Shown here: positions 1 through 64,000 of the stretch, piece by piece | Position numbering within the stretch: position 1 is the first letter of the stretch | Layout: every line of letters starts with the position of its first letter | Origin: Microvirga tunisiensis | Lineage (GTDB): Bacteria; Pseudomonadota; Alphaproteobacteria; Rhizobiales; Beijerinckiaceae | Reading direction: 5' to 3' | NCBI RefSeq assembly: GCF_009296175.1 | Contig: NZ_VOSK01000002.1 | Location: forward strand, 1 to 64,000 | Length of the DNA: 64,000 nt | Notes under the pieces: model-generated | Told to the model about the DNA's origin: nothing | What the model saw: the letters and a program-made list of their open reading frames with translations, nothing else | Databases searched by the model: none | Program-made: the position numbers and the translations under genes

Positions 1-369
1 CGGGGATGCGCTGGCGGATCGAGAGCTGCTTTGAGGAGGCCAAGGGCGAGACCGGGCTGGACGAGTACGAGGTGCGCTCGTGGACGGGCTGGCACCGGCA
101 CATCACCTTATCCATGCTGGCGCATGCGTATCTGACCATCGTGCGCCAGCACGCCATCGGGGGGAGAGACGCCCGTCAGACGCGCCGCGGGGCTGTTGCC
201 GCTCACCGTGCCGGAAGTGCGCCGTCTGCTCTGGCATCTGGTGTGGGAGCGGCCGCCTTCGGTTGAGGCCGTCGAGCACTGGTCGGTGTGGCGCCGGCGC
301 CATCAGCAGCGGGCGCGCGAATGCCACTGGCGCAAACGCACCCGACGCCGACGCAAGGCCCGGCTGTAG
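1..369 (+). pseudogene. IS701-like transposase, C-terminal remnant with frameshift
   Basis: The left edge holds the end of a DDE transposase. From base 3 one frame reads [20 protein letters not shown] and [20 protein letters not shown], the conserved C-terminal block of IS701-type transposases, whose Glu is the last catalytic acid. Between about 160 and 190 the similarity moves to another frame, where [20 protein letters not shown] and a very basic tail (KRTRRRRKARL) run to a TAG at 367-369. A small indel therefore separates the halves. The 5' part lies outside the window. Family assignment comes from motif recognition; the frameshift is read directly. Confidence 0.75.
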
Positions 370-483
370 TACTAGCTGTTTGGTAGCGGAACGTTGTTGG
401 GATCAGGTGCGTTACGCCATTGAGGAGTATACTTGGCGCTTTGACGGCCTGCGACGCCGAGCTTCTCACCGCAGGAGGACGTG

Positions 484-1470
484 ATGCACTCCCTTCATCC
501 GCAAGCCCGCACCACCCCCGCTGTCCGCCAGGAGATCGCCCGCTCGAGAGAGCCCACCGGCGTGCTGGCCCAGCGCTTCAGCGTGAGCACCGAGACCATC
601 CGCAAGTGGCGCAAGCGCGGAGCCCAGGACTGCCAGGACCATTCCAGCCGGCCGCACAAGCTGCCCTGGAAAGCCACGGACGAGGAGCGCGCCATCGTCT
701 GCGTCCTGCGCCAGGCCACCGGCTTTCCGCTCGACGATCTGACCTTCATCGTCAGCCATTTCCTGCCGCATCTCAACCGCGATGCCGTCTACCGCATCCT
801 CAAGGCCGAGGGTCTGGGACGATTGCCCCCGGCGCAGCAGCGCCAGCGCCGGAGCGGCACGTTCAAGGACTATGATCTCGGCTTCGTGCACATCGACATC
901 AAGCACCTGCCCAAGCTGCAGACCGCCGACGGGGAGCGCCGCAAGCGCTATTTGTATGTGGCCATCGACCGCTGCTCGCGCTGGGTGCACCTGGCCGTCA
1001 AGGACGATGAGCTGGCCACCAGCGCGGTCGCCTTCCTGAAAGAGGCGGTGCGCGCCTTCCCCTTCAAGGTCACGCACGTCCTGACGGATCGAGGATCCTG
1101 CTTCACGGCGGATGCTTTCGAGGACGCCTGCCGCCAGCTGAAGCTGGAGCACCGCAAGACCAAGCCCTACACGCCGCAGACCAATGGTCTCGTGGAGCGC
1201 TTCAACGGGCGGGTGCAGCGCGAGGTGCTGGGCATCACCATCTACAGCCATCGGGACCTCGAGACGCTGCTCAAGGGCTTCAATCAGGCCTATAACAGAA
1301 GACGTCAACGCGTGCTCAAGGGGCGATCCCCGGATGAGGTTGTGCGAAGCCGCCTGGCTGCCGAGCCGAAGCTCGCCAACCGCCGCTACAAGCCACCCGA
1401 TGCAGACGCGTTGCCGCCAGCCCTCCAGGTCATCGCTCATGCCAAGGAGGTCTCGCATCCAGACAGATAG
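484..1470 (+). CDS. IS481-family transposase
   Basis: This protein of 328 residues is a DDE recombinase that would move its own insertion sequence. An N-terminal helix-turn-helix (about residues 10-50, LAQRFSVSTETIRKWRKRG) is followed by an rve integrase core. The acidic triad is visible as D138 (HIDIK), D202 (LTDRG) and E238 (LVERFNGR), giving the 35-residue D-E spacing of the family. GTG 481 lies only 2 bases from AGGAGG (473-478), whereas ATG 484 lies 5 bases away, so ATG 484 is preferred. The frame is uninterrupted and may be active. I could not define convincing terminal inverted repeats. It sits just after the decayed IS701-like end and 114 bases before the leuA leader peptide. Confidence 0.93.
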   Translation: MHSLHPQARTTPAVRQEIARSREPTGVLAQRFSVSTETIRKWRKRGAQDCQDHSSRPHKLPWKATDEERAIVCVLRQATGFPLDDLTFIVSHFLPHLNRDAVYRILKAEGLGRLPPAQQRQRRSGTFKDYDLGFVHIDIKHLPKLQTADGERRKRYLYVAIDRCSRWVHLAVKDDELATSAVAFLKEAVRAFPFKVTHVLTDRGSCFTADAFEDACRQLKLEHRKTKPYTPQTNGLVERFNGRVQREVLGITIYSHRDLETLLKGFNQAYNRRRQRVLKGRSPDEVVRSRLAAEPKLANRRYKPPDADALPPALQVIAHAKEVSHPDR

Positions 1471-1584
1471 TCGAGCTTTGACTTTTCATTTGTTTCAACG
1501 GCTTGCTATTGGAACGAAGCCCCGTTACAAACATGCCCGTTGTTCGCGGCTTCAAGCCCGCGGCCGAGGAGGATTTGGGCAGCG

Positions 1585-1680
1585 ATGATCATCGGCTTCC
1601 CCAGCGCATGGACGAACGGACCCGCTCCCGCGGCCGATCGCGCGCGTCTTCTTGGCCTCCTTCTCCTTAGCTGCCCCTGA
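1585..1680 (+). CDS. Leu-rich leader peptide upstream of leuA (attenuator)
   Basis: A 31-codon reading frame begins with ATG 1585, about 12 bases after a GAGGAGGA Shine-Dalgarno element (1565-1572), and ends with TGA 1678-1680. Its C-terminal third reads RLLGLLLLSCP, so six of seven consecutive residues are leucine. It ends about 100 bases before leuA. A run of codons for the pathway's end product directly upstream of the first biosynthetic gene is the hallmark of ribosome-mediated attenuation, known for leu operons in several proteobacteria. The peptide itself would be a cis-acting sensor of charged tRNA-Leu rather than a functional protein. The frame and Leu codons are seen; the regulatory role is inferred. 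Confidence 0.7.
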   Translation: MIIGFPSAWTNGPAPAADRARLLGLLLLSCP

Positions 1681-1760
1681 GGGTCGGCTGGGCGTTGCCG
1701 CCTGGGCTCTCAGGGGTTCTGGACCAGCAGGAACAACCTTGAGCGCTAAGGCTCGCTCCC
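1674..1760 (+). promoter_or_regulatory. Candidate leuA attenuator hairpins
   Basis: CCCCTGAG (1674-1681), which overlaps the leader peptide stop codon, can pair with CTCAGGGG (1709-1716). Downstream, GTTC/GAAC around 1716-1734 and GAGCG/CGCTC around 1741-1758 could form alternative stems ahead of the leuA ribosome binding site. No U-tract follows, so control may act on read-through or on access to the ribosome binding site. The pairings are seen by eye; their alternation is inferred. Confidence 0.45.
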
Positions 1761-1779
1761 TCCGAGAAGGACTAGAATA

Positions 1780-3342
<1,563 letters not shown>

Positions 3343-3359
3343 CATCCCTACATCCTGGT

Positions 3360-3385
3360 GCATCCCTGGCTCACTTCAGGGATGC
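3360..3385 (+). terminator. Hairpin after leuA
   Basis: GCATCCCTG (3360-3368) and CAGGGATGC (3377-3385) form a perfect 9-bp stem with an 8-base loop, 18 bases after the leuA stop. There is no T-run, so it may be a weak or factor-assisted terminator or a 3'-end stabiliser. Confidence 0.55.
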
Positions 3386-3579
3386 AGCGCTGGTAGCGAT
3401 TCAGTGATCCTGAATTTCGATGTCAGCGGTGAGAATCAAAGCCAGGAAATGTTGCGAAGTAGCAAGGTCGCGGCTTGCTGACGGCTCAAACCTGTCTGAG
3501 AAATTACCGAAAGCAGCCTAGCCGTTTGACATGGCCGATCCGGCTTGGCTCGTTTTAGGATCGATCTTCCTGAAGAGAT

Positions 3580-3655
<76 letters not shown>

Positions 3656-3912
3656 GTCGCCGAAGCGAGTTCAGCGGCGCGATGTCCGCTGAAGAGGCCG
3701 TGCGTGTAACAAACCGCATGCTCCCTGTCTAGCCTATTTGATGAGGTTTTTCGGCATCAGACTGCAGATTTTGGCGAGGTGCCGTCGCTGATGTCCCACC
3801 TGCGGCTTTCACAGCCTCGGTCCGACCCGTCGGAACGGTCAGGCTTTCCGATCATTGACATAGGTTATGTCGACCGCCGCGCGTGAACGGCGGCAAGCGG
3901 GAGGCTGGCCCC

Positions 3913-6225
3913 ATGAACGACGAGCCGAAGATCCAACCCTATCCGGGGCCTGCAGGAGGGTGGGGGTCCCTCAAATCCGTCGAGAGCATTCTGACGCGGG
4001 AGGGGCGGCTCGTCAGCGGCAACGCGATCCTGCTCAAGCAGAACAAGCCGGACGGCTATGCCTGCGTGAGCTGCGCCTGGGCCAAGCCGGCGGAGCCGCA
4101 TCCTTTCGAATACTGCGAGAACGGCGCCAAGGCCACGGCATGGGAACTCACCACCAAGCGGGTGACGCCCGAGTTCTTCGCCGAGCATACCCTTTCAGAG
4201 CTCAGAACTTGGTCCGATCACGATCTCGAGGAGGCAGGTCGCCTGACGCATCCCATGCGCTGGGACGCGGCGTCTGATACCTACGTGCCCGTCAGCTGGG
4301 AGGAGGCGTTCCACGGGATCGGCCAGGAGCTGAAAGGTTTCGATCCACGCCAGGTGGTGCTCTACGCGTCCGGCCGCGCGTCGCTCGAAACGTCCTATAT
4401 GTGGGCGCTGTTCGCCCGGCTCTACGGCACCAACAACCTTCCCGATTCTTCCAACATGTGCCACGAGAGCACCTCGGTGGCTTTGCCTCAAAGCATCGGC
4501 GATTCCGTGGGTACCGTGATCCTCGACGATTTCGAGAAGACCGATTGCATTCTGTTCTTCGGTCAGAATGTCGGCACCAACAGTCCGCGCATGCTCCATC
4601 CGCTCCAGGAGGCTTCGAAGCGCGGCGTCCCCATCATCACCTTCAATCCTTTGAAGGAGCGCGGTCTCGAGCGCTTCACCAATCCGCAGGCGCCGACCGA
4701 GATGCTGACCGGCTCAGAAACGCGTATCTCGTCGCAATATCATCAGGTAAAGATCGGTGGTGACATCGCGGCGCTTATGGGGCTGGCCAAATCCTTGATC
4801 GAAGCCGACGATCGGGCACGGGAGGTCGGCGGAAAGCCGGTTCTCGATCACGCCTTTATCACCGAGCATACTCATGGCTTCGAAGAATTCGCCCGAGCCG
4901 CGCGGCAAGCGTCGTGGTCCGAGCTGGAGAGCCGCTCCGGTCTTCCGCAGGCGACACTGGAGGCGGCTGCGACCGTTTATGCTCGGGCGAATGCCGTCAT
5001 CGGCATCTACGGCATGGGGCTGACCCAGCACAAAGCCGGCGTCGAGAACGTGCAGATGCTCGTCAATCTACTTCTCCTGCGTGGCAACATCGGCAAGCCG
5101 GGCGCCGGCATCTGCCCGGTGCGCGGGCATTCCAACGTGCAGGGACAGCGCACCGTCGGCATCACGGAAAAGCCCGAGCTGGTGCCTCTCGACAAGCTCA
5201 AGGGGCAATACGGATTCGAGCCGCCGCGCTGGAAGGGCATGACGACGGTCGAAGTCTGCGAAGGCATCATCAAGGGCGAAGTAACGGCTTTCGTTGCGCT
5301 CGGTGGAAACTTCGTGCGAGCTGCGCCGGAGACGGCGGCATTGGAGCAGGCCTGGACACGCTTGCGTCTGTCCGTGCAGATCTCGACCAAGCTCAATCGC
5401 AACCATCTCATTCCTGGCGAGATTTCCTACATTCTTCCGTGCCTCGGACGCATCGAGATCGACGAGCAGGAAACCGGACCTCAGGCCGTGGCCGTCGAGG
5501 ATTCCACGGCGTGCATCCACGGCTCCAAGGGCGTGGCGAAGCCCGCAAGTCCCGACCTCCTGTCGGAGCCGCGCATCGTCGCGGAGATCGCGAAGGCGAC
5601 GCTCCCAGTGAACGACAAGGTTCCCTGGGATGAGTGGGTGGCCGATTATGCTCGCGTCCGCGATGCGATCGAGGAAACCTATCCGGAGGATTTCCGCAGC
5701 TTCAATGAGCGCATGTGGCAGCCTGGAGGCTTTCACCGTCCCATCGCGGCACGTGAGCGGCGCTGGAAGACCAAGGCGGGCAAGGCCAACTTCATCGCAC
5801 CCAAGAGCCTCGAAGCGGACCTTGGGATTGCAGAGCAGGATCCTGATGTCTTCAAGCTCATGACGGTGCGCTCCAACGATCAGTTCAACACGACGGTCTA
5901 CGGCTATCACGACAGGTTCCGAGGGGTCCGCGGCACCCGCATGGTACTCTTCATGAATTACAATGACATCGCTCGTCTGAAACTGGCGGAAGGGGATCTC
6001 GTGACGCTGACGACCGCCGTTGATGATGGCATCCTGCGTCAGGTGAGCGGCTTGCGTGTCACGCCCTATGAGATTCCCGAAGGCTGCTGTGCGGCTTATT
6101 ATCCGGAGTGCAATCCGCTGATCCCGGTTTGGCATCATGCGGATCAAAGCAAGGTGCCTGCCGCGAAATCCATTCCGATCCGGATTGAGCTTCTGCAGCA
6201 ACGGCAGCCAGAGGCAGCGGAATGA
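3913..6225 (+). CDS. FdhF/YdeP-family molybdopterin oxidoreductase
   Basis: This cytoplasmic protein of about 770 residues belongs to the YdeP-like group of molybdopterin oxidoreductases, related to formate dehydrogenase alpha subunits. No signal peptide or membrane segment is visible. An N-terminal cysteine cluster (CVSCAW and FEYCENG, three cysteines) is fewer than the four of a classical formate dehydrogenase [4Fe-4S] site. C183 in SSNMCHEST is the likely molybdenum ligand. The C-terminal molydop-binding domain contains RSNDQFNTTVYGYHDRFRG. GTG 3883 is possible, but GGGAGG about 10 bases before ATG 3913 favours the latter. It overlaps fdhD by 4 bases, which supports a sulfurated Mo cofactor. 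The substrate of the family is not settled, so formate is only a guess; YdeP has been linked to acid resistance. Confidence 0.88.
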   Translation: MNDEPKIQPYPGPAGGWGSLKSVESILTREGRLVSGNAILLKQNKPDGYACVSCAWAKPAEPHPFEYCENGAKATAWELTTKRVTPEFFAEHTLSELRTWSDHDLEEAGRLTHPMRWDAASDTYVPVSWEEAFHGIGQELKGFDPRQVVLYASGRASLETSYMWALFARLYGTNNLPDSSNMCHESTSVALPQSIGDSVGTVILDDFEKTDCILFFGQNVGTNSPRMLHPLQEASKRGVPIITFNPLKERGLERFTNPQAPTEMLTGSETRISSQYHQVKIGGDIAALMGLAKSLIEADDRAREVGGKPVLDHAFITEHTHGFEEFARAARQASWSELESRSGLPQATLEAAATVYARANAVIGIYGMGLTQHKAGVENVQMLVNLLLLRGNIGKPGAGICPVRGHSNVQGQRTVGITEKPELVPLDKLKGQYGFEPPRWKGMTTVEVCEGIIKGEVTAFVALGGNFVRAAPETAALEQAWTRLRLSVQISTKLNRNHLIPGEISYILPCLGRIEIDEQETGPQAVAVEDSTACIHGSKGVAKPASPDLLSEPRIVAEIAKATLPVNDKVPWDEWVADYARVRDAIEETYPEDFRSFNERMWQPGGFHRPIAARERRWKTKAGKANFIAPKSLEADLGIAEQDPDVFKLMTVRSNDQFNTTVYGYHDRFRGVRGTRMVLFMNYNDIARLKLAEGDLVTLTTAVDDGILRQVSGLRVTPYEIPEGCCAAYYPECNPLIPVWHHADQSKVPAAKSIPIRIELLQQRQPEAAE

Positions 6226-7037
6226 CCTTGCACCTTTCGCCCGTCATCCGCCTGCCGCGCATGAGCGTCGCACAGGACGTCTGTGCCGCCGGCGAACGTG
6301 TGGTTCCGGAGGAAACGCCCGTTGCCCTGACCTACAACGGGTCCACGCATGCGGTGATGATGGCGAGCCCATCCGATCTGGAAGATTTCGCCCTCGGCTT
6401 CAGCTTGTCCGAGGGGATCGTTTCCGATCCCGCCGATCTCAAGTCGATGGAGATCGCTGAGCACGATCGCGGATGTGAGATCAGGATGTGGCTGTCGGAT
6501 CGATGTAGTGGCTCCTACCAGACGCGCAGGCGCGCATTGGCAGGCCCTGTCGGTTGCGGATTATGCGGTGTGGAGTCCCTCGCCGAGGCCACGCGCCCGG
6601 TCAAACCGGTTACGGGCTCTCTTCGATTGCAGCCCGGTGCCATCAAAGCCGCCATGGCTGACCTCTCAGAGGCCCAACGCCTGAACCGGGAGGCGCGAGC
6701 CATCCATGCCGCGGCCTTCTGGCGTCCGAATGAAGGCGTGGTCGCCATTCGGGAGGACGTCGGACGTCACAATGCTCTCGACAAGCTCGCCGGAGCCTTG
6801 GCCTCGGCATCAGAGCCATGCTCCGACGGTATCGTGTTGCTGACCAGCCGCGTGTCCGTCGAGATGGTGCAGAAGACAGGGCGTATGGGTGTGTCGATCC
6901 TGGTAGCGATTTCCGCGCCAACGGCTCTGGCCGTGCGCGTGGCGGAGAGCTGCGGAATCACATTGGTGGCCATCGCCCGGGGCGATGCCTTCGAGGTGTT
7001 CACCCATCCTGACCGCATTGCCCTTCGAACATCCTGA
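6222..7037 (+). CDS. fdhD: Formate dehydrogenase accessory sulfurtransferase FdhD
   Basis: FdhD passes sulfur from a cysteine desulfurase to the molybdenum cofactor of formate-dehydrogenase-like enzymes. The 271-residue protein has the usual length. The conserved CxxC loop is present as C112-GL-C115 (GPVGCGLCGVESL). The motif EDVGRHNALDKLAGA near residues 180-195 and LTSRVSVEMVQK are typical of the family. Its ATG overlaps the stop of the YdeP-like gene as ATGA, so the pair is translationally coupled. No mob or moa gene accompanies them here. Confidence 0.95.
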   Translation: MTLHLSPVIRLPRMSVAQDVCAAGERVVPEETPVALTYNGSTHAVMMASPSDLEDFALGFSLSEGIVSDPADLKSMEIAEHDRGCEIRMWLSDRCSGSYQTRRRALAGPVGCGLCGVESLAEATRPVKPVTGSLRLQPGAIKAAMADLSEAQRLNREARAIHAAAFWRPNEGVVAIREDVGRHNALDKLAGALASASEPCSDGIVLLTSRVSVEMVQKTGRMGVSILVAISAPTALAVRVAESCGITLVAIARGDAFEVFTHPDRIALRTS

Positions 7038-7131
7038 GGGAACGAAGCGGCGCTGAACCGATTGTGTCAAAAGCGAAGCTTCATCTCGGGCACTCATTGT
7101 CTGATTCAGCAAAGGGTGCGCGGCACGGGCA

Positions 7132-8015
7132 ATGGCGCAGCCGGCTTTCCGGCGCTGGGTGTTCGGCCTCATGTTCCTCGGAGCCAGCATCACTTTCCTA
7201 CCGATGCACGTCACCGGCCTCATCGGCATGCCGCGTCGCGTCTACACCTATCCGGTCGGAATGGGATGCTCAATCTCGTCTCTACCATCGGTCACCAGCC
7301 GTGAGCCTCTATGGGATCAGCCGAATCTATTGAAGGACGTGGAAGACGGTCGCTACTATCTGCCTGGAACGGCAACGGGAGGACGCGAGGCGCTGGTGAC
7401 GAGCCCGTTCGACGCGCGGCCGCAATACATCCTTCAGATCCCGGGTCCCGGATGGCAGCCGGTGCTGGCCGCTGTGTTTACGGCCGCCTTCTTCCTGCTC
7501 CTGGCGGTGAAATTCGTTTTCACATCGGTGATCTGCGGAGTGCTGGCGATCGGCTGCGTGATCTGGTGGCTCTCGGAGACCGATCCGGGTGCGGTCCGTC
7601 CGCCTGCCGACATCGGCGGCGACATCGTGATTCCGGTCTATGTCACCGGATCCATGAACCATTCCTGGTGGGCGATGATCGTTCTCATGGTGGTTTCGGG
7701 CGTGGTCTTCACCTGCCTGATCTTCTCGTACCTCTGCCTGTGGCTCGTGAATCCGGGTGCATGGCCGCCTCACGGAACCGAGCTTCTGTAAAGGATCTGG
7801 CCCTTCACCGCAGCCGCTCTCTTTATCGTCCGTGCGCTCTCATCATCACCACTTCTGCGTTGGCCTGGTCGCTTCGCGCGTATGGACAGATGCGGGATCA
7901 CGCCGTCACGACGGATCTGTTCATGAGCCACGCTGGCGCGCTGATCAACGGGTTCTCACTTCTGGTTATCCTTTGGCAGGGGCTTCCTGCCTCCATCCTT
8001 CCGGCTTGCGCCTAG
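7132..8015 (+). pseudogene. Decayed fused cytochrome c oxidase subunit I/III gene
   Basis: Fragments of a long heme-copper oxidase subunit I with a fused subunit III-like tail are spread over several frames. From 7132 one frame reads FGLMFLGASITFLPMHVTGL and MPRRVYTYPVGMG, typical of subunit I near its end. Near 7266 similarity jumps to a frame reading LNLVSTIG. It then resumes in the first frame as VTSREPLWDQPNLLKDVEDG and ARPQYILQIPGPGWQPVLAA, with hydrophobic segments up to the TGA at 7789-7791. WPFTAAALFIV and later SLRAYGQMRDHAVTTDLFMS appear after further shifts. Both the catalytic first two thirds and an internal piece are missing. Family recognition is from memory of such proteins; the frame changes are seen. 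Confidence 0.7.
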
Positions 8016-8040
8016 CCGCTCGATAATACGAGGTCCGACC

Positions 8041-8568
8041 ATGATTAACTGGCAGGAGATATTCATACCTGTTCATTCGATACCCGAGATCATCGTGCGC
8101 GGGACGATGACCTACATCATGCTGTTCGTGATCCTGAGGTTCCTGCTCAAGCGGCAGACCGGCGTGATCGGGGTGGCGGACCTTCTCGTGATCGTCCTCA
8201 TCGCCGATGCATCGCAGAACGCCATGGCGAATGAATACAAGTCGATCACCGAGGGAGCGATCCTTGTCCTCACCATCGTCTTCTGGAACTACGCCATCGA
8301 CTGGCTCGGCTTCCACTTTCCGGCGTTTCAGCGCTTCACCCGACCTCCGCCGCTTTTGCTGATCGACAATGGAAAAATGCTGCCCCGGAACATGCGTCGA
8401 GAGATGATCACGACAGAGGAACTCAACAGCCAGCTTCGAGAGCAGGGGATCGAGCACTGCTCCGAAGTGAAGAGGGCCTATATCGAGGGCGACGGAACGA
8501 TCAGCATCATCCGAAAAGACAAAGGAGAGACTGGCGGAAATGCAGAGTCGTTGAAGGAAATAGCTTAG
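8041..8568 (+). CDS. DUF421 (YetF-like) membrane protein
   Basis: This protein of 175 residues carries hydrophobic N-terminal segments (about residues 20-40, 45-60 and 75-95), then a soluble domain with RPPPLLLIDNGKMLPRNMRR and ITTEELNSQLREQGI, the pattern of the DUF421/YetF family. The family is widespread and membrane-bound; its function is unknown, and some Bacillus members are linked to spores. The segment SEVKRAYIEGDGTISIIRKD is the usual C-terminal beta hairpin. It stands alone, 25 bases from the cox wreck on one side and end to end with rhaI on the other. Confidence 0.88.
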   Translation: MINWQEIFIPVHSIPEIIVRGTMTYIMLFVILRFLLKRQTGVIGVADLLVIVLIADASQNAMANEYKSITEGAILVLTIVFWNYAIDWLGFHFPAFQRFTRPPPLLLIDNGKMLPRNMRREMITTEELNSQLREQGIEHCSEVKRAYIEGDGTISIIRKDKGETGGNAESLKEIA

Positions 8569-8572
8569 GTCC

Positions 8573-9868
8573 TCAGACGATACCGCCGCTACCCCCGACG
8601 ACAGGGGGACGCTCCTTCGAAACAGCCTGGCGATAGCCGCTGGCGCGGTATGCCGCAATCGGATCGATAGCACCGCCGGCCTGCAGGCGCGCTGTCGCCA
8701 GGATCGGCTCGACATCGGTTCGGTAGGCGGACTTCAGAGTCTCCGAGGCCATGAGGGCATCATTGTCGTCTTGATAGCCTTCGAGTGCCTTCCGGTTCAC
8801 GAGAAGCGCCTGGGCATAGGCGCGGCGGATCTCGTTGGCGCTGCGGATCAGGCTCTCGATCGGATCGGTCACGTTGTGCGACTGGTCGATCATATGGGCC
8901 GGATGGAAGTTCTCGGCTCGACGGTGCTCGGCATCCACCAGCTCGTTGAAGACGAGGAAGAGGCGATGAGGGTCGATGGCGCCCGTATCGAGATCGTCGT
9001 CGCCATATTTCGAATCGTTGAAGTGGAAGCCGCCGAGCTTCTTGAACTGGATCAGGCGGGCGACGATCATCTCGATATTGACGTTCGGTGCATGGTGGCC
9101 GAGATCGACAAGGCAATAGGCCTTTTCACCGAGTTCCGTGGCGATCAGGTAGTTGGTACCCCAATCCTGCACGACGGTCGAATAGAAGGCCGGCTCGTAC
9201 ATCTTGTGCTCGGAGAAGATGCGCCAATCCTCCGGCAGCCGCTTGTAGATGGTCTTCATGGAATCGAGATAGCGCTCGAAGCTCCGGGTGAAGTTCGTCT
9301 GCCCGGGAAAGTTCGAACCGTCGCCGATCCACACCGTCAACGCCTTGGAACCGATCGCCTCGCCGATCTCGATGCACTCGATATTGTGCTTGATGGCCTG
9401 CTCGCGTATCGCAGCATCGGTATGACTCAAGGAGCCGAACTTGTAGCTCTTCTCCTGGCCCGGCGCATCGGAGAAGGTGTTCGAGTTCATGGCATCGAAG
9501 CCGAGACCCAGCGCATCGCCATGAGCCTTGAGACGCTTCGGATCGTTGACCTTGTCCCACGGGATATGCAGCGAGACGGTCGGTGTTGCACATGTGAGCT
9601 GATGGATCACGGCGCAATCGTCGATCTTGTCGAAGATGTTTCGCGGCTCGCCAATGCCGGGAAAGCGTGCGAACCGGGTGCCGCCCGTGCCGACGCCCCA
9701 GGAGGGGACTGCCACGAAGAACTGCGCGACCTTGCCGGTTATCGCATCGATATCGATGCCATCGCGCGCGAGCTTGGCACCCAGAGCATCGTAATCCGCA
9801 TTCAGAGCGGTCATGCGCTTCTCGTTGTCAGCGGAGACGATCTCTCCCGCAATCCTTTGTTCCGTCAT
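8573..9868 (-). CDS. rhaI: L-rhamnose isomerase of the rhizobial catabolic type
   Basis: RhaI converts L-rhamnose to L-rhamnulose, the first intracellular step of catabolism. The 431-residue TIM-barrel protein carries metal-site type segments such as WIGDGSNFPGQTNFTRSFER, CLVDLGHHAPNVNIEMIVAR and FHFNDSKYGDDDLDTGAID. These match the alphaproteobacterial RhaI type rather than the E. coli RhaA sequence. GGGAGG lies 5 bases before the start. It follows rhaD on the same strand after a 136-base spacer holding two REP-like palindromes, so the two are probably cotranscribed as a rhaDI unit opposite the transporter operon, as in Rhizobium leguminosarum. Confidence 0.95.
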   Translation of the reverse strand: MTEQRIAGEIVSADNEKRMTALNADYDALGAKLARDGIDIDAITGKVAQFFVAVPSWGVGTGGTRFARFPGIGEPRNIFDKIDDCAVIHQLTCATPTVSLHIPWDKVNDPKRLKAHGDALGLGFDAMNSNTFSDAPGQEKSYKFGSLSHTDAAIREQAIKHNIECIEIGEAIGSKALTVWIGDGSNFPGQTNFTRSFERYLDSMKTIYKRLPEDWRIFSEHKMYEPAFYSTVVQDWGTNYLIATELGEKAYCLVDLGHHAPNVNIEMIVARLIQFKKLGGFHFNDSKYGDDDLDTGAIDPHRLFLVFNELVDAEHRRAENFHPAHMIDQSHNVTDPIESLIRSANEIRRAYAQALLVNRKALEGYQDDNDALMASETLKSAYRTDVEPILATARLQAGGAIDPIAAYRASGYRQAVSKERPPVVGGSGGIV

Positions 9869-9880
9869 GGCGTCCTCCCT

Positions 9881-9931
9881 AGAGCATCAGACCCAAAAGT
9901 GGATCCCCTTTTAGGACCCAATCTGATGCTC
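9881..9931. repeat. REP-like palindromic repeat, copy 1
   Basis: GAGCATCAGA (9882-9891) and TCTGATGCTC (9922-9931) are perfect 10-base inverted arms around a centre containing CCCAAAAGTGG. Palindromes of this type occur in many copies in Hyphomicrobiales genomes (recalled, not checked). It lies between rhaD and rhaI and could fold in the shared transcript. Confidence 0.7.
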
Positions 9932-9943
9932 AATTCCTTAAGC

Positions 9944-9994
9944 AGCGCATCGCCCGGAGCGGAAAGCCGGGGCCACTTTTCCGCACGATGCGCT
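9944..9994. repeat. REP-like palindromic repeat, copy 2
   Basis: AGCGCATCG (9944-9952) and CGATGCGCT (9986-9994) are perfect 9-base arms. The inner part (CCGGAGCGGAAAGCCGG, then CCACTTTTCCG) can add further pairing, and its reverse strand carries GGAAAAGTGG, akin to the centre of copy 1. The element ends 11 bases past the rhaD stop and may also act as an mRNA 3'-end stabiliser. Confidence 0.7.
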
Positions 9995-10004
9995 GGTGCG
10001 GATC

Positions 10005-12110
10005 TTAACGCGTGAATGATGTCGCGTTGCCCGCATCCACATTGATGATGTTGCCGGTCGACTTCGCAGAGAGATCGGATGCGAGGAAGTAGATCGCTTC
10101 GGCAATATCTTCCGGGAAGACATTGAGCTTCAACAGCGAGCGCTTGCGGTAATGCTCCTCCAACTCGTCGACGGCGAGCTTCGACGAAGCGGCGCGCTGC
10201 TCACGCCATTCCCCGGTCCAGATCTTGGAGCCGCGCAGAACAGCGTCCGGATTGACCGTGTTCACGCGAATGCCCGCGTCGGCGCCCTCCAGCGCCAGGC
10301 AGCGGGCGAGATGAATTTCCGCCGCCTTGGCGGTGCAATAGGCCGAAGCATTGGGCGACGAGGCGAGGCCGTTCTTCGATGAGACGAACACGACATTGCC
10401 GCCGAGCTTCTGGCGCCGGAACAGGCGGAAGGCCTCCCGCGAGACAAGGAAATAGCCTGTCGCGAGAATGTCGATATTGCGGTTCCACATCGCCAGATCT
10501 GTGTCCTCCACGGGAGCCGAAGAGGCGATGCCGGCATTGGACACCAGGATGTCGATGCCGCCGAATTCGACGCTGGCCTCCACAAAGGAGGACAGGACGT
10601 CAGGTTCGCTCGTGACGTTGAGCTTCACGCCGCGCACCGCATCCTGTCCGAAGCGCTTGGAGAAATCCTCCACTGTCGTGGTCAGCGATTCCTGATCGAT
10701 ATCCGCGAGCACCACGCAGGCGCCTTCGCCCACCAGCCGTTCGGCGGTGGCGCGACCAATGCCGCCGGCGCCACCGGTAATGAAGGCGACACGACCGGCG
10801 AGGCTCTTCGGCTTCGGCATGCGCTGGAGCTTGGCTTCCTCGAGCAGCCAGTATTCGATGTCGAAGGCTTCCTGCTCGGGAAGGCCCTGGTATTCGGACA
10901 CCGAGGAGGCGCCGCGCATCACGTTGATGGCATTAACGTAGAATTCGCTGGCGATGCGCGCCGTCGCCTTGTCGCGGGCGAAGGACAGCATGCCGACACC
11001 GGGGATGAGGAAGATCACCGGATTGGGATCGCGCATCTTCGGGCTGTTCGGATGCTTCGACTGCTCGTAATACCGCGTGTAGTCGGCGCGGTACGCCTCC
11101 AGTGCGGCATCGAGACCGGCGAGAACTGCATCGACGTCCGGCGACTTTGGGTCGAAGTCGAGGACGAGCGGACGGATCTTCGTGCGCAGAAAGTGATCGG
11201 GGCAGCTGGTGCCGAGCTGAGCGAGGGGGCTCAGGTTGGCCGAATTGACGAATTCAAGCACCGCTTCCTGATCGTCGAAATGACCGAGCTTGCGCTCCGC
11301 CTGGCCGATCTTGCCGCGAATCTCCGGCATCAGGCGCGCTGCGATCTTGCGGCGCTCGTCCCGCGAAAGGCTGGACGTCACCGCGCCGCCGAAAGCCGAC
11401 TTGCCCGCCGTCTTCTCGGCAAACCATGTGATGGCCCGATTGATGATCCGCAGGGTCAGCTGGTAGCATTCCTTGGCATCGTCGGCCCAGGTAAACAGGC
11501 CATGGCTTTCGAGCACGACGCCCTTGGCGCTGGGATTGGCCTTGGCGAAAGCTTCGAGATCGAGGCCCAGCTGGAATCCGGGGCGGCGCCAGGGCAGCCA
11601 TCCGATCTCATCCCCGAAAATCTCCCGAGTCAGTTCACGGGAGTTCCTGGACGCCGCAATCGCGATGATCGCATCGGGATGCATGTGATCGACATGCTTG
11701 TAGGGGAGGAAGCCGTGGAGAGGCGTGTCGATCGAGGCTGCCCGGGTGTTGAGGTTGAAGGTGGCATGGGGCAGGAAGCCCACCATGCGGTCTTCGTCCT
11801 CGACGCCTTTGTAGATGTTCTTCAGCGACCGCAGCTTGTCCATATAGAGCGTTGCGAAGCCGTCGAGCTTGATCGTGCCAACATCCCCGCCCGAGCCCTT
11901 GACCCAGAGCACCTCGACCTTTTCCCCCGTCAGCGGATCGGTCTCGGTCACTTTCGCCGATGTGTTGCCGCCGCCGTAATTGGTGATCCGCTTGTCGGTG
12001 CCGAGAAGATTGGAGCGGTAGAGCAGCAGGCCCGGCTCGTCGAGGGTGGCTGCCTTTGCGTCGTCCCAGTGATTTTCGAGGAGTTTGACGGCTTGGGTCG
12101 CAGTATCCAC
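10005..12110 (-). CDS. rhaD: Bifunctional rhamnulose-1-phosphate aldolase / short-chain dehydrogenase
   Basis: This 701-residue fusion has an N-terminal class II aldolase/adducin domain (zinc-site type motifs HMHPDAIIAIAASRN and ESHGLFTWADDAKE). From about residue 440 a C-terminal SDR follows (TGGAGGIGRATAE nucleotide loop, SNAGIA, and YCTAK as the catalytic YxxxK). It should cleave rhamnulose phosphate to dihydroxyacetone phosphate and lactaldehyde, and probably oxidise lactaldehyde. The reading frame stays open back to 12215, but GTG at 12110-12108 lies 5 bases after a perfect AGGAGG, and the segment before it does not resemble the family. I therefore chose GTG. It is divergent from rhaR and cotranscribed with rhaI. 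Confidence 0.94.
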   Translation of the reverse strand: MDTATQAVKLLENHWDDAKAATLDEPGLLLYRSNLLGTDKRITNYGGGNTSAKVTETDPLTGEKVEVLWVKGSGGDVGTIKLDGFATLYMDKLRSLKNIYKGVEDEDRMVGFLPHATFNLNTRAASIDTPLHGFLPYKHVDHMHPDAIIAIAASRNSRELTREIFGDEIGWLPWRRPGFQLGLDLEAFAKANPSAKGVVLESHGLFTWADDAKECYQLTLRIINRAITWFAEKTAGKSAFGGAVTSSLSRDERRKIAARLMPEIRGKIGQAERKLGHFDDQEAVLEFVNSANLSPLAQLGTSCPDHFLRTKIRPLVLDFDPKSPDVDAVLAGLDAALEAYRADYTRYYEQSKHPNSPKMRDPNPVIFLIPGVGMLSFARDKATARIASEFYVNAINVMRGASSVSEYQGLPEQEAFDIEYWLLEEAKLQRMPKPKSLAGRVAFITGGAGGIGRATAERLVGEGACVVLADIDQESLTTTVEDFSKRFGQDAVRGVKLNVTSEPDVLSSFVEASVEFGGIDILVSNAGIASSAPVEDTDLAMWNRNIDILATGYFLVSREAFRLFRRQKLGGNVVFVSSKNGLASSPNASAYCTAKAAEIHLARCLALEGADAGIRVNTVNPDAVLRGSKIWTGEWREQRAASSKLAVDELEEHYRKRSLLKLNVFPEDIAEAIYFLASDLSAKSTGNIINVDAGNATSFTR

Positions 12111-12200
12111 AATTTCCTCCTGACGGCTCGTGAGGCCGTGTGATGCCTCAGATTTGAGCGGAAAGGTGGCGGCAGCCTCCCGCATTGTCAACCAGAAACG

Positions 12201-12266
12201 ATCAAGATTGATCAATGATGATCATGATACGAAGGTGGTATGCCGAAATTGATTGACTGTGATTGG
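12201..12266. promoter_or_regulatory. Candidate RhaR operator array between rhaD and rhaR
   Basis: In the divergent intergenic region, ATCAA boxes start at 12201 and 12211, with ATCAT at 12221. TTGAT at 12249 and GTGAT at 12259 repeat the motif in the other orientation. The spacing is 10 bases, one helical turn. Two short palindromes, TTGATCAA (12208-12215) and ATGATCAT (12218-12225), lie inside. DeoR-family repressors typically bind such phased short repeats. Binding by the adjacent regulator is inferred. Confidence 0.45.
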
Positions 12267-12354
12267 TTTGGTGAGCAGTCTAAGCTGGAACTTGCGTGAA
12301 CCTGAAGGGTACTCGATCTTCCTGATCTTTCTTGAGCCGCCTTGTTGAGGAACC

Positions 12355-13167
12355 ATGCACGAACGTGAAAGGCACCGGATCATCCTGAGCGCCGTCCAGG
12401 AGAAGCCGGTCGCGACAGTCCAGGATCTTGTGGAGTTGACCTCCGCCTCGGAGGCCACGATCCGCCGCGACATCGCGGCCCTGCACGTTCAAGGGCGCCT
12501 GCGCCGGGTTCGCGGTGGCGCGGAGGCGCTTCATCCGGCTCAGATCGGCAGCCTTGCGGCCAAGCCGTTCCGTGTGTCGGAAGGCGAGAACATTGCCAAG
12601 AAACGGGCGATTGCCCGGGAGGCCGTGGCGCTGTGCACGGAGGGGGACGCCATCATCATCAATGGCGGCACCACGACATTTCAGATGGTGCATTATCTGA
12701 TCGCCCGCCGTTTGCAGGTTTTCACGAATTCGTTCGCCATCGCCGAACATCTCGTCAAGCATTCCAAGAACCAAGTGATGCTGCCGGGCGGATCGATCTA
12801 TCGCGACCAGAGCATCATCCTCTCGCCGTTCGAGAACGACGTGACGCGCAATTTCTACGCTCGCCGCATGTTCATGGGCGCCCAGGGCATCGGCGCGCTC
12901 GGCGTCATGGAACAGGACGCTCTGATCATCCAGGCCGAGCAGAAGCTGATCAATCAGGCTGACGAGCTGGTTCTGATGGTGGATTCCACCAAGTTTCAGC
13001 GCCGCTCCAGCCTCATTCTCTGTCCTCTCGACCGTGTCTCGACGCTGATTACCGATGACGCCATCCCGGATTCGGCCAGAACCATGATCGAGAATGCAGG
13101 GATCAAACTGATCATCGCCGGAACGACGGCGGCGGATCAGTCCGTGGAATCCTCATCGGCGGCCTGA
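12355..13167 (+). CDS. rhaR: DeoR-family regulator of rhamnose genes
   Basis: This is a 270-residue DeoR-family transcription factor. Residues 1-57 form the winged helix (RHRIILSAVQEKPVATVQDL then SASEATIRRDIAALHVQGRL), ending in the usual RVRGGA. The rest is the DeoR C-terminal sensor domain with the phosphosugar-binding type loops INGGTTTFQMVHYL and GGSIYRDQS. A GAGG element precedes the ATG. It is the first gene of the transporter operon and divergent from rhaD. In R. leguminosarum the equivalent RhaR is a repressor of both units; that role is inferred here from position. Confidence 0.92.
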   Translation: MHERERHRIILSAVQEKPVATVQDLVELTSASEATIRRDIAALHVQGRLRRVRGGAEALHPAQIGSLAAKPFRVSEGENIAKKRAIAREAVALCTEGDAIIINGGTTTFQMVHYLIARRLQVFTNSFAIAEHLVKHSKNQVMLPGGSIYRDQSIILSPFENDVTRNFYARRMFMGAQGIGALGVMEQDALIIQAEQKLINQADELVLMVDSTKFQRRSSLILCPLDRVSTLITDDAIPDSARTMIENAGIKLIIAGTTAADQSVESSSAA

Positions 13168-13203
13168 GAGCCGGCGAGAGGTGTTTGAAAAGGGAGGAAG
13201 AAC

Positions 13204-14199
13204 ATGAAAACATTTGCAAAGCTCGCCCTCGGCACAGCATTCGGTCTGGCGCTCTTCGCCGGATCCGCAAGCGCGCAGAATGTGAAGATCGGCCTTGTCG
13301 CAAAATCTCTCGGCAACGGATTCTTCGAAGCCGCCAACAAAGGCGCGCAAGAGGCGGCGAAGGAGCTGGGCGGCGTCGAGGTGATCTATACCGGACCGAC
13401 CAGCACGACGGCCGAAGGGCAGATCGAGGTCATCAATGCCCTCATCGCGCAGCGCGTCGATGCGATCGCGATCTCGGCGAATGACCCCGATGCAGTCGTT
13501 CCGGCGCTGAAAAGGGCAGCTCAGCGCGGCATCAAGGTCATCTCCTGGGATTCCGCCGTCGGCAAGGACGGGCGGATCGTGCACCTCAATCCGTCGTCGA
13601 ACGAGTTGATCGGCAACATGTGCCTGAAGCTCGCGGCGTCCCACCTGCCGGACGGCAAAGGCGATTTCGCGATCCTGTCGGCGACTTCCACCTCGACCAA
13701 CCAGAACACCTGGATCGCCGAGATGAAGAAGCAGCTCCCGAAATACCCCGGACTGAACCTTGTCACGACCGTCTACGGCGACGATCTGGCCGACAAGAGC
13801 TATCGCGAAGCGCAGGGCCTCTTGAAGTCTCATCCGAATGTGAAGGTGATCGTTGCTCCGACGACGGTCGGCGTGCTCGCAGCCTCGCAGGTGGTGAAGG
13901 ATGCCGGCAAGATCGGGCAGGTCTATGTAACAGGCCTCGGGCTTCCCTCCGAGATGGCCGGTGCCGTCCATTCCGGCGCGACGAAGGAATTCGCCATCTG
14001 GAATCCGATCGATCTCGGCTATACCGCGACGCAGATCGCCTATCGCCTGGTCAAGAAGGAGACCGAGGGCAAGCCCGGTTCCGAGATCAACGTCGGCCGC
14101 ATGGGTAAGATCAAGATCGGCGACAACGGCGAAGCCGCCATGGCCGACCCCTTCGTCTATAACAAGAGCAACGTCGACGAGTTCGCCAAGATCTTCTGA
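13204..14199 (+). CDS. rhaS: Rhamnose ABC transporter substrate-binding protein
   Basis: This periplasmic sugar-binding protein of 331 residues delivers L-rhamnose to the RhaTPQ importer. A cleavable signal peptide is evident (KLALGTAFGLALFAGSASAQ, cleavage after about residue 24). A type I periplasmic-binding fold with VKIGLVAKSLGNGFFEAANK and DAIAISANDPDAVVPALKRA follows. GGGAGG precedes the ATG. It lies 36 bases after rhaR and is followed by a strong hairpin before the ATPase gene, the usual arrangement when the binding protein is made in excess of the membrane parts. Confidence 0.94.
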   Translation: MKTFAKLALGTAFGLALFAGSASAQNVKIGLVAKSLGNGFFEAANKGAQEAAKELGGVEVIYTGPTSTTAEGQIEVINALIAQRVDAIAISANDPDAVVPALKRAAQRGIKVISWDSAVGKDGRIVHLNPSSNELIGNMCLKLAASHLPDGKGDFAILSATSTSTNQNTWIAEMKKQLPKYPGLNLVTTVYGDDLADKSYREAQGLLKSHPNVKVIVAPTTVGVLAASQVVKDAGKIGQVYVTGLGLPSEMAGAVHSGATKEFAIWNPIDLGYTATQIAYRLVKKETEGKPGSEINVGRMGKIKIGDNGEAAMADPFVYNKSNVDEFAKIF

Positions 14200-14222
14200 G
14201 ATCGCGAAGCCACTCAGAACGA

Positions 14223-14250
14223 GGGCGCGGATAGCCGCGCCCTTCTTGCT
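14223..14250 (+). terminator. Intra-operon hairpin after rhaS
   Basis: GGGCGCGG (14223-14230) and CCGCGCCC (14235-14242) form a perfect 8-bp GC-rich stem with loop ATAG, followed by TTCTTGCT. It lies between binding-protein and ATPase genes of one operon. It is best read as a partial terminator or mRNA stabiliser setting a higher RhaS level. Confidence 0.65.
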
Positions 14251-14276
14251 CTCATCAGCAATTGCCAGGGTTTCCC

Positions 14277-15794
14277 ATGTCCGTGGTTCAAGCGGTTCCC
14301 GAGGTCCTGCCTCCGCTTCTGGAGATGCGCGGAATCTCCAAGTCGTTTCCAGGGGTCAAAGCCCTCGATCATGTCGACGTCACGCTCCATCCGGGAACGG
14401 TGACGGCGCTGATCGGCGAGAATGGCGCGGGTAAATCGACGCTCGTCAAGATCCTGACCGGGATCTATCAGCCGGATGGCGGTGAGATCGTTGTCGATGG
14501 CGTTCCGGTGCATTTCGCGAATGCCGAGGCGGCGATCCGCAGCGGCATTACGGCGATTCATCAGGAGACGGTGCTCTTCGACGAGCTATCGGTCGCCGAG
14601 AACATCTTTCTCGGGCATGCGCCACGCAATCGGCTGGGGCTCGTCAATTGGGGCGCGATGAATGCGCGCGCCGCAGCGCTGCTGACCTCCATCGATGCGC
14701 CGATCAGTCCTTACACCCGCCTGAAGGACCTCTCCATCGCTCATCGCCATCTTGTCGCCATCGCGCGCGCGCTGTCGGTCGAGGCCCGCGTGGTCATCAT
14801 GGACGAGCCGACCGCTGCACTGTCCTACAAAGAGGTGGAAGACCTCTTCCAGATCATCGAAAGGCTGAAGCGCCAGGGCAAGGCGATCCTCTTCATCAGC
14901 CACAAGTTCGAGGAAGTTTATCAGATCGCCGAAAGGTTCGTGGTGTTCCGCGATGGCCGCTCCATCGGTTCCGGGCTGCTGTCACAGACCGGGCAGGACG
15001 AGATCGTGCGCATGATGGTCGGTCGCTCCGTCGAGCATGTTTTTCCGAAAATGGATGTGGCAATCGGAAACACAATTCTAAAGGTCTCGGGATACTCCCA
15101 TCCGACAGAATTCAACGAAATCTCCTTCGACCTGCGCCGCGGAGAAATCCTGGGTCTCTACGGACTGGTCGGGGCAGGGCGTTCGGAGTTCTGTCAGGCC
15201 CTGTTCGGCGTCACCCATCCAAGCGCGGGGGCCCTTGAATTGGAGGGACGCCGGATCGACATCCGCTCTCCGGCGGATGCCATCGCGGCCGGCATCGTCT
15301 ATGTCCCCGAGGAACGTGGCCGCCACGGTGCCGTTCTGCAGATGCCGATCTTTCAGAACATCTCCATGGCGACGCTCGGCAAGACGACCAGGGCGGGCTT
15401 CCTGCGTCAGGCGGAGGAGTTCGCTTTGGCGCGGCGGTATGCCGAGCGGCTGGACCTTCGTGCCGCAGCACTCTCGGTTCCCGTCGGCACCTTGTCCGGT
15501 GGCAACCAGCAGAAGGTCGTCATCGGGAAGTGGCTCGCGACCAAGCCGAAGGTCATTATCCTTGATGAGCCGACGAAGGGCATCGACATCGGTTCGAAAG
15601 CCGCGGTGCACGCCTTCATGAGCGAGCTCGCGGGTGAGGGATTGAGCGTGATCATGATCTCGTCCGAACTCCCTGAGATCCTCGGTATGTCCGATCGCGT
15701 GCTGGTCATGCGCGAGGGCCGGATGGCCGGCCTATGGGAGCGAGACGGTCTCGATGCCGAGATGCTCGTACGGGCAGCGACGGGCAATGTGTGA
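14277..15794 (+). CDS. rhaT: Rhamnose ABC transporter ATP-binding protein
   Basis: This protein of about 505 residues has two fused ABC ATPase domains, as in all carbohydrate class 2 importers. The first carries Walker A GENGAGKSTLVKILTG and Walker B VVIMDEPTAALS. The second has a degenerate Walker A (GLVGAGRSEFCQALFG), which is normal for the family, with signature LSGGNQQKVVIGKWL and DEPTKGIDIG. A TTG at 14262 is in frame, but ATG 14277, preceded by CCAGGG, gives the normal N-terminus. It energises RhaP/RhaQ at the inner membrane and is not related to the E. coli RhaT symporter. Confidence 0.94.
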   Translation: MSVVQAVPEVLPPLLEMRGISKSFPGVKALDHVDVTLHPGTVTALIGENGAGKSTLVKILTGIYQPDGGEIVVDGVPVHFANAEAAIRSGITAIHQETVLFDELSVAENIFLGHAPRNRLGLVNWGAMNARAAALLTSIDAPISPYTRLKDLSIAHRHLVAIARALSVEARVVIMDEPTAALSYKEVEDLFQIIERLKRQGKAILFISHKFEEVYQIAERFVVFRDGRSIGSGLLSQTGQDEIVRMMVGRSVEHVFPKMDVAIGNTILKVSGYSHPTEFNEISFDLRRGEILGLYGLVGAGRSEFCQALFGVTHPSAGALELEGRRIDIRSPADAIAAGIVYVPEERGRHGAVLQMPIFQNISMATLGKTTRAGFLRQAEEFALARRYAERLDLRAAALSVPVGTLSGGNQQKVVIGKWLATKPKVIILDEPTKGIDIGSKAAVHAFMSELAGEGLSVIMISSELPEILGMSDRVLVMREGRMAGLWERDGLDAEMLVRAATGNV

Positions 15795-15824
15795 CATGGC
15801 AGGACAGGGAACCTGGAAGCTACG

Positions 15825-16844
15825 ATGAGCCTAATCCTGAAGTATCGTGAACTCCTGCTGGTGGCGATCATCGTCGTCTTGATCGCGATCTTTTCCTATC
15901 GAGCACCAGGCTTTGCGTCGCCGGAGAGCCTTGCTAACATCTTCAACGATACATCCATCCTGATGATCCTGGCGCTCGGTCAGATGGCGGTGATCCTCAC
16001 TAAGTCCATCGATCTGTCCGTGGCCGCCAACCTATCGTTCACCGGCATGGCTATCGCCATGACGAACGCGGCCTATCCGCAGATCCCGCTTCCTCTTCTC
16101 ATCGTGATGGCCATGAGCATCGGAGCGTTCCTGGGCGCGATCAACGGCTTCATGGTCTGGAAAATCGGCATTCCATCCATCGTGGCGACGCTTGGTACCC
16201 TGACAATCTATCGTGGCATGGCCTTCGTGGTCTCCGGCGGAGCCTGGGTCAACCAGACACAGATGACACCGGCCTTCCTCAATACACCACGCGTTGCCGT
16301 GCTCGGGCTGCCCTTGCTCGGTTGGGCCGCCGTCCTTGTGATCGCGATCATCAGTCTCGTCTTCACGCGCACGGTGTTCGGGCGCGCCCTCTACGCAGCC
16401 GGTGGCAATCCGACGGCCGCGCTCTATGCGGGAATCGATGTTGGGCGCACGCGTTTCTTTGCCTTCGTGCTGTCAGGCTCTCTGGCGGGTCTCTGTGGTT
16501 ATCTCTGGGTGTCTCGCTATGCCGTCGCCTATGTCGATATTGCGGCTGGGTTCGAACTCGATACGGTCGCTGCCTGCGTGATCGGTGGAATTTCGACGCT
16601 CGGGGGCATCGGCTCCGTCGGAGGGGCAATTCTCGGTGCTCTGTTCCTCGGTGTGATCAAGAATGCACTGCCTGTGATCAATATCTCGCCATTCTGGCAG
16701 ATGGCCATTTCCGGCTTCGTGATCATCGTCGCCGTTCTCTTCAATGCGCGGCAAGAGAAGCGGAAAGGTCGCCTCATTCTTCGGGACGCCGAGAAACGCG
16801 GACCGAACCTGGCTGAAGCACCGGCCGAAGGAGCAGCCGCATGA
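15825..16844 (+). CDS. rhaP: Rhamnose ABC transporter permease 1
   Basis: This is a 339-residue inner-membrane permease of the BPD_transp_2 (ribose-type) family with about ten hydrophobic segments. The family's conserved loop appears as SIDLSVAANLSFTGMAIAMT and later NPTAALYAGIDVGRTRFFAF. It pairs with RhaQ to form the rhamnose channel. GGAAG lies before the ATG, 30 bases after rhaT. Its stop overlaps the rhaQ start by 4 bases (ATGA), so the two are translationally coupled, fitting a heterodimeric permease. Confidence 0.93.
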   Translation: MSLILKYRELLLVAIIVVLIAIFSYRAPGFASPESLANIFNDTSILMILALGQMAVILTKSIDLSVAANLSFTGMAIAMTNAAYPQIPLPLLIVMAMSIGAFLGAINGFMVWKIGIPSIVATLGTLTIYRGMAFVVSGGAWVNQTQMTPAFLNTPRVAVLGLPLLGWAAVLVIAIISLVFTRTVFGRALYAAGGNPTAALYAGIDVGRTRFFAFVLSGSLAGLCGYLWVSRYAVAYVDIAAGFELDTVAACVIGGISTLGGIGSVGGAILGALFLGVIKNALPVINISPFWQMAISGFVIIVAVLFNARQEKRKGRLILRDAEKRGPNLAEAPAEGAAA

Positions 16845-17887
16845 GCACGCTCGCTCTCGAGAAACAGCCGACGCGGCATATTCCTGACAAGCTCTCGACA
16901 CCGGCCGGGCGAATCCTCGGCAGCTGGGAGACCCTGCTTGCCGCAGTCGCCATTGCGATCTTCATCTCCAATTCGCTGGCATCTCCGCACTTCCTTGATC
17001 CGTGGAACCTGTCGGACGCTACCTACAACTTCACCGAGAAGGCCATGATCGCCTTCGCAATGACGTTGCTGATCATCTCGGGCGAGATCGATCTGTCGGT
17101 AGCTGCCATCATCGCATTGGCTTCGACGGCCATGGGGGCGGCCGCACAGGTCGGCTTTCAGACCCCGGCTCTCGTCGCAATCGGGCTTGCGGTCGGACTG
17201 CTCTGCGGAGCCTTCAACGGTTTTCTCGTGGCGCGCGTCGGCCTTCCGTCGATTGTCGTGACCATCGGCACGATGAGCCTGTTTCGAGGCATCGCTCAGA
17301 TCGTCCTCGGCGATCAGGCCTATGGCGGCTACCCAGCGAGCTTCGCCTGGTTCGGGCAAGGCTACATGTCGGACTTTTCCTGGTGGCCCGCACTCCCCGG
17401 TTTCGAAGTCGTCACCTTCGAAATGGTCGCCTTCGTCGTTCTTGCCTTTGCCTTCGGCGTCCTGCTCCACCGGACAGCGTTCGGACGACGGATCTATGCC
17501 ATCGGCAACAACGCTTTCGCAGCCCAGTTCTCCGGCATCCCGGTTCAGCGCACCAAGTTCCTCCTGTTCCTGATGACCGGCCTCATGAGCGGGTTTGCAG
17601 CCGTTTGCCTCACCTCGCGATTGGGCTCGACCCGTCACACCATCGCAGCCGGCTGGGAACTCGAGGTGGTCACCATGGCGGTGCTCGGCGGCGTCAGCAT
17701 TCTGGGTGGTTCAGGAACCATGCTGGGCGTGGTACTGGCCGCGATCGTGATGGGGCTCGTCACATTCGGGCTTGGACTTCTCAATGTGCCCGGCATCGTC
17801 ATGTCGATCTTCATCGGCCTGCTGCTGATCCTGGTGATCGCGCTGCCGATTCTCATCCGCCGCATCCGTTCAAAGGCAGCAGCATGA
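16841..17887 (+). CDS. rhaQ: Rhamnose ABC transporter permease 2
   Basis: The second BPD_transp_2 permease has 348 residues. It has the family signature [20 protein letters not shown] and [20 protein letters not shown], with a C-terminal [20 protein letters not shown] segment lining the channel. It is similar in layout to RhaP but clearly a separate sequence, so the importer is a heterodimer. It overlaps rhaP at the start (ATGA) and rhaU at the end (ATGA). Confidence 0.93.
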
Positions 17888-18207
17888 GCGCAAAAGAAAA
17901 GTATGCCTTCAAGATGCAGCTCAACCCGGGCATGGAGGATGAGTATCGCCGCCGGCATGATGAGATCTGGCCGAAACTGGTCGAGCTTCTGAAGGAAGCG
18001 GGCGTCGAGGATTATTCGATCCATCTCGACCGGGAGACCGGCATTCTCTTCGGCGTTCTGTGGCGGCGGACGGATCATAGCATGGCGGATCTGCCAAGCC
18101 ATTCGGTCATGAAACGCTGGTGGGCCCATATGGCCGATATCATGGCGACCAATCCCGACCAATCGCCTGTCGACACGCCGCTTGTCACTGTCTTCCATAT
18201 GGCATGA
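17884..18207 (+). CDS. rhaU: L-rhamnose mutarotase
   Basis: This small cytoplasmic enzyme of 107 residues interconverts the alpha and beta anomers of L-rhamnose for the isomerase and kinase. The RhaM/RhaU family pattern is complete: [20 protein letters not shown], then [19 protein letters not shown] and [12 protein letters not shown]. Its ATG overlaps the rhaQ stop (ATGA). It lies in a frame that stays open far upstream, so the start was chosen from the overlap and the family N-terminus. RhaU of R. leguminosarum has this activity and the same operon position. Confidence 0.93.
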
Positions 18208-18211
18208 TCCG

Positions 18212-19576
18212 ATGAAAGTCGCAGTACTCGACGTCGGCAAGACCAATGTGAAAGCCGTCATCGTCGATGCCGGGGAGAGGCGTGAGGTCGCGGCCCACAC
18301 TCGCCCCAACCGGGTCCTGACCGACGGATCCTACCCGCACTTCGACGTGGATGGGATTTTCGCCTTCTTCCTGCAGTCCCTGAAGGAGCTCAATTCGGAA
18401 TTCGAGTTCGATGCCGTTTCAATTACCGCGCATGGCGCGAGCGGAGCGCTATTGAGCGCCGAAGGCCTGGCGCTGCCGATCCTCGATTACGAGTTCCGTT
18501 ACCCGGTCGACGTCGAGGCTGCCTATGATGAGATCAGACCGCCCTTTTCGGAGACGTTCTCACCGCGCCTGCCTGGCGGCCTCAATCTCGGAGCTCAGCT
18601 TCACTACCAGAAAGCCGTCTTTCCGGAAACATTCGCGAATGCGCAGGCCATCGTCACCTACCCGCAATATTGGGGTTGGAGGCTGACCGGAATTGCGGCC
18701 ACGGAGGTGACCTCGCTTGGCTGTCATACCGATCTATGGAGACCAAAGCAGGGAGGCTTCTCGTCGCTCGTCGAGACGCTTGGGATTGCCGGGAAGCTGG
18801 CCCCCGTCAGGAAACCCTCTGATCGTCTGGGCTATGTGACGGAGGAGATGTCTGCGAAGATCGGGCTTGCTCGGCCCGTACCCCTCTACTGCGGCATTCA
18901 CGACTCGAACGCTTCGCTTCTGCCGCATCTCGGTCAGCACGAGGCGCCGTTCGCCGTGGTCTCGACGGGCACATGGGTCGTGATCTTCGCAGTCGGTGGG
19001 GACCTCGATCATCTCGACTCGAAGCGTGACACTCTCGCCAACGTTGACGCCCTTGGCCGTGCCGTGCCTTCCGCGCGTTTCATGGGGGGACGTGAATTTG
19101 AACTGCTGACAAAAGGGCAGGGGACGGCGACGCCGGAGGCCATCCATCGTGTCTTGGAGGAGCGCATTGTCATGACACCAAGTGTCGTGCCGGGATGCGG
19201 GCCATTTCCCGATGCCGAACATCGCGTCGTCAATGCCTCAAACGGATTGAATGCGGATGAGACCTATGTCGCGGCCTCGCTCTATGCAGCTCTGATGACG
19301 AAGGCTTGTCTCGATCTGACCCGTGCGGCAGGTCCCATCATCGTGGAAGGGCCCTTTGCGCGCAATACCCTCTACGCAGAGGCTCTCTCGAAGGCAATTG
19401 GACGCTCAGTCATTGTCGTTTCCAGTTCGACCGGAACGAGCGTTGGTGCGGCTCTCCTCGCGGTTGGATCCTCAGCTCCAAGCTCACTTCAGGAAGGGCG
19501 AGAAGCTTCCTCCCATCAGCTTCCGGACAGCTTTCAGCAGTACTGTGCCGAGTGGAATCGGTACGTAGGGCCCTAA
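18212..19576 (+). CDS. rhaK: FGGY-family rhamnulokinase-like sugar kinase
   Basis: This FGGY carbohydrate kinase of 454 residues should phosphorylate L-rhamnulose with ATP. The N-terminal phosphate loop VAVLDVGKTNVKAVIVDAGE matches RhaK of rhizobia. YCGIHDSNASLLPHL and VVSTGTWVVIF are further ATP-site segments, and the C-terminal lobe has IIVEGPFARNTLYAEAL. ATG 18212 lies 4 bases after the rhaU stop; an upstream start would overlap rhaU by 26 bases. In R. leguminosarum RhaK activity is also needed for transport through the ABC importer, so it may couple uptake and phosphorylation here. It is the last gene of the operon. Confidence 0.92.
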   Translation: MKVAVLDVGKTNVKAVIVDAGERREVAAHTRPNRVLTDGSYPHFDVDGIFAFFLQSLKELNSEFEFDAVSITAHGASGALLSAEGLALPILDYEFRYPVDVEAAYDEIRPPFSETFSPRLPGGLNLGAQLHYQKAVFPETFANAQAIVTYPQYWGWRLTGIAATEVTSLGCHTDLWRPKQGGFSSLVETLGIAGKLAPVRKPSDRLGYVTEEMSAKIGLARPVPLYCGIHDSNASLLPHLGQHEAPFAVVSTGTWVVIFAVGGDLDHLDSKRDTLANVDALGRAVPSARFMGGREFELLTKGQGTATPEAIHRVLEERIVMTPSVVPGCGPFPDAEHRVVNASNGLNADETYVAASLYAALMTKACLDLTRAAGPIIVEGPFARNTLYAEALSKAIGRSVIVVSSSTGTSVGAALLAVGSSAPSSLQEGREASSHQLPDSFQQYCAEWNRYVGP

Positions 19577-20123
19577 TCGGATCTGGACGACCGATCCCGT
19601 TGTGCGGGAGCGCTTCACCCGCGCACGAGGCCGTGACAAAGTATTCAGCCTCTCGATTAGCATGTCGCCCATATCGACGAAGCGTTGCGCGGAACACAGC
19701 CTCCTTTTGATCGTCGCTATGGCCGTAAAGCATCTGCGCTCGTCCGCGCTTGAAAAGATGATCAGCCGTGCTCCGACCATTTGCAGGCGAGCGGACGATG
19801 TGGAACGGAAACAGGGAAGTGTCGCCAGACTCTGAGTCCTGACGTCAATTGCATCGTTAGATCGTTCGTCAGACACTAACTCTTTATCGCATCATCACCG
19901 CGCAATTCTCATCCTTAGCCTGCCACATTGCAGCCGCACTGCGACGCTTAGCTTGAAGAACAACCCGGTTCTAATATTGGAAAAGCGAAATAGGTTGCTG
20001 ATGAAAATGGAACGAAAGAACCTAACACTCGCGTTGGACACGGACAGCATTCTGTCAGAACTCGAACGCACGATGGTGGCTTCTATCGCTCTGATGAAGC
20101 GTTTGCGGCGCGAGAGAAGGCGT
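19577..20123. other. Intergenic stretch after rhaK
   Basis: An imperfect hairpin, GTGCGGG (19602-19608) with CCCGCGCAC (19618-19626) and a 2-base bulge, may end the rha operon. No repeat, RNA gene or convincing gene was found, apart from one weak small frame (20001-20165) listed separately. Confidence 0.4.
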
Positions 20124-20165
20124 TCAATCCGGATTGAACGCTCGACGGAAGAGCAGAGCGCCTGA
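20001..20165 (+). CDS. Possible small basic protein
   Basis: This frame of 54 codons from ATG 20001 reads MKMERKNLTLALDTDSILSE and ends in an Arg-rich segment (RLRRERRRSIRIERS). A TTG start at 19953 would make it 70 residues. No good ribosome binding site, domain or known relative was recognised. Its 3' end overlaps the out-of-frame tail of the broken GlxA-type gene on the other strand. It could equally be chance. Confidence 0.2.
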   Translation: MKMERKNLTLALDTDSILSELERTMVASIALMKRLRRERRRSIRIERSTEEQSA

Positions 20166-21284
20166 TCGAGCGATTTCGATCCCGTGGTGAACCCATGGCG
20201 CGGCTTGTCGCCTCTCACCAAGAGGTTCTGGCGGGAACCTCAATGCGAGAGTCGCGCCGATCGACAGGATTTGTGATGGGTGGTGTTCCGAAGCGGGTTC
20301 GGTACTCCGTGGGACACACCCCCGTATGGCGTTTGAACAAGTCCCGAAAAAAATCACGTCCTCATAGCCGACGGCTTGGCTCACTTCCTGGATGCTCCGC
20401 TGTCCGTCCTCCAACAATCTCTTCGCCATGGTCACGCGAATAGTATGGATGTAGCTTAAGGGGGTGTGCCCAGTCGCGTCCTTGAAACGGCGGATAAAGT
20501 TGCGAGGGCTCATCCCGACTCTCGCTGCTATGGCTTCCACACCGATGGGTCGTTGAAAATGTTGATGGACCCAGTCCTGAGCGCGCTGGATATTTTCATC
20601 GTTATGGTCCTTGCGCAGCATGACATCCGCGAACGCGACCTGCCATGTGCGGGGCATTTCGATCAGCAGGGCCTTAGCGCATTCCAAGGCGACTTCGCGA
20701 CCTGCAAACCTCTCGACCAGATAAAGGCTCAAATCCGCGGCTGAGTTGATGCCGCCGCTGCAGGCAATGTCTCCGGCATCCGTGATAAGATAATCCGGTT
20801 GCCAGTCCACATCGGGAAAGCGCTTGCGATAGATTTCAGCCAATCCCCAATGCGTCGTCGCGCGCTTGCCGTCGAGCAACCCTGCCTCGGCCAGCAGGGC
20901 AACACCCGAACAGACGCCTGCGACCTTTGTTCCTGTGCTGGCCCATCTCTGCAGCCATGGGATGATAGCGGCATTATGCTCGATGACGGCATCGATCACA
21001 TAGCCCGTCTGCATCATTGTATCGAACGGCAATCCGCCTGCGGGGACGAAGACAATATCGGGTTGCTCCACAGCCTCGACGGCGCAGGAAGGGAGGAGCG
21101 AGACCAGCTGATCCGTGACGGCAGGGCCGCCTCCGAGCGACGCGGTGGTGACACGAAACCGTGGTTCCGGTGCCTTACCTTTCAGAAGATTCCAAAGGAC
21201 GCCCGTATTGCGGAAGATCTCCATCGGGAGAAGGGCCGTCGAGGCGCATCCGCCATTCAGGAACAGAACGACCACGTGGAGCAT
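20124..21284 (-). pseudogene. GlxA-family AraC regulator with homopolymer frameshift
   Basis: The protein begins MLHVVVLFLNGGCASTALLP at ATG 21284, behind an AGGAG element. An N-terminal DJ-1/PfpI-like amidase domain (about 1-190, with nucleophile-elbow-like AGVCSGVALLAEAG) leads into a C-terminal AraC helix-turn-helix pair (DWVHQHFQRPIGVEAIAARV, then GYEDVIFF). At 20347-20353 a run of seven A (T on the coding strand) breaks the frame. With one extra T the reading continues RDLFKRHTGVCPTEYRTRFG, a textbook AraC end, to a TGA at 20217-20215. As it stands the frame reads a different tail to 20124. Without the final helices DNA binding should be impaired. It is either a true mutation or a sequencing error. 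Confidence 0.8.
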
Positions 21285-21451
21285 CGGTGCGTCTCCTTGG
21301 CAGTTTTGCCTCCTCACGTTGTCATGATCGCCTCTCCTGAGCAAGCAAACTTCCAGGCACAATCAAGGTGAGTCTGCTGCGTCCGTCGTTCGGCATCGGA
21401 CGGTAGCGCCTGCGGGCGCTCGGTCTTCCGCCAACCTGGGAATCTGTGCTC

Positions 21452-23332
21452 ATGACGACCTTCATCGCTCAGCGCTGCCGTCTCTCGGTAAGATCCGTGC
21501 TTCTCTCGGCAACTGCCGTCTTGGCAATTCTTACGGCAAGGTCCGTCGATGCCTGCCCGCTTGGGAGTCATGACAGCCCGCGGGTACGGATGCTGCATGC
21601 CCTGCAGAATCCAAGCCAGCACGGCGCAGGGCATCATATGACAGTCACGCAACTCCAATCGCAGCCGCAGGAGGTTCAGCCGAAGCGCACGGAACTCGGC
21701 GCCTATAGCCGGGACCTGCCGCGAGGCGCCGCTGCTCCACGCTCGGAGGAAAAGCCGCCCCTTTACGATAATCTCGGTCAACTCTCCTGGGCCGTGACCA
21801 AAGATCAGAACGGGCAGGCTCAGGCCTACTTCGATCAGGGTTACCGGCTGGGTTGGGGCTTCAACCACGCGGAGGCGGCGCGTGCATTCCGGGCTGCCCA
21901 GGAACTCGATCCGAACTGTGCCATGTGCTTGTGGGGTGAGGCCTGGGTTCTGGGCCCGCATATCAACTACCCGATGGATGCCGACGCGAATGCGCGCGCC
22001 CTTGTCGTGCTCGAGAAGGCGCGAGGCCTCGCTGCGGACAGTGGCGACCTGCAGGTCGCGTTGGTGGAAGCCCTCTCGAAGCGGCACTCACCCGATCCCA
22101 ATGCCGATCGCAAAGCCCTGGATCAGGCTTATGCGGATGCCATGGAGGCTGTGCAGGCCCGCTTCCCGCAGAACTCCCATATTGCGTTGCTTACAGCCGA
22201 TGCGCTCATGAATCTCACGCCCTGGGATTATTGGGCGGATGGCGGAAAGACACCGAAAGGAAAGGCGGAGAGGATCGTTGCACTGATCGAAGGCGTTCTT
22301 GGAACGCGGCAACTCGGGCCTCTGGAGGCGAACCCCAATCATCCGGGCGCCATCCACCTCTACATCCACGTCGTCGAAGCATCCGATCATCCGGAGCGGG
22401 CTGCGCCGCATGCCGAGCGACTGGAAAAGCTGATCCCGGGGGCAGGGCATCTGGTGCATATGCCAAGCCATATCTGGTATCGCCTCGGACGCTGGCGCGA
22501 GAGCCTTGATGCGAACGTGCGTGCGGCGGCCGCCGATGAGGCATTCCTGAATCGGGGAGGCGCAAGTCTTCTCTATTCGGAAGCTTACTACGCCCACAAC
22601 ATCCATTTCGTCATGGTCTCGGCCTTGACGGGAGGCGATGGGCGCACAGCCGTGGATGCGGCGCAGAAGCTGTCCGGCATCATCTCCGATCGGGCCAAGC
22701 GTGAAGTGCCCTGGACGCAGCCCATCGCTGCTGCACCCTACAACGCTCATGCTCTTTTCTCAAAGCCTGAGGAGGTGCTGGCTCTCCCGCAGCCGCAGGG
22801 AGATTTCCCCTTTGTCGAAGCCGCCTGGCATTATGCGCGCGGGGTTGCACTGGCCCGTCTCGGGCGCGCAGATGAAGCTCGCGCCGAGGCGACTGCCATT
22901 GAGGCCTTGGCGAAGAGGCCGGAGATCACGGCCTTGCCCGATGCAGGTGTGCCCGGACCGGACGTGCTGACCATTGCAGCCCGCGAGATCGAGGCGCGGA
23001 TCGCACAGGCTGCGGGAGATCAGGCGAAGGCTGCCACGTTGTTCGCAGAGGCCGCCGCCATCCAGGATCGGTTGCCCTATATGGAGCCGCCATACTGGTA
23101 CTATCCGGTGCATCAGTCACTCGGGGCGGCGCTGATGGCCCAGGGAAAACCCGCAGAGGCCGAGGAAGCGTTTCGTGCTGCGCTCCAGCGCTCTCCGAAC
23201 AATGGGTGGGCTGCTGCAGGATTGCTTCTCGCTGCAAAGGCGCGTGGCGATCAGAAATCGGTCGAGGAAGCGCAGGCCCTGATGCAGAAGAACTGGTTCG
23301 GCACGGGCATGCCTGCACCCGACGAACTCTGA
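21452..23332 (+). CDS. Exported TPR-repeat protein
   Basis: This protein of about 626 residues has a hydrophobic N-terminal segment (residues about 12-34, SVRSVLLSATAVLAILTARS, then VDACP) that looks like a signal peptide with a possible lipobox-like Cys. Tetratricopeptide-type helices begin near residue 115 (AYFDQGYRLGWGFNHAEAAR, LDPNCAMCLWGEAWV) and recur near the C-terminus (AEEAFRAALQRSPNNGWAAA). The family is common in alphaproteobacteria but has no assigned role; TPR proteins usually scaffold other proteins. GTG 21446 is an alternative start. The gene is divergent from the broken GlxA-type gene, and its last 82 bases overlap the end of the cyclase gene on the other strand. Confidence 0.85.
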   Translation: MTTFIAQRCRLSVRSVLLSATAVLAILTARSVDACPLGSHDSPRVRMLHALQNPSQHGAGHHMTVTQLQSQPQEVQPKRTELGAYSRDLPRGAAAPRSEEKPPLYDNLGQLSWAVTKDQNGQAQAYFDQGYRLGWGFNHAEAARAFRAAQELDPNCAMCLWGEAWVLGPHINYPMDADANARALVVLEKARGLAADSGDLQVALVEALSKRHSPDPNADRKALDQAYADAMEAVQARFPQNSHIALLTADALMNLTPWDYWADGGKTPKGKAERIVALIEGVLGTRQLGPLEANPNHPGAIHLYIHVVEASDHPERAAPHAERLEKLIPGAGHLVHMPSHIWYRLGRWRESLDANVRAAAADEAFLNRGGASLLYSEAYYAHNIHFVMVSALTGGDGRTAVDAAQKLSGIISDRAKREVPWTQPIAAAPYNAHALFSKPEEVLALPQPQGDFPFVEAAWHYARGVALARLGRADEARAEATAIEALAKRPEITALPDAGVPGPDVLTIAAREIEARIAQAAGDQAKAATLFAEAAAIQDRLPYMEPPYWYYPVHQSLGAALMAQGKPAEAEEAFRAALQRSPNNGWAAAGLLLAAKARGDQKSVEEAQALMQKNWFGTGMPAPDEL

Positions 23333-25263
23333 AGCGGCCTGACCGCATTTCGGCATGGGGAAAACCCCTGGTGGAAATCATCAAGGCTTTCCCCTCGGGC
23401 TTCTGTGGATCTTCTCCTCCAGAACCAGACTTGCAGCGAACCTGCTCGACCGCGGATCGGAGTGGCAAGTGGGCCGTCCAGAATTCCAGATTCAAGAACC
23501 GAGCGTGCCGGTCCCGCCGCATGGTAGAGAGCATCGCTCAAAGCGACGCTGACGTGGTGGGCCGCCGCAACTTCCATCAACCGACTCGCCACGTTGACCG
23601 TATCGCCAGTCGCGGTAATGTGCTGGTGGCTGTCGCCTCCGAGCCGCGATGCGATGATCCTTCCGTAATGGGCGCCGATCTTGAAGCCGATACGCGATGC
23701 GATCGGCTGCGGCACCGTCGCGAGCCAACTCTCCATGCGCATGGAGAGAGCAACGCAGGCGGCCAAGGCATGACCGGCATCCTGAGGAGAGGGATCTGGA
23801 AGCCCGAACAGAATCATCGCGCCATCTCCCATGAAGCTGGCGACAATTCCATGGTTCCGCACGGTTTCCTGATCGACAAGGGTGTGGAAGCTTCGAAGAA
23901 TCTCGCGGGTGTCATCGAGGGGAAGGACTTCGGTCAGGCCCGTGAACCCCGACAGGTCGATGAAGATCAGCGCGGCCTGCTGGCGTACCGGTTTGATGAG
24001 AAAGATCGGATCCTTGGTCAGCCGCTCGGTCAGGCTTGGAGGCTGAAAGCTCTGCAGGGTTCGGCTCTGCGCGCTCAGGCGCTCCGCCCGGCTGCGATCA
24101 AGCCAGAGCCTCGCCGCTCCAAAGAGAGCGACGGGTGGCGTTGCCGCCCAAAGCGGCAGAGCCGCGCTGAGCCAGATACCCTGCGTGAATGCCACGACAG
24201 TGACGCCGATCCATAGGGTGGTGATGCCGGCAATAAGAGCCAATCCCCAGATGCTGCGATGCCAGGAGAGAAGCAGCACGAAGAGAACCGGCAGAATGAC
24301 AGCCACGGTTGCGTCGATGAGACGAACATGCCGATCACGCACGAGGCCATCGCCTTCCATCAGATGAGCGATGGCGGTCGCCAAAACCTCGACACCCGGC
24401 AGTACAGGATCAAAGGGGCTCGGAAATGTGTCGCCACCGCCCGCCACCGTCGCGCCGACTACGATAACCTTGTCGCGAACCGCATCTTCCTCGACATTGC
24501 CGTTCAGGATCTGACCCGCGCTGATCGTGCGAACAGTGCCGCCGGGGCCATAAAAGCGAAGCGTTAGGGCGTATCCTCTCTCGGTGCTCGTCGATATGCC
24601 GCCTATATCGATGCCGTCCGAGTGAAGAACAGGGTCGCGGTTCATCGCAATGGAGACGGCCCGCAGCGGAAAAGAGGGTATAATCCGGCCGTCTGACCGC
24701 AGCAGAAGAGGAACATGGCGCGGAACGCCCGACGCATCCGTCGCAATGTTGACGACCCCAAGAGTTCCGGCACGAGTCAGTGATTCAAGCGGCAGAAGCA
24801 GGCTTTGTGCGACAGGAAGGCCCTCAGAGTTGTCGTCGGTCGGTGCGAGCGCATGTTGCGTCGCGCGTCGGAACAGGCCCGCAGCGGCGAGAACGCTCGG
24901 CGCTCCACGAAGGGCTTCAATGAGCGCAAGATCGCCTTCCGCCGGGCCCGGATCGATGAACAGGATATCGAGCGCGATCGCCTTAGGCTTCATGTGTCCG
25001 AGTGCCGAAACAAGACGGGCCATCGTTGCCCTGGACAGGGGATAGGATCCTGTTTCGTGAACCGTCTGATCGTCGATGGCGACGATCGTAATCGCATCCG
25101 GCGCTGGACGTGGTCCCTGGATCAGAAAACGTAAATCGGCCAGGGGCGCTTCCACGCGGTCGAGGAAGGCTGCGCGGCCTTCCCGATACGACAGCGCAAG
25201 TCCAGCGCCCCAGAGACCGGCCAATGCTGCCGCGATCAGAGTGAAGGCGTAGCGCCGATCCAT
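23251..25263 (-). CDS. CHASE2-domain class III adenylate/guanylate cyclase
   Basis: This membrane signalling enzyme of about 670 residues has a TM helix (about 5-25), a periplasmic CHASE2 sensor (about 30-290, IVAIDDQTVHETGSYPLSRA and FYGPGGTVRTISAGQIL), then three TM segments (about 310-390) and a cytoplasmic class III cyclase domain. Metal-binding Asp are in LIFIDLSGFTGL and FMGDGAMILFG. The transition-state Asn/Arg are in GDTVNVASRL. Met at 25263 gives an 8-base gap to the FecR-domain gene; a start at 25362 would overlap it. The last 27 residues are encoded antisense to the TPR gene and have no domain, so the natural stop may have been lost. Whether it makes cAMP or cGMP cannot be told. 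Confidence 0.88.
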   Translation of the reverse strand: MDRRYAFTLIAAALAGLWGAGLALSYREGRAAFLDRVEAPLADLRFLIQGPRPAPDAITIVAIDDQTVHETGSYPLSRATMARLVSALGHMKPKAIALDILFIDPGPAEGDLALIEALRGAPSVLAAAGLFRRATQHALAPTDDNSEGLPVAQSLLLPLESLTRAGTLGVVNIATDASGVPRHVPLLLRSDGRIIPSFPLRAVSIAMNRDPVLHSDGIDIGGISTSTERGYALTLRFYGPGGTVRTISAGQILNGNVEEDAVRDKVIVVGATVAGGGDTFPSPFDPVLPGVEVLATAIAHLMEGDGLVRDRHVRLIDATVAVILPVLFVLLLSWHRSIWGLALIAGITTLWIGVTVVAFTQGIWLSAALPLWAATPPVALFGAARLWLDRSRAERLSAQSRTLQSFQPPSLTERLTKDPIFLIKPVRQQAALIFIDLSGFTGLTEVLPLDDTREILRSFHTLVDQETVRNHGIVASFMGDGAMILFGLPDPSPQDAGHALAACVALSMRMESWLATVPQPIASRIGFKIGAHYGRIIASRLGGDSHQHITATGDTVNVASRLMEVAAAHHVSVALSDALYHAAGPARSVLESGILDGPLATPIRGRAGSLQVWFWRRRSTEARGESLDDFHQGFSPCRNAVRPLQSSSGAGMPVPNQFFCIRACASSTDF

Positions 25264-25270
25264 ATCGATG

Positions 25271-25828
25271 TCATCGTCCGAAGCGCGCCAGGAGAGCAGA
25301 CGCACGAGCGGCGGGCCACCGTCTGACGACCAGAGGCGCCGTCCCCGGTTCCACATCGACACCCTCTCCTGGACCCAGATTAACGCTGGCGGTTCCGCCG
25401 CTCACCCGCCTGACCGATGCACGCCCGGTGACCACGAAAACAGCTGTCTTGCCTCCAGCGACATCGACTGCCCATTGCGTGCCGCGCACGGCCGCGATGG
25501 CCTGAGGGGTCAGGATCTCGAAGCCTTGCCTGCTGGATCGCGCCGGTGCATCAATGAAAATGGCGCGGTTCCGCAGGCTGACTGCGTCTGGCTGGCTATC
25601 CCCATTCCGATCGACGAGATTGTAGTCGGCTCCTGCCTCGGCCTCGATGGTCAGCCCGTCACGACAGCGCAGAACCTGCCTTTGTGGAGCCGGCGCAGCC
25701 TGCAGCGCACACCCGACGTTCTGTGCCTCCGCCTCTCCAGGAAAAAGCAAGCAAGCAAGAAGGACAGGCAGAATGTACCCGATGGCCGCAAGGTCGATTG
25801 CCGGGCGGTCCGTCCGATCCCATGCCAT
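25271..25828 (-). CDS. FecR-domain periplasmic protein
   Basis: This 185-residue protein has a signal peptide (IGYILPVLLACLLFPGEAEA, cleavage near residue 35) and a FecR-type core (FEILTPQAIAAVRGTQWAVD and FVVTGRASVRRVSGG). There is no TM anchor after the core and no N-terminal sigma-regulator part, so it is not a classic FecR anti-sigma factor. FecR-only periplasmic proteins are often encoded beside CHASE2 cyclases, as here, with an 8-base gap. It probably works with the CHASE2 sensor in the periplasm (inference from pairing). Two cysteine pairs (GCAL, LRCRD) might form a disulfide. Confidence 0.83.
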   Translation of the reverse strand: MAWDRTDRPAIDLAAIGYILPVLLACLLFPGEAEAQNVGCALQAAPAPQRQVLRCRDGLTIEAEAGADYNLVDRNGDSQPDAVSLRNRAIFIDAPARSSRQGFEILTPQAIAAVRGTQWAVDVAGGKTAVFVVTGRASVRRVSGGTASVNLGPGEGVDVEPGTAPLVVRRWPAARASALLARFGR

Positions 25829-25993
25829 GATGTAACTCCGCCGCCAAAGGACCGGCCGTTCTGTCGAAGGGCATAAAGATTTTGAAGGGTTATACTATGA
25901 AGCCCGTCGAAGTGCTAGAAGAACAGGGGCTGACCTTTCGGCGGACCGGAAATGGAACCACGAGAGACCCCGTGCTTTCCATCGTCCCTCCAT

Positions 25994-26767
25994 CTATTCA
26001 CGCCGTGCGATGAAGAAGAGGCGTGGAAAGCGCAGTAAAACCTTTCCGTCTTGTTGAACAGGATATGCTTCCGCGATCACGGCTTGGTATCGACGCAGAT
26101 ACTCTGAACGCTCCTCAGTCGAGAGACGATCGAGAAAGGGCTTCAGGCCGGTGCTCTTGAACCACTCGACGATAGCCTCGGCACCATCGAGCGGATGAAC
26201 ATAGATCGTTTGCCAAATATCGACCGAGCATCCGGCCTGTAGCAGCCAGGCATAATAATCCTCAAAGGATCCGATCGTCTCTCTCGCCTTGGCGGCGGAA
26301 GACAGCTTTTCCGCCCAGGGTCCCTTTTGTGCAACCTGTCCCATGAGTCGATGGGACGGTTCGTTCAGATTGTTCGGCATCTGAACGGCAAGACATCCTC
26401 CGTCATTCAAGAAGGAGACAAGGCGCTTGAGAAGATCGGGATGCCCGGGAAGCCATTGCAGGACGGCATTGGCGAAGATCAGATCGAAACGCTCCTCCGT
26501 CTGCCAGCTCGCGATATCAGTCTCACCGAAGTCCAGATCCGGCAAACGTGCTCGTGCCTTGGCAAGCATGTCGAGCGAATTGTCGAGCCCGAGGACCCGG
26601 GCTGTCGGATAGCGTTGGGCGACCAGCTCCGTGCTGTTTCCAGGACCGCATCCGATGTCGACGCAGCTCGTTGCTTCTTCCAGAGGCACACGCCTGAGCA
26701 GGTCGATGGATGGCCGGGTGCGCTCATCCTCGAACTTCAGGTATTGTCCCGCATCCCAATCCGCCAA
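25994..26767 (-). CDS. tam: Trans-aconitate 2-methyltransferase
   Basis: Tam transfers a methyl group from S-adenosylmethionine to trans-aconitate, a spontaneous by-product that inhibits aconitase. The 257-residue cytoplasmic protein has the family's opening ([20 protein letters not shown]), SAM motif I ([15 protein letters not shown]), acidic motif II ([15 protein letters not shown]) and post-motif [20 protein letters not shown]. The C-terminal cap with [20 protein letters not shown] is specific for Tam. It lies 63 bases after a cyclase gene on the same strand. Confidence 0.93.
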
Positions 26768-26830
26768 TAAGCCCTCCCTGTTTGATCCCGCAGTGTTGCA
26801 AAGGATGAATGTGACACGTACAGAAAAATC

Positions 26831-28000
26831 TTACTCGAGCGGTGCGAAAACCTGCTGAGGACGATCGATATCGCGCAAGTGGTGGCGGCCGAGATCGACA
26901 AGGGGCTGATCGAGCTTCTGGGCAAAGACCCGCGATACAATCACCTGTCGATCAAGCTGCTTTGCGAGATCCAGGAGCCTGCTTGCACGGTTTACAGCTG
27001 GGCCGACGACCGTAAAGTCGAGTCGGTGAGGAGCGCCCACATTGCCATAGGCAACCTCCCCAAAATGCAGGGAGAGGCTGTGCATCAAGGGTGCGCGGCC
27101 AAGGGATCCGCGGAGTTCGTTTCCGGCATTCGTTCTCAGACAAAACTCCTGGGCGGCTGCGAGGGCGCTCCGGCATGCAAGCCTGCTGTTCTGCTCAGAA
27201 GAAGTTGGAAAGATCGCCAATACGGAGTCGCCGATGAACTTGAGCACCTCGCCGCCATGCGCCTCGACGACCTCCCCGATGATCCCGAACCAGGAATTCA
27301 GATCAGCCAGAACGTCGGGGATCGGGGAGTGTTCCGATAATCGGGTAAATCCGCGAAGATCCGTGAACCAGATCGCCGCCTCGATGAGTTCCACCGCACC
27401 GCGATCCACACGGCCCTCGATGATTCGCTGACCCGTCCGCGGGCCCACATAGGTGTCGAGCAGATCGATGGCGATCCGTCGCAGGACATGACGCTCCAGA
27501 TAGGGACTCAGCATCTTCGCGGCGCGTGCGAGGCCGTCGATCGTGGATTCATCGAATCCTTGCGCATCTCTCGTGGCAAAGGAGATGGCTGCTGTGCGGG
27601 TCTGATCCAGGAAGGGCAGCGGATATATGACGTAGTCCGTCGCGCCGGATAGTCTCAGTTCCTCGAGTAGCGGCATCTCGGGGCAGGGCACGTCAAGTCT
27701 GCGGCGGAACGGCCTGTCCGTTTCATCTACGATGCGGGTCGGGCTGTTGAGATACGATGGCGACGATGCTGCCGTGGCGCGATCGGCTTCCCGCACGGAG
27801 AGGCTCTCGTTTATCCAGATGTGCTGCCAGCCACTGACCTCCGGATGCAGCACTTCCAAGCCGAGGGATGCGCGCCAGACGGGCCAGCCCGCCCGGACGG
27901 CCTCCCGGCAGAAGCCTGCAAACAGATCCTTCACATTTCCATGCGGCGCTTGATCGATCAGCCAGCGCCCGATCCCGTCAATCCGATCCATAACGCTCAT
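26831..28000 (-). CDS. Soluble class III adenylate/guanylate cyclase
   Basis: This cytoplasmic cyclase of about 389 residues has an N-terminal half (about 1-190, VWRASLGLEVLHPEVSGWQH) that resembles the sensory region of a common rhizobial cyclase group. The C-terminal class III domain follows, with AIWFTDLRGFTRLSE (first metal Asp), LKFIGDSVLAIFP (second metal Asp) and VVGPAVNRASRLL (Asn/Arg). No TM segment is seen. Starts at 28051, 28024 or 28000 are all possible; 28000 (MSVMDRIDG) was chosen because it gives the compact family N-terminus. It precedes tam on the same strand. Two distinct cyclases within 5 kb suggest cAMP-type signalling from one membrane and one cytosolic input. Confidence 0.87.
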   Translation of the reverse strand: MSVMDRIDGIGRWLIDQAPHGNVKDLFAGFCREAVRAGWPVWRASLGLEVLHPEVSGWQHIWINESLSVREADRATAASSPSYLNSPTRIVDETDRPFRRRLDVPCPEMPLLEELRLSGATDYVIYPLPFLDQTRTAAISFATRDAQGFDESTIDGLARAAKMLSPYLERHVLRRIAIDLLDTYVGPRTGQRIIEGRVDRGAVELIEAAIWFTDLRGFTRLSEHSPIPDVLADLNSWFGIIGEVVEAHGGEVLKFIGDSVLAIFPTSSEQNSRLACRSALAAAQEFCLRTNAGNELRGSLGRAPLMHSLSLHFGEVAYGNVGAPHRLDFTVVGPAVNRASRLLDLAKQLDRQVIVSRVFAQKLDQPLVDLGRHHLRDIDRPQQVFAPLE

Positions 28001-28193
28001 ACCTGTCTCGCCCTGATGACCCATCTCACCATCCTGGCGGAATTCTGGCAAACGCTCGAGAGGACGGATGCGCTTTCCTCGGACGTGATGATTCTCCTTT
28101 TGCCTGCGCGAGGGAGGCGGTAAAACGGCACGGCCCTGCCTTGAAAATCCGTTCTATCGCCGTTCCTTCGCGGCGAGCAAAGAGGAACTTTCC

Positions 28194-29582
28194 GTGACAG
28201 ACCATCTTGCTGCCGTTCTCGACCGTATCGATGCCGATCTGGACAAGAGCCTTGAGCGCCTCTTCGAATTCATCCGCATCCCCAGCATCTCGACAGACCC
28301 TGCCTATAAGGAAGTGTGCCGTCGGGCGGCGGAATGGCTCGCGGACGAACTGCGTGAGCTGGGCTTCGACGCTTCAGCTCGCACGACCGAAGGCCATCCC
28401 ATGGTGGTCGGCCATCAGGTGCAGCCTGCCAAGGGGCCGCATGTGCTGTTCTACGGCCATTACGATGTACAGCCTGTCGATCCCATCGAGTTGTGGAGCA
28501 CGCCACCGTTCGAGCCGACCCTCGTAGAGGCACCCGACGGCGACACCTGGATCGTCGCGCGGGGCGCGTCGGACGACAAGGGGGCCTTGATGACTTTCAT
28601 CGAGGCCTGCCGGGCCTGGCGGGCTGTGTCCGGCGAGTTGCCGATCCGCGTTTCGATTCTGCTCGAGGGTGAAGAGGAATCCGGTAGCCCGAGTCTCAAG
28701 CCTTTCCTTGAGGCCTTTCGGGATGAACTGGCGGCGGACGTCGCCCTCGTGTGCGATACCGACATGTGGGACAACGACACGCCAGCCGTGACCACCATGC
28801 TGCGTGGTCTGGTGGGGGAGGAAGTCGAAATCACCTGCGCGAGCAGGGATCTTCATTCCGGCATGTTCGGTTCCGCCGCACGCAACCCGATCCATGTTCT
28901 GACCGAGATCCTCGCGGCGCTGCGCGATGCTGAAGGGCGCATCACCTTGGCGGGTTTCTACGACGGCGTGCAGGAGCTCCCCGCTGCCGTGAAGGAGCAA
29001 TGGAGCCGTCTGCCGTTCGACGAGGCCGGCTTCCTCGGGCAGGTCGGCCTAAGCATTCCGGCAGGTGAGAAGGGACGCAGTGTGCTAGAGCAGATCTGGG
29101 GTCGGCCGACCTGCGAAATCAACGGGATTGTTGGCGGCTATACGGGCGAGGGCTTCAAGACGGTTATCCCGTCGAAGGCTTCCGCCAAGGTATCTTTCCG
29201 CCTTGTGACAGGCCAGGATCCAGCCAAGGTTCGAGAAGCCTTCCGGGCCCATGTGCGGGCCGCCATTCCGGCGGATTGCACCGTGACGTTCAAGGAGCAC
29301 GGTGGCAGCCCAGCGCTCAGCCTGCCGTTGGATGGACCTTGGCTCAAGCCGACTCTCGACGCTCTCACGCAGGAGTGGGGCCGTGAAGCGGCGCTGGCGG
29401 GAACGGGTGGCTCCATTCCGATCGTCGGAGATTTCAAACGCCTGCTCAACATGGATGCACTCATGGTGGGCTTCGCGCGCTTCGACAATCGCGTGCATTC
29501 GCCCAATGAGAAATACGATCTGTCAAGCTTCCATCACGGTATTCGCTCGTGGGCGCGGATCTTGGCAGCATTTGCACGCTGA
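28194..29582 (+). CDS. M20-family dipeptidase
   Basis: This 462-residue metallopeptidase of the M20/ArgE/DapE/CPG2 group has metal ligands visible in VLFYGHYDVQP (His-x-Asp) and GASDDKGALM (Asp). The catalytic base and next ligand are in LEGEEESGS, the Asp is in CDTDMWD, and the late His is in RVHSPNEKYDL. The dimerisation lid domain lies at about residues 195-350 (ITCASRDLHSGMFGSAARNP). It should hydrolyse dipeptides in the cytoplasm with two zinc ions. The start is GTG 28194 with a GAGGA element upstream. It is a single gene, divergent from the cyclase. Confidence 0.92.
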   Translation: MTDHLAAVLDRIDADLDKSLERLFEFIRIPSISTDPAYKEVCRRAAEWLADELRELGFDASARTTEGHPMVVGHQVQPAKGPHVLFYGHYDVQPVDPIELWSTPPFEPTLVEAPDGDTWIVARGASDDKGALMTFIEACRAWRAVSGELPIRVSILLEGEEESGSPSLKPFLEAFRDELAADVALVCDTDMWDNDTPAVTTMLRGLVGEEVEITCASRDLHSGMFGSAARNPIHVLTEILAALRDAEGRITLAGFYDGVQELPAAVKEQWSRLPFDEAGFLGQVGLSIPAGEKGRSVLEQIWGRPTCEINGIVGGYTGEGFKTVIPSKASAKVSFRLVTGQDPAKVREAFRAHVRAAIPADCTVTFKEHGGSPALSLPLDGPWLKPTLDALTQEWGREAALAGTGGSIPIVGDFKRLLNMDALMVGFARFDNRVHSPNEKYDLSSFHHGIRSWARILAAFAR

Positions 29583-29602
29583 ACATCTTTCATAGGCATG
29601 TT

Positions 29603-29647
29603 GTCCCCGGATAGTCCCAGGACGAGTCCTGCTCTAATCCGGGGCGA
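29603..29647. repeat. Nested inverted repeat after the dipeptidase gene
   Basis: CCCCGGAT (29605-29612) pairs with ATCCGGGG (29637-29644). A second perfect palindrome, CAGGAC-GA-GTCCTG (29618-29631), lies inside, giving a cruciform-like two-tier fold. It may be a REP-type repeat or a terminator without a T-run. Confidence 0.5.
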
Positions 29648-29764
29648 CAGCCAGATCGTTCCGGCGTATACTCAAGGCATAGGTTGCGGCTACGCGTGAC
29701 CCGCTGGATGACGCACGCACCGCCGTGATCTCAACTGCCAAGGTTCAGCCCTGGAGGAGCGATT

Positions 29765-30589
29765 ATGGCCAATTTTCATATTGTTGCCGGCGCAAGCGAG
29801 GCTCCGGCACATCCGGTTGTCAGAAAGATCACGCCCGCTGATTTGAAAGAAGCCCTCGCAAAGGGGTTCGATGATTTCTGGGCCATGCCGTCACACCTGG
29901 TTTTCCTTGGTCTGATCTATCCTGTCGTCGGCGTTTGCCTTGCCGCGCTCACCTTCAGCAACAACGCACTGCCGCTCCTCTTCCCACTAGCCTCAGGCTT
30001 CGCGCTGATCGGTCCGTTCGCAGGCATCGGTCTTTATGAGATCAGTCGCAGGCGGGAACTTGGCTTGTCGACGTCGTGGCAGGATGCATTCAACGTTCTG
30101 AAATCTCCCTCGATCCCGTCGATCGTCGCGCTCGGCGTTCTGCTGCTGGCCATCTTTTTGGTCTGGCTGACGACGGCTCGTTTGCTCTACCAATCAATTT
30201 TCGGCTATGCGGTGCCCACATCGTATTCGGAACTCATCAATCAGGTCCTCACGACGTCGGAGGGCATGCGATTGATCTTTCTGGGCAACATCCTCGGCTT
30301 CATCTTCGCCGTGGCCGTCCTGAGCATCAGCGTGATTTCGTTCCCGCTTCTCCTCGATCGGGACGTCGGCGCGGCCGTTGCCGTTTATACCTCGGTCAAG
30401 GCAGTAGCGATGAACCCGCTCACCATGGCGCTCTGGGGCCTCATCGTAGCGGCAGCGCTTCTTGTCGGATCCATTCCGCTCTTCGTCGGGCTTGCCATCG
30501 TGATGCCGGTGCTTGGGCACGCAACTTGGCATCTCTATCGCCGGGTCGTAGAGCCTCCGCACCCTGACGAGGCCCATCCTGTGAGATAA
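29765..30589 (+). CDS. DUF2189-domain integral membrane protein
   Basis: This protein of 274 residues has a short soluble N-terminus (VRKITPADLKEALAKGFDDF) typical of DUF2189, followed by six hydrophobic segments (about 45-65, 70-90, 115-140, 165-195, 210-225 and 228-250). The motif GPFAGIGLYEISRRRELG is family-specific. The function is unknown; neighbours in many genomes are cytochrome oxidase genes, as here, which hints at a role near respiratory complexes. GGAGG precedes the ATG. It converges on the cox operon with a shared terminator. Confidence 0.88.
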   Translation: MANFHIVAGASEAPAHPVVRKITPADLKEALAKGFDDFWAMPSHLVFLGLIYPVVGVCLAALTFSNNALPLLFPLASGFALIGPFAGIGLYEISRRRELGLSTSWQDAFNVLKSPSIPSIVALGVLLLAIFLVWLTTARLLYQSIFGYAVPTSYSELINQVLTTSEGMRLIFLGNILGFIFAVAVLSISVISFPLLLDRDVGAAVAVYTSVKAVAMNPLTMALWGLIVAAALLVGSIPLFVGLAIVMPVLGHATWHLYRRVVEPPHPDEAHPVR

Positions 30590-30610
30590 CCGAAATCCCG
30601 GAGAGAATCT

Positions 30611-30639
30611 GGAGGTGGCCCGTCCATCGGGCCGCCTCC
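30611..30639. terminator. Bidirectional terminator hairpin
   Basis: GGAGGTGGCCCG (30611-30622) and CGGGCCGCCTCC (30628-30639) form a 12-bp stem with one G-T pair and a 5-base loop, between the converging DUF2189 gene and the last cox gene. No long T-tract follows in either direction. Confidence 0.6.
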
Positions 30640-30646
30640 ATGCTGT

Positions 30647-30982
30647 TCAAGAACCGGATCCGAAGAACACCACCCTGGACAGGAGTGTGTAATCCGCTTC
30701 GAGCATCATGATCGCCACGAACACCACAACAGCGCTCATCGGCACCAGAATGGCATAGACCAGCGAAAGGCGCTCCCACGCCATATGCATGAAGATGGCG
30801 ACGATGAGGCCCGCCTTCATCAGCATGAACAGGATGATGAGGGAATATCTGAGAAGACCCTGAACCTGGAAGTAATCGACGAAATACGAGCAAGCGCTCA
30901 AGACGAACAGCCAAGCCCAGACGACCAGATAGAGCTTGATCGGGTGCTGCTGTCCCTGCGCATGTGCTGATGCCTGTGCCAT
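30647..30982 (-). CDS. Cytochrome c oxidase subunit IV family protein
   Basis: This small membrane protein of 111 residues has three hydrophobic helices (about 18-38, 44-66 and 75-95), matching the prokaryotic subunit IV (CyoD/CtaF-like) family. The segment FMLMKAGLIVAIFMHMAWER is characteristic. It carries no cofactor ligand and is thought to help assembly or stability of the oxidase. It is the last gene of the cox operon, 10 bases after a subunit III gene. Confidence 0.85.
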   Translation of the reverse strand: MAQASAHAQGQQHPIKLYLVVWAWLFVLSACSYFVDYFQVQGLLRYSLIILFMLMKAGLIVAIFMHMAWERLSLVYAILVPMSAVVVFVAIMMLEADYTLLSRVVFFGSGS

Positions 30983-30992
30983 GACTGCTCTC

Positions 30993-31715
30993 TTACCAAA
31001 GGTAGAAGAAGGCGAAGATGAAAACCCAGACCAGATCGACGAAGTGCCAGTAGAGACCCATGATCTCGACAGCCTCGTATCGCCCTTTCCGGCTGGTGAA
31101 AAAGCCCCGCCTCTCGTGGTCGTAATCGCCTCGCCAAACCTTACGCGCGGTAACGAGAAGGAACAGCACGCCGAAGCTCACATGCGTGCCGTGGAATCCG
31201 GTGATCATGAAGAAGGATGAGCCGAACTGAGCCGCGCCCCATGGATTGGCCCAGGGGCGGACGCCTTCGTGGATCAGCTTGGTCCATTCGAAGGCCTGCA
31301 TGCCGACGAAGGTGGCGCCGAGAAGCGCTGTCAGCAGCATCAGAATGGCCGTTTTCTTGCGATCACGGCGGTAGCCGAAGTTCACGGCCATCGCCATGGT
31401 TCCGCTGCTGCTGATCAGGACGAAGGTCATGATCGCGATCAGGATCAGGGGAAGCTTGACACCTCCGATGGTGAGGGCAAAGACCTCGCTCGGATTGGGC
31501 CACGGCACGGTCGTCGACATGCGCGCCGTCATGTAGGAGATCAGGAAGCAGCTGAAGACGAAGGTGTCGCTGAGGAGGAAGATCCACATCATGGCCTTGC
31601 CCCAGGACACATTCCTGAAGGCCTGCCGATCCGAGGAGAAGTCGGCAGCGACGCTGCGCAGGCCCGAGGCCTCGGTATAGGTCGTTCTTAGATCCGTCAG
31701 GGCCTGTTCCGCCAT
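30993..31715 (-). CDS. Cytochrome c oxidase subunit III
   Basis: This 240-residue heme-copper oxidase subunit III has five to six hydrophobic segments. The family signatures are FVGMQAFEWTKLIHEG, FFMITGFHGTHVSFGVLFLL (His pair) and a C-terminal YWHFVDLVWVFIFAFFYLW. It lies in the membrane beside subunit I and is thought to protect turnover and guide oxygen. It starts 14 bases after another subunit III-like gene, so the operon carries two relatives of this subunit. Confidence 0.9.
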   Translation of the reverse strand: MAEQALTDLRTTYTEASGLRSVAADFSSDRQAFRNVSWGKAMMWIFLLSDTFVFSCFLISYMTARMSTTVPWPNPSEVFALTIGGVKLPLILIAIMTFVLISSSGTMAMAVNFGYRRDRKKTAILMLLTALLGATFVGMQAFEWTKLIHEGVRPWANPWGAAQFGSSFFMITGFHGTHVSFGVLFLLVTARKVWRGDYDHERRGFFTSRKGRYEAVEIMGLYWHFVDLVWVFIFAFFYLW

Positions 31716-31729
31716 GCGCAGAACTCCTC

Positions 31730-32428
31730 CTATGTCAGCAGTTGCCGACAGATGTCCACGAATTCACCAGCCCAGCCCGTCAGCACGCTGAGGAAGACAA
31801 GCCAGACGAGGAGCAGGAAGTGCCAGTATGTGGCGCAGAGCTCCACGGACAGCCGCAGAGGCTCCGTGGTCGTCTCGCGCCATGCCTTCTCGGTGGTCCT
31901 GCCCAGTGCCACCAGCCCGCCGAGGAGGTGAAGACCGTGCACGCCGGTCAGGACATAAAAGAAGGCATTGGCTGGATTGGCGGCCAACAGGTAGCCTTCG
32001 CCTGTCAACTGCCTCCAGGCCAGGAGCTGACCAGAGAGAAAGGCCATGGCCGAAATGCCTGCTGCGAGAAGGCCCATTCTCAGTTCAGGCATCTCTCCCC
32101 GCCCGATTGCGCTGTTTGCGCCATGCAGAGCAACGCTGCTCAAGACGAGCATCGCGGTGTTGAGCCAGAGGATCGCCGGTATCGGCAATGTGCGCCAGTC
32201 GGGCAATTGCATGCGCATCGCGTAGGCGCTGAAGAAAAGCGCAAACAGGGAGCCGACGACGGCAAGAAAGATGCCAAGCCCGATCTTGGATGGAGGGGTG
32301 GCATTTGCTTCCGGCAAGATGTCGGCGGTGCCCTGTTCCAGCCACGGCTTGGACGCGAGCCCCTGTCGCGAGAGCCACCAGGCGCCGATGATGGCCAGCA
32401 CACTCAGGAACAGGAGGATGCTACCCAT
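31730..32428 (-). CDS. Second cytochrome c oxidase subunit III-like protein
   Basis: This protein of 232 residues belongs to the same superfamily as subunit III but diverges. Hydrophobic segments occur near 5-20, 50-70, 85-105, 115-140, 155-180 and 200-220. The loop FFYVLTGVHGLHLLGGLVAL and the ending YWHFLLLVWLVFLSVLTGW keep the subunit III pattern. Its ATG overlaps the end of the subunit I gene by 8 bases. In this operon type the first III-like protein may replace a different structural role; that is inference. Confidence 0.87.
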   Translation of the reverse strand: MGSILLFLSVLAIIGAWWLSRQGLASKPWLEQGTADILPEANATPPSKIGLGIFLAVVGSLFALFFSAYAMRMQLPDWRTLPIPAILWLNTAMLVLSSVALHGANSAIGRGEMPELRMGLLAAGISAMAFLSGQLLAWRQLTGEGYLLAANPANAFFYVLTGVHGLHLLGGLVALGRTTEKAWRETTTEPLRLSVELCATYWHFLLLVWLVFLSVLTGWAGEFVDICRQLLT

Positions 32429-34202
32429 GGGAGGATCCTGGCACTGTGCGCGTGAATCCGGGCTGGTTCTGCGGCAGGAAATCCTGATCGGCCCCCGGAA
32501 CGCTGTAATCGTAGGCCCACCGGTAGACGACCGGCAGATCCTTGCCCCAGTTGCCGTGCGGAGGCGGCGTTTCCGGCGTCTGCCACTCCAGGGTTGTCGC
32601 CTGCCAGGGATTGCCGCCGGACGGCCGGCCGTGACGCAGGCTCCAGAACAGATTGAAGACGAAGACCAGTTGCGTCGCGCCGACGATCAGGGCCACGATG
32701 GTGATGAAGGCGTTAAGCGTATGGGCCGAGGGCGGAACGAAGGACATGTCTGCGATGTCATGATACCGCCGCGGGATGCCCATCAGCCCCAGGTAATGCA
32801 TGGGAAAGAAGATTGCGTAGGCTCCGAGGAACGTAACCCAGAAATGGAGCTTGCCGAGCGTGTCGTTCAGCATGCGCCCAGTCACCTTCGGATACCAGTG
32901 ATAGATCGCTCCGAAGATCACGAGGATCGGAGCTACGCCCATGACCATGTGGAAATGGGCGACCACGAACATGGTGTCCGAGAGGGGCACGTCCACCACC
33001 ACGTTGCCGAGGAACAGGCCCGTGAGTCCCCCGTTCACGAAGGTCACGATGAAGGCGAGGGCGAACAGCATGGGAACGGTAAGGTGGATGTTGCCGCGCC
33101 AGAGCGTCAGGATCCAGTTATAGACCTTGATCGCCGTCGGAATGGCGATGATCAGCGTGGTCGTGGCGAAGAAGAACCCGAAATAGGGATTCATGCCGCT
33201 CACATACATGTGGTGGGCCCAGACAACGAAACTCAGGGCGCCGATGGCAAGTAGGGCCCAGACCATCATGCGGTAGCCGAAGATATTGCGTCGCGCATGG
33301 GTGCTGATCAGGTCCGAGACCATGCCGAAGGCGGGCAGCGCCACGATGTAGACTTCCGGATGTCCGAAAAACCAGAACAGATGCTGGAAGAGGAGGGGAG
33401 AACCGCCATCGCGTTCCAGCGGCTGGCCCATCTCGACGATGGCCGGCATGAAGAAGCTGGTTCCGAAAATTCTGTCGAAGAGCATCATGACGGCGCCGAC
33501 GAAGAGGGCAGGGAAGGCCAGCAAAGCCATGAAGCTCGCCGTGAAGATGCCCCAGACGGTGAGAGGCATACGCATCAGCGTCATGCCGCGCGCGCGCGCC
33601 TGCAGCACCGTCACCACGTAGTTCAAGCCGCCCATGGTGAAGCCGATGATGAAGATCATCAGGGAGGCGAGCATCATGATGATGCCCCACTCCTGTCCTC
33701 CGGGCGTGCCTGAAAGAATGGCCTGCGGTGGATACAGCGTCCATCCGGCACCCGTGGGCCCTCCCGGTGCGAAAAAGCTCGCTACCAGAACCAGAACGGC
33801 GAGAAAATAGATCCAGAAGCTCAGCATGTTGACATAGGGAAACACCATGTCGCGCGCGCCGACCATCAGGGGAATGAGGTAGTTGCCGAAGCCTCCCAGG
33901 AACAAGGCGGTGAGCACATAGACTACCATCATCATGCCGTGCATGGTGATGAACTGGTAATAGGCATTGGCATCGATGAAGGCGAAGACGCCCGGAAAGC
34001 CGAGCTGCAACCGCATTAGCCAGGACAGCACGAGAGCGACCAGTCCGACCGAGAGAGCCACGAACGAATATTGAATCGCGATGACTTTCGCATCCTGGCT
34101 GAAGACGTACTTCGTTACCCAGCTATGAGGATGATAGAGTTCGACATCTTCGACATCGGCCGGTGCAACGGCTCCAGCCGGACCAAGTGGCACATCGACC
34201 AT
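32421..34202 (-). CDS. ctaD: Cytochrome c oxidase subunit I
   Basis: The catalytic subunit of an aa3-type oxidase (593 residues, twelve TM helices) reduces oxygen to water and pumps protons. Heme and copper ligands are visible in FITMHGMMMVVY (low-spin heme His), WFFGHPEVYIVALPAFGMVS (CuB His with the cross-linked Tyr and the Glu of A1-type enzymes), WAHHMYVSG (two CuB His) and FVVAHFHMVMG (heme a3 and a His). A GAGGAGAG element precedes the ATG. It lies 60 bases after subunit II. The frame is intact, unlike the decayed oxidase gene at 7132-8015, which is of the different fused type. Confidence 0.95.
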   Translation of the reverse strand: MVDVPLGPAGAVAPADVEDVELYHPHSWVTKYVFSQDAKVIAIQYSFVALSVGLVALVLSWLMRLQLGFPGVFAFIDANAYYQFITMHGMMMVVYVLTALFLGGFGNYLIPLMVGARDMVFPYVNMLSFWIYFLAVLVLVASFFAPGGPTGAGWTLYPPQAILSGTPGGQEWGIIMMLASLMIFIIGFTMGGLNYVVTVLQARARGMTLMRMPLTVWGIFTASFMALLAFPALFVGAVMMLFDRIFGTSFFMPAIVEMGQPLERDGGSPLLFQHLFWFFGHPEVYIVALPAFGMVSDLISTHARRNIFGYRMMVWALLAIGALSFVVWAHHMYVSGMNPYFGFFFATTTLIIAIPTAIKVYNWILTLWRGNIHLTVPMLFALAFIVTFVNGGLTGLFLGNVVVDVPLSDTMFVVAHFHMVMGVAPILVIFGAIYHWYPKVTGRMLNDTLGKLHFWVTFLGAYAIFFPMHYLGLMGIPRRYHDIADMSFVPPSAHTLNAFITIVALIVGATQLVFVFNLFWSLRHGRPSGGNPWQATTLEWQTPETPPPHGNWGKDLPVVYRWAYDYSVPGADQDFLPQNQPGFTRTVPGSSHG

Positions 34203-34262
34203 CAGGAGGCTCTCCTCGGTAGATTCCGTTTTCTCTCCGTCTAATGAGGCGCGAACGCCTCC

Positions 34263-35069
34263 TCAGTTGGCGGCAGGCGTGAGACGCGCGAAGCTTCGCG
34301 CTGCCTGATCCTGCAGCCATGCCTGATAATCACTTTGTTCCTGAATCACGAGCTTTCCACGCATCTGCGGATGACCGACGCCGCAGAGTTCTGCGCAGAG
34401 AACATCGAACGTTCCCGTTCGTGTCGGCGTGAACCAGATGTAGGAAACCTGGCCCGGCACCAGATCCATCTTGGCCCGCAACTCCGGCACATAGAAATTG
34501 TGGAGGACGTCGACCGAGCGCAGGAGTGCTTTGACCGGCTTGCCGATCGGCAGGTGCAATTCGCCGCCTTCAATAACGACATCGTCCTGCGATTTCGGAT
34601 CCTCCCGGTTGATGCCGAGTGGGTTGTCCGGACTGATCAGGTGCGCGTCCGAGGTGGCGAGTTGGCCATCCGCTCCGGGCAAGCGGAAGCTCCATTGCCA
34701 TTGCTGCCCAAAAATTTCGATGTCGGTCGCATCTTCCGGAACCGTGATGAACTGTCGCCAGACGAACAGTCCGGGCGTCAGCATGGCGGCAACGCCGATG
34801 CCTGTGACAACGGTCAGCCACCATTCGAGCCTCTTGTTCTCAGGCTCGTAGTGTGCCTGTCGGCCGGCCTGATGGCGGAACCGATAGACGCAATATGCCA
34901 TGAAGAGCACGACGGCGACGAAGACCGCGCCGGTGATCCAGAAGGTGATGATGATCGTGTTGTCGATGTAACGCCAGTTTGAAGCGATTGGTGTCCACCA
35001 CCAAGGACTGACAAGGTGGAACACGACCGAGCCAACGGCCACCAGAACGAGTATGAACGCTACAGCCAT
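34263..35069 (-). CDS. ctaC: Cytochrome c oxidase subunit II
   Basis: Subunit II (268 residues) accepts electrons from cytochrome c at the periplasmic CuA centre. Two N-terminal TM helices (about 2-22 and 38-62, IIITFWITGAVFVAVVLFMA) anchor a cupredoxin domain. CuA ligands are complete: His in DVLHNFYVPE, then CAELCGVGHPQMRG with both Cys, Glu, His and Met. The conserved aromatic QWQWSF is the electron entry site. It is the first gene of the cox operon; GGATGGGTGAGGA precedes the ATG. No cytochrome c domain is fused at the C-terminus. Confidence 0.94.
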   Translation of the reverse strand: MAVAFILVLVAVGSVVFHLVSPWWWTPIASNWRYIDNTIIITFWITGAVFVAVVLFMAYCVYRFRHQAGRQAHYEPENKRLEWWLTVVTGIGVAAMLTPGLFVWRQFITVPEDATDIEIFGQQWQWSFRLPGADGQLATSDAHLISPDNPLGINREDPKSQDDVVIEGGELHLPIGKPVKALLRSVDVLHNFYVPELRAKMDLVPGQVSYIWFTPTRTGTFDVLCAELCGVGHPQMRGKLVIQEQSDYQAWLQDQAARSFARLTPAAN

Positions 35070-35690
35070 TCCTCACCCATCCTTGCCATGAGAGGCCTTG
35101 GACATGAAGCAGAAGGCAATAACTCTTGTACGCCATTACATTGTTTTTGGTCGGGAAACTCTACATGAGGATTCAACCAAAACAAGTTTGTAAGCAATAT
35201 TGGCTTGATATTGGCCGCTCTACATCGAAGCAACTTGGAGTAAGCCAATACCTGGATCGAAAAATTACACCCGGCAGAACGGTTGGTCAATGAGCCTTGG
35301 CTATCGGGCACCGGAGAGATATAGATTAACATCGTTCTTTTGGGGGGATGATAAGTTCTCATTTTCGCCACATTTGGCAGATTCGAGCAATTGGCAGTCG
35401 ACTGGGTTTCGGAGAAAGATAGAATGTTATTGGCTTGCTGACAGTGGTACTTGAGAAGCCCCGGTTATCTTGGATCTTCGATGTCTTCTATTGGAAGTAT
35501 ATTTTCCTCGCTGCCACCTGTGATCTTTCATCAACTATCAACCCAAAAACCAACGGTCAGGGTTTTGCCGTTGGGGAAACTGTGATTAGGTGCCTCTCGA
35601 TAGACTGAGCTGGTCTGGATCCGGACGCATCGACTGGGCGAGGTTGGCTGTGAGGCCAAGGAATATTGGTCCGTTTTGATCGGGGAGATC
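35070..35690. other. Long AT-richer divergent intergenic region, cox/tamA
   Basis: This 620-base region separates the divergent cox and tam units and must hold both promoters. It is visibly richer in A/T than its surroundings at about 35130-35500. CCAACGG (35550-35556) and CCGTTGG (35568-35574) form a perfect 7-bp inverted repeat. No RNA gene or convincing coding frame was found; a 103-codon minus-strand frame here has no ribosome binding site or family resemblance. Confidence 0.5.
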
Positions 35691-37670
35691 GTGCCTCAAT
35701 TGCGGTGGCTGAGTAACAAACGACGGATCGTATTCCCAGTTCTAGTTGGCGTTCTGTTCAGTGGATTGCCGATCGCGCCTGCCGTCGCTCTCGATCTCTT
35801 CGGTTGGCTGCGTGGGGGTGGCGATGCGCCACCGCCTCCAAGCCCGCAGGCCCTGCCTTATTCCCTCGACATCGTGGTGGGCGCGGACAACAGCAACCTG
35901 AAGCAAACCCTGAAGGACGCATCGACCCTTCAAAGCCTGCAATCCGATCCGCCTCCCGATGCCGCGGCTCTCATCAGTCGGGCACAGGCCGATCTGCCCC
36001 GTTTGATCGATGCGCTCTGGGGTGCCGGGTACTACAATGCTCGCATCACCATCAACGTTGCCGGCGTTCCGATGGTGTTGCAGGCGCCCCGCACGGATGC
36101 TGCCACCCGAGCAGCCTCGGGCTATCTCGCACGCGCGCTCGTTCCCATTCAGATCATCGCGGATCCAGGTCCGCAATTTGCGTTGAGGGATGTTGCCGTT
36201 CTGGATGCGAGGACGGGACGCCCCTTCCCACCGGGCGAGCTTCCGCCTCGGGTCGTGCAGATCAAGCCCGGGGATCCGGCCCGTTCCGCCGATATCGTCG
36301 CCGCCGAAGCCCGGATCGTCGATTATTTCCGGTCCCAATCGCGCCCCTTCGCCAAGATCCGGCGGCAGGACCCTGTGGTGATCCATCCGGCTCAAGTGAT
36401 GGACGTGAGCCTTGCCGTCGATCCAGGGCCGCGGGCGGGAATCGGAGCCATTTCGATCCAGGGGGCGGAGAATGTCGACCCGGCCGTGGTGCGTTCCTTC
36501 ATCTACACGGAGCCGGGCGATCCCTATTCGCCAGCGGAACTTGCCTCCATGCGCAAGTCGATCTCCCAGATCGAGGCTTTGTCATCCGTGCGCATCCGCG
36601 AAGGTGAGGCCCTGGATGCCTACGGAAACCTGCCTCTTTTCGTGGAGCTGACAGAACGCCCGCAGCGGGTCGTCGGAGCCTCGGTCCAATATTCCACGAC
36701 TGACGGACCGGCGGTAAGGGCCTACTGGGCGCACCGAAACCTGTTCGGCGGCGCCGAGCGGCTGAGGTTTGAGGGCAGCATCTTCTATCTCACAGAGGAT
36801 GGCGGTCAGCCCGACCGGAATCAGGATTTCACGTGGGACAACCTCGGAGGTCGGTTCCGCGCGAGCTTCCTCAAGCCTGCTCTCTGGGGGACACGCAACG
36901 ATTGGCTGATCGACGGCCTCGCCGAACGCGACAGGACGGAAGGCTATACGAGCCGCCTCGTCAACGCGACCACCGGCATCCGCCACCGCTTCAGCGACAA
37001 GTTCTCGATTCAGGGCGGCATCGAGTACGAGAAAGGGCAGGCAACGGACGTCCTCGGTCAGATCGACTACACCCTCGTCGGATTGCCGGTTTCTCTCAGC
37101 TACGACTCGACCGACAATCTCCTCAATCCTACGCAGGGCATGCGGGTGATCGCCTCCGTGGCCCCTTACCCGGAATTCCTCGGTTCATCCGTGCCGATGA
37201 CCGTCGCGAGGGGAACGGCCTCTGCGTATTACTCTCTCGACGAGGAGGCCCGCAACATCCTCGCAGGCCGCATCGGCTTGGGGTCGATCGTCGGCGCAGA
37301 ACTGGATGAAATCCCGGCCAATCGGCGTTTCTACGCCGGCGGCGGCGGTTCGGTGCGCGGCTACCGCTACCGGACGCTTGGTCCGACCTTCCTCGGCGAG
37401 CCGATTGGGGGCCGAAGCCTGCTCGAAGCCTCGCTCGAGGCGCGCATCAAGATCACCAATACCATCGGTATCGTGCCCTTCGTCGATGCCGGCACCGCCT
37501 TTGAATCGAGCTTCCCGGATTTCGACGAGGACATCCGCGTCGCGGCAGGTCTTGGCCTACGCTATTACACGTCCATCGGCCCCATTCGCTTGGATGTCGC
37601 GATCCCGGTCAATCCGGGACCCGGCGATCCGTCCTACGCCATTTATGTCGGAATCGGGCAGGCCTTCTGA
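35691..37670 (+). CDS. tamA: TamA: Omp85-family outer membrane translocation protein
   Basis: TamA is the outer-membrane half of the translocation and assembly module. This protein of about 659 residues has a signal peptide (VFPVLVGVLFSGLPIAPAVA) and POTRA-like domains (about 45-330, SARSADIV and IGAISIQGAENVDPAVVRSF). A C-terminal Omp85 barrel follows, with GGGSVRGYRYRTLGPTFLGE, the (V/I)RG(F/Y) loop shared by the superfamily, and a final strand ending YAIYVGIGQAF with terminal Phe. GTG 35691 has GGGGAG 4 bases upstream; TTG 35676 is possible. The stop overlaps tamB by one base. Confidence 0.93.
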   Translation: MPQLRWLSNKRRIVFPVLVGVLFSGLPIAPAVALDLFGWLRGGGDAPPPPSPQALPYSLDIVVGADNSNLKQTLKDASTLQSLQSDPPPDAAALISRAQADLPRLIDALWGAGYYNARITINVAGVPMVLQAPRTDAATRAASGYLARALVPIQIIADPGPQFALRDVAVLDARTGRPFPPGELPPRVVQIKPGDPARSADIVAAEARIVDYFRSQSRPFAKIRRQDPVVIHPAQVMDVSLAVDPGPRAGIGAISIQGAENVDPAVVRSFIYTEPGDPYSPAELASMRKSISQIEALSSVRIREGEALDAYGNLPLFVELTERPQRVVGASVQYSTTDGPAVRAYWAHRNLFGGAERLRFEGSIFYLTEDGGQPDRNQDFTWDNLGGRFRASFLKPALWGTRNDWLIDGLAERDRTEGYTSRLVNATTGIRHRFSDKFSIQGGIEYEKGQATDVLGQIDYTLVGLPVSLSYDSTDNLLNPTQGMRVIASVAPYPEFLGSSVPMTVARGTASAYYSLDEEARNILAGRIGLGSIVGAELDEIPANRRFYAGGGGSVRGYRYRTLGPTFLGEPIGGRSLLEASLEARIKITNTIGIVPFVDAGTAFESSFPDFDEDIRVAAGLGLRYYTSIGPIRLDVAIPVNPGPGDPSYAIYVGIGQAF

Positions 37671-40600
37671 TGATCAAGCCAATCCGCTCCCTCGCCCTTA
37701 TCTCGATCATCATCGCCCTGACGGTTGCAGCCTTCTGGCTGGTGGCGGGACGTCCCAGCCAGGCACAGAGCGACCAGGGCGTTCTGGCCAATCTGATCTC
37801 GCGCCTCCTGTCGACGCCGACCACGCGCGTTACCATCGGCAGCATCGAGGGGGCTCTCTCCTCAAATGCCGTCATCCGGGACATCCGCATTGCCGACCGG
37901 GATGGCGTGTGGCTCAATCTCGATCGAGCCCGCCTCGTCTGGAGCCGCACGGCGCTGCTGCGCGGACGCCTTCAGGTCGACGAACTCACCATCGACCGCC
38001 TTCAGGTTCTGCGCAGGCCGTTGCCCGCCGAGGAGGATGCGCCTGTCTCCGATGAGCCAATCCTGCCCGAACTGCCGGTGCGGGTCATCGTAGATCGCTT
38101 CGCCTTGCAGGAACTCACCCTTGGTGCGCCGGTGCTCGGCACGCAGGCACAGCTCTCGGCGGCGGGTTCGGCCCAGCTTGGCGATCCGTCCGAAGGGCTC
38201 GATCTGAACTTCCAGGCGCAGCGCCTGGATGCGCCCGGGCGGCTTTCGATCGACCTCACCTACGTTCCACAGTCGAACCGTCTCGCCCTCGACCTCACCC
38301 ATCAGGAACCTGCAGGCGGCATTGCCGCTCGACTGATGAATCTGCCCGGACTTCCGCCCGTCGATCTGAAGCTCGCCGGCCAGGGGCCCATGAATGACTT
38401 CGCAGCGCGGCTCGATTTCACTGCCGGACCGACGATTGGTGCTTCGGGGACGGCGACCGTCAAGCGCGCCACGGCCGGTTATGATGTGAATCTGGATCTC
38501 GCCGCGCGTGTCGAGGGATTGCTGCCGGCACCGGCCGCGCCAGTCTTCAGCGGGACCACTCAGCTCGTTGGCCATGTGACCGTCGGCGATGACAGCAGCC
38601 TGCGCTTCCAGCCGGTGCGCATCACATCGAATGTCGCACGCTTCGATATGACCGGAACCGTCAGCTCCGGCCAGGTTCTCGATCTGACGCTCAACGCCCG
38701 TGCCTTGCCGACCGATGGTGCGAAAACGCGCGCAGGGGAGGCGGAGATCGCCCGGCTCAATTTCAACGGAACCGTGCAGGGTCCGTTGACGGCGCCGCGC
38801 ATCAACGGCTTGCTCGATGCCGCCGAGGTCAGGCTCCCGCAGGGCACCCTGGACACGCTGACGGCCCGTGTGACCATGAATCCGGTGGACGGCGCATCGC
38901 CTCCCAACCAATTCTCCTTTGCCGTCGATGCAGGTGCTGGAGGGATCCGGCCTGCGGACCGGGCGCTCGCCCGGGCGATTGGAACGACCCTTTCGGTCAC
39001 GGCGCGTGGTTCCTTCGATCTGGATGGTGTCGCGAACGTGGAGACGGCGCGCATCGAGACCTCCACGGCGCGGGCAGGCTTCACGGGACGGGTGGGAAGC
39101 ACCATTCTCGATGGCGCGCTCGATGCCAACATCCCGGCGCTGGCATCCTTCTCAGGCGTCGCGGGCCGGCCGCTGCAGGGTTCTGCAACTCTGACGGCGC
39201 GATTGTCAGGCAATCCTCGTCGGTACGACATGGCGGCTGTCGTCGACGCCCGGTTGCGGGAACTTTCGACGGGAACGCCGGGCGTCGACGGTCTCCTGGG
39301 GCGCTCGGTCACAGCTACGGGCACGATGCGCCGCATCCCCAATGGTTTCGCTTTTGAGAATTTCCAGGTTGATGGGGCACATCTCGATGCCCGTGTCGAT
39401 GGGCGTGCCACGCAATCCGCGGCTGATCTGGGCCTCGACATCACCATCGACGAGTTGAGGCAAGTGGATCAGCGAGTGACCGCCGGCCGGGCGAGTGTCA
39501 TGGCTCGTCTTGCAGGTTCGCTCGAACGGCCGGACGTGCGGGGTGTTGCAACGCTCACCGACGTGCGAGCCCTCAATCGATCCATCCCGCGCCTTGCGAT
39601 CAGTCTCGACGCCAAGGATGTGACGGGTGCGCTCGATGCCGCTCTGATGCTCGATGGACAGGTGGACGGGAAGCCAGCAACGGGCTCCCTTCATCTCGCA
39701 AAGCCTCCAGAGGGCGGGTGGCTCCTGGACCGGCTCGATATCGATATCGGTTCAGTCGGATTGAATGGAAATCTCCGCCTGGGCGCCGAGAATCTGGCGC
39801 AGGGCGAGATCTCCCTGTCCGGCAGCAACTTCGACGATCTCTCGCCGCTCGTGCTGACGAAGCTCGATGGCGCGCTCGATGCGGTTGTTTCTCTCGATGC
39901 GAGTGGTGGCGGTCAGAATGCCACGATTACGGCACGAGGCGCGCGCTTTGCCGTGGCGGATGCGTCGGTGAGGAATTTCGATGCGAAGCTCACCGTTCAG
40001 GATCTTTATCGCCGTCCCATGATCGACGGTAACGTCTCTGCCGAGGCGCTGACGGCTGGCGGCCAGACCTACAGAACCGTGCGGTTCGTGGCCGATGGAA
40101 CGCCGGATGCCTCGCGCTTTACGGCGTCTGCCGTCGGGCAGGGATTCAACCTCGACGCACATGGACGCCTCGTCCCTGGCGATGCAACACGGATCGAGCT
40201 TGCGAGCTTCACCGCACGCCGCGGCGGCAGGCGTCTGGCTCTGGCCCAACCCGCAGCCATCATCCTTCAGAACGGTGCCGTCACCCTGTCCGATCTTGTG
40301 ATCGCGGCGGATCAGGGCCGTATCGCGGTTTCCGGCACGGTTTCCGACAGACTCGATCTCTCCGTCGATGTCCGCAGCCTGCCGCTTCAGGTCGCCGACA
40401 TCGTGGTGCCCAATCTCGGTCTGGCCGGCACGGTCAACGGAAATGCTTCCATTGGCGGAACAATGGAAGCACCTACCGGAAACTACCGCGTCAACGTATC
40501 AGGCCTTGCCACGGCAGAGACCCGTCGGGCCGGCCTGCCGGCGCTCAACATCGAGGCGCAGGGGCGTCTTGCCGATCAGCGGGCCGGCATCGATGCGAGG

Positions 40601-41971
40601 ATTGCCATCGGGCGTGGCGGAACTGTGCAGGTTTCGGGAAGTGTTCCCCTCGATCCGGCCGAGGAACTGGCGCTCAGGGTGGTGGGGCGTACCGACCTTG
40701 CCATCGCCAATTCCTTCCTGTCCGCATCTGGTCAGCGTCTGACAGGAGCTGCCAATCTCGATCTGTCAATTGCCGGAAAATTCTCGAACCCGCGCATCGA
40801 GGGTTCCGTGACCCTTGCCAACGGCAGCTTCGTCGACTCGCTCCAGGGCGTCCAGCTGAACGGCATTGCCGGGCGCTTCGTGGCGCGCGGGCAGGTGCTT
40901 TCCATCGAGAACTTGACGGCGCAGACACCGAGCGGTGGCTCACTTTCCGCCCGAGGCCAGGTGACGATCGATCCGGCGGCGGGGCTGCCCGGCGAGATCC
41001 GCATCACGGGCAACCGCGCGCAGCTCGTCTCCAACGAGACCGTCGAGGCCAGCGCCGACCTGGATCTGACCGTCTCGGGCCCGCTTCTGAGCAGGCCGCG
41101 GGCTGCGGGCCACATCAACATCATCTCGATGAACGTTTCCGTGCCTGACCGGCTGCCCACCACCTTGAGACCGCTCCCGGGAACCAGGCATGTGCGGCCG
41201 ACGCCGACCGCGGCCGCGCGGCTCGCTCTCGCGCAGCGGCGGCAATCCGCTTCTGCGAGAGGCACACCTTTCCGCGCCGAACTCGATCTGACGCTGACGG
41301 CGCAGAGCCGCATCTTCGTGCGCGGGCGCGGCATCAATGCCGAACTCGGCGGCGATCTGCGGCTCCAGGGCACGACCCAGGATCCCATTGCCATCGGTGC
41401 CTTCGAACTCCGGCGCGGCCGCTTCGATCTTCTGGGCCAGAGGCTCGAGTTCGTGCGTGGACGACTGGACTTCACCGGCGATCTCACGCCATCCCTCGAC
41501 TTCCTGGCGGAGACGCAGGCGGGAGACGTCACTGCTCGCATCGGTGTCACGGGTCCGGCCTCCAGCCCGGAATTCACGTTCAGCTCCGAACCGTACCTGC
41601 CTCAGGACGAGGTCCTCTCCCGCATCCTGTTCCAGAGGCCGTCGGGCGGGCTGTCCGCGGGGCAGGCCCTGCAGCTCGCGCAGGCCGTGGCGCAGCTCTC
41701 CGGCGGGTCCGGCAACGACGCGTTCGAGCAACTGCGCCGTTCGCTCGGTGTCGACAGCCTCGACATCACCGTCGGCGCTGGCGGCGGGCCTGGCGTGGGC
41801 GTTTCGCGCTATATCAGCGACAATGTGCGAGTCGGCGTGAAAGCCGGCGCTCTGCCCGAGGAGAGCGGCGTGACGGTCGACGTCGATCTGACACGGCGGC
41901 TCAAGGCTCAGGGCGAGATCAATGCCGAAGGCGGCAGTTCCGTCGGGCTTGGGTTCGAGTTGGAGTATTAG
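37670..41971 (+). CDS. tamB: TamB: inner-membrane-anchored translocation/assembly protein
   Basis: TamB spans the periplasm and works with TamA in outer membrane protein assembly; relatives are also linked to phospholipid transport. The protein has 1433 residues, a single N-terminal TM helix (about 7-28, LALISIIIALTVAAFWLVAG) and a very long beta-rich repeat region of DUF-type strands. The conserved C-terminal TamB domain (about 1090-1430) ends RRLKAQGEINAEGGSSVGLG with a terminal Tyr. Its ATG overlaps the tamA stop (TGATG), so the two are translationally coupled. A strong hairpin follows. Confidence 0.94.
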   Translation: MIKPIRSLALISIIIALTVAAFWLVAGRPSQAQSDQGVLANLISRLLSTPTTRVTIGSIEGALSSNAVIRDIRIADRDGVWLNLDRARLVWSRTALLRGRLQVDELTIDRLQVLRRPLPAEEDAPVSDEPILPELPVRVIVDRFALQELTLGAPVLGTQAQLSAAGSAQLGDPSEGLDLNFQAQRLDAPGRLSIDLTYVPQSNRLALDLTHQEPAGGIAARLMNLPGLPPVDLKLAGQGPMNDFAARLDFTAGPTIGASGTATVKRATAGYDVNLDLAARVEGLLPAPAAPVFSGTTQLVGHVTVGDDSSLRFQPVRITSNVARFDMTGTVSSGQVLDLTLNARALPTDGAKTRAGEAEIARLNFNGTVQGPLTAPRINGLLDAAEVRLPQGTLDTLTARVTMNPVDGASPPNQFSFAVDAGAGGIRPADRALARAIGTTLSVTARGSFDLDGVANVETARIETSTARAGFTGRVGSTILDGALDANIPALASFSGVAGRPLQGSATLTARLSGNPRRYDMAAVVDARLRELSTGTPGVDGLLGRSVTATGTMRRIPNGFAFENFQVDGAHLDARVDGRATQSAADLGLDITIDELRQVDQRVTAGRASVMARLAGSLERPDVRGVATLTDVRALNRSIPRLAISLDAKDVTGALDAALMLDGQVDGKPATGSLHLAKPPEGGWLLDRLDIDIGSVGLNGNLRLGAENLAQGEISLSGSNFDDLSPLVLTKLDGALDAVVSLDASGGGQNATITARGARFAVADASVRNFDAKLTVQDLYRRPMIDGNVSAEALTAGGQTYRTVRFVADGTPDASRFTASAVGQGFNLDAHGRLVPGDATRIELASFTARRGGRRLALAQPAAIILQNGAVTLSDLVIAADQGRIAVSGTVSDRLDLSVDVRSLPLQVADIVVPNLGLAGTVNGNASIGGTMEAPTGNYRVNVSGLATAETRRAGLPALNIEAQGRLADQRAGIDARIAIGRGGTVQVSGSVPLDPAEELALRVVGRTDLAIANSFLSASGQRLTGAANLDLSIAGKFSNPRIEGSVTLANGSFVDSLQGVQLNGIAGRFVARGQVLSIENLTAQTPSGGSLSARGQVTIDPAAGLPGEIRITGNRAQLVSNETVEASADLDLTVSGPLLSRPRAAGHINIISMNVSVPDRLPTTLRPLPGTRHVRPTPTAAARLALAQRRQSASARGTPFRAELDLTLTAQSRIFVRGRGINAELGGDLRLQGTTQDPIAIGAFELRRGRFDLLGQRLEFVRGRLDFTGDLTPSLDFLAETQAGDVTARIGVTGPASSPEFTFSSEPYLPQDEVLSRILFQRPSGGLSAGQALQLAQAVAQLSGGSGNDAFEQLRRSLGVDSLDITVGAGGGPGVGVSRYISDNVRVGVKAGALPEESGVTVDVDLTRRLKAQGEINAEGGSSVGLGFELEY

Positions 41972-41980
41972 GCAAGATGT

Positions 41981-42005
41981 GAGGGGCGACTTCAGGGCGC
42001 CCCTC
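41981..42005. terminator. Terminator between tamB and the TctC-type gene
   Basis: GAGGGGCG (41981-41988) and CGCCCCTC (41998-42005) form a perfect 8-bp stem with a 9-base loop between two converging genes (stops at 41971 and 42016). It can serve both; no T-run follows. Confidence 0.65.
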
Positions 42006-42015
42006 AGGGTCAGGA

Positions 42016-43017
42016 TCAATCGACTTTGGCACCCGAGGCTTTCACGACCTTCGCCCATTTCTCATGCTCGGACTTCACATAAGCCATGAGTTCGTCCGGG
42101 CTCATCGATCGGATCTCACCACCAAGGTCTGCAAAACGCTTCTGCAGTTCCGGCGTCTCCAGGGCCTTGCGGACTTCCTGGTTCAGCTTGGAGGTGATTT
42201 CGGGCGGCGTGCCCTTCGGGGCGAACAGGGCAAACCAGCTCGATGCCTCGAAGCCGGGCAGGCCTGCCTCGGCGAGGGTCGGCTTGTCCGGGATGGCGGG
42301 TGAGCGCTTGGATGACGTGACCGCGAGCGCGCGCAGATTGCCGCTGCGGACCTGCTCGATGGAGGAGGGCAGGTTGTCGAACATCACGTCCACCTGGCCG
42401 CCAATCAGATCGTTTACCGCCGGTCCGCTGCCACGGTAGGGAACGTGGGGCATCTCGATGCCGGTCATCTGCTTGAAGAGCTCGCCTGACAGGTGGATGG
42501 AGGTGCCGTTGCCGGAGGACGCCATCGTCATCTTGCCGGGCGTCGCCTTCGCCTCGGCAATGAATTCCTCGACAGTGGTGGCCTTCACCTTCTTCGGGCT
42601 CACCACCATCAGGTTCGGCACTCCGGCCACGTAGGCGACCGGGGCGAAATCGGTGAGCGCATCATACGGCATCTTGGTATAGAGGCTCGGATTGATGGCA
42701 TGGGTGCCCACAGTGCCCATCACGAGGGTGTAGCCATCCGGATCGGCCTTGGCGACCGCATCGGTCCCGATATTGCCGCCTGCTCCGCCGCGGTTCTCGA
42801 TGACGAATTGCTGCCCGAGGGATTGCGACAGCTTCTCGCCGACGAGGCGGGCAAAGATGTCGGTGGTGCCGCCTGGCGTGAACGGCACGATCAGGCGCAC
42901 CGGCCGGGAGGGATAGGTGGCCTGCTGGGAGAGCGCGGCTCCGGATACCAGGCAGGCCGAAGCACTCAAGGCAGCGCCGAGCACGTGCCGACGCGTGAGG
43001 CTGGAGAGGAATGGCAT
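42016..43017 (-). CDS. Tripartite tricarboxylate transporter (Bug/TctC) binding protein
   Basis: This periplasmic solute-binding protein of 333 residues has a signal peptide with a twin-arginine-like start (SLTRRHVLGAALSASACLVS, cleavage near residue 31). The Bug signature follows: YPSRPVRLIVPFTPGGTTDI, then ENRGGAGGNIGTDAVAKADP. Such proteins bind small carboxylates for TctAB permeases, but no tctA or tctB is present here, so it is an orphan or works in trans. AGGGAG precedes the ATG. It lies 99 bases after metI on the same strand and may or may not share its transcript. Confidence 0.92.
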   Translation of the reverse strand: MPFLSSLTRRHVLGAALSASACLVSGAALSQQATYPSRPVRLIVPFTPGGTTDIFARLVGEKLSQSLGQQFVIENRGGAGGNIGTDAVAKADPDGYTLVMGTVGTHAINPSLYTKMPYDALTDFAPVAYVAGVPNLMVVSPKKVKATTVEEFIAEAKATPGKMTMASSGNGTSIHLSGELFKQMTGIEMPHVPYRGSGPAVNDLIGGQVDVMFDNLPSSIEQVRSGNLRALAVTSSKRSPAIPDKPTLAEAGLPGFEASSWFALFAPKGTPPEITSKLNQEVRKALETPELQKRFADLGGEIRSMSPDELMAYVKSEHEKWAKVVKASGAKVD

Positions 43018-43116
43018 TGCGGCTCCCTATAGAGTTGATGTCGTTGACCGCACCGGGTTCCGGTGCGGCAACCACCATGAGAGCGCAACGTCCTGCCAGA
43101 GGCAACGGCTTTCCGG

Positions 43117-43770
43117 TCAGCGCCGGTCGAAGCGGCTTGCGATGAGATCGCCCGTGGATTGGACCACCGTGACGATGACGATCAGGACGGCGATGACGCT
43201 GACCATGACGGTCGTGTCGAAGCGCTGGTAGCCGTAGCGCATGGCAAGATCGCCCAGTCCGCCGGCGCCCACGGCCCCTGCCATGGCCGAGGAGCCGATC
43301 ATCGACACCAGTGTGATGGTGAAGCCCCGGATGATGCCTGGCAGGGCTTCCGGCAAGAGCACATGGACGATGATCTGCCAGCGGCTCGCGCCCATGGCTT
43401 GCGCGGCCTCGACGAGGCCGTGATCGACTTCGCGCAGGCTGACTTCGGCGATGCGGGCGAAGAACGGTGTTGCCGCGATGCTCAACGGTACGACCGCGGC
43501 CCAGAGCCCGATCGACGTGCCGACGATGAGGCGCGTGAAGGGGATGAGGGCTACCAGAAGGATGATGAAAGGCGTCGAGCGGAAGCCGTTGATGACGCTG
43601 CCCAACACCCGGTTGAGACGGGGCATCTCGTAGATGCCGCCGATGCTGGTGGTGACGAGAACGACGGCGAGGGGAATCCCGGCCGCGAAAGCGACCAGAC
43701 CCGCTGTGCCGACCATGATCAGGCTCTCGAGGAATGCATCCCAGAACATCGGGAGGAAGTTTGTGGGCAT
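43117..43770 (-). CDS. metI: MetI-family ABC transporter permease
   Basis: This 217-residue inner-membrane permease has five hydrophobic segments. The ATPase-contact EAA loop is visible as VEAAQAMGASRWQIIVHVLL, and GFRSTPFIILLVALIPFTRL is typical of methionine uptake (MetI) permeases. It should pair with the MetQ-type protein encoded at the head of the cluster. No MetN ATPase is encoded in the cluster or elsewhere in the window. Given the flavin monooxygenases between them, the substrate may be an organosulfur compound rather than methionine (inference). Confidence 0.9.
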   Translation of the reverse strand: MPTNFLPMFWDAFLESLIMVGTAGLVAFAAGIPLAVVLVTTSIGGIYEMPRLNRVLGSVINGFRSTPFIILLVALIPFTRLIVGTSIGLWAAVVPLSIAATPFFARIAEVSLREVDHGLVEAAQAMGASRWQIIVHVLLPEALPGIIRGFTITLVSMIGSSAMAGAVGAGGLGDLAMRYGYQRFDTTVMVSVIAVLIVIVTVVQSTGDLIASRFDRR

Positions 43771-43791
43771 GTCTGATGATCCCGTCTCTGG

Positions 43792-45105
43792 TTATGGATT
43801 CAGGGCTGAAGTGTCAGTGGCGTTCTTCGCCTGGGCTTCGCTCTGGATGACGGCCTGGAGAACGCCGACGGGTGGGGTGCCATTCAGCCAGTAATCGCCG
43901 ATGGCACGCTCGCGCTGAATGGCGGGATTGTGGGATGCCAGAGTGCGGGCATTGCGCCAGTAGCGGTCGAGGCGCCGCGTCTCGCTTACGGCGGATGCGC
44001 CGCCGATCTCGAAGAGCAAGGTCGTCGCTTCGAGCACCTGCTCGATCACGATCTGCTGCGCCTGATAGGCCTTGATGTTCGCCGACGTATAGAGCTCCGT
44101 CGCATCCTGGCCATTGAGAGCGGACTGGTAGGAGTCCTCAATGGCATCGGCAACGCCTTCCACCAGCGTGTCCGCCGTGAAGGAGAGGCTCGCGAGACGC
44201 CCGATCACGCTCTGAACGAGCGGGTCATGGCGCGGGCTGGACTTGCCGGGAACCGCGAAGGTCCTGGTCTTGGCCCGGGTAAACTCGATGGCGTCCTTCA
44301 GGACGGCCCGCGCAATGCCCGCGAGGGCGGCCAGATGGAACAGCTGGTAATACGCGATGATGTAGGATGTCTTAGGAGGCTGTTCGACGGAGATCCGCCG
44401 GAGGATCTGATCCGCCCTGATCTCGACCCGGTTGAAACGTGTCGTGCCGCTGCCGGTCAGGCGTTGGCCGAAGCCGTCCCAATCGTCTTCGATCACGACA
44501 CCCGGAGCCGTCGTCGGCAGGACGAGGGAGACATACTCCGTTCCCTCCAGGGCGACCGCCACGATCCACGTCGCATAGATCGTCCCGGTGCTGTAGAATT
44601 TATAACCGTCGAGAAGCCAGTGATCGCCGTCCTTCGTGAGGGTGACGGTCGTCTCGGTGCCTTCCGTCTTCTCGGCCATGGCGGCGCCGAAGAGGGCGCC
44701 GTCGACGATGAGGGAGAACCATCGCTGGCGGTCGGCCTCGTCCCGGCCGTTGAGCCGCTCCTCGACGAAGGCGAAATGAGCGCGGAAGATCTGGGGCAGG
44801 TTGGAATCGGCCTCGCCCAGCTCGATGAGAAGCCGGAACGCCTGGGGCAGGCTGGCGCCGAGGCCGCCATAAGCCTGCGGAATGCGCAGAGCGCCAAAGC
44901 CCGCTTCGCGCAGCCAGGTCACGGCCTCGAAGGCCAAGGCGCGCGACTGCTCCCATGCAATGGCTCCCTCGGCGATCCTTGCGAAAATCGGCCGGAAGCG
45001 CTGCGCCAGCTCGTCATAGGAGATCGGCGGGGACGCAAGCCGGTGCAGGGCGCCGGCGGGTCCGACATGCGGGTCTGGTGCAAAAAGGCTCGTGGCGGCA
45101 GACAT
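43792..45105 (-). CDS. Acyl-CoA dehydrogenase-fold flavoenzyme (SfnB/DszC-like)
   Basis: This 437-residue protein has the acyl-CoA dehydrogenase fold: an N-terminal helical domain (LREAGFGALRIPQAYGGLGA), a middle beta domain (AMAEKTEGTETTVTLTKDGD, FYSTGTIYATWIVAVALEG) and C-terminal helices. It groups by sequence feel with SfnB and DszC, which use reduced flavin on sulfur compounds, rather than with fatty-acid enzymes. Such enzymes act in sulfur acquisition or desulfurisation. It lies between a MetI permease (21-base gap) and an NtaA/DszA-like monooxygenase, the partner type that commonly accompanies it. The substrate is unknown. Confidence 0.85.
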   Translation of the reverse strand: MSAATSLFAPDPHVGPAGALHRLASPPISYDELAQRFRPIFARIAEGAIAWEQSRALAFEAVTWLREAGFGALRIPQAYGGLGASLPQAFRLLIELGEADSNLPQIFRAHFAFVEERLNGRDEADRQRWFSLIVDGALFGAAMAEKTEGTETTVTLTKDGDHWLLDGYKFYSTGTIYATWIVAVALEGTEYVSLVLPTTAPGVVIEDDWDGFGQRLTGSGTTRFNRVEIRADQILRRISVEQPPKTSYIIAYYQLFHLAALAGIARAVLKDAIEFTRAKTRTFAVPGKSSPRHDPLVQSVIGRLASLSFTADTLVEGVADAIEDSYQSALNGQDATELYTSANIKAYQAQQIVIEQVLEATTLLFEIGGASAVSETRRLDRYWRNARTLASHNPAIQRERAIGDYWLNGTPPVGVLQAVIQSEAQAKNATDTSALNP

Positions 45106-45135
45106 CGTTGCTTCCGTTCGAATGGAGAGAGGGGA

Positions 45136-46535
45136 TCAGGCGATTTTTCTGGCAGGAGCAGGCTGCACCGCGTTCGAACGATAACGAGCCCCCCAGTGCT
45201 CGGAGGGAAGACGGCTGCGGCTCTCGCCGAACAGCTTTTCGCGCAGGGTGCCGTCGGCATAATCGGCCTTGAACAGGCCCCGCTCCTGGAGCGCCGGCAC
45301 GACCAGATCGACGAAGTCGGCCAGGCTTTCCGGGGCCACCGTGCGGGGCAGGTTGATGCCGTCGATATCGGCGGTCTCGACCCATGAGGCGATGTGGTCG
45401 GCGATCTGCTCCGGCGTGCCGACGAACGGCTTTTGCCGGCTTCCCAGAATCATCTGATCGATCAGCTTGCGAACCGTCCAGACCGTGCCGGCACTTCGCG
45501 TGGTGATGGCCTCCAGGGTCGAGTTGTTGGCATTGTTCTTCTCATACTGGATCGGCTCATCGAGATCGTATTTCGAGAAGTCCACGCCCGACGAGCTCGA
45601 GAAATGCGCCAGAGCTCCTTCCACGCTTGCGTGGCGGCGATATTCCTCCAGCTTGTCCTGAGCCTCCTTCTCCGTGCGGCCGACCACGAGGCTCATGCCG
45701 ACGAAGACCTTCACGTCGTGAGGGTTGCGGCCGTAGCTCGCCGCCCGGGCGCGGATGTCGGCGATGATGTCACGGGCGACATTCGGGTTGGGCCCCCCGG
45801 TGAACACGCATTCGGCATGTTTGGCCGCAAACTCGCGTCCGCGGGTCGACGATCCGGCCTGATACAGAACCGGTGTGCGCTGAGGAGACGGTTCGCTCAG
45901 GTGAACGGCGTCGATCTGATAATAGGGCCGTCGTGCTTGATGGACCTGACCTTCTCGGGACGCGCATAGATGCCTTGGGCGCGGTCGCGGATGACGGCAT
46001 CGTCGTCCCAGCTGCCTTCCCAGAGCTTGTAGAGAACATCGAGATAGTCGTCCGCGATGTCATAGCGGTGATCGTGGTCGAGCTGTTCGGAAAGCCCCAT
46101 GCCGCGCGCCGCACTGTCGAGATAGCCGGTGACGATGTTCCAGCCGACGCGGCCCTCGGTCAGATGATCGAGCGTCGACATGCGGCGGGCATGAAGATAG
46201 GGCTGCTCGTATGTCGTGTTGACGGTGACGCCGAAACCCAGATGCTTCGTGGCATGCGCCATGGCCGGCACGAGGAGCATCGGGTCGTTGACGGGAACCT
46301 GCGCGCCGGCGGCGATGGCCGCCTCCGGCCCTCCCTTGTAGACATCGTAGACGCCCACGATGTCGGCCAGGAAGATGCCGTCGAGCTTGCCCCGCTCGGC
46401 GATCTTCGCGAGGTTCACCCAGTAGTCCAGGCTCGTATAGGACGAGGACTGATCGCGCGGGTGGGTCCACATCCCGTGATTGATGTGGCCCACGCAGTTC
46501 ATGTCGAAGGCGTAGATGTTGATCTTCTTGGTCAT
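45136..46535 (-). pseudogene. NtaA/SnaA/DszA-family FMN-dependent monooxygenase, one frameshift
   Basis: The first half (from ATG 46535) reads KINIYAFDMNCVGHINHGMW and FGVTVNTTYEQPYLHARRMS with GRVGWNIVTGYLDSAARGMG, standard for flavin-dependent monooxygenases of this group. After KHDGP, near 45925-45927, one C is missing from a short C run. The similarity continues in the next frame as YYQIDAVHLSEPSPQRTPVL, then NPNVARDIIADIRARA, to a stop at 45136. Restored, the protein would be about 466 residues, the usual length. As it stands, translation ends at 45897 after 212 residues. It is either a recent inactivation or a sequencing error. It would use FMNH2 to oxidise an organosulfur or similar substrate. 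Confidence 0.85.
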
Positions 46536-46566
46536 TGTCTCACCCGGCTCGATCGTCAGCTGATAT

Positions 46567-47439
46567 TCAGTTCGTGGGATTGGTGTCGGATCTCTGCGCG
46601 GGCTCCCACGCCGGAACGGTCATGTCGCCGAAGTGCTTCTTGAGGATGGCTTTGACCTCGGGTGAGTTCTGATAGATGGACACGAACTTGTTGATCCGTG
46701 GGTCCTTCGCATCTTCAGGGCGGACGACCCATTGGATGGCGAAGCGCTTCTGGACGTCGTCGAAGATCAGGGCCGAGTTCGGGTCGATATCGAATTGCTT
46801 GAGGGTCGCCGGATAGCCTTGTCCGAGATCCACGTCATCGAGCGCCGTCGGCAATTGCTGGGCGATGAGCTCGGTGATCTTGATGTTCTTCGGGTTCGAG
46901 ACGATGTCGGCGACCGTCGCCTTGTATTCCAAGCCTTCCCTGAGCTTGATCAGACCGATCCGCTCGAGAAGTACGAGCCCTCTTCCGCCGTTCACCGGAT
47001 CGTTGGCGATGGCAACCTTTGCGCCATTGGGAAGATCCGCGACGTTCTTGTACCTCTTCGAGTAGAGGCCGACCTTCGACATCGTGCCGACGCCGATGGA
47101 AACGAAATCGTAGCCTCGCGCCTTCTTGGCATCTTCCAGGAAGGGGATGTGCTGGAAGTAGTTGGCGTCGATGTCCTTGTTGGCGAGCGCAGCATTGGGT
47201 GTGATCCAGTCCGTGAATTCGATCACCTTCACGTCGAGTCCCTGCTCCTTGGCTTCCTTGGCGGCCTGATGAACGGCATCGGCCAAGAGACCGGAATTGA
47301 TGCCGATCCTCAAAGGCGACGCGGCCTGAGCCGCGCCTGGAACGAGCGCCCAGGTGGATGCGGCGAGAAATGCCATGACCGCAAAGGATTTTGAGCTTGA
47401 TCGACGGCGGCTCCATTCAGACAGAAACTTAATCGGCAT
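46567..47439 (-). CDS. metQ: MetQ/NlpA-family ABC transporter substrate-binding protein
   Basis: This periplasmic binding protein of about 290 residues has a signal region SFAVMAFLAASTWALVPGAA followed by the NlpA core (IEFTDWITPNAALANKDIDA, NYFQHIPFLEDAKK, NGAKVAIANDPVNGGRGLVL). The lipobox Cys common in MetQ is absent, so it is probably soluble. The frame is open back to 47505, but ATG 47439 lies behind AAGGGA at good spacing and was chosen. It heads the minus-strand cluster, opposite an Lrp/AsnC-type gene, and should feed MetI. The ligand may be methionine or an organosulfur compound. Confidence 0.91.
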   Translation of the reverse strand: MPIKFLSEWSRRRSSSKSFAVMAFLAASTWALVPGAAQAASPLRIGINSGLLADAVHQAAKEAKEQGLDVKVIEFTDWITPNAALANKDIDANYFQHIPFLEDAKKARGYDFVSIGVGTMSKVGLYSKRYKNVADLPNGAKVAIANDPVNGGRGLVLLERIGLIKLREGLEYKATVADIVSNPKNIKITELIAQQLPTALDDVDLGQGYPATLKQFDIDPNSALIFDDVQKRFAIQWVVRPEDAKDPRINKFVSIYQNSPEVKAILKKHFGDMTVPAWEPAQRSDTNPTN

Positions 47440-47667
47440 CGGACGGTCCCTTATGTTTAACGGAAGTATAGGCTCGCGTTTCCTGTCTCCGGATCGGACA
47501 AACAACAGGATGAGTGGTCGTCATCTTGGGAGATGACGAGTTTTGACAGCTTTGAAGATCTGCGTATTGGACGGCAGATGCCTCGTTTGCTTCCACCCCC
47601 GGCACATGCTGCGCTTCGGAGACTTGTAGGAATGGTGCCTAGAGGACGGGCCCGGGTCAATTAGATT

Positions 47668-47683
47668 GTTCTTTTTTTAGAAC
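47668..47683. promoter_or_regulatory. Palindromic operator candidate, site 1
   Basis: GTTCT-N6-AGAAC with a T6 centre lies 229 bases upstream of the metQ start. On the minus strand it sits just before TTGACC, a possible -35 element for the metQ cluster. An identical half-site layout recurs at 47842-47857. It is likely bound by the adjacent Lrp/AsnC-type regulator (inference). Confidence 0.5.
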
Positions 47684-47841
47684 GTGGAGGTGAAGAAAAA
47701 ACTTCTTCTTTCCCGGAAGGCGGCAGCAAGAATTTTCCTGCGACAGCTCTGATTTTCTCTCAGCCCAGCTTCTCAAGGAAAATGGGCCCTATGGGCAGGT
47801 TACCTTTCGGCATGGCTGAGGGGACTGGTCCGCTTGACCTC

Positions 47842-47857
47842 GTTCTATATAAAGAAC
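47842..47857. promoter_or_regulatory. Palindromic operator candidate, site 2
   Basis: GTTCT-N6-AGAAC with centre ATATAA lies 36 bases before the Lrp/AsnC-type start codon and 2 bases after a TTGACC. It has the same half-sites and spacing as site 1, with centres 174 bases apart. The position fits autoregulation. Confidence 0.5.
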
Positions 47858-47893
47858 ATAACTGGTAAAGCGAAACGCTGCGCAGGTCTGCTG

Positions 47894-48349
47894 ATGGATG
47901 CAATTGATGCCAAGATCTTAGGGTTCCTGCAGGAGGATGCGAGCATCTACGTGGCGGAGCTCGCCCAAAGGGTGAACCTTTCTCAGACGCCGTGCTGGAA
48001 GCGTATCCAGCGGCTGGAGGCGTCCGGGGTCATCAAAAGGCGGGTGGCCCTCGTCGATCCGGAGAAGGTCGGCCTCAGCCTGACGGCTTTCGTGGCCGTG
48101 GAGGCCCACGATCATTCCGAGGCCTGGATGCAGCAGTTCGCGGATTTCGTCACGACGATCCCCGAGGTCATGGAAATCTACCGGATGGCCGGCGACGTGG
48201 ACTACATCCTGCGTGTCGTCGTGCCCGATATGGCGGCCTACGACCTTTTCTATAAGCAGCTCGTCAAGGCGATCCCGCTCAAGAACGTCACATCGAGGTT
48301 CGCGATGGAGCGCATCAAGTCGACGACGGCGTTCGCGTTGCGGGCCTGA
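47894..48349 (+). CDS. Lrp/AsnC-family transcriptional regulator
   Basis: This 151-residue regulator has an N-terminal AsnC-type helix-turn-helix (AIDAKILGFLQEDASIYVAE, VNLSQTPCWKRIQRLEASGV) and a C-terminal RAM/AsnC ligand-binding domain (GLSLTAFVAVEAHDHSEAWM, VPDMAAYDLFYKQL). ATG 47894 gives the canonical MDAIDAKIL start; an upstream GTG-type extension to 47834 lacks similarity and would cover the palindrome. It is divergent from metQ, and both promoters carry the same palindrome, so it probably senses an amino acid or sulfur compound and controls that cluster. Confidence 0.91.
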   Translation: MDAIDAKILGFLQEDASIYVAELAQRVNLSQTPCWKRIQRLEASGVIKRRVALVDPEKVGLSLTAFVAVEAHDHSEAWMQQFADFVTTIPEVMEIYRMAGDVDYILRVVVPDMAAYDLFYKQLVKAIPLKNVTSRFAMERIKSTTAFALRA

Positions 48350-48432
48350 GGGGGAAGGGTACCAACCCATCCTGAGTTTCTGGCTGAAGTCAGAAAGCCA
48401 GGGTTCATCCATCCTGTGTGAATAAATAGTGG

Positions 48433-48522
48433 CGTCATGGCCGGGCCTGTCTCGGCCATCCCGATGCCGTAAAGCGCGTCGCTTCGCCAAGCGAGATCAC
48501 CGGCACAAGGCCGGTGATGACG
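48433..48522. repeat. Three-hairpin REP-type element
   Basis: The outer arms CGTCAT (48433-48438) and ATGACG (48517-48522) enclose three stems: ATGGCCG/CGGCCAT (48437-48459), CGCTT/AAGCG (48480-48493) and TCACCGGC/GCCGGTGA (48497-48517). The GTCATGGCCGGGC...CCGGTGATGACG pattern is a dispersed repeat in many Hyphomicrobiales (recalled, not checked). It lies between the converging Lrp/AsnC and GntR genes and may end both transcripts. Confidence 0.7.
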
Positions 48523-48548
48523 AAAAAGGTGAATGCCCGGTCGTCCCC

Positions 48549-49229
48549 TTAAGAACTGAACAGCTCCGGATGCTCGATCTCGACCCGGGGCAGGGCGCGC
48601 AGGATCTCCGTGAGATGCCGGCGCATCGCCTCGGCGGCCGCCTCCTCGTCGCGAACATCGATGGCGGCCATGATGGCACGGTGCTGATCGATCAGCGGCA
48701 GCATCGCCTCCGGTCCGGGGAGGGTGAGCTGACATACCCGATCCATGTGGGCCTTGATGTCCTGAACGGCCTCCCAAGCCAGGGGGCACCCGGCGCCCTC
48801 GGCCAGCGCGATATGGAAAAGCTCATCGTAACGCTGGAAGGCATCGTGGTCGTCCCGCCGGGCGGCCTGATCCTGCATCGCCAGGAGATCGTTGATCCGC
48901 TCACGGCTCTGCTGGTCGAAGGACGAGCAGGCGCGGCGCACGACCGCCGTCTCGATCGCCTCCCTGACGAACCGGGCCTCCATCATCTTCCGCACTGAGA
49001 TCTTGACCACCGTGGTGCCGCGCTGGGGCTGGATTTCCACCAGACGCGTTCGCGCCAGGCCGATCAGCGCCTCCCGAACCGGCTGCCGTGAAACTCCGTG
49101 GCGCTCGGCGATATCCTGCTCCGAGAGCCGGCTCCCCGGCGGAAGCTCCAAGGCGATGATCAGGCGGCGCAACTCGCTCTCGATGCGCTGGGCGGCTGAG
49201 CCATGGCCGACAGGGAAGGGCGTGTTCAC
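48549..49229 (-). CDS. GntR-family (FCD) transcriptional regulator
   Basis: This regulator of 226 residues has an N-terminal GntR winged helix (IESELRRLIIALELPPGSRL, SEQDIAERHGVSRQPVREAL) and a C-terminal FCD helical effector domain (about 85-215) with metal-type ligands spread through RREAIETAVVRRAC-like and DQHRAIMAAIDVRDEEAAAE segments. The start is GTG 49229. It is divergent from the TRAP transporter and kdu genes. Regulators of this type control hexuronate catabolism in many proteobacteria, so it probably responds to a uronate breakdown product (inference). Confidence 0.9.
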   Translation of the reverse strand: MNTPFPVGHGSAAQRIESELRRLIIALELPPGSRLSEQDIAERHGVSRQPVREALIGLARTRLVEIQPQRGTTVVKISVRKMMEARFVREAIETAVVRRACSSFDQQSRERINDLLAMQDQAARRDDHDAFQRYDELFHIALAEGAGCPLAWEAVQDIKAHMDRVCQLTLPGPEAMLPLIDQHRAIMAAIDVRDEEAAAEAMRRHLTEILRALPRVEIEHPELFSS

Positions 49230-49270
49230 GGCGTTCTCATTCTTTTGGCGGGTTGCGTAACATATAAGTG

Positions 49271-49283
49271 CATACTACCATAC
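49271..49283. promoter_or_regulatory. Possible GntR operator
   Basis: CATACTACCATAC contains the repeated unit ATAC-TACC-ATAC in the 190-base region between the GntR gene and the TRAP operon. FCD regulators often bind short A/T-flanked sites with GTA/TAC cores. It is a single weak candidate seen by eye. Confidence 0.25.
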
Positions 49284-49422
49284 AATCGTCGACCAGGTAA
49301 GCCGCGGCAAGCAGCGTCTGGTCCCGTCCCGATGGGTCGCATGGACTCGGGGCGCCGGACAAGCCGGCTGAAGGTCTGGTTTGAAACTATAAAGCACCTG
49401 AGGAAGCCTAAGGAGGAACATG

Positions 49423-50403
49423 ATGTTGACCAGGAGAACTCTCGCCGCAACCGCTCTCGGCGTGTGGGCGGCCTTCATGAGTGGCACAGCAAGCGCCCAA
49501 ACGACACTGCGCTCGGCCGATATCCACCCGGATGGATATCCCACCGTCGAAGCCGTCAAGTATTTCGGCTCCCTGCTCGAAAAGAAGACCAATGGCCGAT
49601 ACAAGGTGCAGGTCTTCCACTCCGCGCAGCTGGGTCAGGAAAAGGATACGATCGAGCAGACCCGTTTCGGCGTGATCGACCTGAACCGGATCAACATGGG
49701 CCCGTTCAACAATCTCATCCCCGAGACGTTGGTCCCGTCGCTGCCCTTCATCTTCCGGTCGGTCGACCATATGCGCAAGACCATGGATGGTCCCGTCGGC
49801 GATCAGATCCTGAAGGCGTTCGAGCCCCATGGACTCGTGGCGCTGGCCTTCTACGATTCGGGCGCGCGCTCGTTCTACAATTCAAAGCGTGCCATCAACA
49901 CGCCTGCGGATCTCAAGGGCATGAAGGTGCGCGTGATCCAGTCCGACCTGTTCCTCGACATGGTGAACGCGCTCGGTGCCAATGCGACGCCGATGCCTCC
50001 GGGTGAGGTCTATTCCGCACTCCAGACCGGCGTCGTCGACGGAGCCGAGAACAACTGGCCGAGCTACGATTCCTTCCGCCATTTCGAAGTGGCGAAATAC
50101 TACTCGCTGACCGAGCATTCCATGTCGCCGGAAGTGCTGGTGATGTCGAAGAAGAGCTTCGACAAGCTCTCACCGGAAGACCAGAAGGCGGTACGCGAAA
50201 CGGCGAAGGAATCCGTCGCGAAGATGCGTGAGCTCTGGGAAGCCCGCGAGAAGGAAGCCGAGAAGAAGATCCGGGCGAGCGGCAGCCAGATCAACAATGT
50301 CGACAAGCAGCCCTTCATCGACGCGATGAAGCCCGTCTACGAGAAATATGCCAAGGATGCGAAGGTGAAGGAGCTCGTCTCCCGCATTCAGGCCATGAAC
50401 TGA
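49423..50403 (+). CDS. TRAP transporter substrate-binding protein (DctP family)
   Basis: This periplasmic binding protein of about 326 residues has a signal peptide with twin Arg (LTRRTLAATALGVWAAFMSG, cleavage after ASA). The DctP core follows (LRSADIHPDGYPTVEAVKYF, GMKVRVIQSDLFLDMVNALG, with the conserved Arg that grips a carboxylate, and SALQTGVVDGAENNWPSYDS). AAGGAGG is 3 bases from ATG 49420 and 6 from ATG 49423, so the latter is preferred. As the first gene before the kdu genes, it probably captures unsaturated or ordinary uronates. A strong hairpin follows it. Confidence 0.93.
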   Translation: MLTRRTLAATALGVWAAFMSGTASAQTTLRSADIHPDGYPTVEAVKYFGSLLEKKTNGRYKVQVFHSAQLGQEKDTIEQTRFGVIDLNRINMGPFNNLIPETLVPSLPFIFRSVDHMRKTMDGPVGDQILKAFEPHGLVALAFYDSGARSFYNSKRAINTPADLKGMKVRVIQSDLFLDMVNALGANATPMPPGEVYSALQTGVVDGAENNWPSYDSFRHFEVAKYYSLTEHSMSPEVLVMSKKSFDKLSPEDQKAVRETAKESVAKMRELWEAREKEAEKKIRASGSQINNVDKQPFIDAMKPVYEKYAKDAKVKELVSRIQAMN

Positions 50404-50425
50404 GCCATATCAGGCTGATGGATTA

Positions 50426-50449
50426 ACGGACCGGCTCCGGCCGGTCCGT
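50426..50449 (+). terminator. Intra-operon hairpin after the TRAP binding protein
   Basis: ACGGACCGGC (50426-50435) and GCCGGTCCGT (50440-50449) form a perfect 10-bp stem with loop TCCG, followed by CTCTT. As with rhaS, it lies right after the binding-protein gene and probably lowers expression of the permease genes or protects the upstream mRNA. Confidence 0.65.
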
Positions 50450-50476
50450 CTCTTGCCTCATTGGAGACCTTTACCG

Positions 50477-51016
50477 ATGCGCGCTGAACTTGCCGCGCTA
50501 TCCCGCATCCTCGCCGTCGTGAACCGGACGGCTCTCTGGATCGCCGGGATCGGCCTTATCCTCATGACCCTCTTCGTCGCCTGGCAGGTGTTCGGCCGTT
50601 ATGTGCTGAACCAGTCGCCGAGCTGGACGGAGCCCGCCTCCCTGCTCCTCATGAGCTGGTTCATCCTGCTGGGATCCGCCGTCGGTGTGCGCGACGGCAA
50701 CCACCTCGGCTTCGAGATCGCCCTTCATTATGCCCCACAAGGCCTGCGCCAGACCATGCTCGCCGTCACCGAGGTGCTGGTGTTCATCTTCGGCGGCGCC
50801 ATGGCCTGGTACGGCACGGCGCTCGCGGTGGAGACCTGGTCCGCCGCGATGCCTGGCCTGCCGATCCCGCAGGGGTTCGATTATGTGCCGCTTGCTGTCG
50901 GCGGCGTGTTGATTGCTCTCTTTTCCCTCGAAAAGCTCGTTCGTCTCCTGCTTGTCGGAGACGATGCGCCCATGGTGCGCGTGGACGAGCCTCATCTCGT
51001 TGCCGTGAAGGATTGA
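50477..51016 (+). CDS. TRAP transporter small permease (DctQ family)
   Basis: This membrane protein of 179 residues has four hydrophobic helices (about 22-42, 55-72, 92-112 and 132-155). The DctQ family pattern is WQVFGRYVLNQSPSWTEPAS and GVRDGNHLGFEIALHYAP. It bridges the binding protein and the large permease. ATG 50477 behind GGAGAC was preferred to 50453, which would overlap the hairpin region more closely. Confidence 0.91.
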   Translation: MRAELAALSRILAVVNRTALWIAGIGLILMTLFVAWQVFGRYVLNQSPSWTEPASLLLMSWFILLGSAVGVRDGNHLGFEIALHYAPQGLRQTMLAVTEVLVFIFGGAMAWYGTALAVETWSAAMPGLPIPQGFDYVPLAVGGVLIALFSLEKLVRLLLVGDDAPMVRVDEPHLVAVKD

Positions 51017-51020
51017 GACA

Positions 51021-52301
51021 ATGGAGATCTGGGTTCTCTTCGGCGTCTTCACGCTCCTGCTCATCATCGGCACGCCGGTTGCGTTCTGTCTGGGCATCGC
51101 ATCGCTGGCGACCGTGCTCTACATGCAGCTGCCGCCCCTCGTGGTGTTCCAGCAGATCAACTCCGGCATGAACGCCTTCGCCATGATGGCGATCCCGTTC
51201 TTCATCTATGCGGGCGATCTGATGATGCGCGGCGGCATCGCCGATCGCCTGATCCGGCTGGCTGCGGGTTTCGTCGGCCATCTGCGTGGCGGTCTTGGGC
51301 AGGTGAACGTGGTGGCCTCCACGCTCTTCGGCGGCATTTCCGGCTCGGCCATTGCGGATGCTTCGGCCATCGGCGGCATCATGATCCCGCAGATGGAAAA
51401 GCGGGGCTACGCCAAGGATTATAGCGTCAACGTGACGGTGAACGCGGCGATCATCGCGCTTTTGATCCCGCCGTCCCACAACATGATCATCTATTCGATC
51501 GCGGCCGGCGGCACGATCTCGGTGGCGGACCTGTTCACGGCCGGTGTCGTTCCGGGCTTCCTTTTGGCTGCCGCTCTCATGATCACCGCCTATGTGGTGG
51601 CCGTGCGCCGCGGGTATCCTGCCGATCCGTTTCCCGGTTTCCGGATGCTGGCCTATTTCTTCGTTTCGGCCGTGCCCGGCATCCTGCTGATCTTCATCAT
51701 CTTCGGCGGCGTTCGCTCAGGGATCTTCACGGCAACGGAGAGTTCGTGCATCGCCGTCGTCTATGCCTTGCTCGTCACGCTCTTCGTGTATCGCGAGATG
51801 AACTGGGAGAGCTTCGTCGAGGCGACGCTCGGGGCCGTGCGCACCACGGCCATGGTCCTGCTCGTCATCGGGACCGCCAGCGCCTTCGGCTGGCTCATGG
51901 CCTTCCTGCAGGTTCCGCAGGCGACCATCGCCCTCATGAAGACCGTGTCCGACAACCCCATCGTCGTGCTGCTGCTCATCAACGTGATCCTGCTGGTGCT
52001 CGGCACCTTCATGGACATGGCGCCGATGATCATCATCTGCACGCCGATCTTCCTGCCCGTGATCAAGGCCTTCGGCATCGACCCGGTTCATTTCGGCGTG
52101 ATCCTGATCCTCAATGCGGGCATCGGCCTCAACACGCCGCCGGTGGGCTCGGTGCTCTTCGTCGGTTGCGCGGTCGGAAAGATCACCATCGGCGAGGCCA
52201 TGAAGACCATCTGGCCGTTCCTGGGCGCAAGCATCGCCGTGCTGCTGCTCGTCACCTACATTCCCGGCCTGTCGCTCTGGCTTCCGGCCCTGTTCCGCTG
52301 A
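51021..52301 (+). CDS. TRAP transporter large permease (DctM family)
   Basis: This 426-residue integral membrane protein has about twelve helices and is the transporting subunit driven by a sodium or proton gradient. Family marks are IPFFIYAGDLMMRGGIADRL, GGISGSAIADASAIGGIMIP and the C-terminal GIGLNTPPVGSVLFVGCAVG. It starts 4 bases after the small permease. Together the three genes form a complete TRAP system for an organic acid, probably a uronate. Confidence 0.94.
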   Translation: MEIWVLFGVFTLLLIIGTPVAFCLGIASLATVLYMQLPPLVVFQQINSGMNAFAMMAIPFFIYAGDLMMRGGIADRLIRLAAGFVGHLRGGLGQVNVVASTLFGGISGSAIADASAIGGIMIPQMEKRGYAKDYSVNVTVNAAIIALLIPPSHNMIIYSIAAGGTISVADLFTAGVVPGFLLAAALMITAYVVAVRRGYPADPFPGFRMLAYFFVSAVPGILLIFIIFGGVRSGIFTATESSCIAVVYALLVTLFVYREMNWESFVEATLGAVRTTAMVLLVIGTASAFGWLMAFLQVPQATIALMKTVSDNPIVVLLLINVILLVLGTFMDMAPMIIICTPIFLPVIKAFGIDPVHFGVILILNAGIGLNTPPVGSVLFVGCAVGKITIGEAMKTIWPFLGASIAVLLLVTYIPGLSLWLPALFR

Positions 52302-52325
52302 TCCATCGCATTCAAAGAGGTAATG

Positions 52326-53162
52326 ATGACCATCGAAATCCGGCAGGTTTGCCATCCTGAGGCCGTGCGCCATTTCAGTTCGGCCGAACTGCGCCGCCAT
52401 TTCCTGATCGAGACGCTGTTCGTACCTGGCGAGGTCAAGCTGACCTACAGCCATATCGACCGGCTGGTAGTCGGCGGCGTGACGCCGACCTCCGGGGCGA
52501 TCAAGCTGGAATCGCACAAGCAGATCGGCTCGCCGAACTTCCTCGACCAAAGGGAACTCGGCGTCGTCAACCTCGGCGGGCCCGGGCGCGTCCACACGGA
52601 TGGAGAGGTTCACAATCTTGAGCCTCGTGATGCTCTCTATGTCGCCATGGGCACGAAGGAGGTCCGCTTCGAGAGCCTCGACGCAGGCACTCCAGCGAAG
52701 TTCTACCTCGTCAGCACGCCGGCGCATGCCCGCTTCGAGACGGTGAAGATCGGCCTTGACCGGGCCCGTCGGGTCGATCTCGGCGATGCCGCGAACGGAA
52801 ACGTCCGCACGATCTTCCAGATGATTCATCCGGAGGTGTGCCGCTCCGCTCAGCTCGTTCTCGGCATGACGCAGCTGAAGCCCGGCAGCATGTGGAACAC
52901 CATGCCGGCTCACCTGCACGATCGCCGCTCCGAGGTCTATGTCTACTTCGACATGCAGCCCGATACTCGCGTCTTCCACTTCATGGGCGAGCCGGACGAG
53001 ACGAAGCACCTCGTCGTCGGCAATGAGCAGGCGATCCTGTCTCCCGGCTGGTCGATCCATTCCGGCGTCGGCACCAGCAACTACACCTTCGTCTGGGCGA
53101 TGGGCGGCGACAACCAGGACTTCACGGACATGGACATGGTGCCCATGGACGCGCTGCGGTGA
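52326..53162 (+). CDS. kduI: 5-dehydro-4-deoxy-D-glucuronate isomerase
   Basis: KduI isomerises 4-deoxy-L-threo-5-hexosulose uronate to 3-deoxy-D-glycero-2,5-hexodiulosonate in pectin and alginate-type uronate breakdown. The 278-residue bicupin carries the zinc site in MPAHLHDRRSEVYVYFDM (His, His, Glu) with the last His in WSIHSGVGTSNY. TPTSGAIKLES and SPNFLDQRELGVVNLGGPG are also typical. ATG 52323 is an alternative; GAGG is too close to it. It lies 24 bases after the TRAP permease gene. Confidence 0.95.
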   Translation: MTIEIRQVCHPEAVRHFSSAELRRHFLIETLFVPGEVKLTYSHIDRLVVGGVTPTSGAIKLESHKQIGSPNFLDQRELGVVNLGGPGRVHTDGEVHNLEPRDALYVAMGTKEVRFESLDAGTPAKFYLVSTPAHARFETVKIGLDRARRVDLGDAANGNVRTIFQMIHPEVCRSAQLVLGMTQLKPGSMWNTMPAHLHDRRSEVYVYFDMQPDTRVFHFMGEPDETKHLVVGNEQAILSPGWSIHSGVGTSNYTFVWAMGGDNQDFTDMDMVPMDALR

Positions 53163-53172
53163 GGGGGTTGCG

Positions 53173-53931
53173 ATGACATTCTCTCTCGATCTGAGCGGCA
53201 AGACCGCCATTGTGACCGGGGCTAATACGGGGCTCGGTCAGGCGATCGCGGTGGCGCTGGCGCAAGCCGGTGCTGCCATCGTCGCCGTCGGGCGCTCATC
53301 CATGGAAGAGACCGAGCGCCTGTGCCGCGACACGGGTGCAGCTTTTCATGCCGTGCAGGCGGATCTGTCGAGCCTGGAGCCGATCGAACGGATCGTCAGC
53401 GAGGCTGCATCGGTCAGCGGCCGGATCGACATTCTGGTCAACAATGCCGGAATCATCCGCCGCGCGGATGCCATCGCGTTCACGGAAAAGGATTGGGACG
53501 ACGTGATGAACGTCAACCTCAAGTCCACCTTCTTCCTGTCTCAGGCCGTGGCGCGCACCATGCTGGCGGATGAGGGCGGCGGCAAGATCATCAACATCGC
53601 CTCGCTCCTGTCCTTCCAGGGAGGCATCCGCATTCCCTCCTACACGGCGAGCAAGAGCGGTCTTGCCGGCCTCACGCGATTGCTGGCCTGCGAGTGGGCC
53701 GCCAAGGGCATCAATGTGAATGCCATCGCGCCCGGCTACTTCGTGACCAACAACACCGAGGCGCTCCGCAACGACCCGAAGCGAAGCAGCGAAATTCTTG
53801 GACGAATCCCGGCCGGTCGCTGGGGCGATCCGACAGACCTCGGCGGCGCTGCCGTCTTCCTGGCATCACCTGCGGCGAACTACATCCACGGCGTCGTCCT
53901 GCCGGTCGACGGTGGATGGCTTGCCCGCTGA
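53173..53931 (+). CDS. kduD: 2-deoxy-D-gluconate 3-dehydrogenase
   Basis: KduD is an NAD(P)-dependent SDR that reduces the KduI product to 2-keto-3-deoxygluconate. The 252-residue protein has the nucleotide loop TGANTGLGQAIAVALAQAGA, NNAGIIRRADA, a catalytic Ser in IASLLSFQGG, YTASKSG as YxxxK, and the family end VFLASPAANYIHGVVLPVDG. GAGGGGG precedes ATG 53173, 10 bases after kduI. Nothing in the window encodes the next enzymes (KDG kinase and KDPG aldolase). Confidence 0.94.
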   Translation: MTFSLDLSGKTAIVTGANTGLGQAIAVALAQAGAAIVAVGRSSMEETERLCRDTGAAFHAVQADLSSLEPIERIVSEAASVSGRIDILVNNAGIIRRADAIAFTEKDWDDVMNVNLKSTFFLSQAVARTMLADEGGGKIINIASLLSFQGGIRIPSYTASKSGLAGLTRLLACEWAAKGINVNAIAPGYFVTNNTEALRNDPKRSSEILGRIPAGRWGDPTDLGGAAVFLASPAANYIHGVVLPVDGGWLAR

Positions 53932-53949
53932 AATCTTTCCGGAGGAACC

Positions 53950-54288
53950 ATGAACCGTATCAATCAGCCTTTCGCCTTTGACAGCAACATCGACTGGGAG
54001 CCCGCAGGCGAGGGCGTCCGCCGCAAAATCCTCACCTACAATTCTGAGGTGATGATGGTGCGTGTGGCCTTCCAGGCTGGAGCCGTGGGTACCCCTCACT
54101 CGCATCCCCATATCCAGTGCAGCCTCGTCGAGGCCGGTGTCTTCGACGTGACCATTGCCGGTCGTACCGAACGTCTCAAGCAGGGCGACAGCTTCCTCGT
54201 CCCACCGAATGCCGTCCATGGGGCCGTTGCCATCGAGGCAGGAGTGCTGCTCGATGTCTTCACTCCCATGCGCGAAGACTTCGTCTGA
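53950..54288 (+). CDS. kdgF: KdgF-type cupin, unsaturated uronate lineariser
   Basis: This small cupin of 112 residues is matched by eye to KdgF, which opens 4,5-unsaturated uronate monomers to the linear keto acid used by KduI. The metal site is in GTPHSHPHIQCSLVEAG (His-His-Gln type), with a late His in PPNAVHGAVAIEAGVLLDVF. VRRKILTYNSEVMMVRVAF and the ending TPMREDF are characteristic. GGAGG lies before the ATG, 18 bases after kduD. It completes a kduI-kduD-kdgF set, so the imported substrate is probably an unsaturated uronate or short oligouronide. Confidence 0.87.
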   Translation: MNRINQPFAFDSNIDWEPAGEGVRRKILTYNSEVMMVRVAFQAGAVGTPHSHPHIQCSLVEAGVFDVTIAGRTERLKQGDSFLVPPNAVHGAVAIEAGVLLDVFTPMREDFV

Positions 54289-54568
54289 TTTCGACTCTGA
54301 GACCTCCGATCATTGCTCACACCGCAAGCCGCAGTACGAGTGATTGCGGCTTGTTCCGCTATGGGCTCACGAGCTCTCTGGCGACAGGCGTGCCGTAGCG
54401 TAATATGCGTGGAGCCGAGACCCCCGGCCAACTGCGGTTTCCTTCGCCAAATTCTGCACTGTAAGAGCGAGCAATAGAGGTAAACCCACCGACTCCGAAG
54501 CGGCGCGCAGTTTAGTTATAATATTGCGGTTTACGTTAACCGAGCCGCCACAAAATTCTCCCCCTCTC

Positions 54569-54593
54569 GGAACTCTGACCCTTGAAATGCGTT
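54569..54593 (+). promoter_or_regulatory. EcfG-type (general stress response) promoter
   Basis: GGAAC (54569-54573), 16 bases, then CGTT (54590-54593) matches the GGAAC-N16/17-CGTT consensus of EcfG sigma-factor promoters in alphaproteobacteria. It lies 105 bases before the poly-HAMP kinase start in a 409-base intergenic region (54289-54697). A CCCAGG/CCTGGG hairpin (54657-54677) lies between. The match is exact; activity is inferred. Confidence 0.6.
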
Positions 54594-54697
54594 AAACGGG
54601 GTCGAATTCCATCTGAAGACGAACACAATAGCTTTTGGGACGTCGGCACATGGGGACCCAGGTAGAGTAAGCCTGGGACAGCGTAACGGGGGGCCTT

Positions 54698-57600
54698 ATG
54701 TCACAAGTAGAAACCGCCACTTCGCAGCTTGATTCCAAGCTGCTTCTCAAGACATTGCGTGCCTTCAAAAAAGGTGACTTCTCCGTCCGTCTGCCGTCCG
54801 ATCTGACAGGCATCGATGGCGAGATCGCCGAAGCTTTCAACGATATTGCAGATCTCAACCACGGCCTCGCACAGGAGCTGGAGCGCGTCGCCAAGGTCGT
54901 CGGCAAAGAGGGGCGGATCGAGGAGCGCGGGCGGCTGGCAGGCGCGACCGGATGCTGGAGCGAGTGCGTCGACTCCGTCAACGCCATGATCGGCGACATC
55001 GTCCAGCCGACCATCGAGGTGGCCCGCGTGATCGGCGCCGTGGCGAAGGGCGACCTGAGCCAGACGATCGACCTCGCGACGGACGGACGGCCCCTGCGCG
55101 GCGAGTTCCTGCGCATCGGCAAGGTCGTGAACACCATGGTGGGGCAGCTCGGCAGCTTCGCCTCTGAGGTGACTCGCGTGGCGCGCGAGGTGGGTTCCGA
55201 AGGCAAGCTCGGTGGGCAGGCGAAGGTCAAGGGCGTTGCCGGAACCTGGAAGGACCTGACCGAGAACGTGAACCTGATGGCCGCCAATCTGACCGGCCAG
55301 GTCCGTAACATCGCGGAGGTCACGACGGCGGTTGCGAACGGCGACTTGTCCAAGAAGATTACTGTCGATGTGAAGGGTGAAATCCTTGAGCTCAAGGATA
55401 CCATCAACACGATGGTGGATCAGCTCAACTCCTTCGCCTCTGAGGTGACGCGCGTTGCGAAGGAAGTGGGCTCCGAGGGCAAGCTCGGCGGACAGGCGCA
55501 GGTCGAGGGAGTCGGCGGCGTCTGGAAGGACCTCACCGACAACGTCAACATGATGGCGGCCAACCTGACCGGTCAGGTGCGTAACATTGCGGAAGTCACC
55601 ACGGCAGTCGCCCGGGGCGATCTGTCGAAGAAGATCACCGTCGATGTGAAGGGCGAGATTCTGGCTCTCAAGTCGACCATCAACACGATGGTGGATCAGC
55701 TCAACTCCTTCGCCTCCGAGGTGACGCGCGTTGCGAAGGAAGTGGGCTCCGAGGGCAAGCTCGGCGGACAGGCGCAGGTCGAGGGAGTCGGCGGTGTCTG
55801 GCGCGACCTGACTGAGAATGTGAACATGATGGGCTCGAACCTCACCGCGCAGGTTCGTAACATTGCGGACGTGACGACAGCGGTCGCCAACGGCGATCTC
55901 TCCAAGAAGATCACCGTGGAGGTGCGCGGCGAAATCCTTGAGCTCAAGAACACCATCAACACGATGGTGGATCAGCTCAACTCCTTCGCCTCTGAGGTGA
56001 CGCGCGTTGCGAAGGAAGTGGGCTCCGAGGGCAAGCTCGGTGGTCAAGCCCAGGTGCGTGGCGTCGCCGGAACCTGGAAGGATCTGACCGACAATGTGAA
56101 CCTCATGGCGGCCAACCTGACCGGCCAGGTGCGTAACATCGCCGAGGTCACGACAGCGGTCGCCAATGGCGATCTGTCCAAGAAGATCACGGTGGAAGTG
56201 CGCGGTGAGATCCTCGAGCTGAAATCAACCATCAACACCATGGTGGACCAGCTGAACTCCTTCGCAGGCGAGGTGACGCGCGTGGCGCGTGAGGTGGGCA
56301 CCGAGGGCAAGCTCGGCGGACAGGCGCAGGTGCGCGGCGTCGGCGGCGTCTGGAAGGATCTCACCGACAACGTCAACATGATGGCGGCCAACCTGACGGG
56401 TCAGGTCCGTAACATCGCCGAAGTCACGACCGCGGTCGCGAACGGCGATCTCTCGAAGAAGATTACCGTCGATGTGCGTGGCGAGATCCTGGAGCTGAAA
56501 TCGACCATCAACACCATGGTGGACCAGCTCAACTCCTTCGCCTCGGAAGTGACGCGCGTGGCGCGCGAAGTGGGCATCGAGGGCAAGCTCGGCGGACAGG
56601 CGCAGGTGCGCGGCGTGGCCGGTACCTGGAAGGACCTGACCGACAACGTCAACATGATGGCGAACAATCTCACCGGTCAGGTGCGAGGCATCGCCAGCGT
56701 CGTGACCGCGGTCGCCGAGGGCGATCTCAAGCGCAAGCTGATCGTGGATGCCAAGGGCGAAATCGCGGCACTCGCCGAGACCATCAACGAGATGATCGAT
56801 ACCCTCGCAACCTTCGCCGATCAGGTGACGAACGTTGCCCGCGAAGTGGGTGTGGAAGGCAAGCTCGGCGGTCAGGCGAGGGTGCCTGGTGCGGCCGGCC
56901 TGTGGCGCGATCTCACGGACAACGTGAACCAGCTCGCCGCCAATCTGACCACCCAGGTGCGAGCCATCGCCGACGTGGCCACCGCCGTGACCAAGGGCGA
57001 TCTGACCCGGTCGATTTCGGTGGAAGCCTCGGGCGAGCTGGCGTCGCTCAAGGACAACGTCAACGAGATGATCCGCAACTTGCGCGATACGACGCTCAAG
57101 AATGCGGAGCAGGATTGGCTGAAGACCAACCTCGCCAAGTTCACCCGCATGCTGCAGGGCGAGCGCGATCTCACCACCGTGTCCAACATGATCCTGTCGG
57201 AGATCGCCCCGCTGGTGAATGCCCAGCAGGGCGTCTTCTATACAGTGGGGAGCGATGGCAGCGAGCCCATGTTGGAGATGGTCGCCTCCTATGCCTTTAC
57301 GGAGAGAAAGCATCTCAACAACCGCTTCCGCCTCCGCGAAGGACTTGTTGGCCAGGTCGCCTACGAGAGAAAGCGGATTCTCCTCACCAACGTGCCGGGT
57401 GACTACATCACCATCAGTTCGGCTCTCGGAGAGGCCCCGCCACTCAACATCATCGTGCTTCCGGTCCTGTTCGAGCAGGAGGTAAAGGCGGTGATCGAAC
57501 TTGCCTCGTTCAGTCGGTTCTCCGAGACGCACCAATCCTTCCTCGAGCAGCTCACGGAATCGATCGGTATCGTTCTGAACACCATTGCCGCGAACATGCG

Positions 57601-59995
57601 GACAGAAGGCCTTCTGAAGCAGTCCCAGCTTCTGACCACCGAGCTGCAGAGCCAGCAGGAAGAGCTGAGGAACACCAACGACCGGCTGGAGCAGCAGGCT
57701 GCAACCCTGCGTCAGTCGGAAGAGCTCCTGCGGCAACAGCAGGAAGCACTTCAGAAGACGAACGAGGAGCTTGAGGACAAGGCGCGGCTGCTCGAACTCC
57801 AGAAGAGAGAAGTCGAGGCGAAGAACCACGAAGTCTCCGTCGCAAAGACGGCCCTGGAGGAGAAGGCCGAGCAGCTTTCGCTGACATCGCGCTACAAGTC
57901 GCAGTTCCTGGCCAATATGAGCCACGAGTTGAGGACGCCGCTGAACTCGCTCCTGATCCTGTCGAAGCTCTTGACCGAGAATTCCGACGGCAATCTGACC
58001 GACAAGCAGAGGGAGTTCGCCAAGACCATCCATGCGGCGGGCTCGGACCTGCTTTCTCTCATCAACGATATTCTGGACCTGTCCAAGATCGAGTCCGGCA
58101 CCGTCAGCATGGAAGTGTCGAGCGTCGGCTTCAAGGATCTCGTCGAGAATATGGACCGGACCTTCCGCCAGATTGCAGAGGAAAGAAAGCTTGACTTCCA
58201 CGTGGAGGTCGATCCGAAACTGCCGCTGGCGATCAGGACGGATTCGAAGCGGTTGCAGCAGGTGCTGCGCAACCTGCTCTCGAATGCCTTCAAGTTCACG
58301 GAACGCGGAGGCGTGACGCTTCAGATCGGTTCGGCCGAGGGAACGCCGCTGCGGGCCGGCAGCCAGTGGATCGCCATGTCGGTGACCGATACCGGCATCG
58401 GCATTCCGGAGGAAAAACAACGCATCATCTTCGAGGCCTTCCAGCAGGCGGATGGCACCACGAGCCGGAAGTATGGCGGGACCGGTCTCGGCCTGTCGAT
58501 CAGCCGTGAAATCGCTCGTCTGCTCGGCGGTGAGATCGTGGTGTCGAGCACGCCGGGAAGCGGCTCGACCTTCACGCTCTTCGTGCCTGTCGAACCGCCT
58601 GCAAGCCACGGGGCTGCCGGAGCAGGATCCTCCGTGCGGTCAAACGGCGACGGCTCAGGGCAGTACGGCACGTCCGACGACTCGACGGGAACGATGATCC
58701 GTCAGCCATCGGCCGCGATGGCTCTCTCGGCCTCCCTGGATGATCGGCATGCGATCACCACCGGAGATCGGGTCGTGCTCATCATCGAGGACGATGCGAT
58801 GTTCGCCTCGGTGTTGCTGGAGCTCGCCCGTGAGGAGGGCTTCAGGGGACTGATCGCCATGGACGGCGCTTCGGCGCTTGCCCTCGCGCATCGCTACAAG
58901 CCACATGCGATTACTCTCGATATCGGGCTTCCCGATATGGACGGCTGGGCGCTCCTGGACTTGTTGAAGCACGATCCGCGAACCCGCCATGTGCCGATCC
59001 ATGTGATCTCGGTCGATGACCAGAAGAAGCGCGGTCTCAGGGCAGGTGCCTTCGGCTTCCTGGAGAAGCCCGTTGACCGAGAGGCTCTCATGGGAGCGCT
59101 CAATCGCACGAAGGAGTTCATCGACCGACCCGTGAAGAAGCTGCTTCTCGTCGAGGATGACGACAATCAACGCATGAGCCTGTCCGAACTCATGAAAAGC
59201 GAACAGGTTGACGTGACGGCGGTGGGAACGGCCGAGAGTGCGCTTGAGGTCATCCAGGCACGGCACTTCGACTGCGCCATTGTCGACCTGGGCCTGCCGG
59301 ATCTTCCGGGAGCCGAACTCATCGAGCGCATCCGCAAGACGAAGGGCGGTGAGGAGCTGCCGATCGTCATCTATACCGGACAGGACTTGGCGAAGTCCGA
59401 GGAGCGTCGACTGCAGGGCATCGCTGCAACGCTCATCGTCAAAGGTGAGGGCTCGTCCGAGCGCCTTCTCAACGACACGGCTCTGTTCCTGCACCGGGCG
59501 ATCAGCGCCATTCCCGAAGAGAAGCACATCATTGTCGAAAGGCGGGCCGACGGCTCACTCGATGGCCGGAAGGTGCTGATCGTCGACGACGACATGCGCA
59601 ACATCTTTTCGCTGACGAGCGCGCTCGAGCAGCACGGAATTTCGGTCGTCTTCGCCGAAAACGGGTTGGAAGGCATCGAGAAGCTCCAGGCCAACCCGGA
59701 TGTCGATGTGGCCTTGGTCGACATCATGATGCCGGGGATGGACGGCTATGAGACCATGCGGGAAATCCGGAACATCCCGCGTTATCATGACCTTCCTCTG
59801 GTCGCGGTGACTGCAAAGGCCATGAAGGGCGATCGGGAGAAGTGCCTCGAAGCAGGTGCGACCGACTACGTGTCGAAACCTGTCGATGTGGATCAACTTC
59901 TGGCTGTCTTGCGCGTTCAACTTAGTCGGAGCACATATATCCCAGACGGGAGAATTGCTCCCAATGGTGCGGCAGAGACCGGGTTGAACTCATGA
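54698..59995 (+). CDS. Soluble poly-HAMP hybrid histidine kinase
   Basis: This very large sensor kinase of 1765 residues has no TM segment or signal peptide. An array of HAMP-type units fills residues 1-800: two divergent ones, then seven 92-residue units marked [11 protein letters not shown] domain (about 830-965), a Gln/Glu-rich coiled coil (about 970-1065), HisKA with H1076 ([15 protein letters not shown]) and a HATPase ([32 protein letters not shown]) follow. Three receivers carry D1408, D1530 and D1675. The layout recalls fungal group III (Nik1-type) kinases, where the HAMP array reads osmotic or antifungal stress. It is preceded by an EcfG-type promoter and overlaps the next kinase gene by 4 bases. 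Confidence 0.93.
55199..57130 (+). repeat. Tandem array of seven 276-bp HAMP-coding units
   Basis: Units begin with the EGKLGGQ codons at 55199, 55475, 55751, 56027, 56303, 56579 and 56855, exactly 276 bases (92 codons) apart. Units 1-5 are nearly identical at the DNA level over stretches such as the one encoding [18 protein letters not shown]. Units 6 and 7 are more diverged. The near-identity suggests recent duplication or gene conversion within the gene. This is coding DNA, not a CRISPR or satellite. Confidence 0.92.
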
Positions 59996-62100
59996 CGGAC
60001 GACGTAAGGCGAGGGGAGTCGGGCCCGAACCTGGATGATTTTCATCTGGTTTCGGCCCGTCCGCAGTCGGATCCGATCCCAGCCAAGATTTTGGTGGTCG
60101 ATGACGACCCGAGAAATCTTATTGCCGTCGAGGAGGTACTCCGGTCTCCTGGTGTGGAAATCGTGACTGCGGATTCCGGCGAGGGGGCTCTGCGCCACGT
60201 TCTGAAGGATGACTTCGCTGTCATTCTTCTCGACGTGCAGATGCCGCGGCTCGACGGATATGAAGTTGCCAGTCTGATCAGGAATCGGCCGCGTTCATCA
60301 CGCGTGCCGATTCTGTTTCTGACGGCTTTCAACAAGGACGATATGCACGTCTTCAAGGGATACTCGGCGGGCGCTGTCGACTACGTCTTCAAACCCATCG
60401 AGCCCTTGATCCTCAGATCCAAGGTCGATATCTTCGTCGATCTTTACCGAAAGACGGAGGAGATCCGCCGGCAGGCAGAGCAGGAGCGCCGCCTGCTGAT
60501 GGACAACCTTCACGTCCGCGGCGAGAAATTGAAGGCGGAGCAGGCCCTGCGGCGCCGCGAGGAACATCAGTCGATCGTTCTGCAATCGCTTCCGATTGCG
60601 CTTAATACAGCCTCCGTTGAGGAGGATCATCGACAGCTCCATTTCACCAACGAGAGTATCGAGCGCATTACGGGGTTTCGGCCGGAGGCTTTCCTTGAGC
60701 GCTCTGATTTCTGGTCCTCTCGGATCAATCCGGATGACCGGGAGCGCGTCCTGGCCCAATTGAAGCGATTGGAGGAAGAGGGTTCCGTCAATCTCGAGTA
60801 TCGCTGGCGTTGCGCCGACGGTGTCGAAAGGCATTTTCTCGATCAGACGGTCATGATGAAGGATGAGGGCGGTCATCCGCGCGAATTCTTCGGGATGTGG
60901 TTTGATATTACCGAGAGCAAGCAAATGGAGCAAAATCTGCTCCACGCCAGCAAGCTTGAGGCGGTTGGCCGCCTCACGGGTGGGATCGCGCATGATTTCA
61001 ATAACATGCTGAGTGTCGTGATCGGCAATCTCGATCTCTTGAAGAAATCCATTCAGGGCAATGAGAAGGCCGAGCGACGGGTGCGCATGGCCTTGGAGAG
61101 TGCTCAGCATTGCGCCGATCTCACCTATCGGCTTCTGACCTTCTCACGGCGCCAAGCCCTGCAGGTCTCAACGATCGATGTCACGAGCCTGATGCCGAGC
61201 CTTCTGGAGCTGATGCGTAGGACGCTTGGAGAGCATATCAACGCGGACTTCCGTTCTGGCGACGGTATATGGCCGATCCAGGTCGACCGGGCTCAGTTCG
61301 AGGCGGCCCTCCTAAATCTTGCGGTCAATGCCCGTGATGCAATGCCCGATGGCGGCGATCTGACAATCAGTGTCGAGAACCAAGCGGTGGAGGAGGGGAG
61401 ATCCGCGCCCGGCGGTGAGTTCGTCGTGATCTCCGTGAGCGATACGGGAATCGGCATGCCGCCTGAGGTGTTGGAGAAGGTCTTCGAGCCGTTCTTCACC
61501 ACCAAGGAAAGCGGAAAAGGCACCGGCTTGGGCCTGAGCATGGTGTACGGCTTCGTCCAGCAGTGCCATGGCCATGTGGAAGTTGAGAGCGCGCCCAATG
61601 CAGGCACGACGATCCGCATCTTCCTTCCTCGCTCTCATGAGGCTGCAGAAAGTGCGCCGGATGACCGGTCGGCGGTTGCCCACCCTTTCGGTGAGGGGCG
61701 TATGGTGCTTGTGGTTGAAGACAATCCGGCTGTACGCCAAGTGGCGCTCTCGACCCTTCATTCTCTCGGCTTCAAGGTGATGGAGGCTGAGACTGGTGAT
61801 GAAGCCGCTCGCCTCCTGAAGATGAAGAAAGATATCAAACTCGTTCTTTCCGATGTCAGGATGCCGGGAGAACTCAGCGGCATAGACTTGGCCCGTCTCA
61901 TTCAGCGAGAGCAGCCGGACATCCAGGTGCTTCTGACGACAGGCTATTTTGACGGGGAAGACAAGCTCGAGGATCTCAATCTTCTCTACAAGCCCTATCG
62001 GGCAACCGACCTTGCAGAAAAGATTCAATCACTGATGAGGTCCCCGCAAACTGTCGAATTCAAAACCGCGACGATCCATCAAGCCGCTGCCGTTGCATGA
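59992..62100 (+). CDS. Receiver-PAS-histidine kinase-receiver hybrid
   Basis: This cytoplasmic hybrid kinase of 702 residues opens with a receiver domain (about 30-150, phospho-site D81 in [11 protein letters not shown]). A helix, a PAS domain (about 200-310, [28 protein letters not shown]), HisKA with H334 ([15 protein letters not shown]) and a HATPase ([45 protein letters not shown]) follow. A C-terminal receiver carries D621 ([12 protein letters not shown]). GGIAHDFNN is the H-box of the group typified by rhizobial and Caulobacter hybrid kinases. Its ATG overlaps the poly-HAMP kinase stop (ATGA), so the two are translationally coupled. No output regulator is encoded here. Confidence 0.92.
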
Positions 62101-62231
62101 CTCTGCTGCAGCGTTGCACAGGAAATGAACGTTGAGTTTTGAGCGACGCGAGTCCTGGTCTTGGTCGCTGCCGGTTCTAGATCGGATCTTCCAGATCCCG
62201 TTCTCTCATTGCAGCTGTTGAGACAAGCGTT

Positions 62232-62462
62232 TCACAACTCGGCGCTGAGGCTGTCCCTGCCATCACACCAGGCGGTATAGAAATCGCCAGTCCGGTCTAG
62301 AACAAAAACAGTCGGTTTGTTCGGCATGGCGGACCAGCAGGCTGATTCAACGGCAAATTTCAAAGCCATTGCACGAAAATAGAACGATCCGAGATCTCTA
62401 CCAAATTGAGAAACCGTCCAACGATTATGCTTGAATGCAACGCAGTATGCTCCGTGGGGCAT
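62232..62462 (-). CDS. Small protein of unknown function
   Basis: This is a 76-residue frame from ATG 62462. The frame stays open back to 62564, but GGGAGG lies exactly 6 bases before ATG 62462, which decides the start. The product reads MPHGAYCVAFKHNRWTVSQF, then an amphipathic helix (RAMALKFAVESACWSAMPNK) and a strand (TVFVLDRTGDFYTAW). The beta-alpha-beta pattern loosely recalls DUF2188-like proteins, but I do not recognise it firmly. It is intracellular by sequence and single. Confidence 0.6.
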   Translation of the reverse strand: MPHGAYCVAFKHNRWTVSQFGRDLGSFYFRAMALKFAVESACWSAMPNKPTVFVLDRTGDFYTAWCDGRDSLSAEL

Positions 62463-62587
62463 GAAGCACCTCCCAAGTAGCTTTTCTGGCAAATCACAGG
62501 TGCAGTTGCTAACCGCCCTGGCCGGATATGGCAACCGAGAATGACGATTTATGACGTCAAACATTAAGGATGGGTTTCGAGGCGGAT

Positions 62588-63364
62588 TCAGAGTGAGGCC
62601 GTCACGCCTCCATCAACATAGATGATCTGCCCGTTGACGAAGTTGGAGGCATCCGAGGCGAGAAAGACCGCAGTGCCGATAAGATCTTCCAGTTCGCCCC
62701 AGCGACGGGAAGGGGTACGGGCAATGAGCCAGTCGGAGAAGGCTTTGTCATCGATCAGGGCTTGATTGAGTTCCGTCTTGAAATAGCCTGGCCCGATGCC
62801 GTTGACCTGAAGACCGTACTTGCCCCAATCGATCGCCATGCCTTTCGTCAGCATCTTCACGGCTCCCTTCGTTGCCGTATAAGGCGCGATCGAAGGGCGG
62901 CCGAGTTCACTTTGAACCGAGCAGATGTTGATGATCTTTCCCCGGGCGCGCGGGATCATTTTTCTGGCAACAGCTTGGCTCATATAGAAGACGCTATCAA
63001 TATTCGTCGTCATCAGCTCGTGCCAGGTTTCCTCCGGATAATCCTCGAGCGGGCCCCGGCGCTGCATTCCCGCATTGTTGATCAGAATATCAATCGGACC
63101 AATATTGCGTTCGATCTGTTCGACTGCAGCCTTGACGGCGGTGCTGTCCGTCACATCGAAAGGCATCTCGAATACCAACGAGCCGTCATCTCGAAGCTTT
63201 TGTGCCGCAATGGCGACCTTGTCCTGCTGGCGGCCGTTCAGAACCACGCGCGCTCCGGCTCGTCCGAGACCAAATGCAAGAGCAGAGCCGATGCCTGCGC
63301 TCGATCCTGTCACAAGGGCGATGCGCCCGGAAAGATCGAAGAGACCCGACATTTTCACGTTCAT
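62588..63364 (-). CDS. SDR oxidoreductase (gluconate 5-dehydrogenase-like)
   Basis: This short-chain dehydrogenase of about 258 residues has LFDLSGRIALVTGSSAGIGS (nucleotide loop TGxxxGIG), NNAGMQRRGPLEDYP, ICSVQSELGRPSIAPYTATK (catalytic Ser, Tyr and Lys) and a C-terminal FLASDASNFVNGQIIYVDGG. The sequence resembles sugar-acid dehydrogenases that act on 5-ketogluconate-type substrates. GGGAG precedes ATG 63364 at good spacing; 63391 would start closer to the neighbour. It follows the FAD-linked oxidase gene by about 29 bases and is probably in one operon with it. The substrate is not known. Confidence 0.88.
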   Translation of the reverse strand: MNVKMSGLFDLSGRIALVTGSSAGIGSALAFGLGRAGARVVLNGRQQDKVAIAAQKLRDDGSLVFEMPFDVTDSTAVKAAVEQIERNIGPIDILINNAGMQRRGPLEDYPEETWHELMTTNIDSVFYMSQAVARKMIPRARGKIINICSVQSELGRPSIAPYTATKGAVKMLTKGMAIDWGKYGLQVNGIGPGYFKTELNQALIDDKAFSDWLIARTPSRRWGELEDLIGTAVFLASDASNFVNGQIIYVDGGVTASL

Positions 63365-63393
63365 TCTCAGCTCCCGAATGAGCGAATACAATC

Positions 63394-64000
63394 TTAGAGA
63401 ATGCGGCCCGGATTGAGGATGCCTTCAGGATCAAGCGTCTGCTTCATCTTCCTCATCAGGACGAGCTCAGGCTCTGTGCGGCTCAAGGAAAGATAGGGGC
63501 GCTTGATGCGTCCGATCCCGTGCTCCGCGGATATGGATCCGCCGAGCCTCGCGACGAGATCGTAGACGAGCCCCTGGACGCCCTTCTTGATGCCATCGTT
63601 CATGTCGCGGATCGCCACGTTGATGTGGATGTTGCTGTCTGCCACATGCCCGAAGACGACATAAACGGCATCCGGCCATTGCTTCGGCATTTCCTGACGC
63701 AGATGAGCGACCGCTTCCGTCATGCGATTCAGGGGTACGCTCACATCGAAGCGGATTTCTTCCGGCAGGAAGCGGCCGTACTCGTAGGGTGTTTCCCGAT
63801 AGGCCCAGAACCGGTTCCTGTCGGCTCTGGACTGAGCGACCACGGCATCCTTGATGAGATCCTGCTCGTAGAACTCACTGAGGAGGAGAGAGAAGGCTTC
63901 AGTTCCTGCCGGATCCGCCCCCATATCGGCCTCGATCAGGAGCGTCACGTCGTGCTCGGCCTCGAATGCAGGTGCAAGGCCGCAGATCTTCGTCGCGACC
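63394..64000 (-). CDS. FAD-linked oxidase, C-terminal part (cut by window edge)
   Basis: The frame is open to the right edge, so only the C-terminal ~200 residues are seen. They form the FAD-oxidase C domain of the GlcD/D-lactate dehydrogenase type: VTLLIEADMGADPAGTEAF, RETPYEYGRFLPEEIRFDVS, FGHVADSNIHINVAIRD and AEHGIGRIKRPYLSLSRTEP, ending LDPEGILNPGRIL. Such enzymes oxidise D-2-hydroxy acids (glycolate, D-lactate, 2-hydroxyglutarate). The N-terminal FAD-binding PP-loop lies beyond the window. It is upstream of the SDR gene in the same direction. Confidence 0.9.
   Translation of the reverse strand, partial: VATKICGLAPAFEAEHDVTLLIEADMGADPAGTEAFSLLLSEFYEQDLIKDAVVAQSRADRNRFWAYRETPYEYGRFLPEEIRFDVSVPLNRMTEAVAHLRQEMPKQWPDAVYVVFGHVADSNIHINVAIRDMNDGIKKGVQGLVYDLVARLGGSISAEHGIGRIKRPYLSLSRTEPELVLMRKMKQTLDPEGILNPGRIL

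Follow-up and report, generated by a model that had tools for sequence, protein, structure and literature searches.

A putative cytoplasmic poly-HAMP hybrid histidine kinase of Microvirga tunisiensis, its apparently old repeat array and a conserved EcfG-type promoter site

Gene and domain organization

The 64,000-nucleotide stretch of Microvirga tunisiensis DNA analysed here (hereafter referred to as the window) contains a poly-HAMP hybrid histidine kinase gene, annotated in the window's ORF list as a forward-strand open reading frame of 1765 residues (positions 54698 to 59995). The encoded protein begins with a diverged N-terminal HAMP segment (54734 to 55129, forward strand), recognized by its sequence, weak Pfam HAMP matches, a structural model and a match to the solved chain 9trk. 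It is followed by seven regular 92-residue units of 276 bases each (55130 to 57061, forward strand), defined by repeat spacing and identity and each probably consisting of two HAMPs. Downstream of the array, on the same strand, lie a GAF domain (residues 822 to 960; 57161 to 57577), the HisKA and HATPase_c domains (residues 1067 to 1299; 57896 to 58594), with the phospho-acceptor motif SHELRTP starting at residue 1075, and three receiver domains (about residues 1355 to 1745; 58760 to 59932). The Pfam matches comprise HAMP, GAF_2, HisKA, HATPase_c and three Response_reg stretches, and the phospho-acceptor aspartate is present in each of the three receivers, as judged by eye; among the NCBIfam matches listed (25 of 159), none exceeded its cut-off. 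The domain order and the seven units, which lie at an exact 276-base spacing from position 55130, agree with the original prediction, which nevertheless undercounted the repeats by missing the diverged stretch at about residues 13 to 144. With its HisKA and HATPase_c domains and its receivers carrying phosphosites, the protein has the features of a group III-like hybrid kinase, and its several concatenated N-terminal HAMPs are those of a soluble poly-HAMP hybrid kinase.

By hydropathy, the kinase lacks a transmembrane-like stretch, as had been predicted: its highest 19-residue Kyte–Doolittle mean is 1.69 and falls within the first receiver domain. This mean exceeds 1.9 in 4 of 82 ORFs from the genus and beyond; the hydropathy peaks of L042, L041 and L080 resemble the GAF-region stretch of the window protein, and that of L032 lies near the ORF end, in a receiver-like stretch. 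A motif scan of the array did not find DExG at the connector–AS2 junctions, in keeping with a poly-HAMP cluster; this motif marks membrane-coupled HAMPs, as described in PMC3570549. The premise that bacterial HAMPs normally follow a transmembrane helix overlooks soluble poly-HAMP proteins such as Aer2 and AskA/AskB (PMC3570549, PMC7643160). Two further matches over the array invited a DNA-binding reading, which we rejected: SpoIIID scored 34.4 bits against a whole-protein cut-off of 27 bits, yet no single stretch passes, and HTH_6 scored below its cut-off. We treat both as probable side matches of the HAMP helices.

A second hybrid kinase gene, encoding a REC-PAS-HisKA-HATPase-REC protein (59992 to 62100, forward strand; ORF list and Pfam), overlaps the first gene by ATGA, and such a kinase adjoins the poly-HAMP kinase gene in all 39 of the genus loci. 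The upstream genes (DctM, KduI, SDR and cupin) were rejected as partners, since only 10 of the other 38 loci in the genus have a KduI match upstream.

Architecture of the HAMP array

The 92-residue unit looks like, and probably is, two HAMPs of about 46 residues each. In the AlphaFold model, connectors recur about every 46 residues. The diverged half gave no Pfam HAMP match by itself in any of the three units tested, and a single hhalign comparison of the two unit halves returned a probability of 5% with an E value of 0.0079. The diverged N-terminal segment, for which sub-cut-off Pfam HAMP matches were obtained in two of three pieces and none in the third, is modelled as a helix–connector–helix with a pLDDT of about 75–95; confidence in the model is low past about residue 140 (mean pLDDT 62.6). 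Foldseek ranked three Aer2 poly-HAMP structures highest, at a probability of 1.00 though with E values of 0.05–0.19, and the solved chains 9trk and 9trj match residues 8 to 291 and 8 to 199, respectively. We infer that the array holds about 17 HAMPs, comprising nine halves with a GDL/GDF motif and eight diverged halves.

Age and length of the array

The original prediction described five of the units as nearly identical in DNA and attributed this to recent expansion or homogenization. The measured likeness is lower: units 1 to 5 share 79–86% identity in DNA, 83–92% in protein and 57–70% at third codon positions, with greater divergence in units 6 and 7 (73–80% and 60–62% protein identity). At shared amino acids, the codons of units 1 to 5 agree in 57–77% of cases, against 48–50% expected from the codon usage of the gene, which leaves a degree of similarity that codon bias does not account for. 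A unit tree covering 10 of the 39 genus genomes, in which the positions of the window units were preset from earlier array comparisons (1–4, none, 8 and 9), required 15 changes by position versus 74 by genome and 63 with shuffled positions. Among the 252 units of 28 nine-unit genomes, a set from which one array with a run of N and odd spacing (G041), six broken arrays and four seven- or eight-unit arrays were left out, 232 find their closest match in another genome at the same position, and for 46 the closest unit of all lies in their own genome. The units thus group by position across genomes, which argues that the array is old. Judged from these sequences, it is an old repeat and not a newly copied one; recent duplication as the main origin of the units was rejected on the grounds of positional orthology. 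The unit-by-unit orthology across species that had been named beforehand as speaking against recent dynamics is largely what the tree and the 232 positional matches reveal.

Of 33 Microvirga arrays that are intact or almost so, 28 have nine units and four others have 7, 7, 8 and 8 units; the kinase lacks an orthologue in 9 of the 48 genus genomes. The window array has seven units. A mosaic comparison with G034 suggests that it has lost two units, as does a spacing to the upstream genes that is 555 bases shorter than in that genome. Comparison with nine-unit relatives places the inferred loss at units 4 and 5 (55958 to 56509, forward strand), at a junction whose exact position varies with the reference genome used. 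The window array thus looks shortened by two units, and apparently not expanded. Among the Rhizobium plasmid records listed (60 of 224), there was no change in unit number. Across these related genomes, the number is mostly constant, as the prediction had said would argue against recent dynamics, and changes occasionally.

Two other accounts of the array have to be weighed. We consider it very improbable that recent tandem expansion or ongoing homogenization made the units alike, with strains differing in copy number. Seven or eight units instead of nine in 4 of the 33 genus arrays, together with the 46 units nearest to their own genome, indicate that the array is not frozen, and several further observations point the same way: the synonymous agreement above expectation, a 366-base exact repeat two units apart in G031, the units of G043, which fall mostly outside the positional groups of the tree, and, in a cross-phyla set of 184 units from 18 arrays, 67 units with their nearest neighbour in the same array. 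(The cross-phyla unit walk returned zero for 15 of 43 loci, in which the anchor lies outside the array or the pattern is too strict; these loci have motif counts only and stand outside the 184 units.) However, even the closest window units share only 79–86% of their DNA, position outweighs genome in both the tree and the best foreign matches, and the listed Rhizobium records keep their unit number. Assembly collapse of a gene that truly has nine units, like its relatives, is a stronger competitor, although we still regard it as unlikely. The assembly containing the window is split into 1022 contigs and has 8.78% contamination, and the window array holds an 89-base exact repeat with two-unit spacing; related assemblies end contigs in or near the array (G007, G021 and G002), have runs of N there (G015, G038 and G041) or a frame break (G030). 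Yet an 89-base repeat is short relative to common assembly word sizes, and no extra unit was found elsewhere in the window assembly. Moreover, the single-contig G031 also has seven units, through a different loss relative to G045, and motif counts of 7 or 8 occur in one-to-three-contig genomes of other family genera (G121, G131 and G200). We therefore retain the reading of an old array that has been shortened by two units in the window assembly.

A conserved EcfG-type promoter site

An EcfG-type promoter site, GGAAC-N16-CGTT (54569 to 54593, forward strand), recognized by motif and conservation, ends 105 bases before the start codon; among relatives the conserved form is GGAAC-N16/17-CGTT. The presence of such a candidate site about 130 bases upstream of the poly-HAMP kinase gene is what the present analysis adds. 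A strict-site scan of all 39 genus loci on both strands (1.06 Mb of strand-bases) found 29 sites, of which 28 lie upstream of the kinase. Three loci (G007, G021 and G002) end within the array and have no upstream region, so these 28 sites represent 28 of 36 loci, relatives and not independent cases; the strict form is missing in the other 8. Of the 39 loci, nine were left out of a separate promoter test because no intact N-terminus was recognized, and 27 of the 30 remaining have at least a loose form of the site at 127–132 bases upstream. That GGAA and GTT are invariant in these 27 sites follows from how the sites were selected. Their spacer is only 40% identical, and conservation extends past the two hexamers, since the 20 bases that follow the site are 71% conserved. 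Of 18 loci from other family genera, 6 have a strict site upstream (14 strict sites there in all), and an earlier scan outside Microvirga, in which some gene starts were misplaced, found it in 2 of 31. Elsewhere in the window, a scan of both strands gave four more strict matches, three of which fall within long ORFs on the same strand, so little weight attaches to any one match by itself. A promoter scan did not find a sigma-70 promoter upstream of the kinase. The window genome has 11 places above the cut-off of the NepR anti-sigma family.

That the upstream site is another element, or an unused one, seems to us improbable. Its 105-base distance to the start exceeds the first 100 bases in which PMC6599016 describes an enrichment of EcfG sites in Sphingomonas, and the bases directly after it are conserved as well. 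On the other hand, the pattern matches the EcfG pattern GGAAC-N17-20-GTT published in the same source (PMC6599016), only 1 of the 29 strict sites in the genus loci lies elsewhere, the distance to the start is fixed while the spacer varies, and the site recurs upstream of the kinase in other genera. The conserved promoter-like site suggests that the kinase is part of the general stress programme, and may lend indirect support to the link with osmotic or desiccation stress. Among the papers listed in literature searches, none was recognized as linking EcfG to kinases of this type; an orphan hybrid kinase that depends on EcfG (#1746) is mentioned in PMC6599016, which leaves priority unestablished.

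Proposed mechanism

Collectively, we think it likely that the locus encodes a cytoplasmic, group III-like hybrid kinase with an old array, in an EcfG-transcribed operon with a relay to the kinase of the next gene. The long HAMP rod, presumably dimeric with parallel chains, would lead into the GAF domain and the kinase core. By analogy with Aer2, HAMP conformers would alternate when the state of the rod or of the GAF domain changes, and kinase activity may shift as a result. Phosphoryl transfer could then proceed to the three receivers of the protein itself and from there to the hybrid kinase that the overlapping gene encodes. Transcription of the operon would use EcfG, the general stress sigma factor; the conservation of the site is observed, and its use is presumed. 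The array would be an old repeat that most of the genus keeps at nine units. More speculatively, and in our estimation with little likelihood, this two-gene, EcfG-controlled cytoplasmic phosphorelay might be an alphaproteobacterial stress-induced intracellular sensor and a functional counterpart of Nik1, with selection fixing the unit number (nine in Microvirga) and rare losses, as in M. tunisiensis, changing the signalling range. How a membrane-free HAMP rod senses is an unsettled question. The orthologues that naturally carry 7, 8 or 9 units form a series in which the effect of unit number could be read, and the conserved stress-type site offers a regulatory context for members of the genus.

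Comparison with known poly-HAMP proteins

Bacterial kinases of the poly-HAMP kind are already in print, and the window kinase is another such member. Compared by layout and not by sequence, it differs from fungal group III kinases in its GAF domain and three receivers. To our knowledge, the fungal enzymes lack a GAF domain. The predicted resemblance to Nik1 holds at the level of a soluble poly-HAMP hybrid kinase: Nik1 and TcsC likewise combine poly-HAMP without a membrane anchor, a kinase and a receiver (PMC7643160, PMC11253588). TcsC is described as activated by the antifungal fludioxonil, with lethal effect on the fungus (PMC11253588). Group III kinases are called fungal-specific in PMC11253588, and the name is applied to myxobacterial kinases in PMC7643160.

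Among bacterial proteins, the Aer2 poly-HAMP (3lnr), which provides the best Foldseek matches, also has HAMPs without DExG, but Aer2 carries a heme PAS domain and acts as a chemoreceptor (PMC3570549). PDB entries 9trk and 9trj (molecule name: histidine kinase,Gcn4p) are close sequence matches over the segments given above, with at most 76% identity to any locus compared; a literature search for the 9trk paper returned only one unrelated paper. AskA/AskB of Myxococcus xanthus and Amb07 of Sorangium share, as described in PMC7643160, the absence of a transmembrane region, an N-terminal poly-HAMP, a kinase and several receivers, as well as the SpoIIID-like and HTH_6 matches over the array reported there for myxobacterial kinases. 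The likeness is one of description, and their tested roles are different, namely sporulation and the ambruticin response (PMC7643160). Azospirillum AZOLI_p30171 and AZL_c01470 have nine tandem HAMPs and a GAF domain (PMC4618731), and relatives in NC_013857.1 and NC_016623.1, at 73.0% and 66.7% identity over 98–99% of the query, come from the same Azospirillum strains and presumably represent these named loci. The Azospirillum kinases are called orphan in PMC4618731, whereas the window kinase is followed by a partner kinase.

Domain organization of the poly-HAMP hybrid kinase

The open reading frame at 54698–59995 (+) encodes a protein of 1765 residues, the architecture of which agrees with the original prediction. 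A 276-base unit is repeated seven times at exact spacing from position 55130 (tandem repeat finder, period 276, 5.8 copies), and the protein has Pfam matches to HAMP, HAMP_2, GAF_2, HisKA, HATPase_c and three receiver domains. In line with the prediction, hydropathy gives no sign of a membrane anchor: no 19-residue stretch is hydrophobic enough to suggest a membrane helix, the maximum (1.69) being located in a receiver domain. The kinase motifs are present, and inspection by eye indicated that the receivers keep the phospho-acceptor aspartate. The near-identity of five units at the DNA level, also part of the prediction, did not hold, as units 1–5 share 79–86% of their bases, 57–70% of third positions and 83–92% of residues. 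At shared residues the codons agree in 57–77% of cases, as compared with 48–50% expected from codon usage, and the units therefore retain some synonymous likeness.

Each 92-residue unit consists of two halves: one carries GDL and matches HAMP, and the other is diverged and has no such match (three units tested). In a structure model of 318 residues (amino acids 11–328), connectors interrupt the helices about every 46 residues, a spacing that fits two HAMPs in each unit. Because the model confidence is low past about residue 140 and hhalign assigns the two halves of the unit a probability of 5% (E = 0.0079), two HAMPs per unit are inferred rather than observed, and the protein would contain about 17 in total. 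Residues 8–291 align to the solved chain 9trk (histidine kinase, Gcn4p), which is not among the best 50 of 187 structural matches of the model; the top matches among these 50 are entries of the poly-HAMP chemoreceptor Aer2 (probability 1.00, E = 0.05–0.19). The DExG motif was not found in the array, and it is likewise missing in Aer2 and other poly-HAMP proteins, its absence being described as a trait of such proteins in the available text of PMC3570549.

Unit number and positional orthology

The gene is present in 39 of 48 Microvirga genomes, including that of the window. The array comprises nine units in 28 genomes (28 of the 33 arrays that are intact or almost so), eight in G017 and G039, and seven in G031 and the window; it is interrupted by N in G041 and cut or broken in six genomes (G015, G007, G030, G038, G021 and G002). 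Unit-by-unit orthology, which the original prediction had named as an argument against recent dynamics, largely held: for 232 of 252 units, the most similar unit of another genome occupies the same position, while 46 of the 252 have a closer relative within their own genome. In a tree built from 88 units of 10 genomes, the position label changes 15 times (minimum 8, shuffled mean 63), as compared with 74 changes of the genome label; support within the tree varies, and most G043 units fall outside the positional groups. The seven-unit array of G031, a single-contig relative (locus L155), contains a 366-base exact repeat two units apart, which suggests local conversion or recent duplication there.

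Relative to G034, the window array tracks units 1–4, followed by 169 bases best matching units 7–8, and then units 7–9. With G026 and G019 as references, the jump falls within unit 4 or near the start of unit 5; G042, which is more distant, gives a path in seven pieces. A comparison of G034 with G026 follows all nine units with no switch. The upstream genes lie 555 bases closer in the window than in G034, and a search of the assembly found no additional unit elsewhere. The count of seven is provisional, because the array poses difficulties for assembly and the genome is split into many contigs.

In a wider comparison, between 2 and 16 motifs were counted per locus among 43 loci with a recognised array on genome contigs, the low values including cut or diverged arrays; 18 loci of the window's family have between 2 (where a contig ends) and 12. 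In the 60 listed of 224 matching Rhizobium plasmid records, one of which is the query's own, no gain or loss the size of a unit was seen: 58 give a single alignment over almost the full length, one gives two alignments, and one aligns from base 285 onward. Across 18 arrays from different phyla, the final unit is most similar to a final unit elsewhere in 16 arrays, and the penultimate unit to a penultimate one in 15. Inner units pair with other inner units at variable positions, and 67 of 184 units have their nearest relative within the same array, which suggests slow exchange among the inner units.

A conserved partner kinase

A second hybrid kinase (REC-PAS-HisKA-HATPase-REC) is encoded directly downstream in all 39 genus loci, and at an overlapping distance, as in the window, in 25 of them. 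Outside Microvirga, a match to at least half of this kinase lies no more than 0.9 kb downstream in 19 of the 20 alphaproteobacterial loci where the C-terminal part could be located; because the identity is 35–60%, some of these 19 may be other kinases. The upstream genes are common to only part of the genus. In the window, 51021–54288 encodes a DctM-type transporter, a KduI/IolB family protein, a short-chain dehydrogenase (by eye) and a cupin, and resembles a gene cluster for the uptake and catabolism of uronates; a KduI gene neighbours that of the kinase in 10 of the other 38 genus loci.

An EcfG-type site upstream of the kinase gene

The site GGAAC-N16-CGTT at 54569–54593, upstream of the kinase gene, agrees with the promoter motif of the general stress sigma factor EcfG, as published in the available text of PMC6599016. 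A scan of all 39 genus loci on both strands (1.06 Mb of strand-bases) detected the strict pattern (GGAAC-N16/17-CGTT) 29 times, of which 28 are upstream of the kinase gene on its strand and one is elsewhere; among the 36 loci that include the region upstream, 28 carry it. Where the N-terminus could be recognised (30 loci), the 400 bases upstream contain the strict form in 24 and the loose form (GGAA-N18-20-GTT) in 28, and the site lies 127–132 bases upstream in 27. Among these 27 sites, identity is 40% in the spacer, 35% in the 5′ flank and 71% in the 20 bases after the site. The invariance of GGAA and GTT results from site selection; the C of GGAAC and that of CGTT, neither selected for, are found in 27 and 24 of the 27, respectively. 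Of the three loci without the site, G047 and G020 carry GAAAC instead of GGAAC.

In other genera of the family, the strict site is upstream in 6 of 18 loci, which contain 14 strict sites overall. In a scan of 31 loci outside Microvirga, in some of which the start is misplaced, two have a site (Phenylobacterium L046 and Caulobacter L053); the Rhizobium loci and the single Methylobacterium locus gave no match. The window's genome encodes NepR-type anti-sigma proteins. Collectively, we take these data as evidence that, in Microvirga, the kinase gene is under a predicted control of the general stress response.

The NepR family has 11 matches over the curated cut-off in this genome, and 14 in all; the number seems high, and some may be foreign because the assembly contamination is 8.78%. 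The loose pattern occurs 34 times in the window, as compared with a shuffled mean of 14.9 and a largest value of 27 (100 shuffles); of these 34 sites, the five strict ones were inspected. At 388–1470, a strict match precedes by 68 bases a 329-residue open reading frame that, by eye, reads like an IS-element transposase.

Proposed mechanism and relation to known kinases

What the sequences show directly is the order of the domains, the motifs at the phosphosites, and the conservation of both the partner gene and a promoter-like site. In the proposed mechanism, the HAMP rod would be a dimer, a conformational change would pass through alternating HAMP states to the GAF and kinase domains, phosphotransfer would proceed inside each and between the two kinases, and the system would be induced under stress. 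Given the likely EcfG regulon, osmotic or drying stress is a plausible candidate for the sensed signal, though less likely than not. The stress-type promoter site and the natural series of unit numbers are additions of modest interest to a type of kinase that is already described, because poly-HAMP hybrid kinases likewise lacking a membrane anchor are reported from Myxococcus and Sorangium (PMC7643160, available text), and hybrid kinases of Azospirillum similarly combine tandem HAMPs, nine in number, with GAF (PMC4618731, available text).
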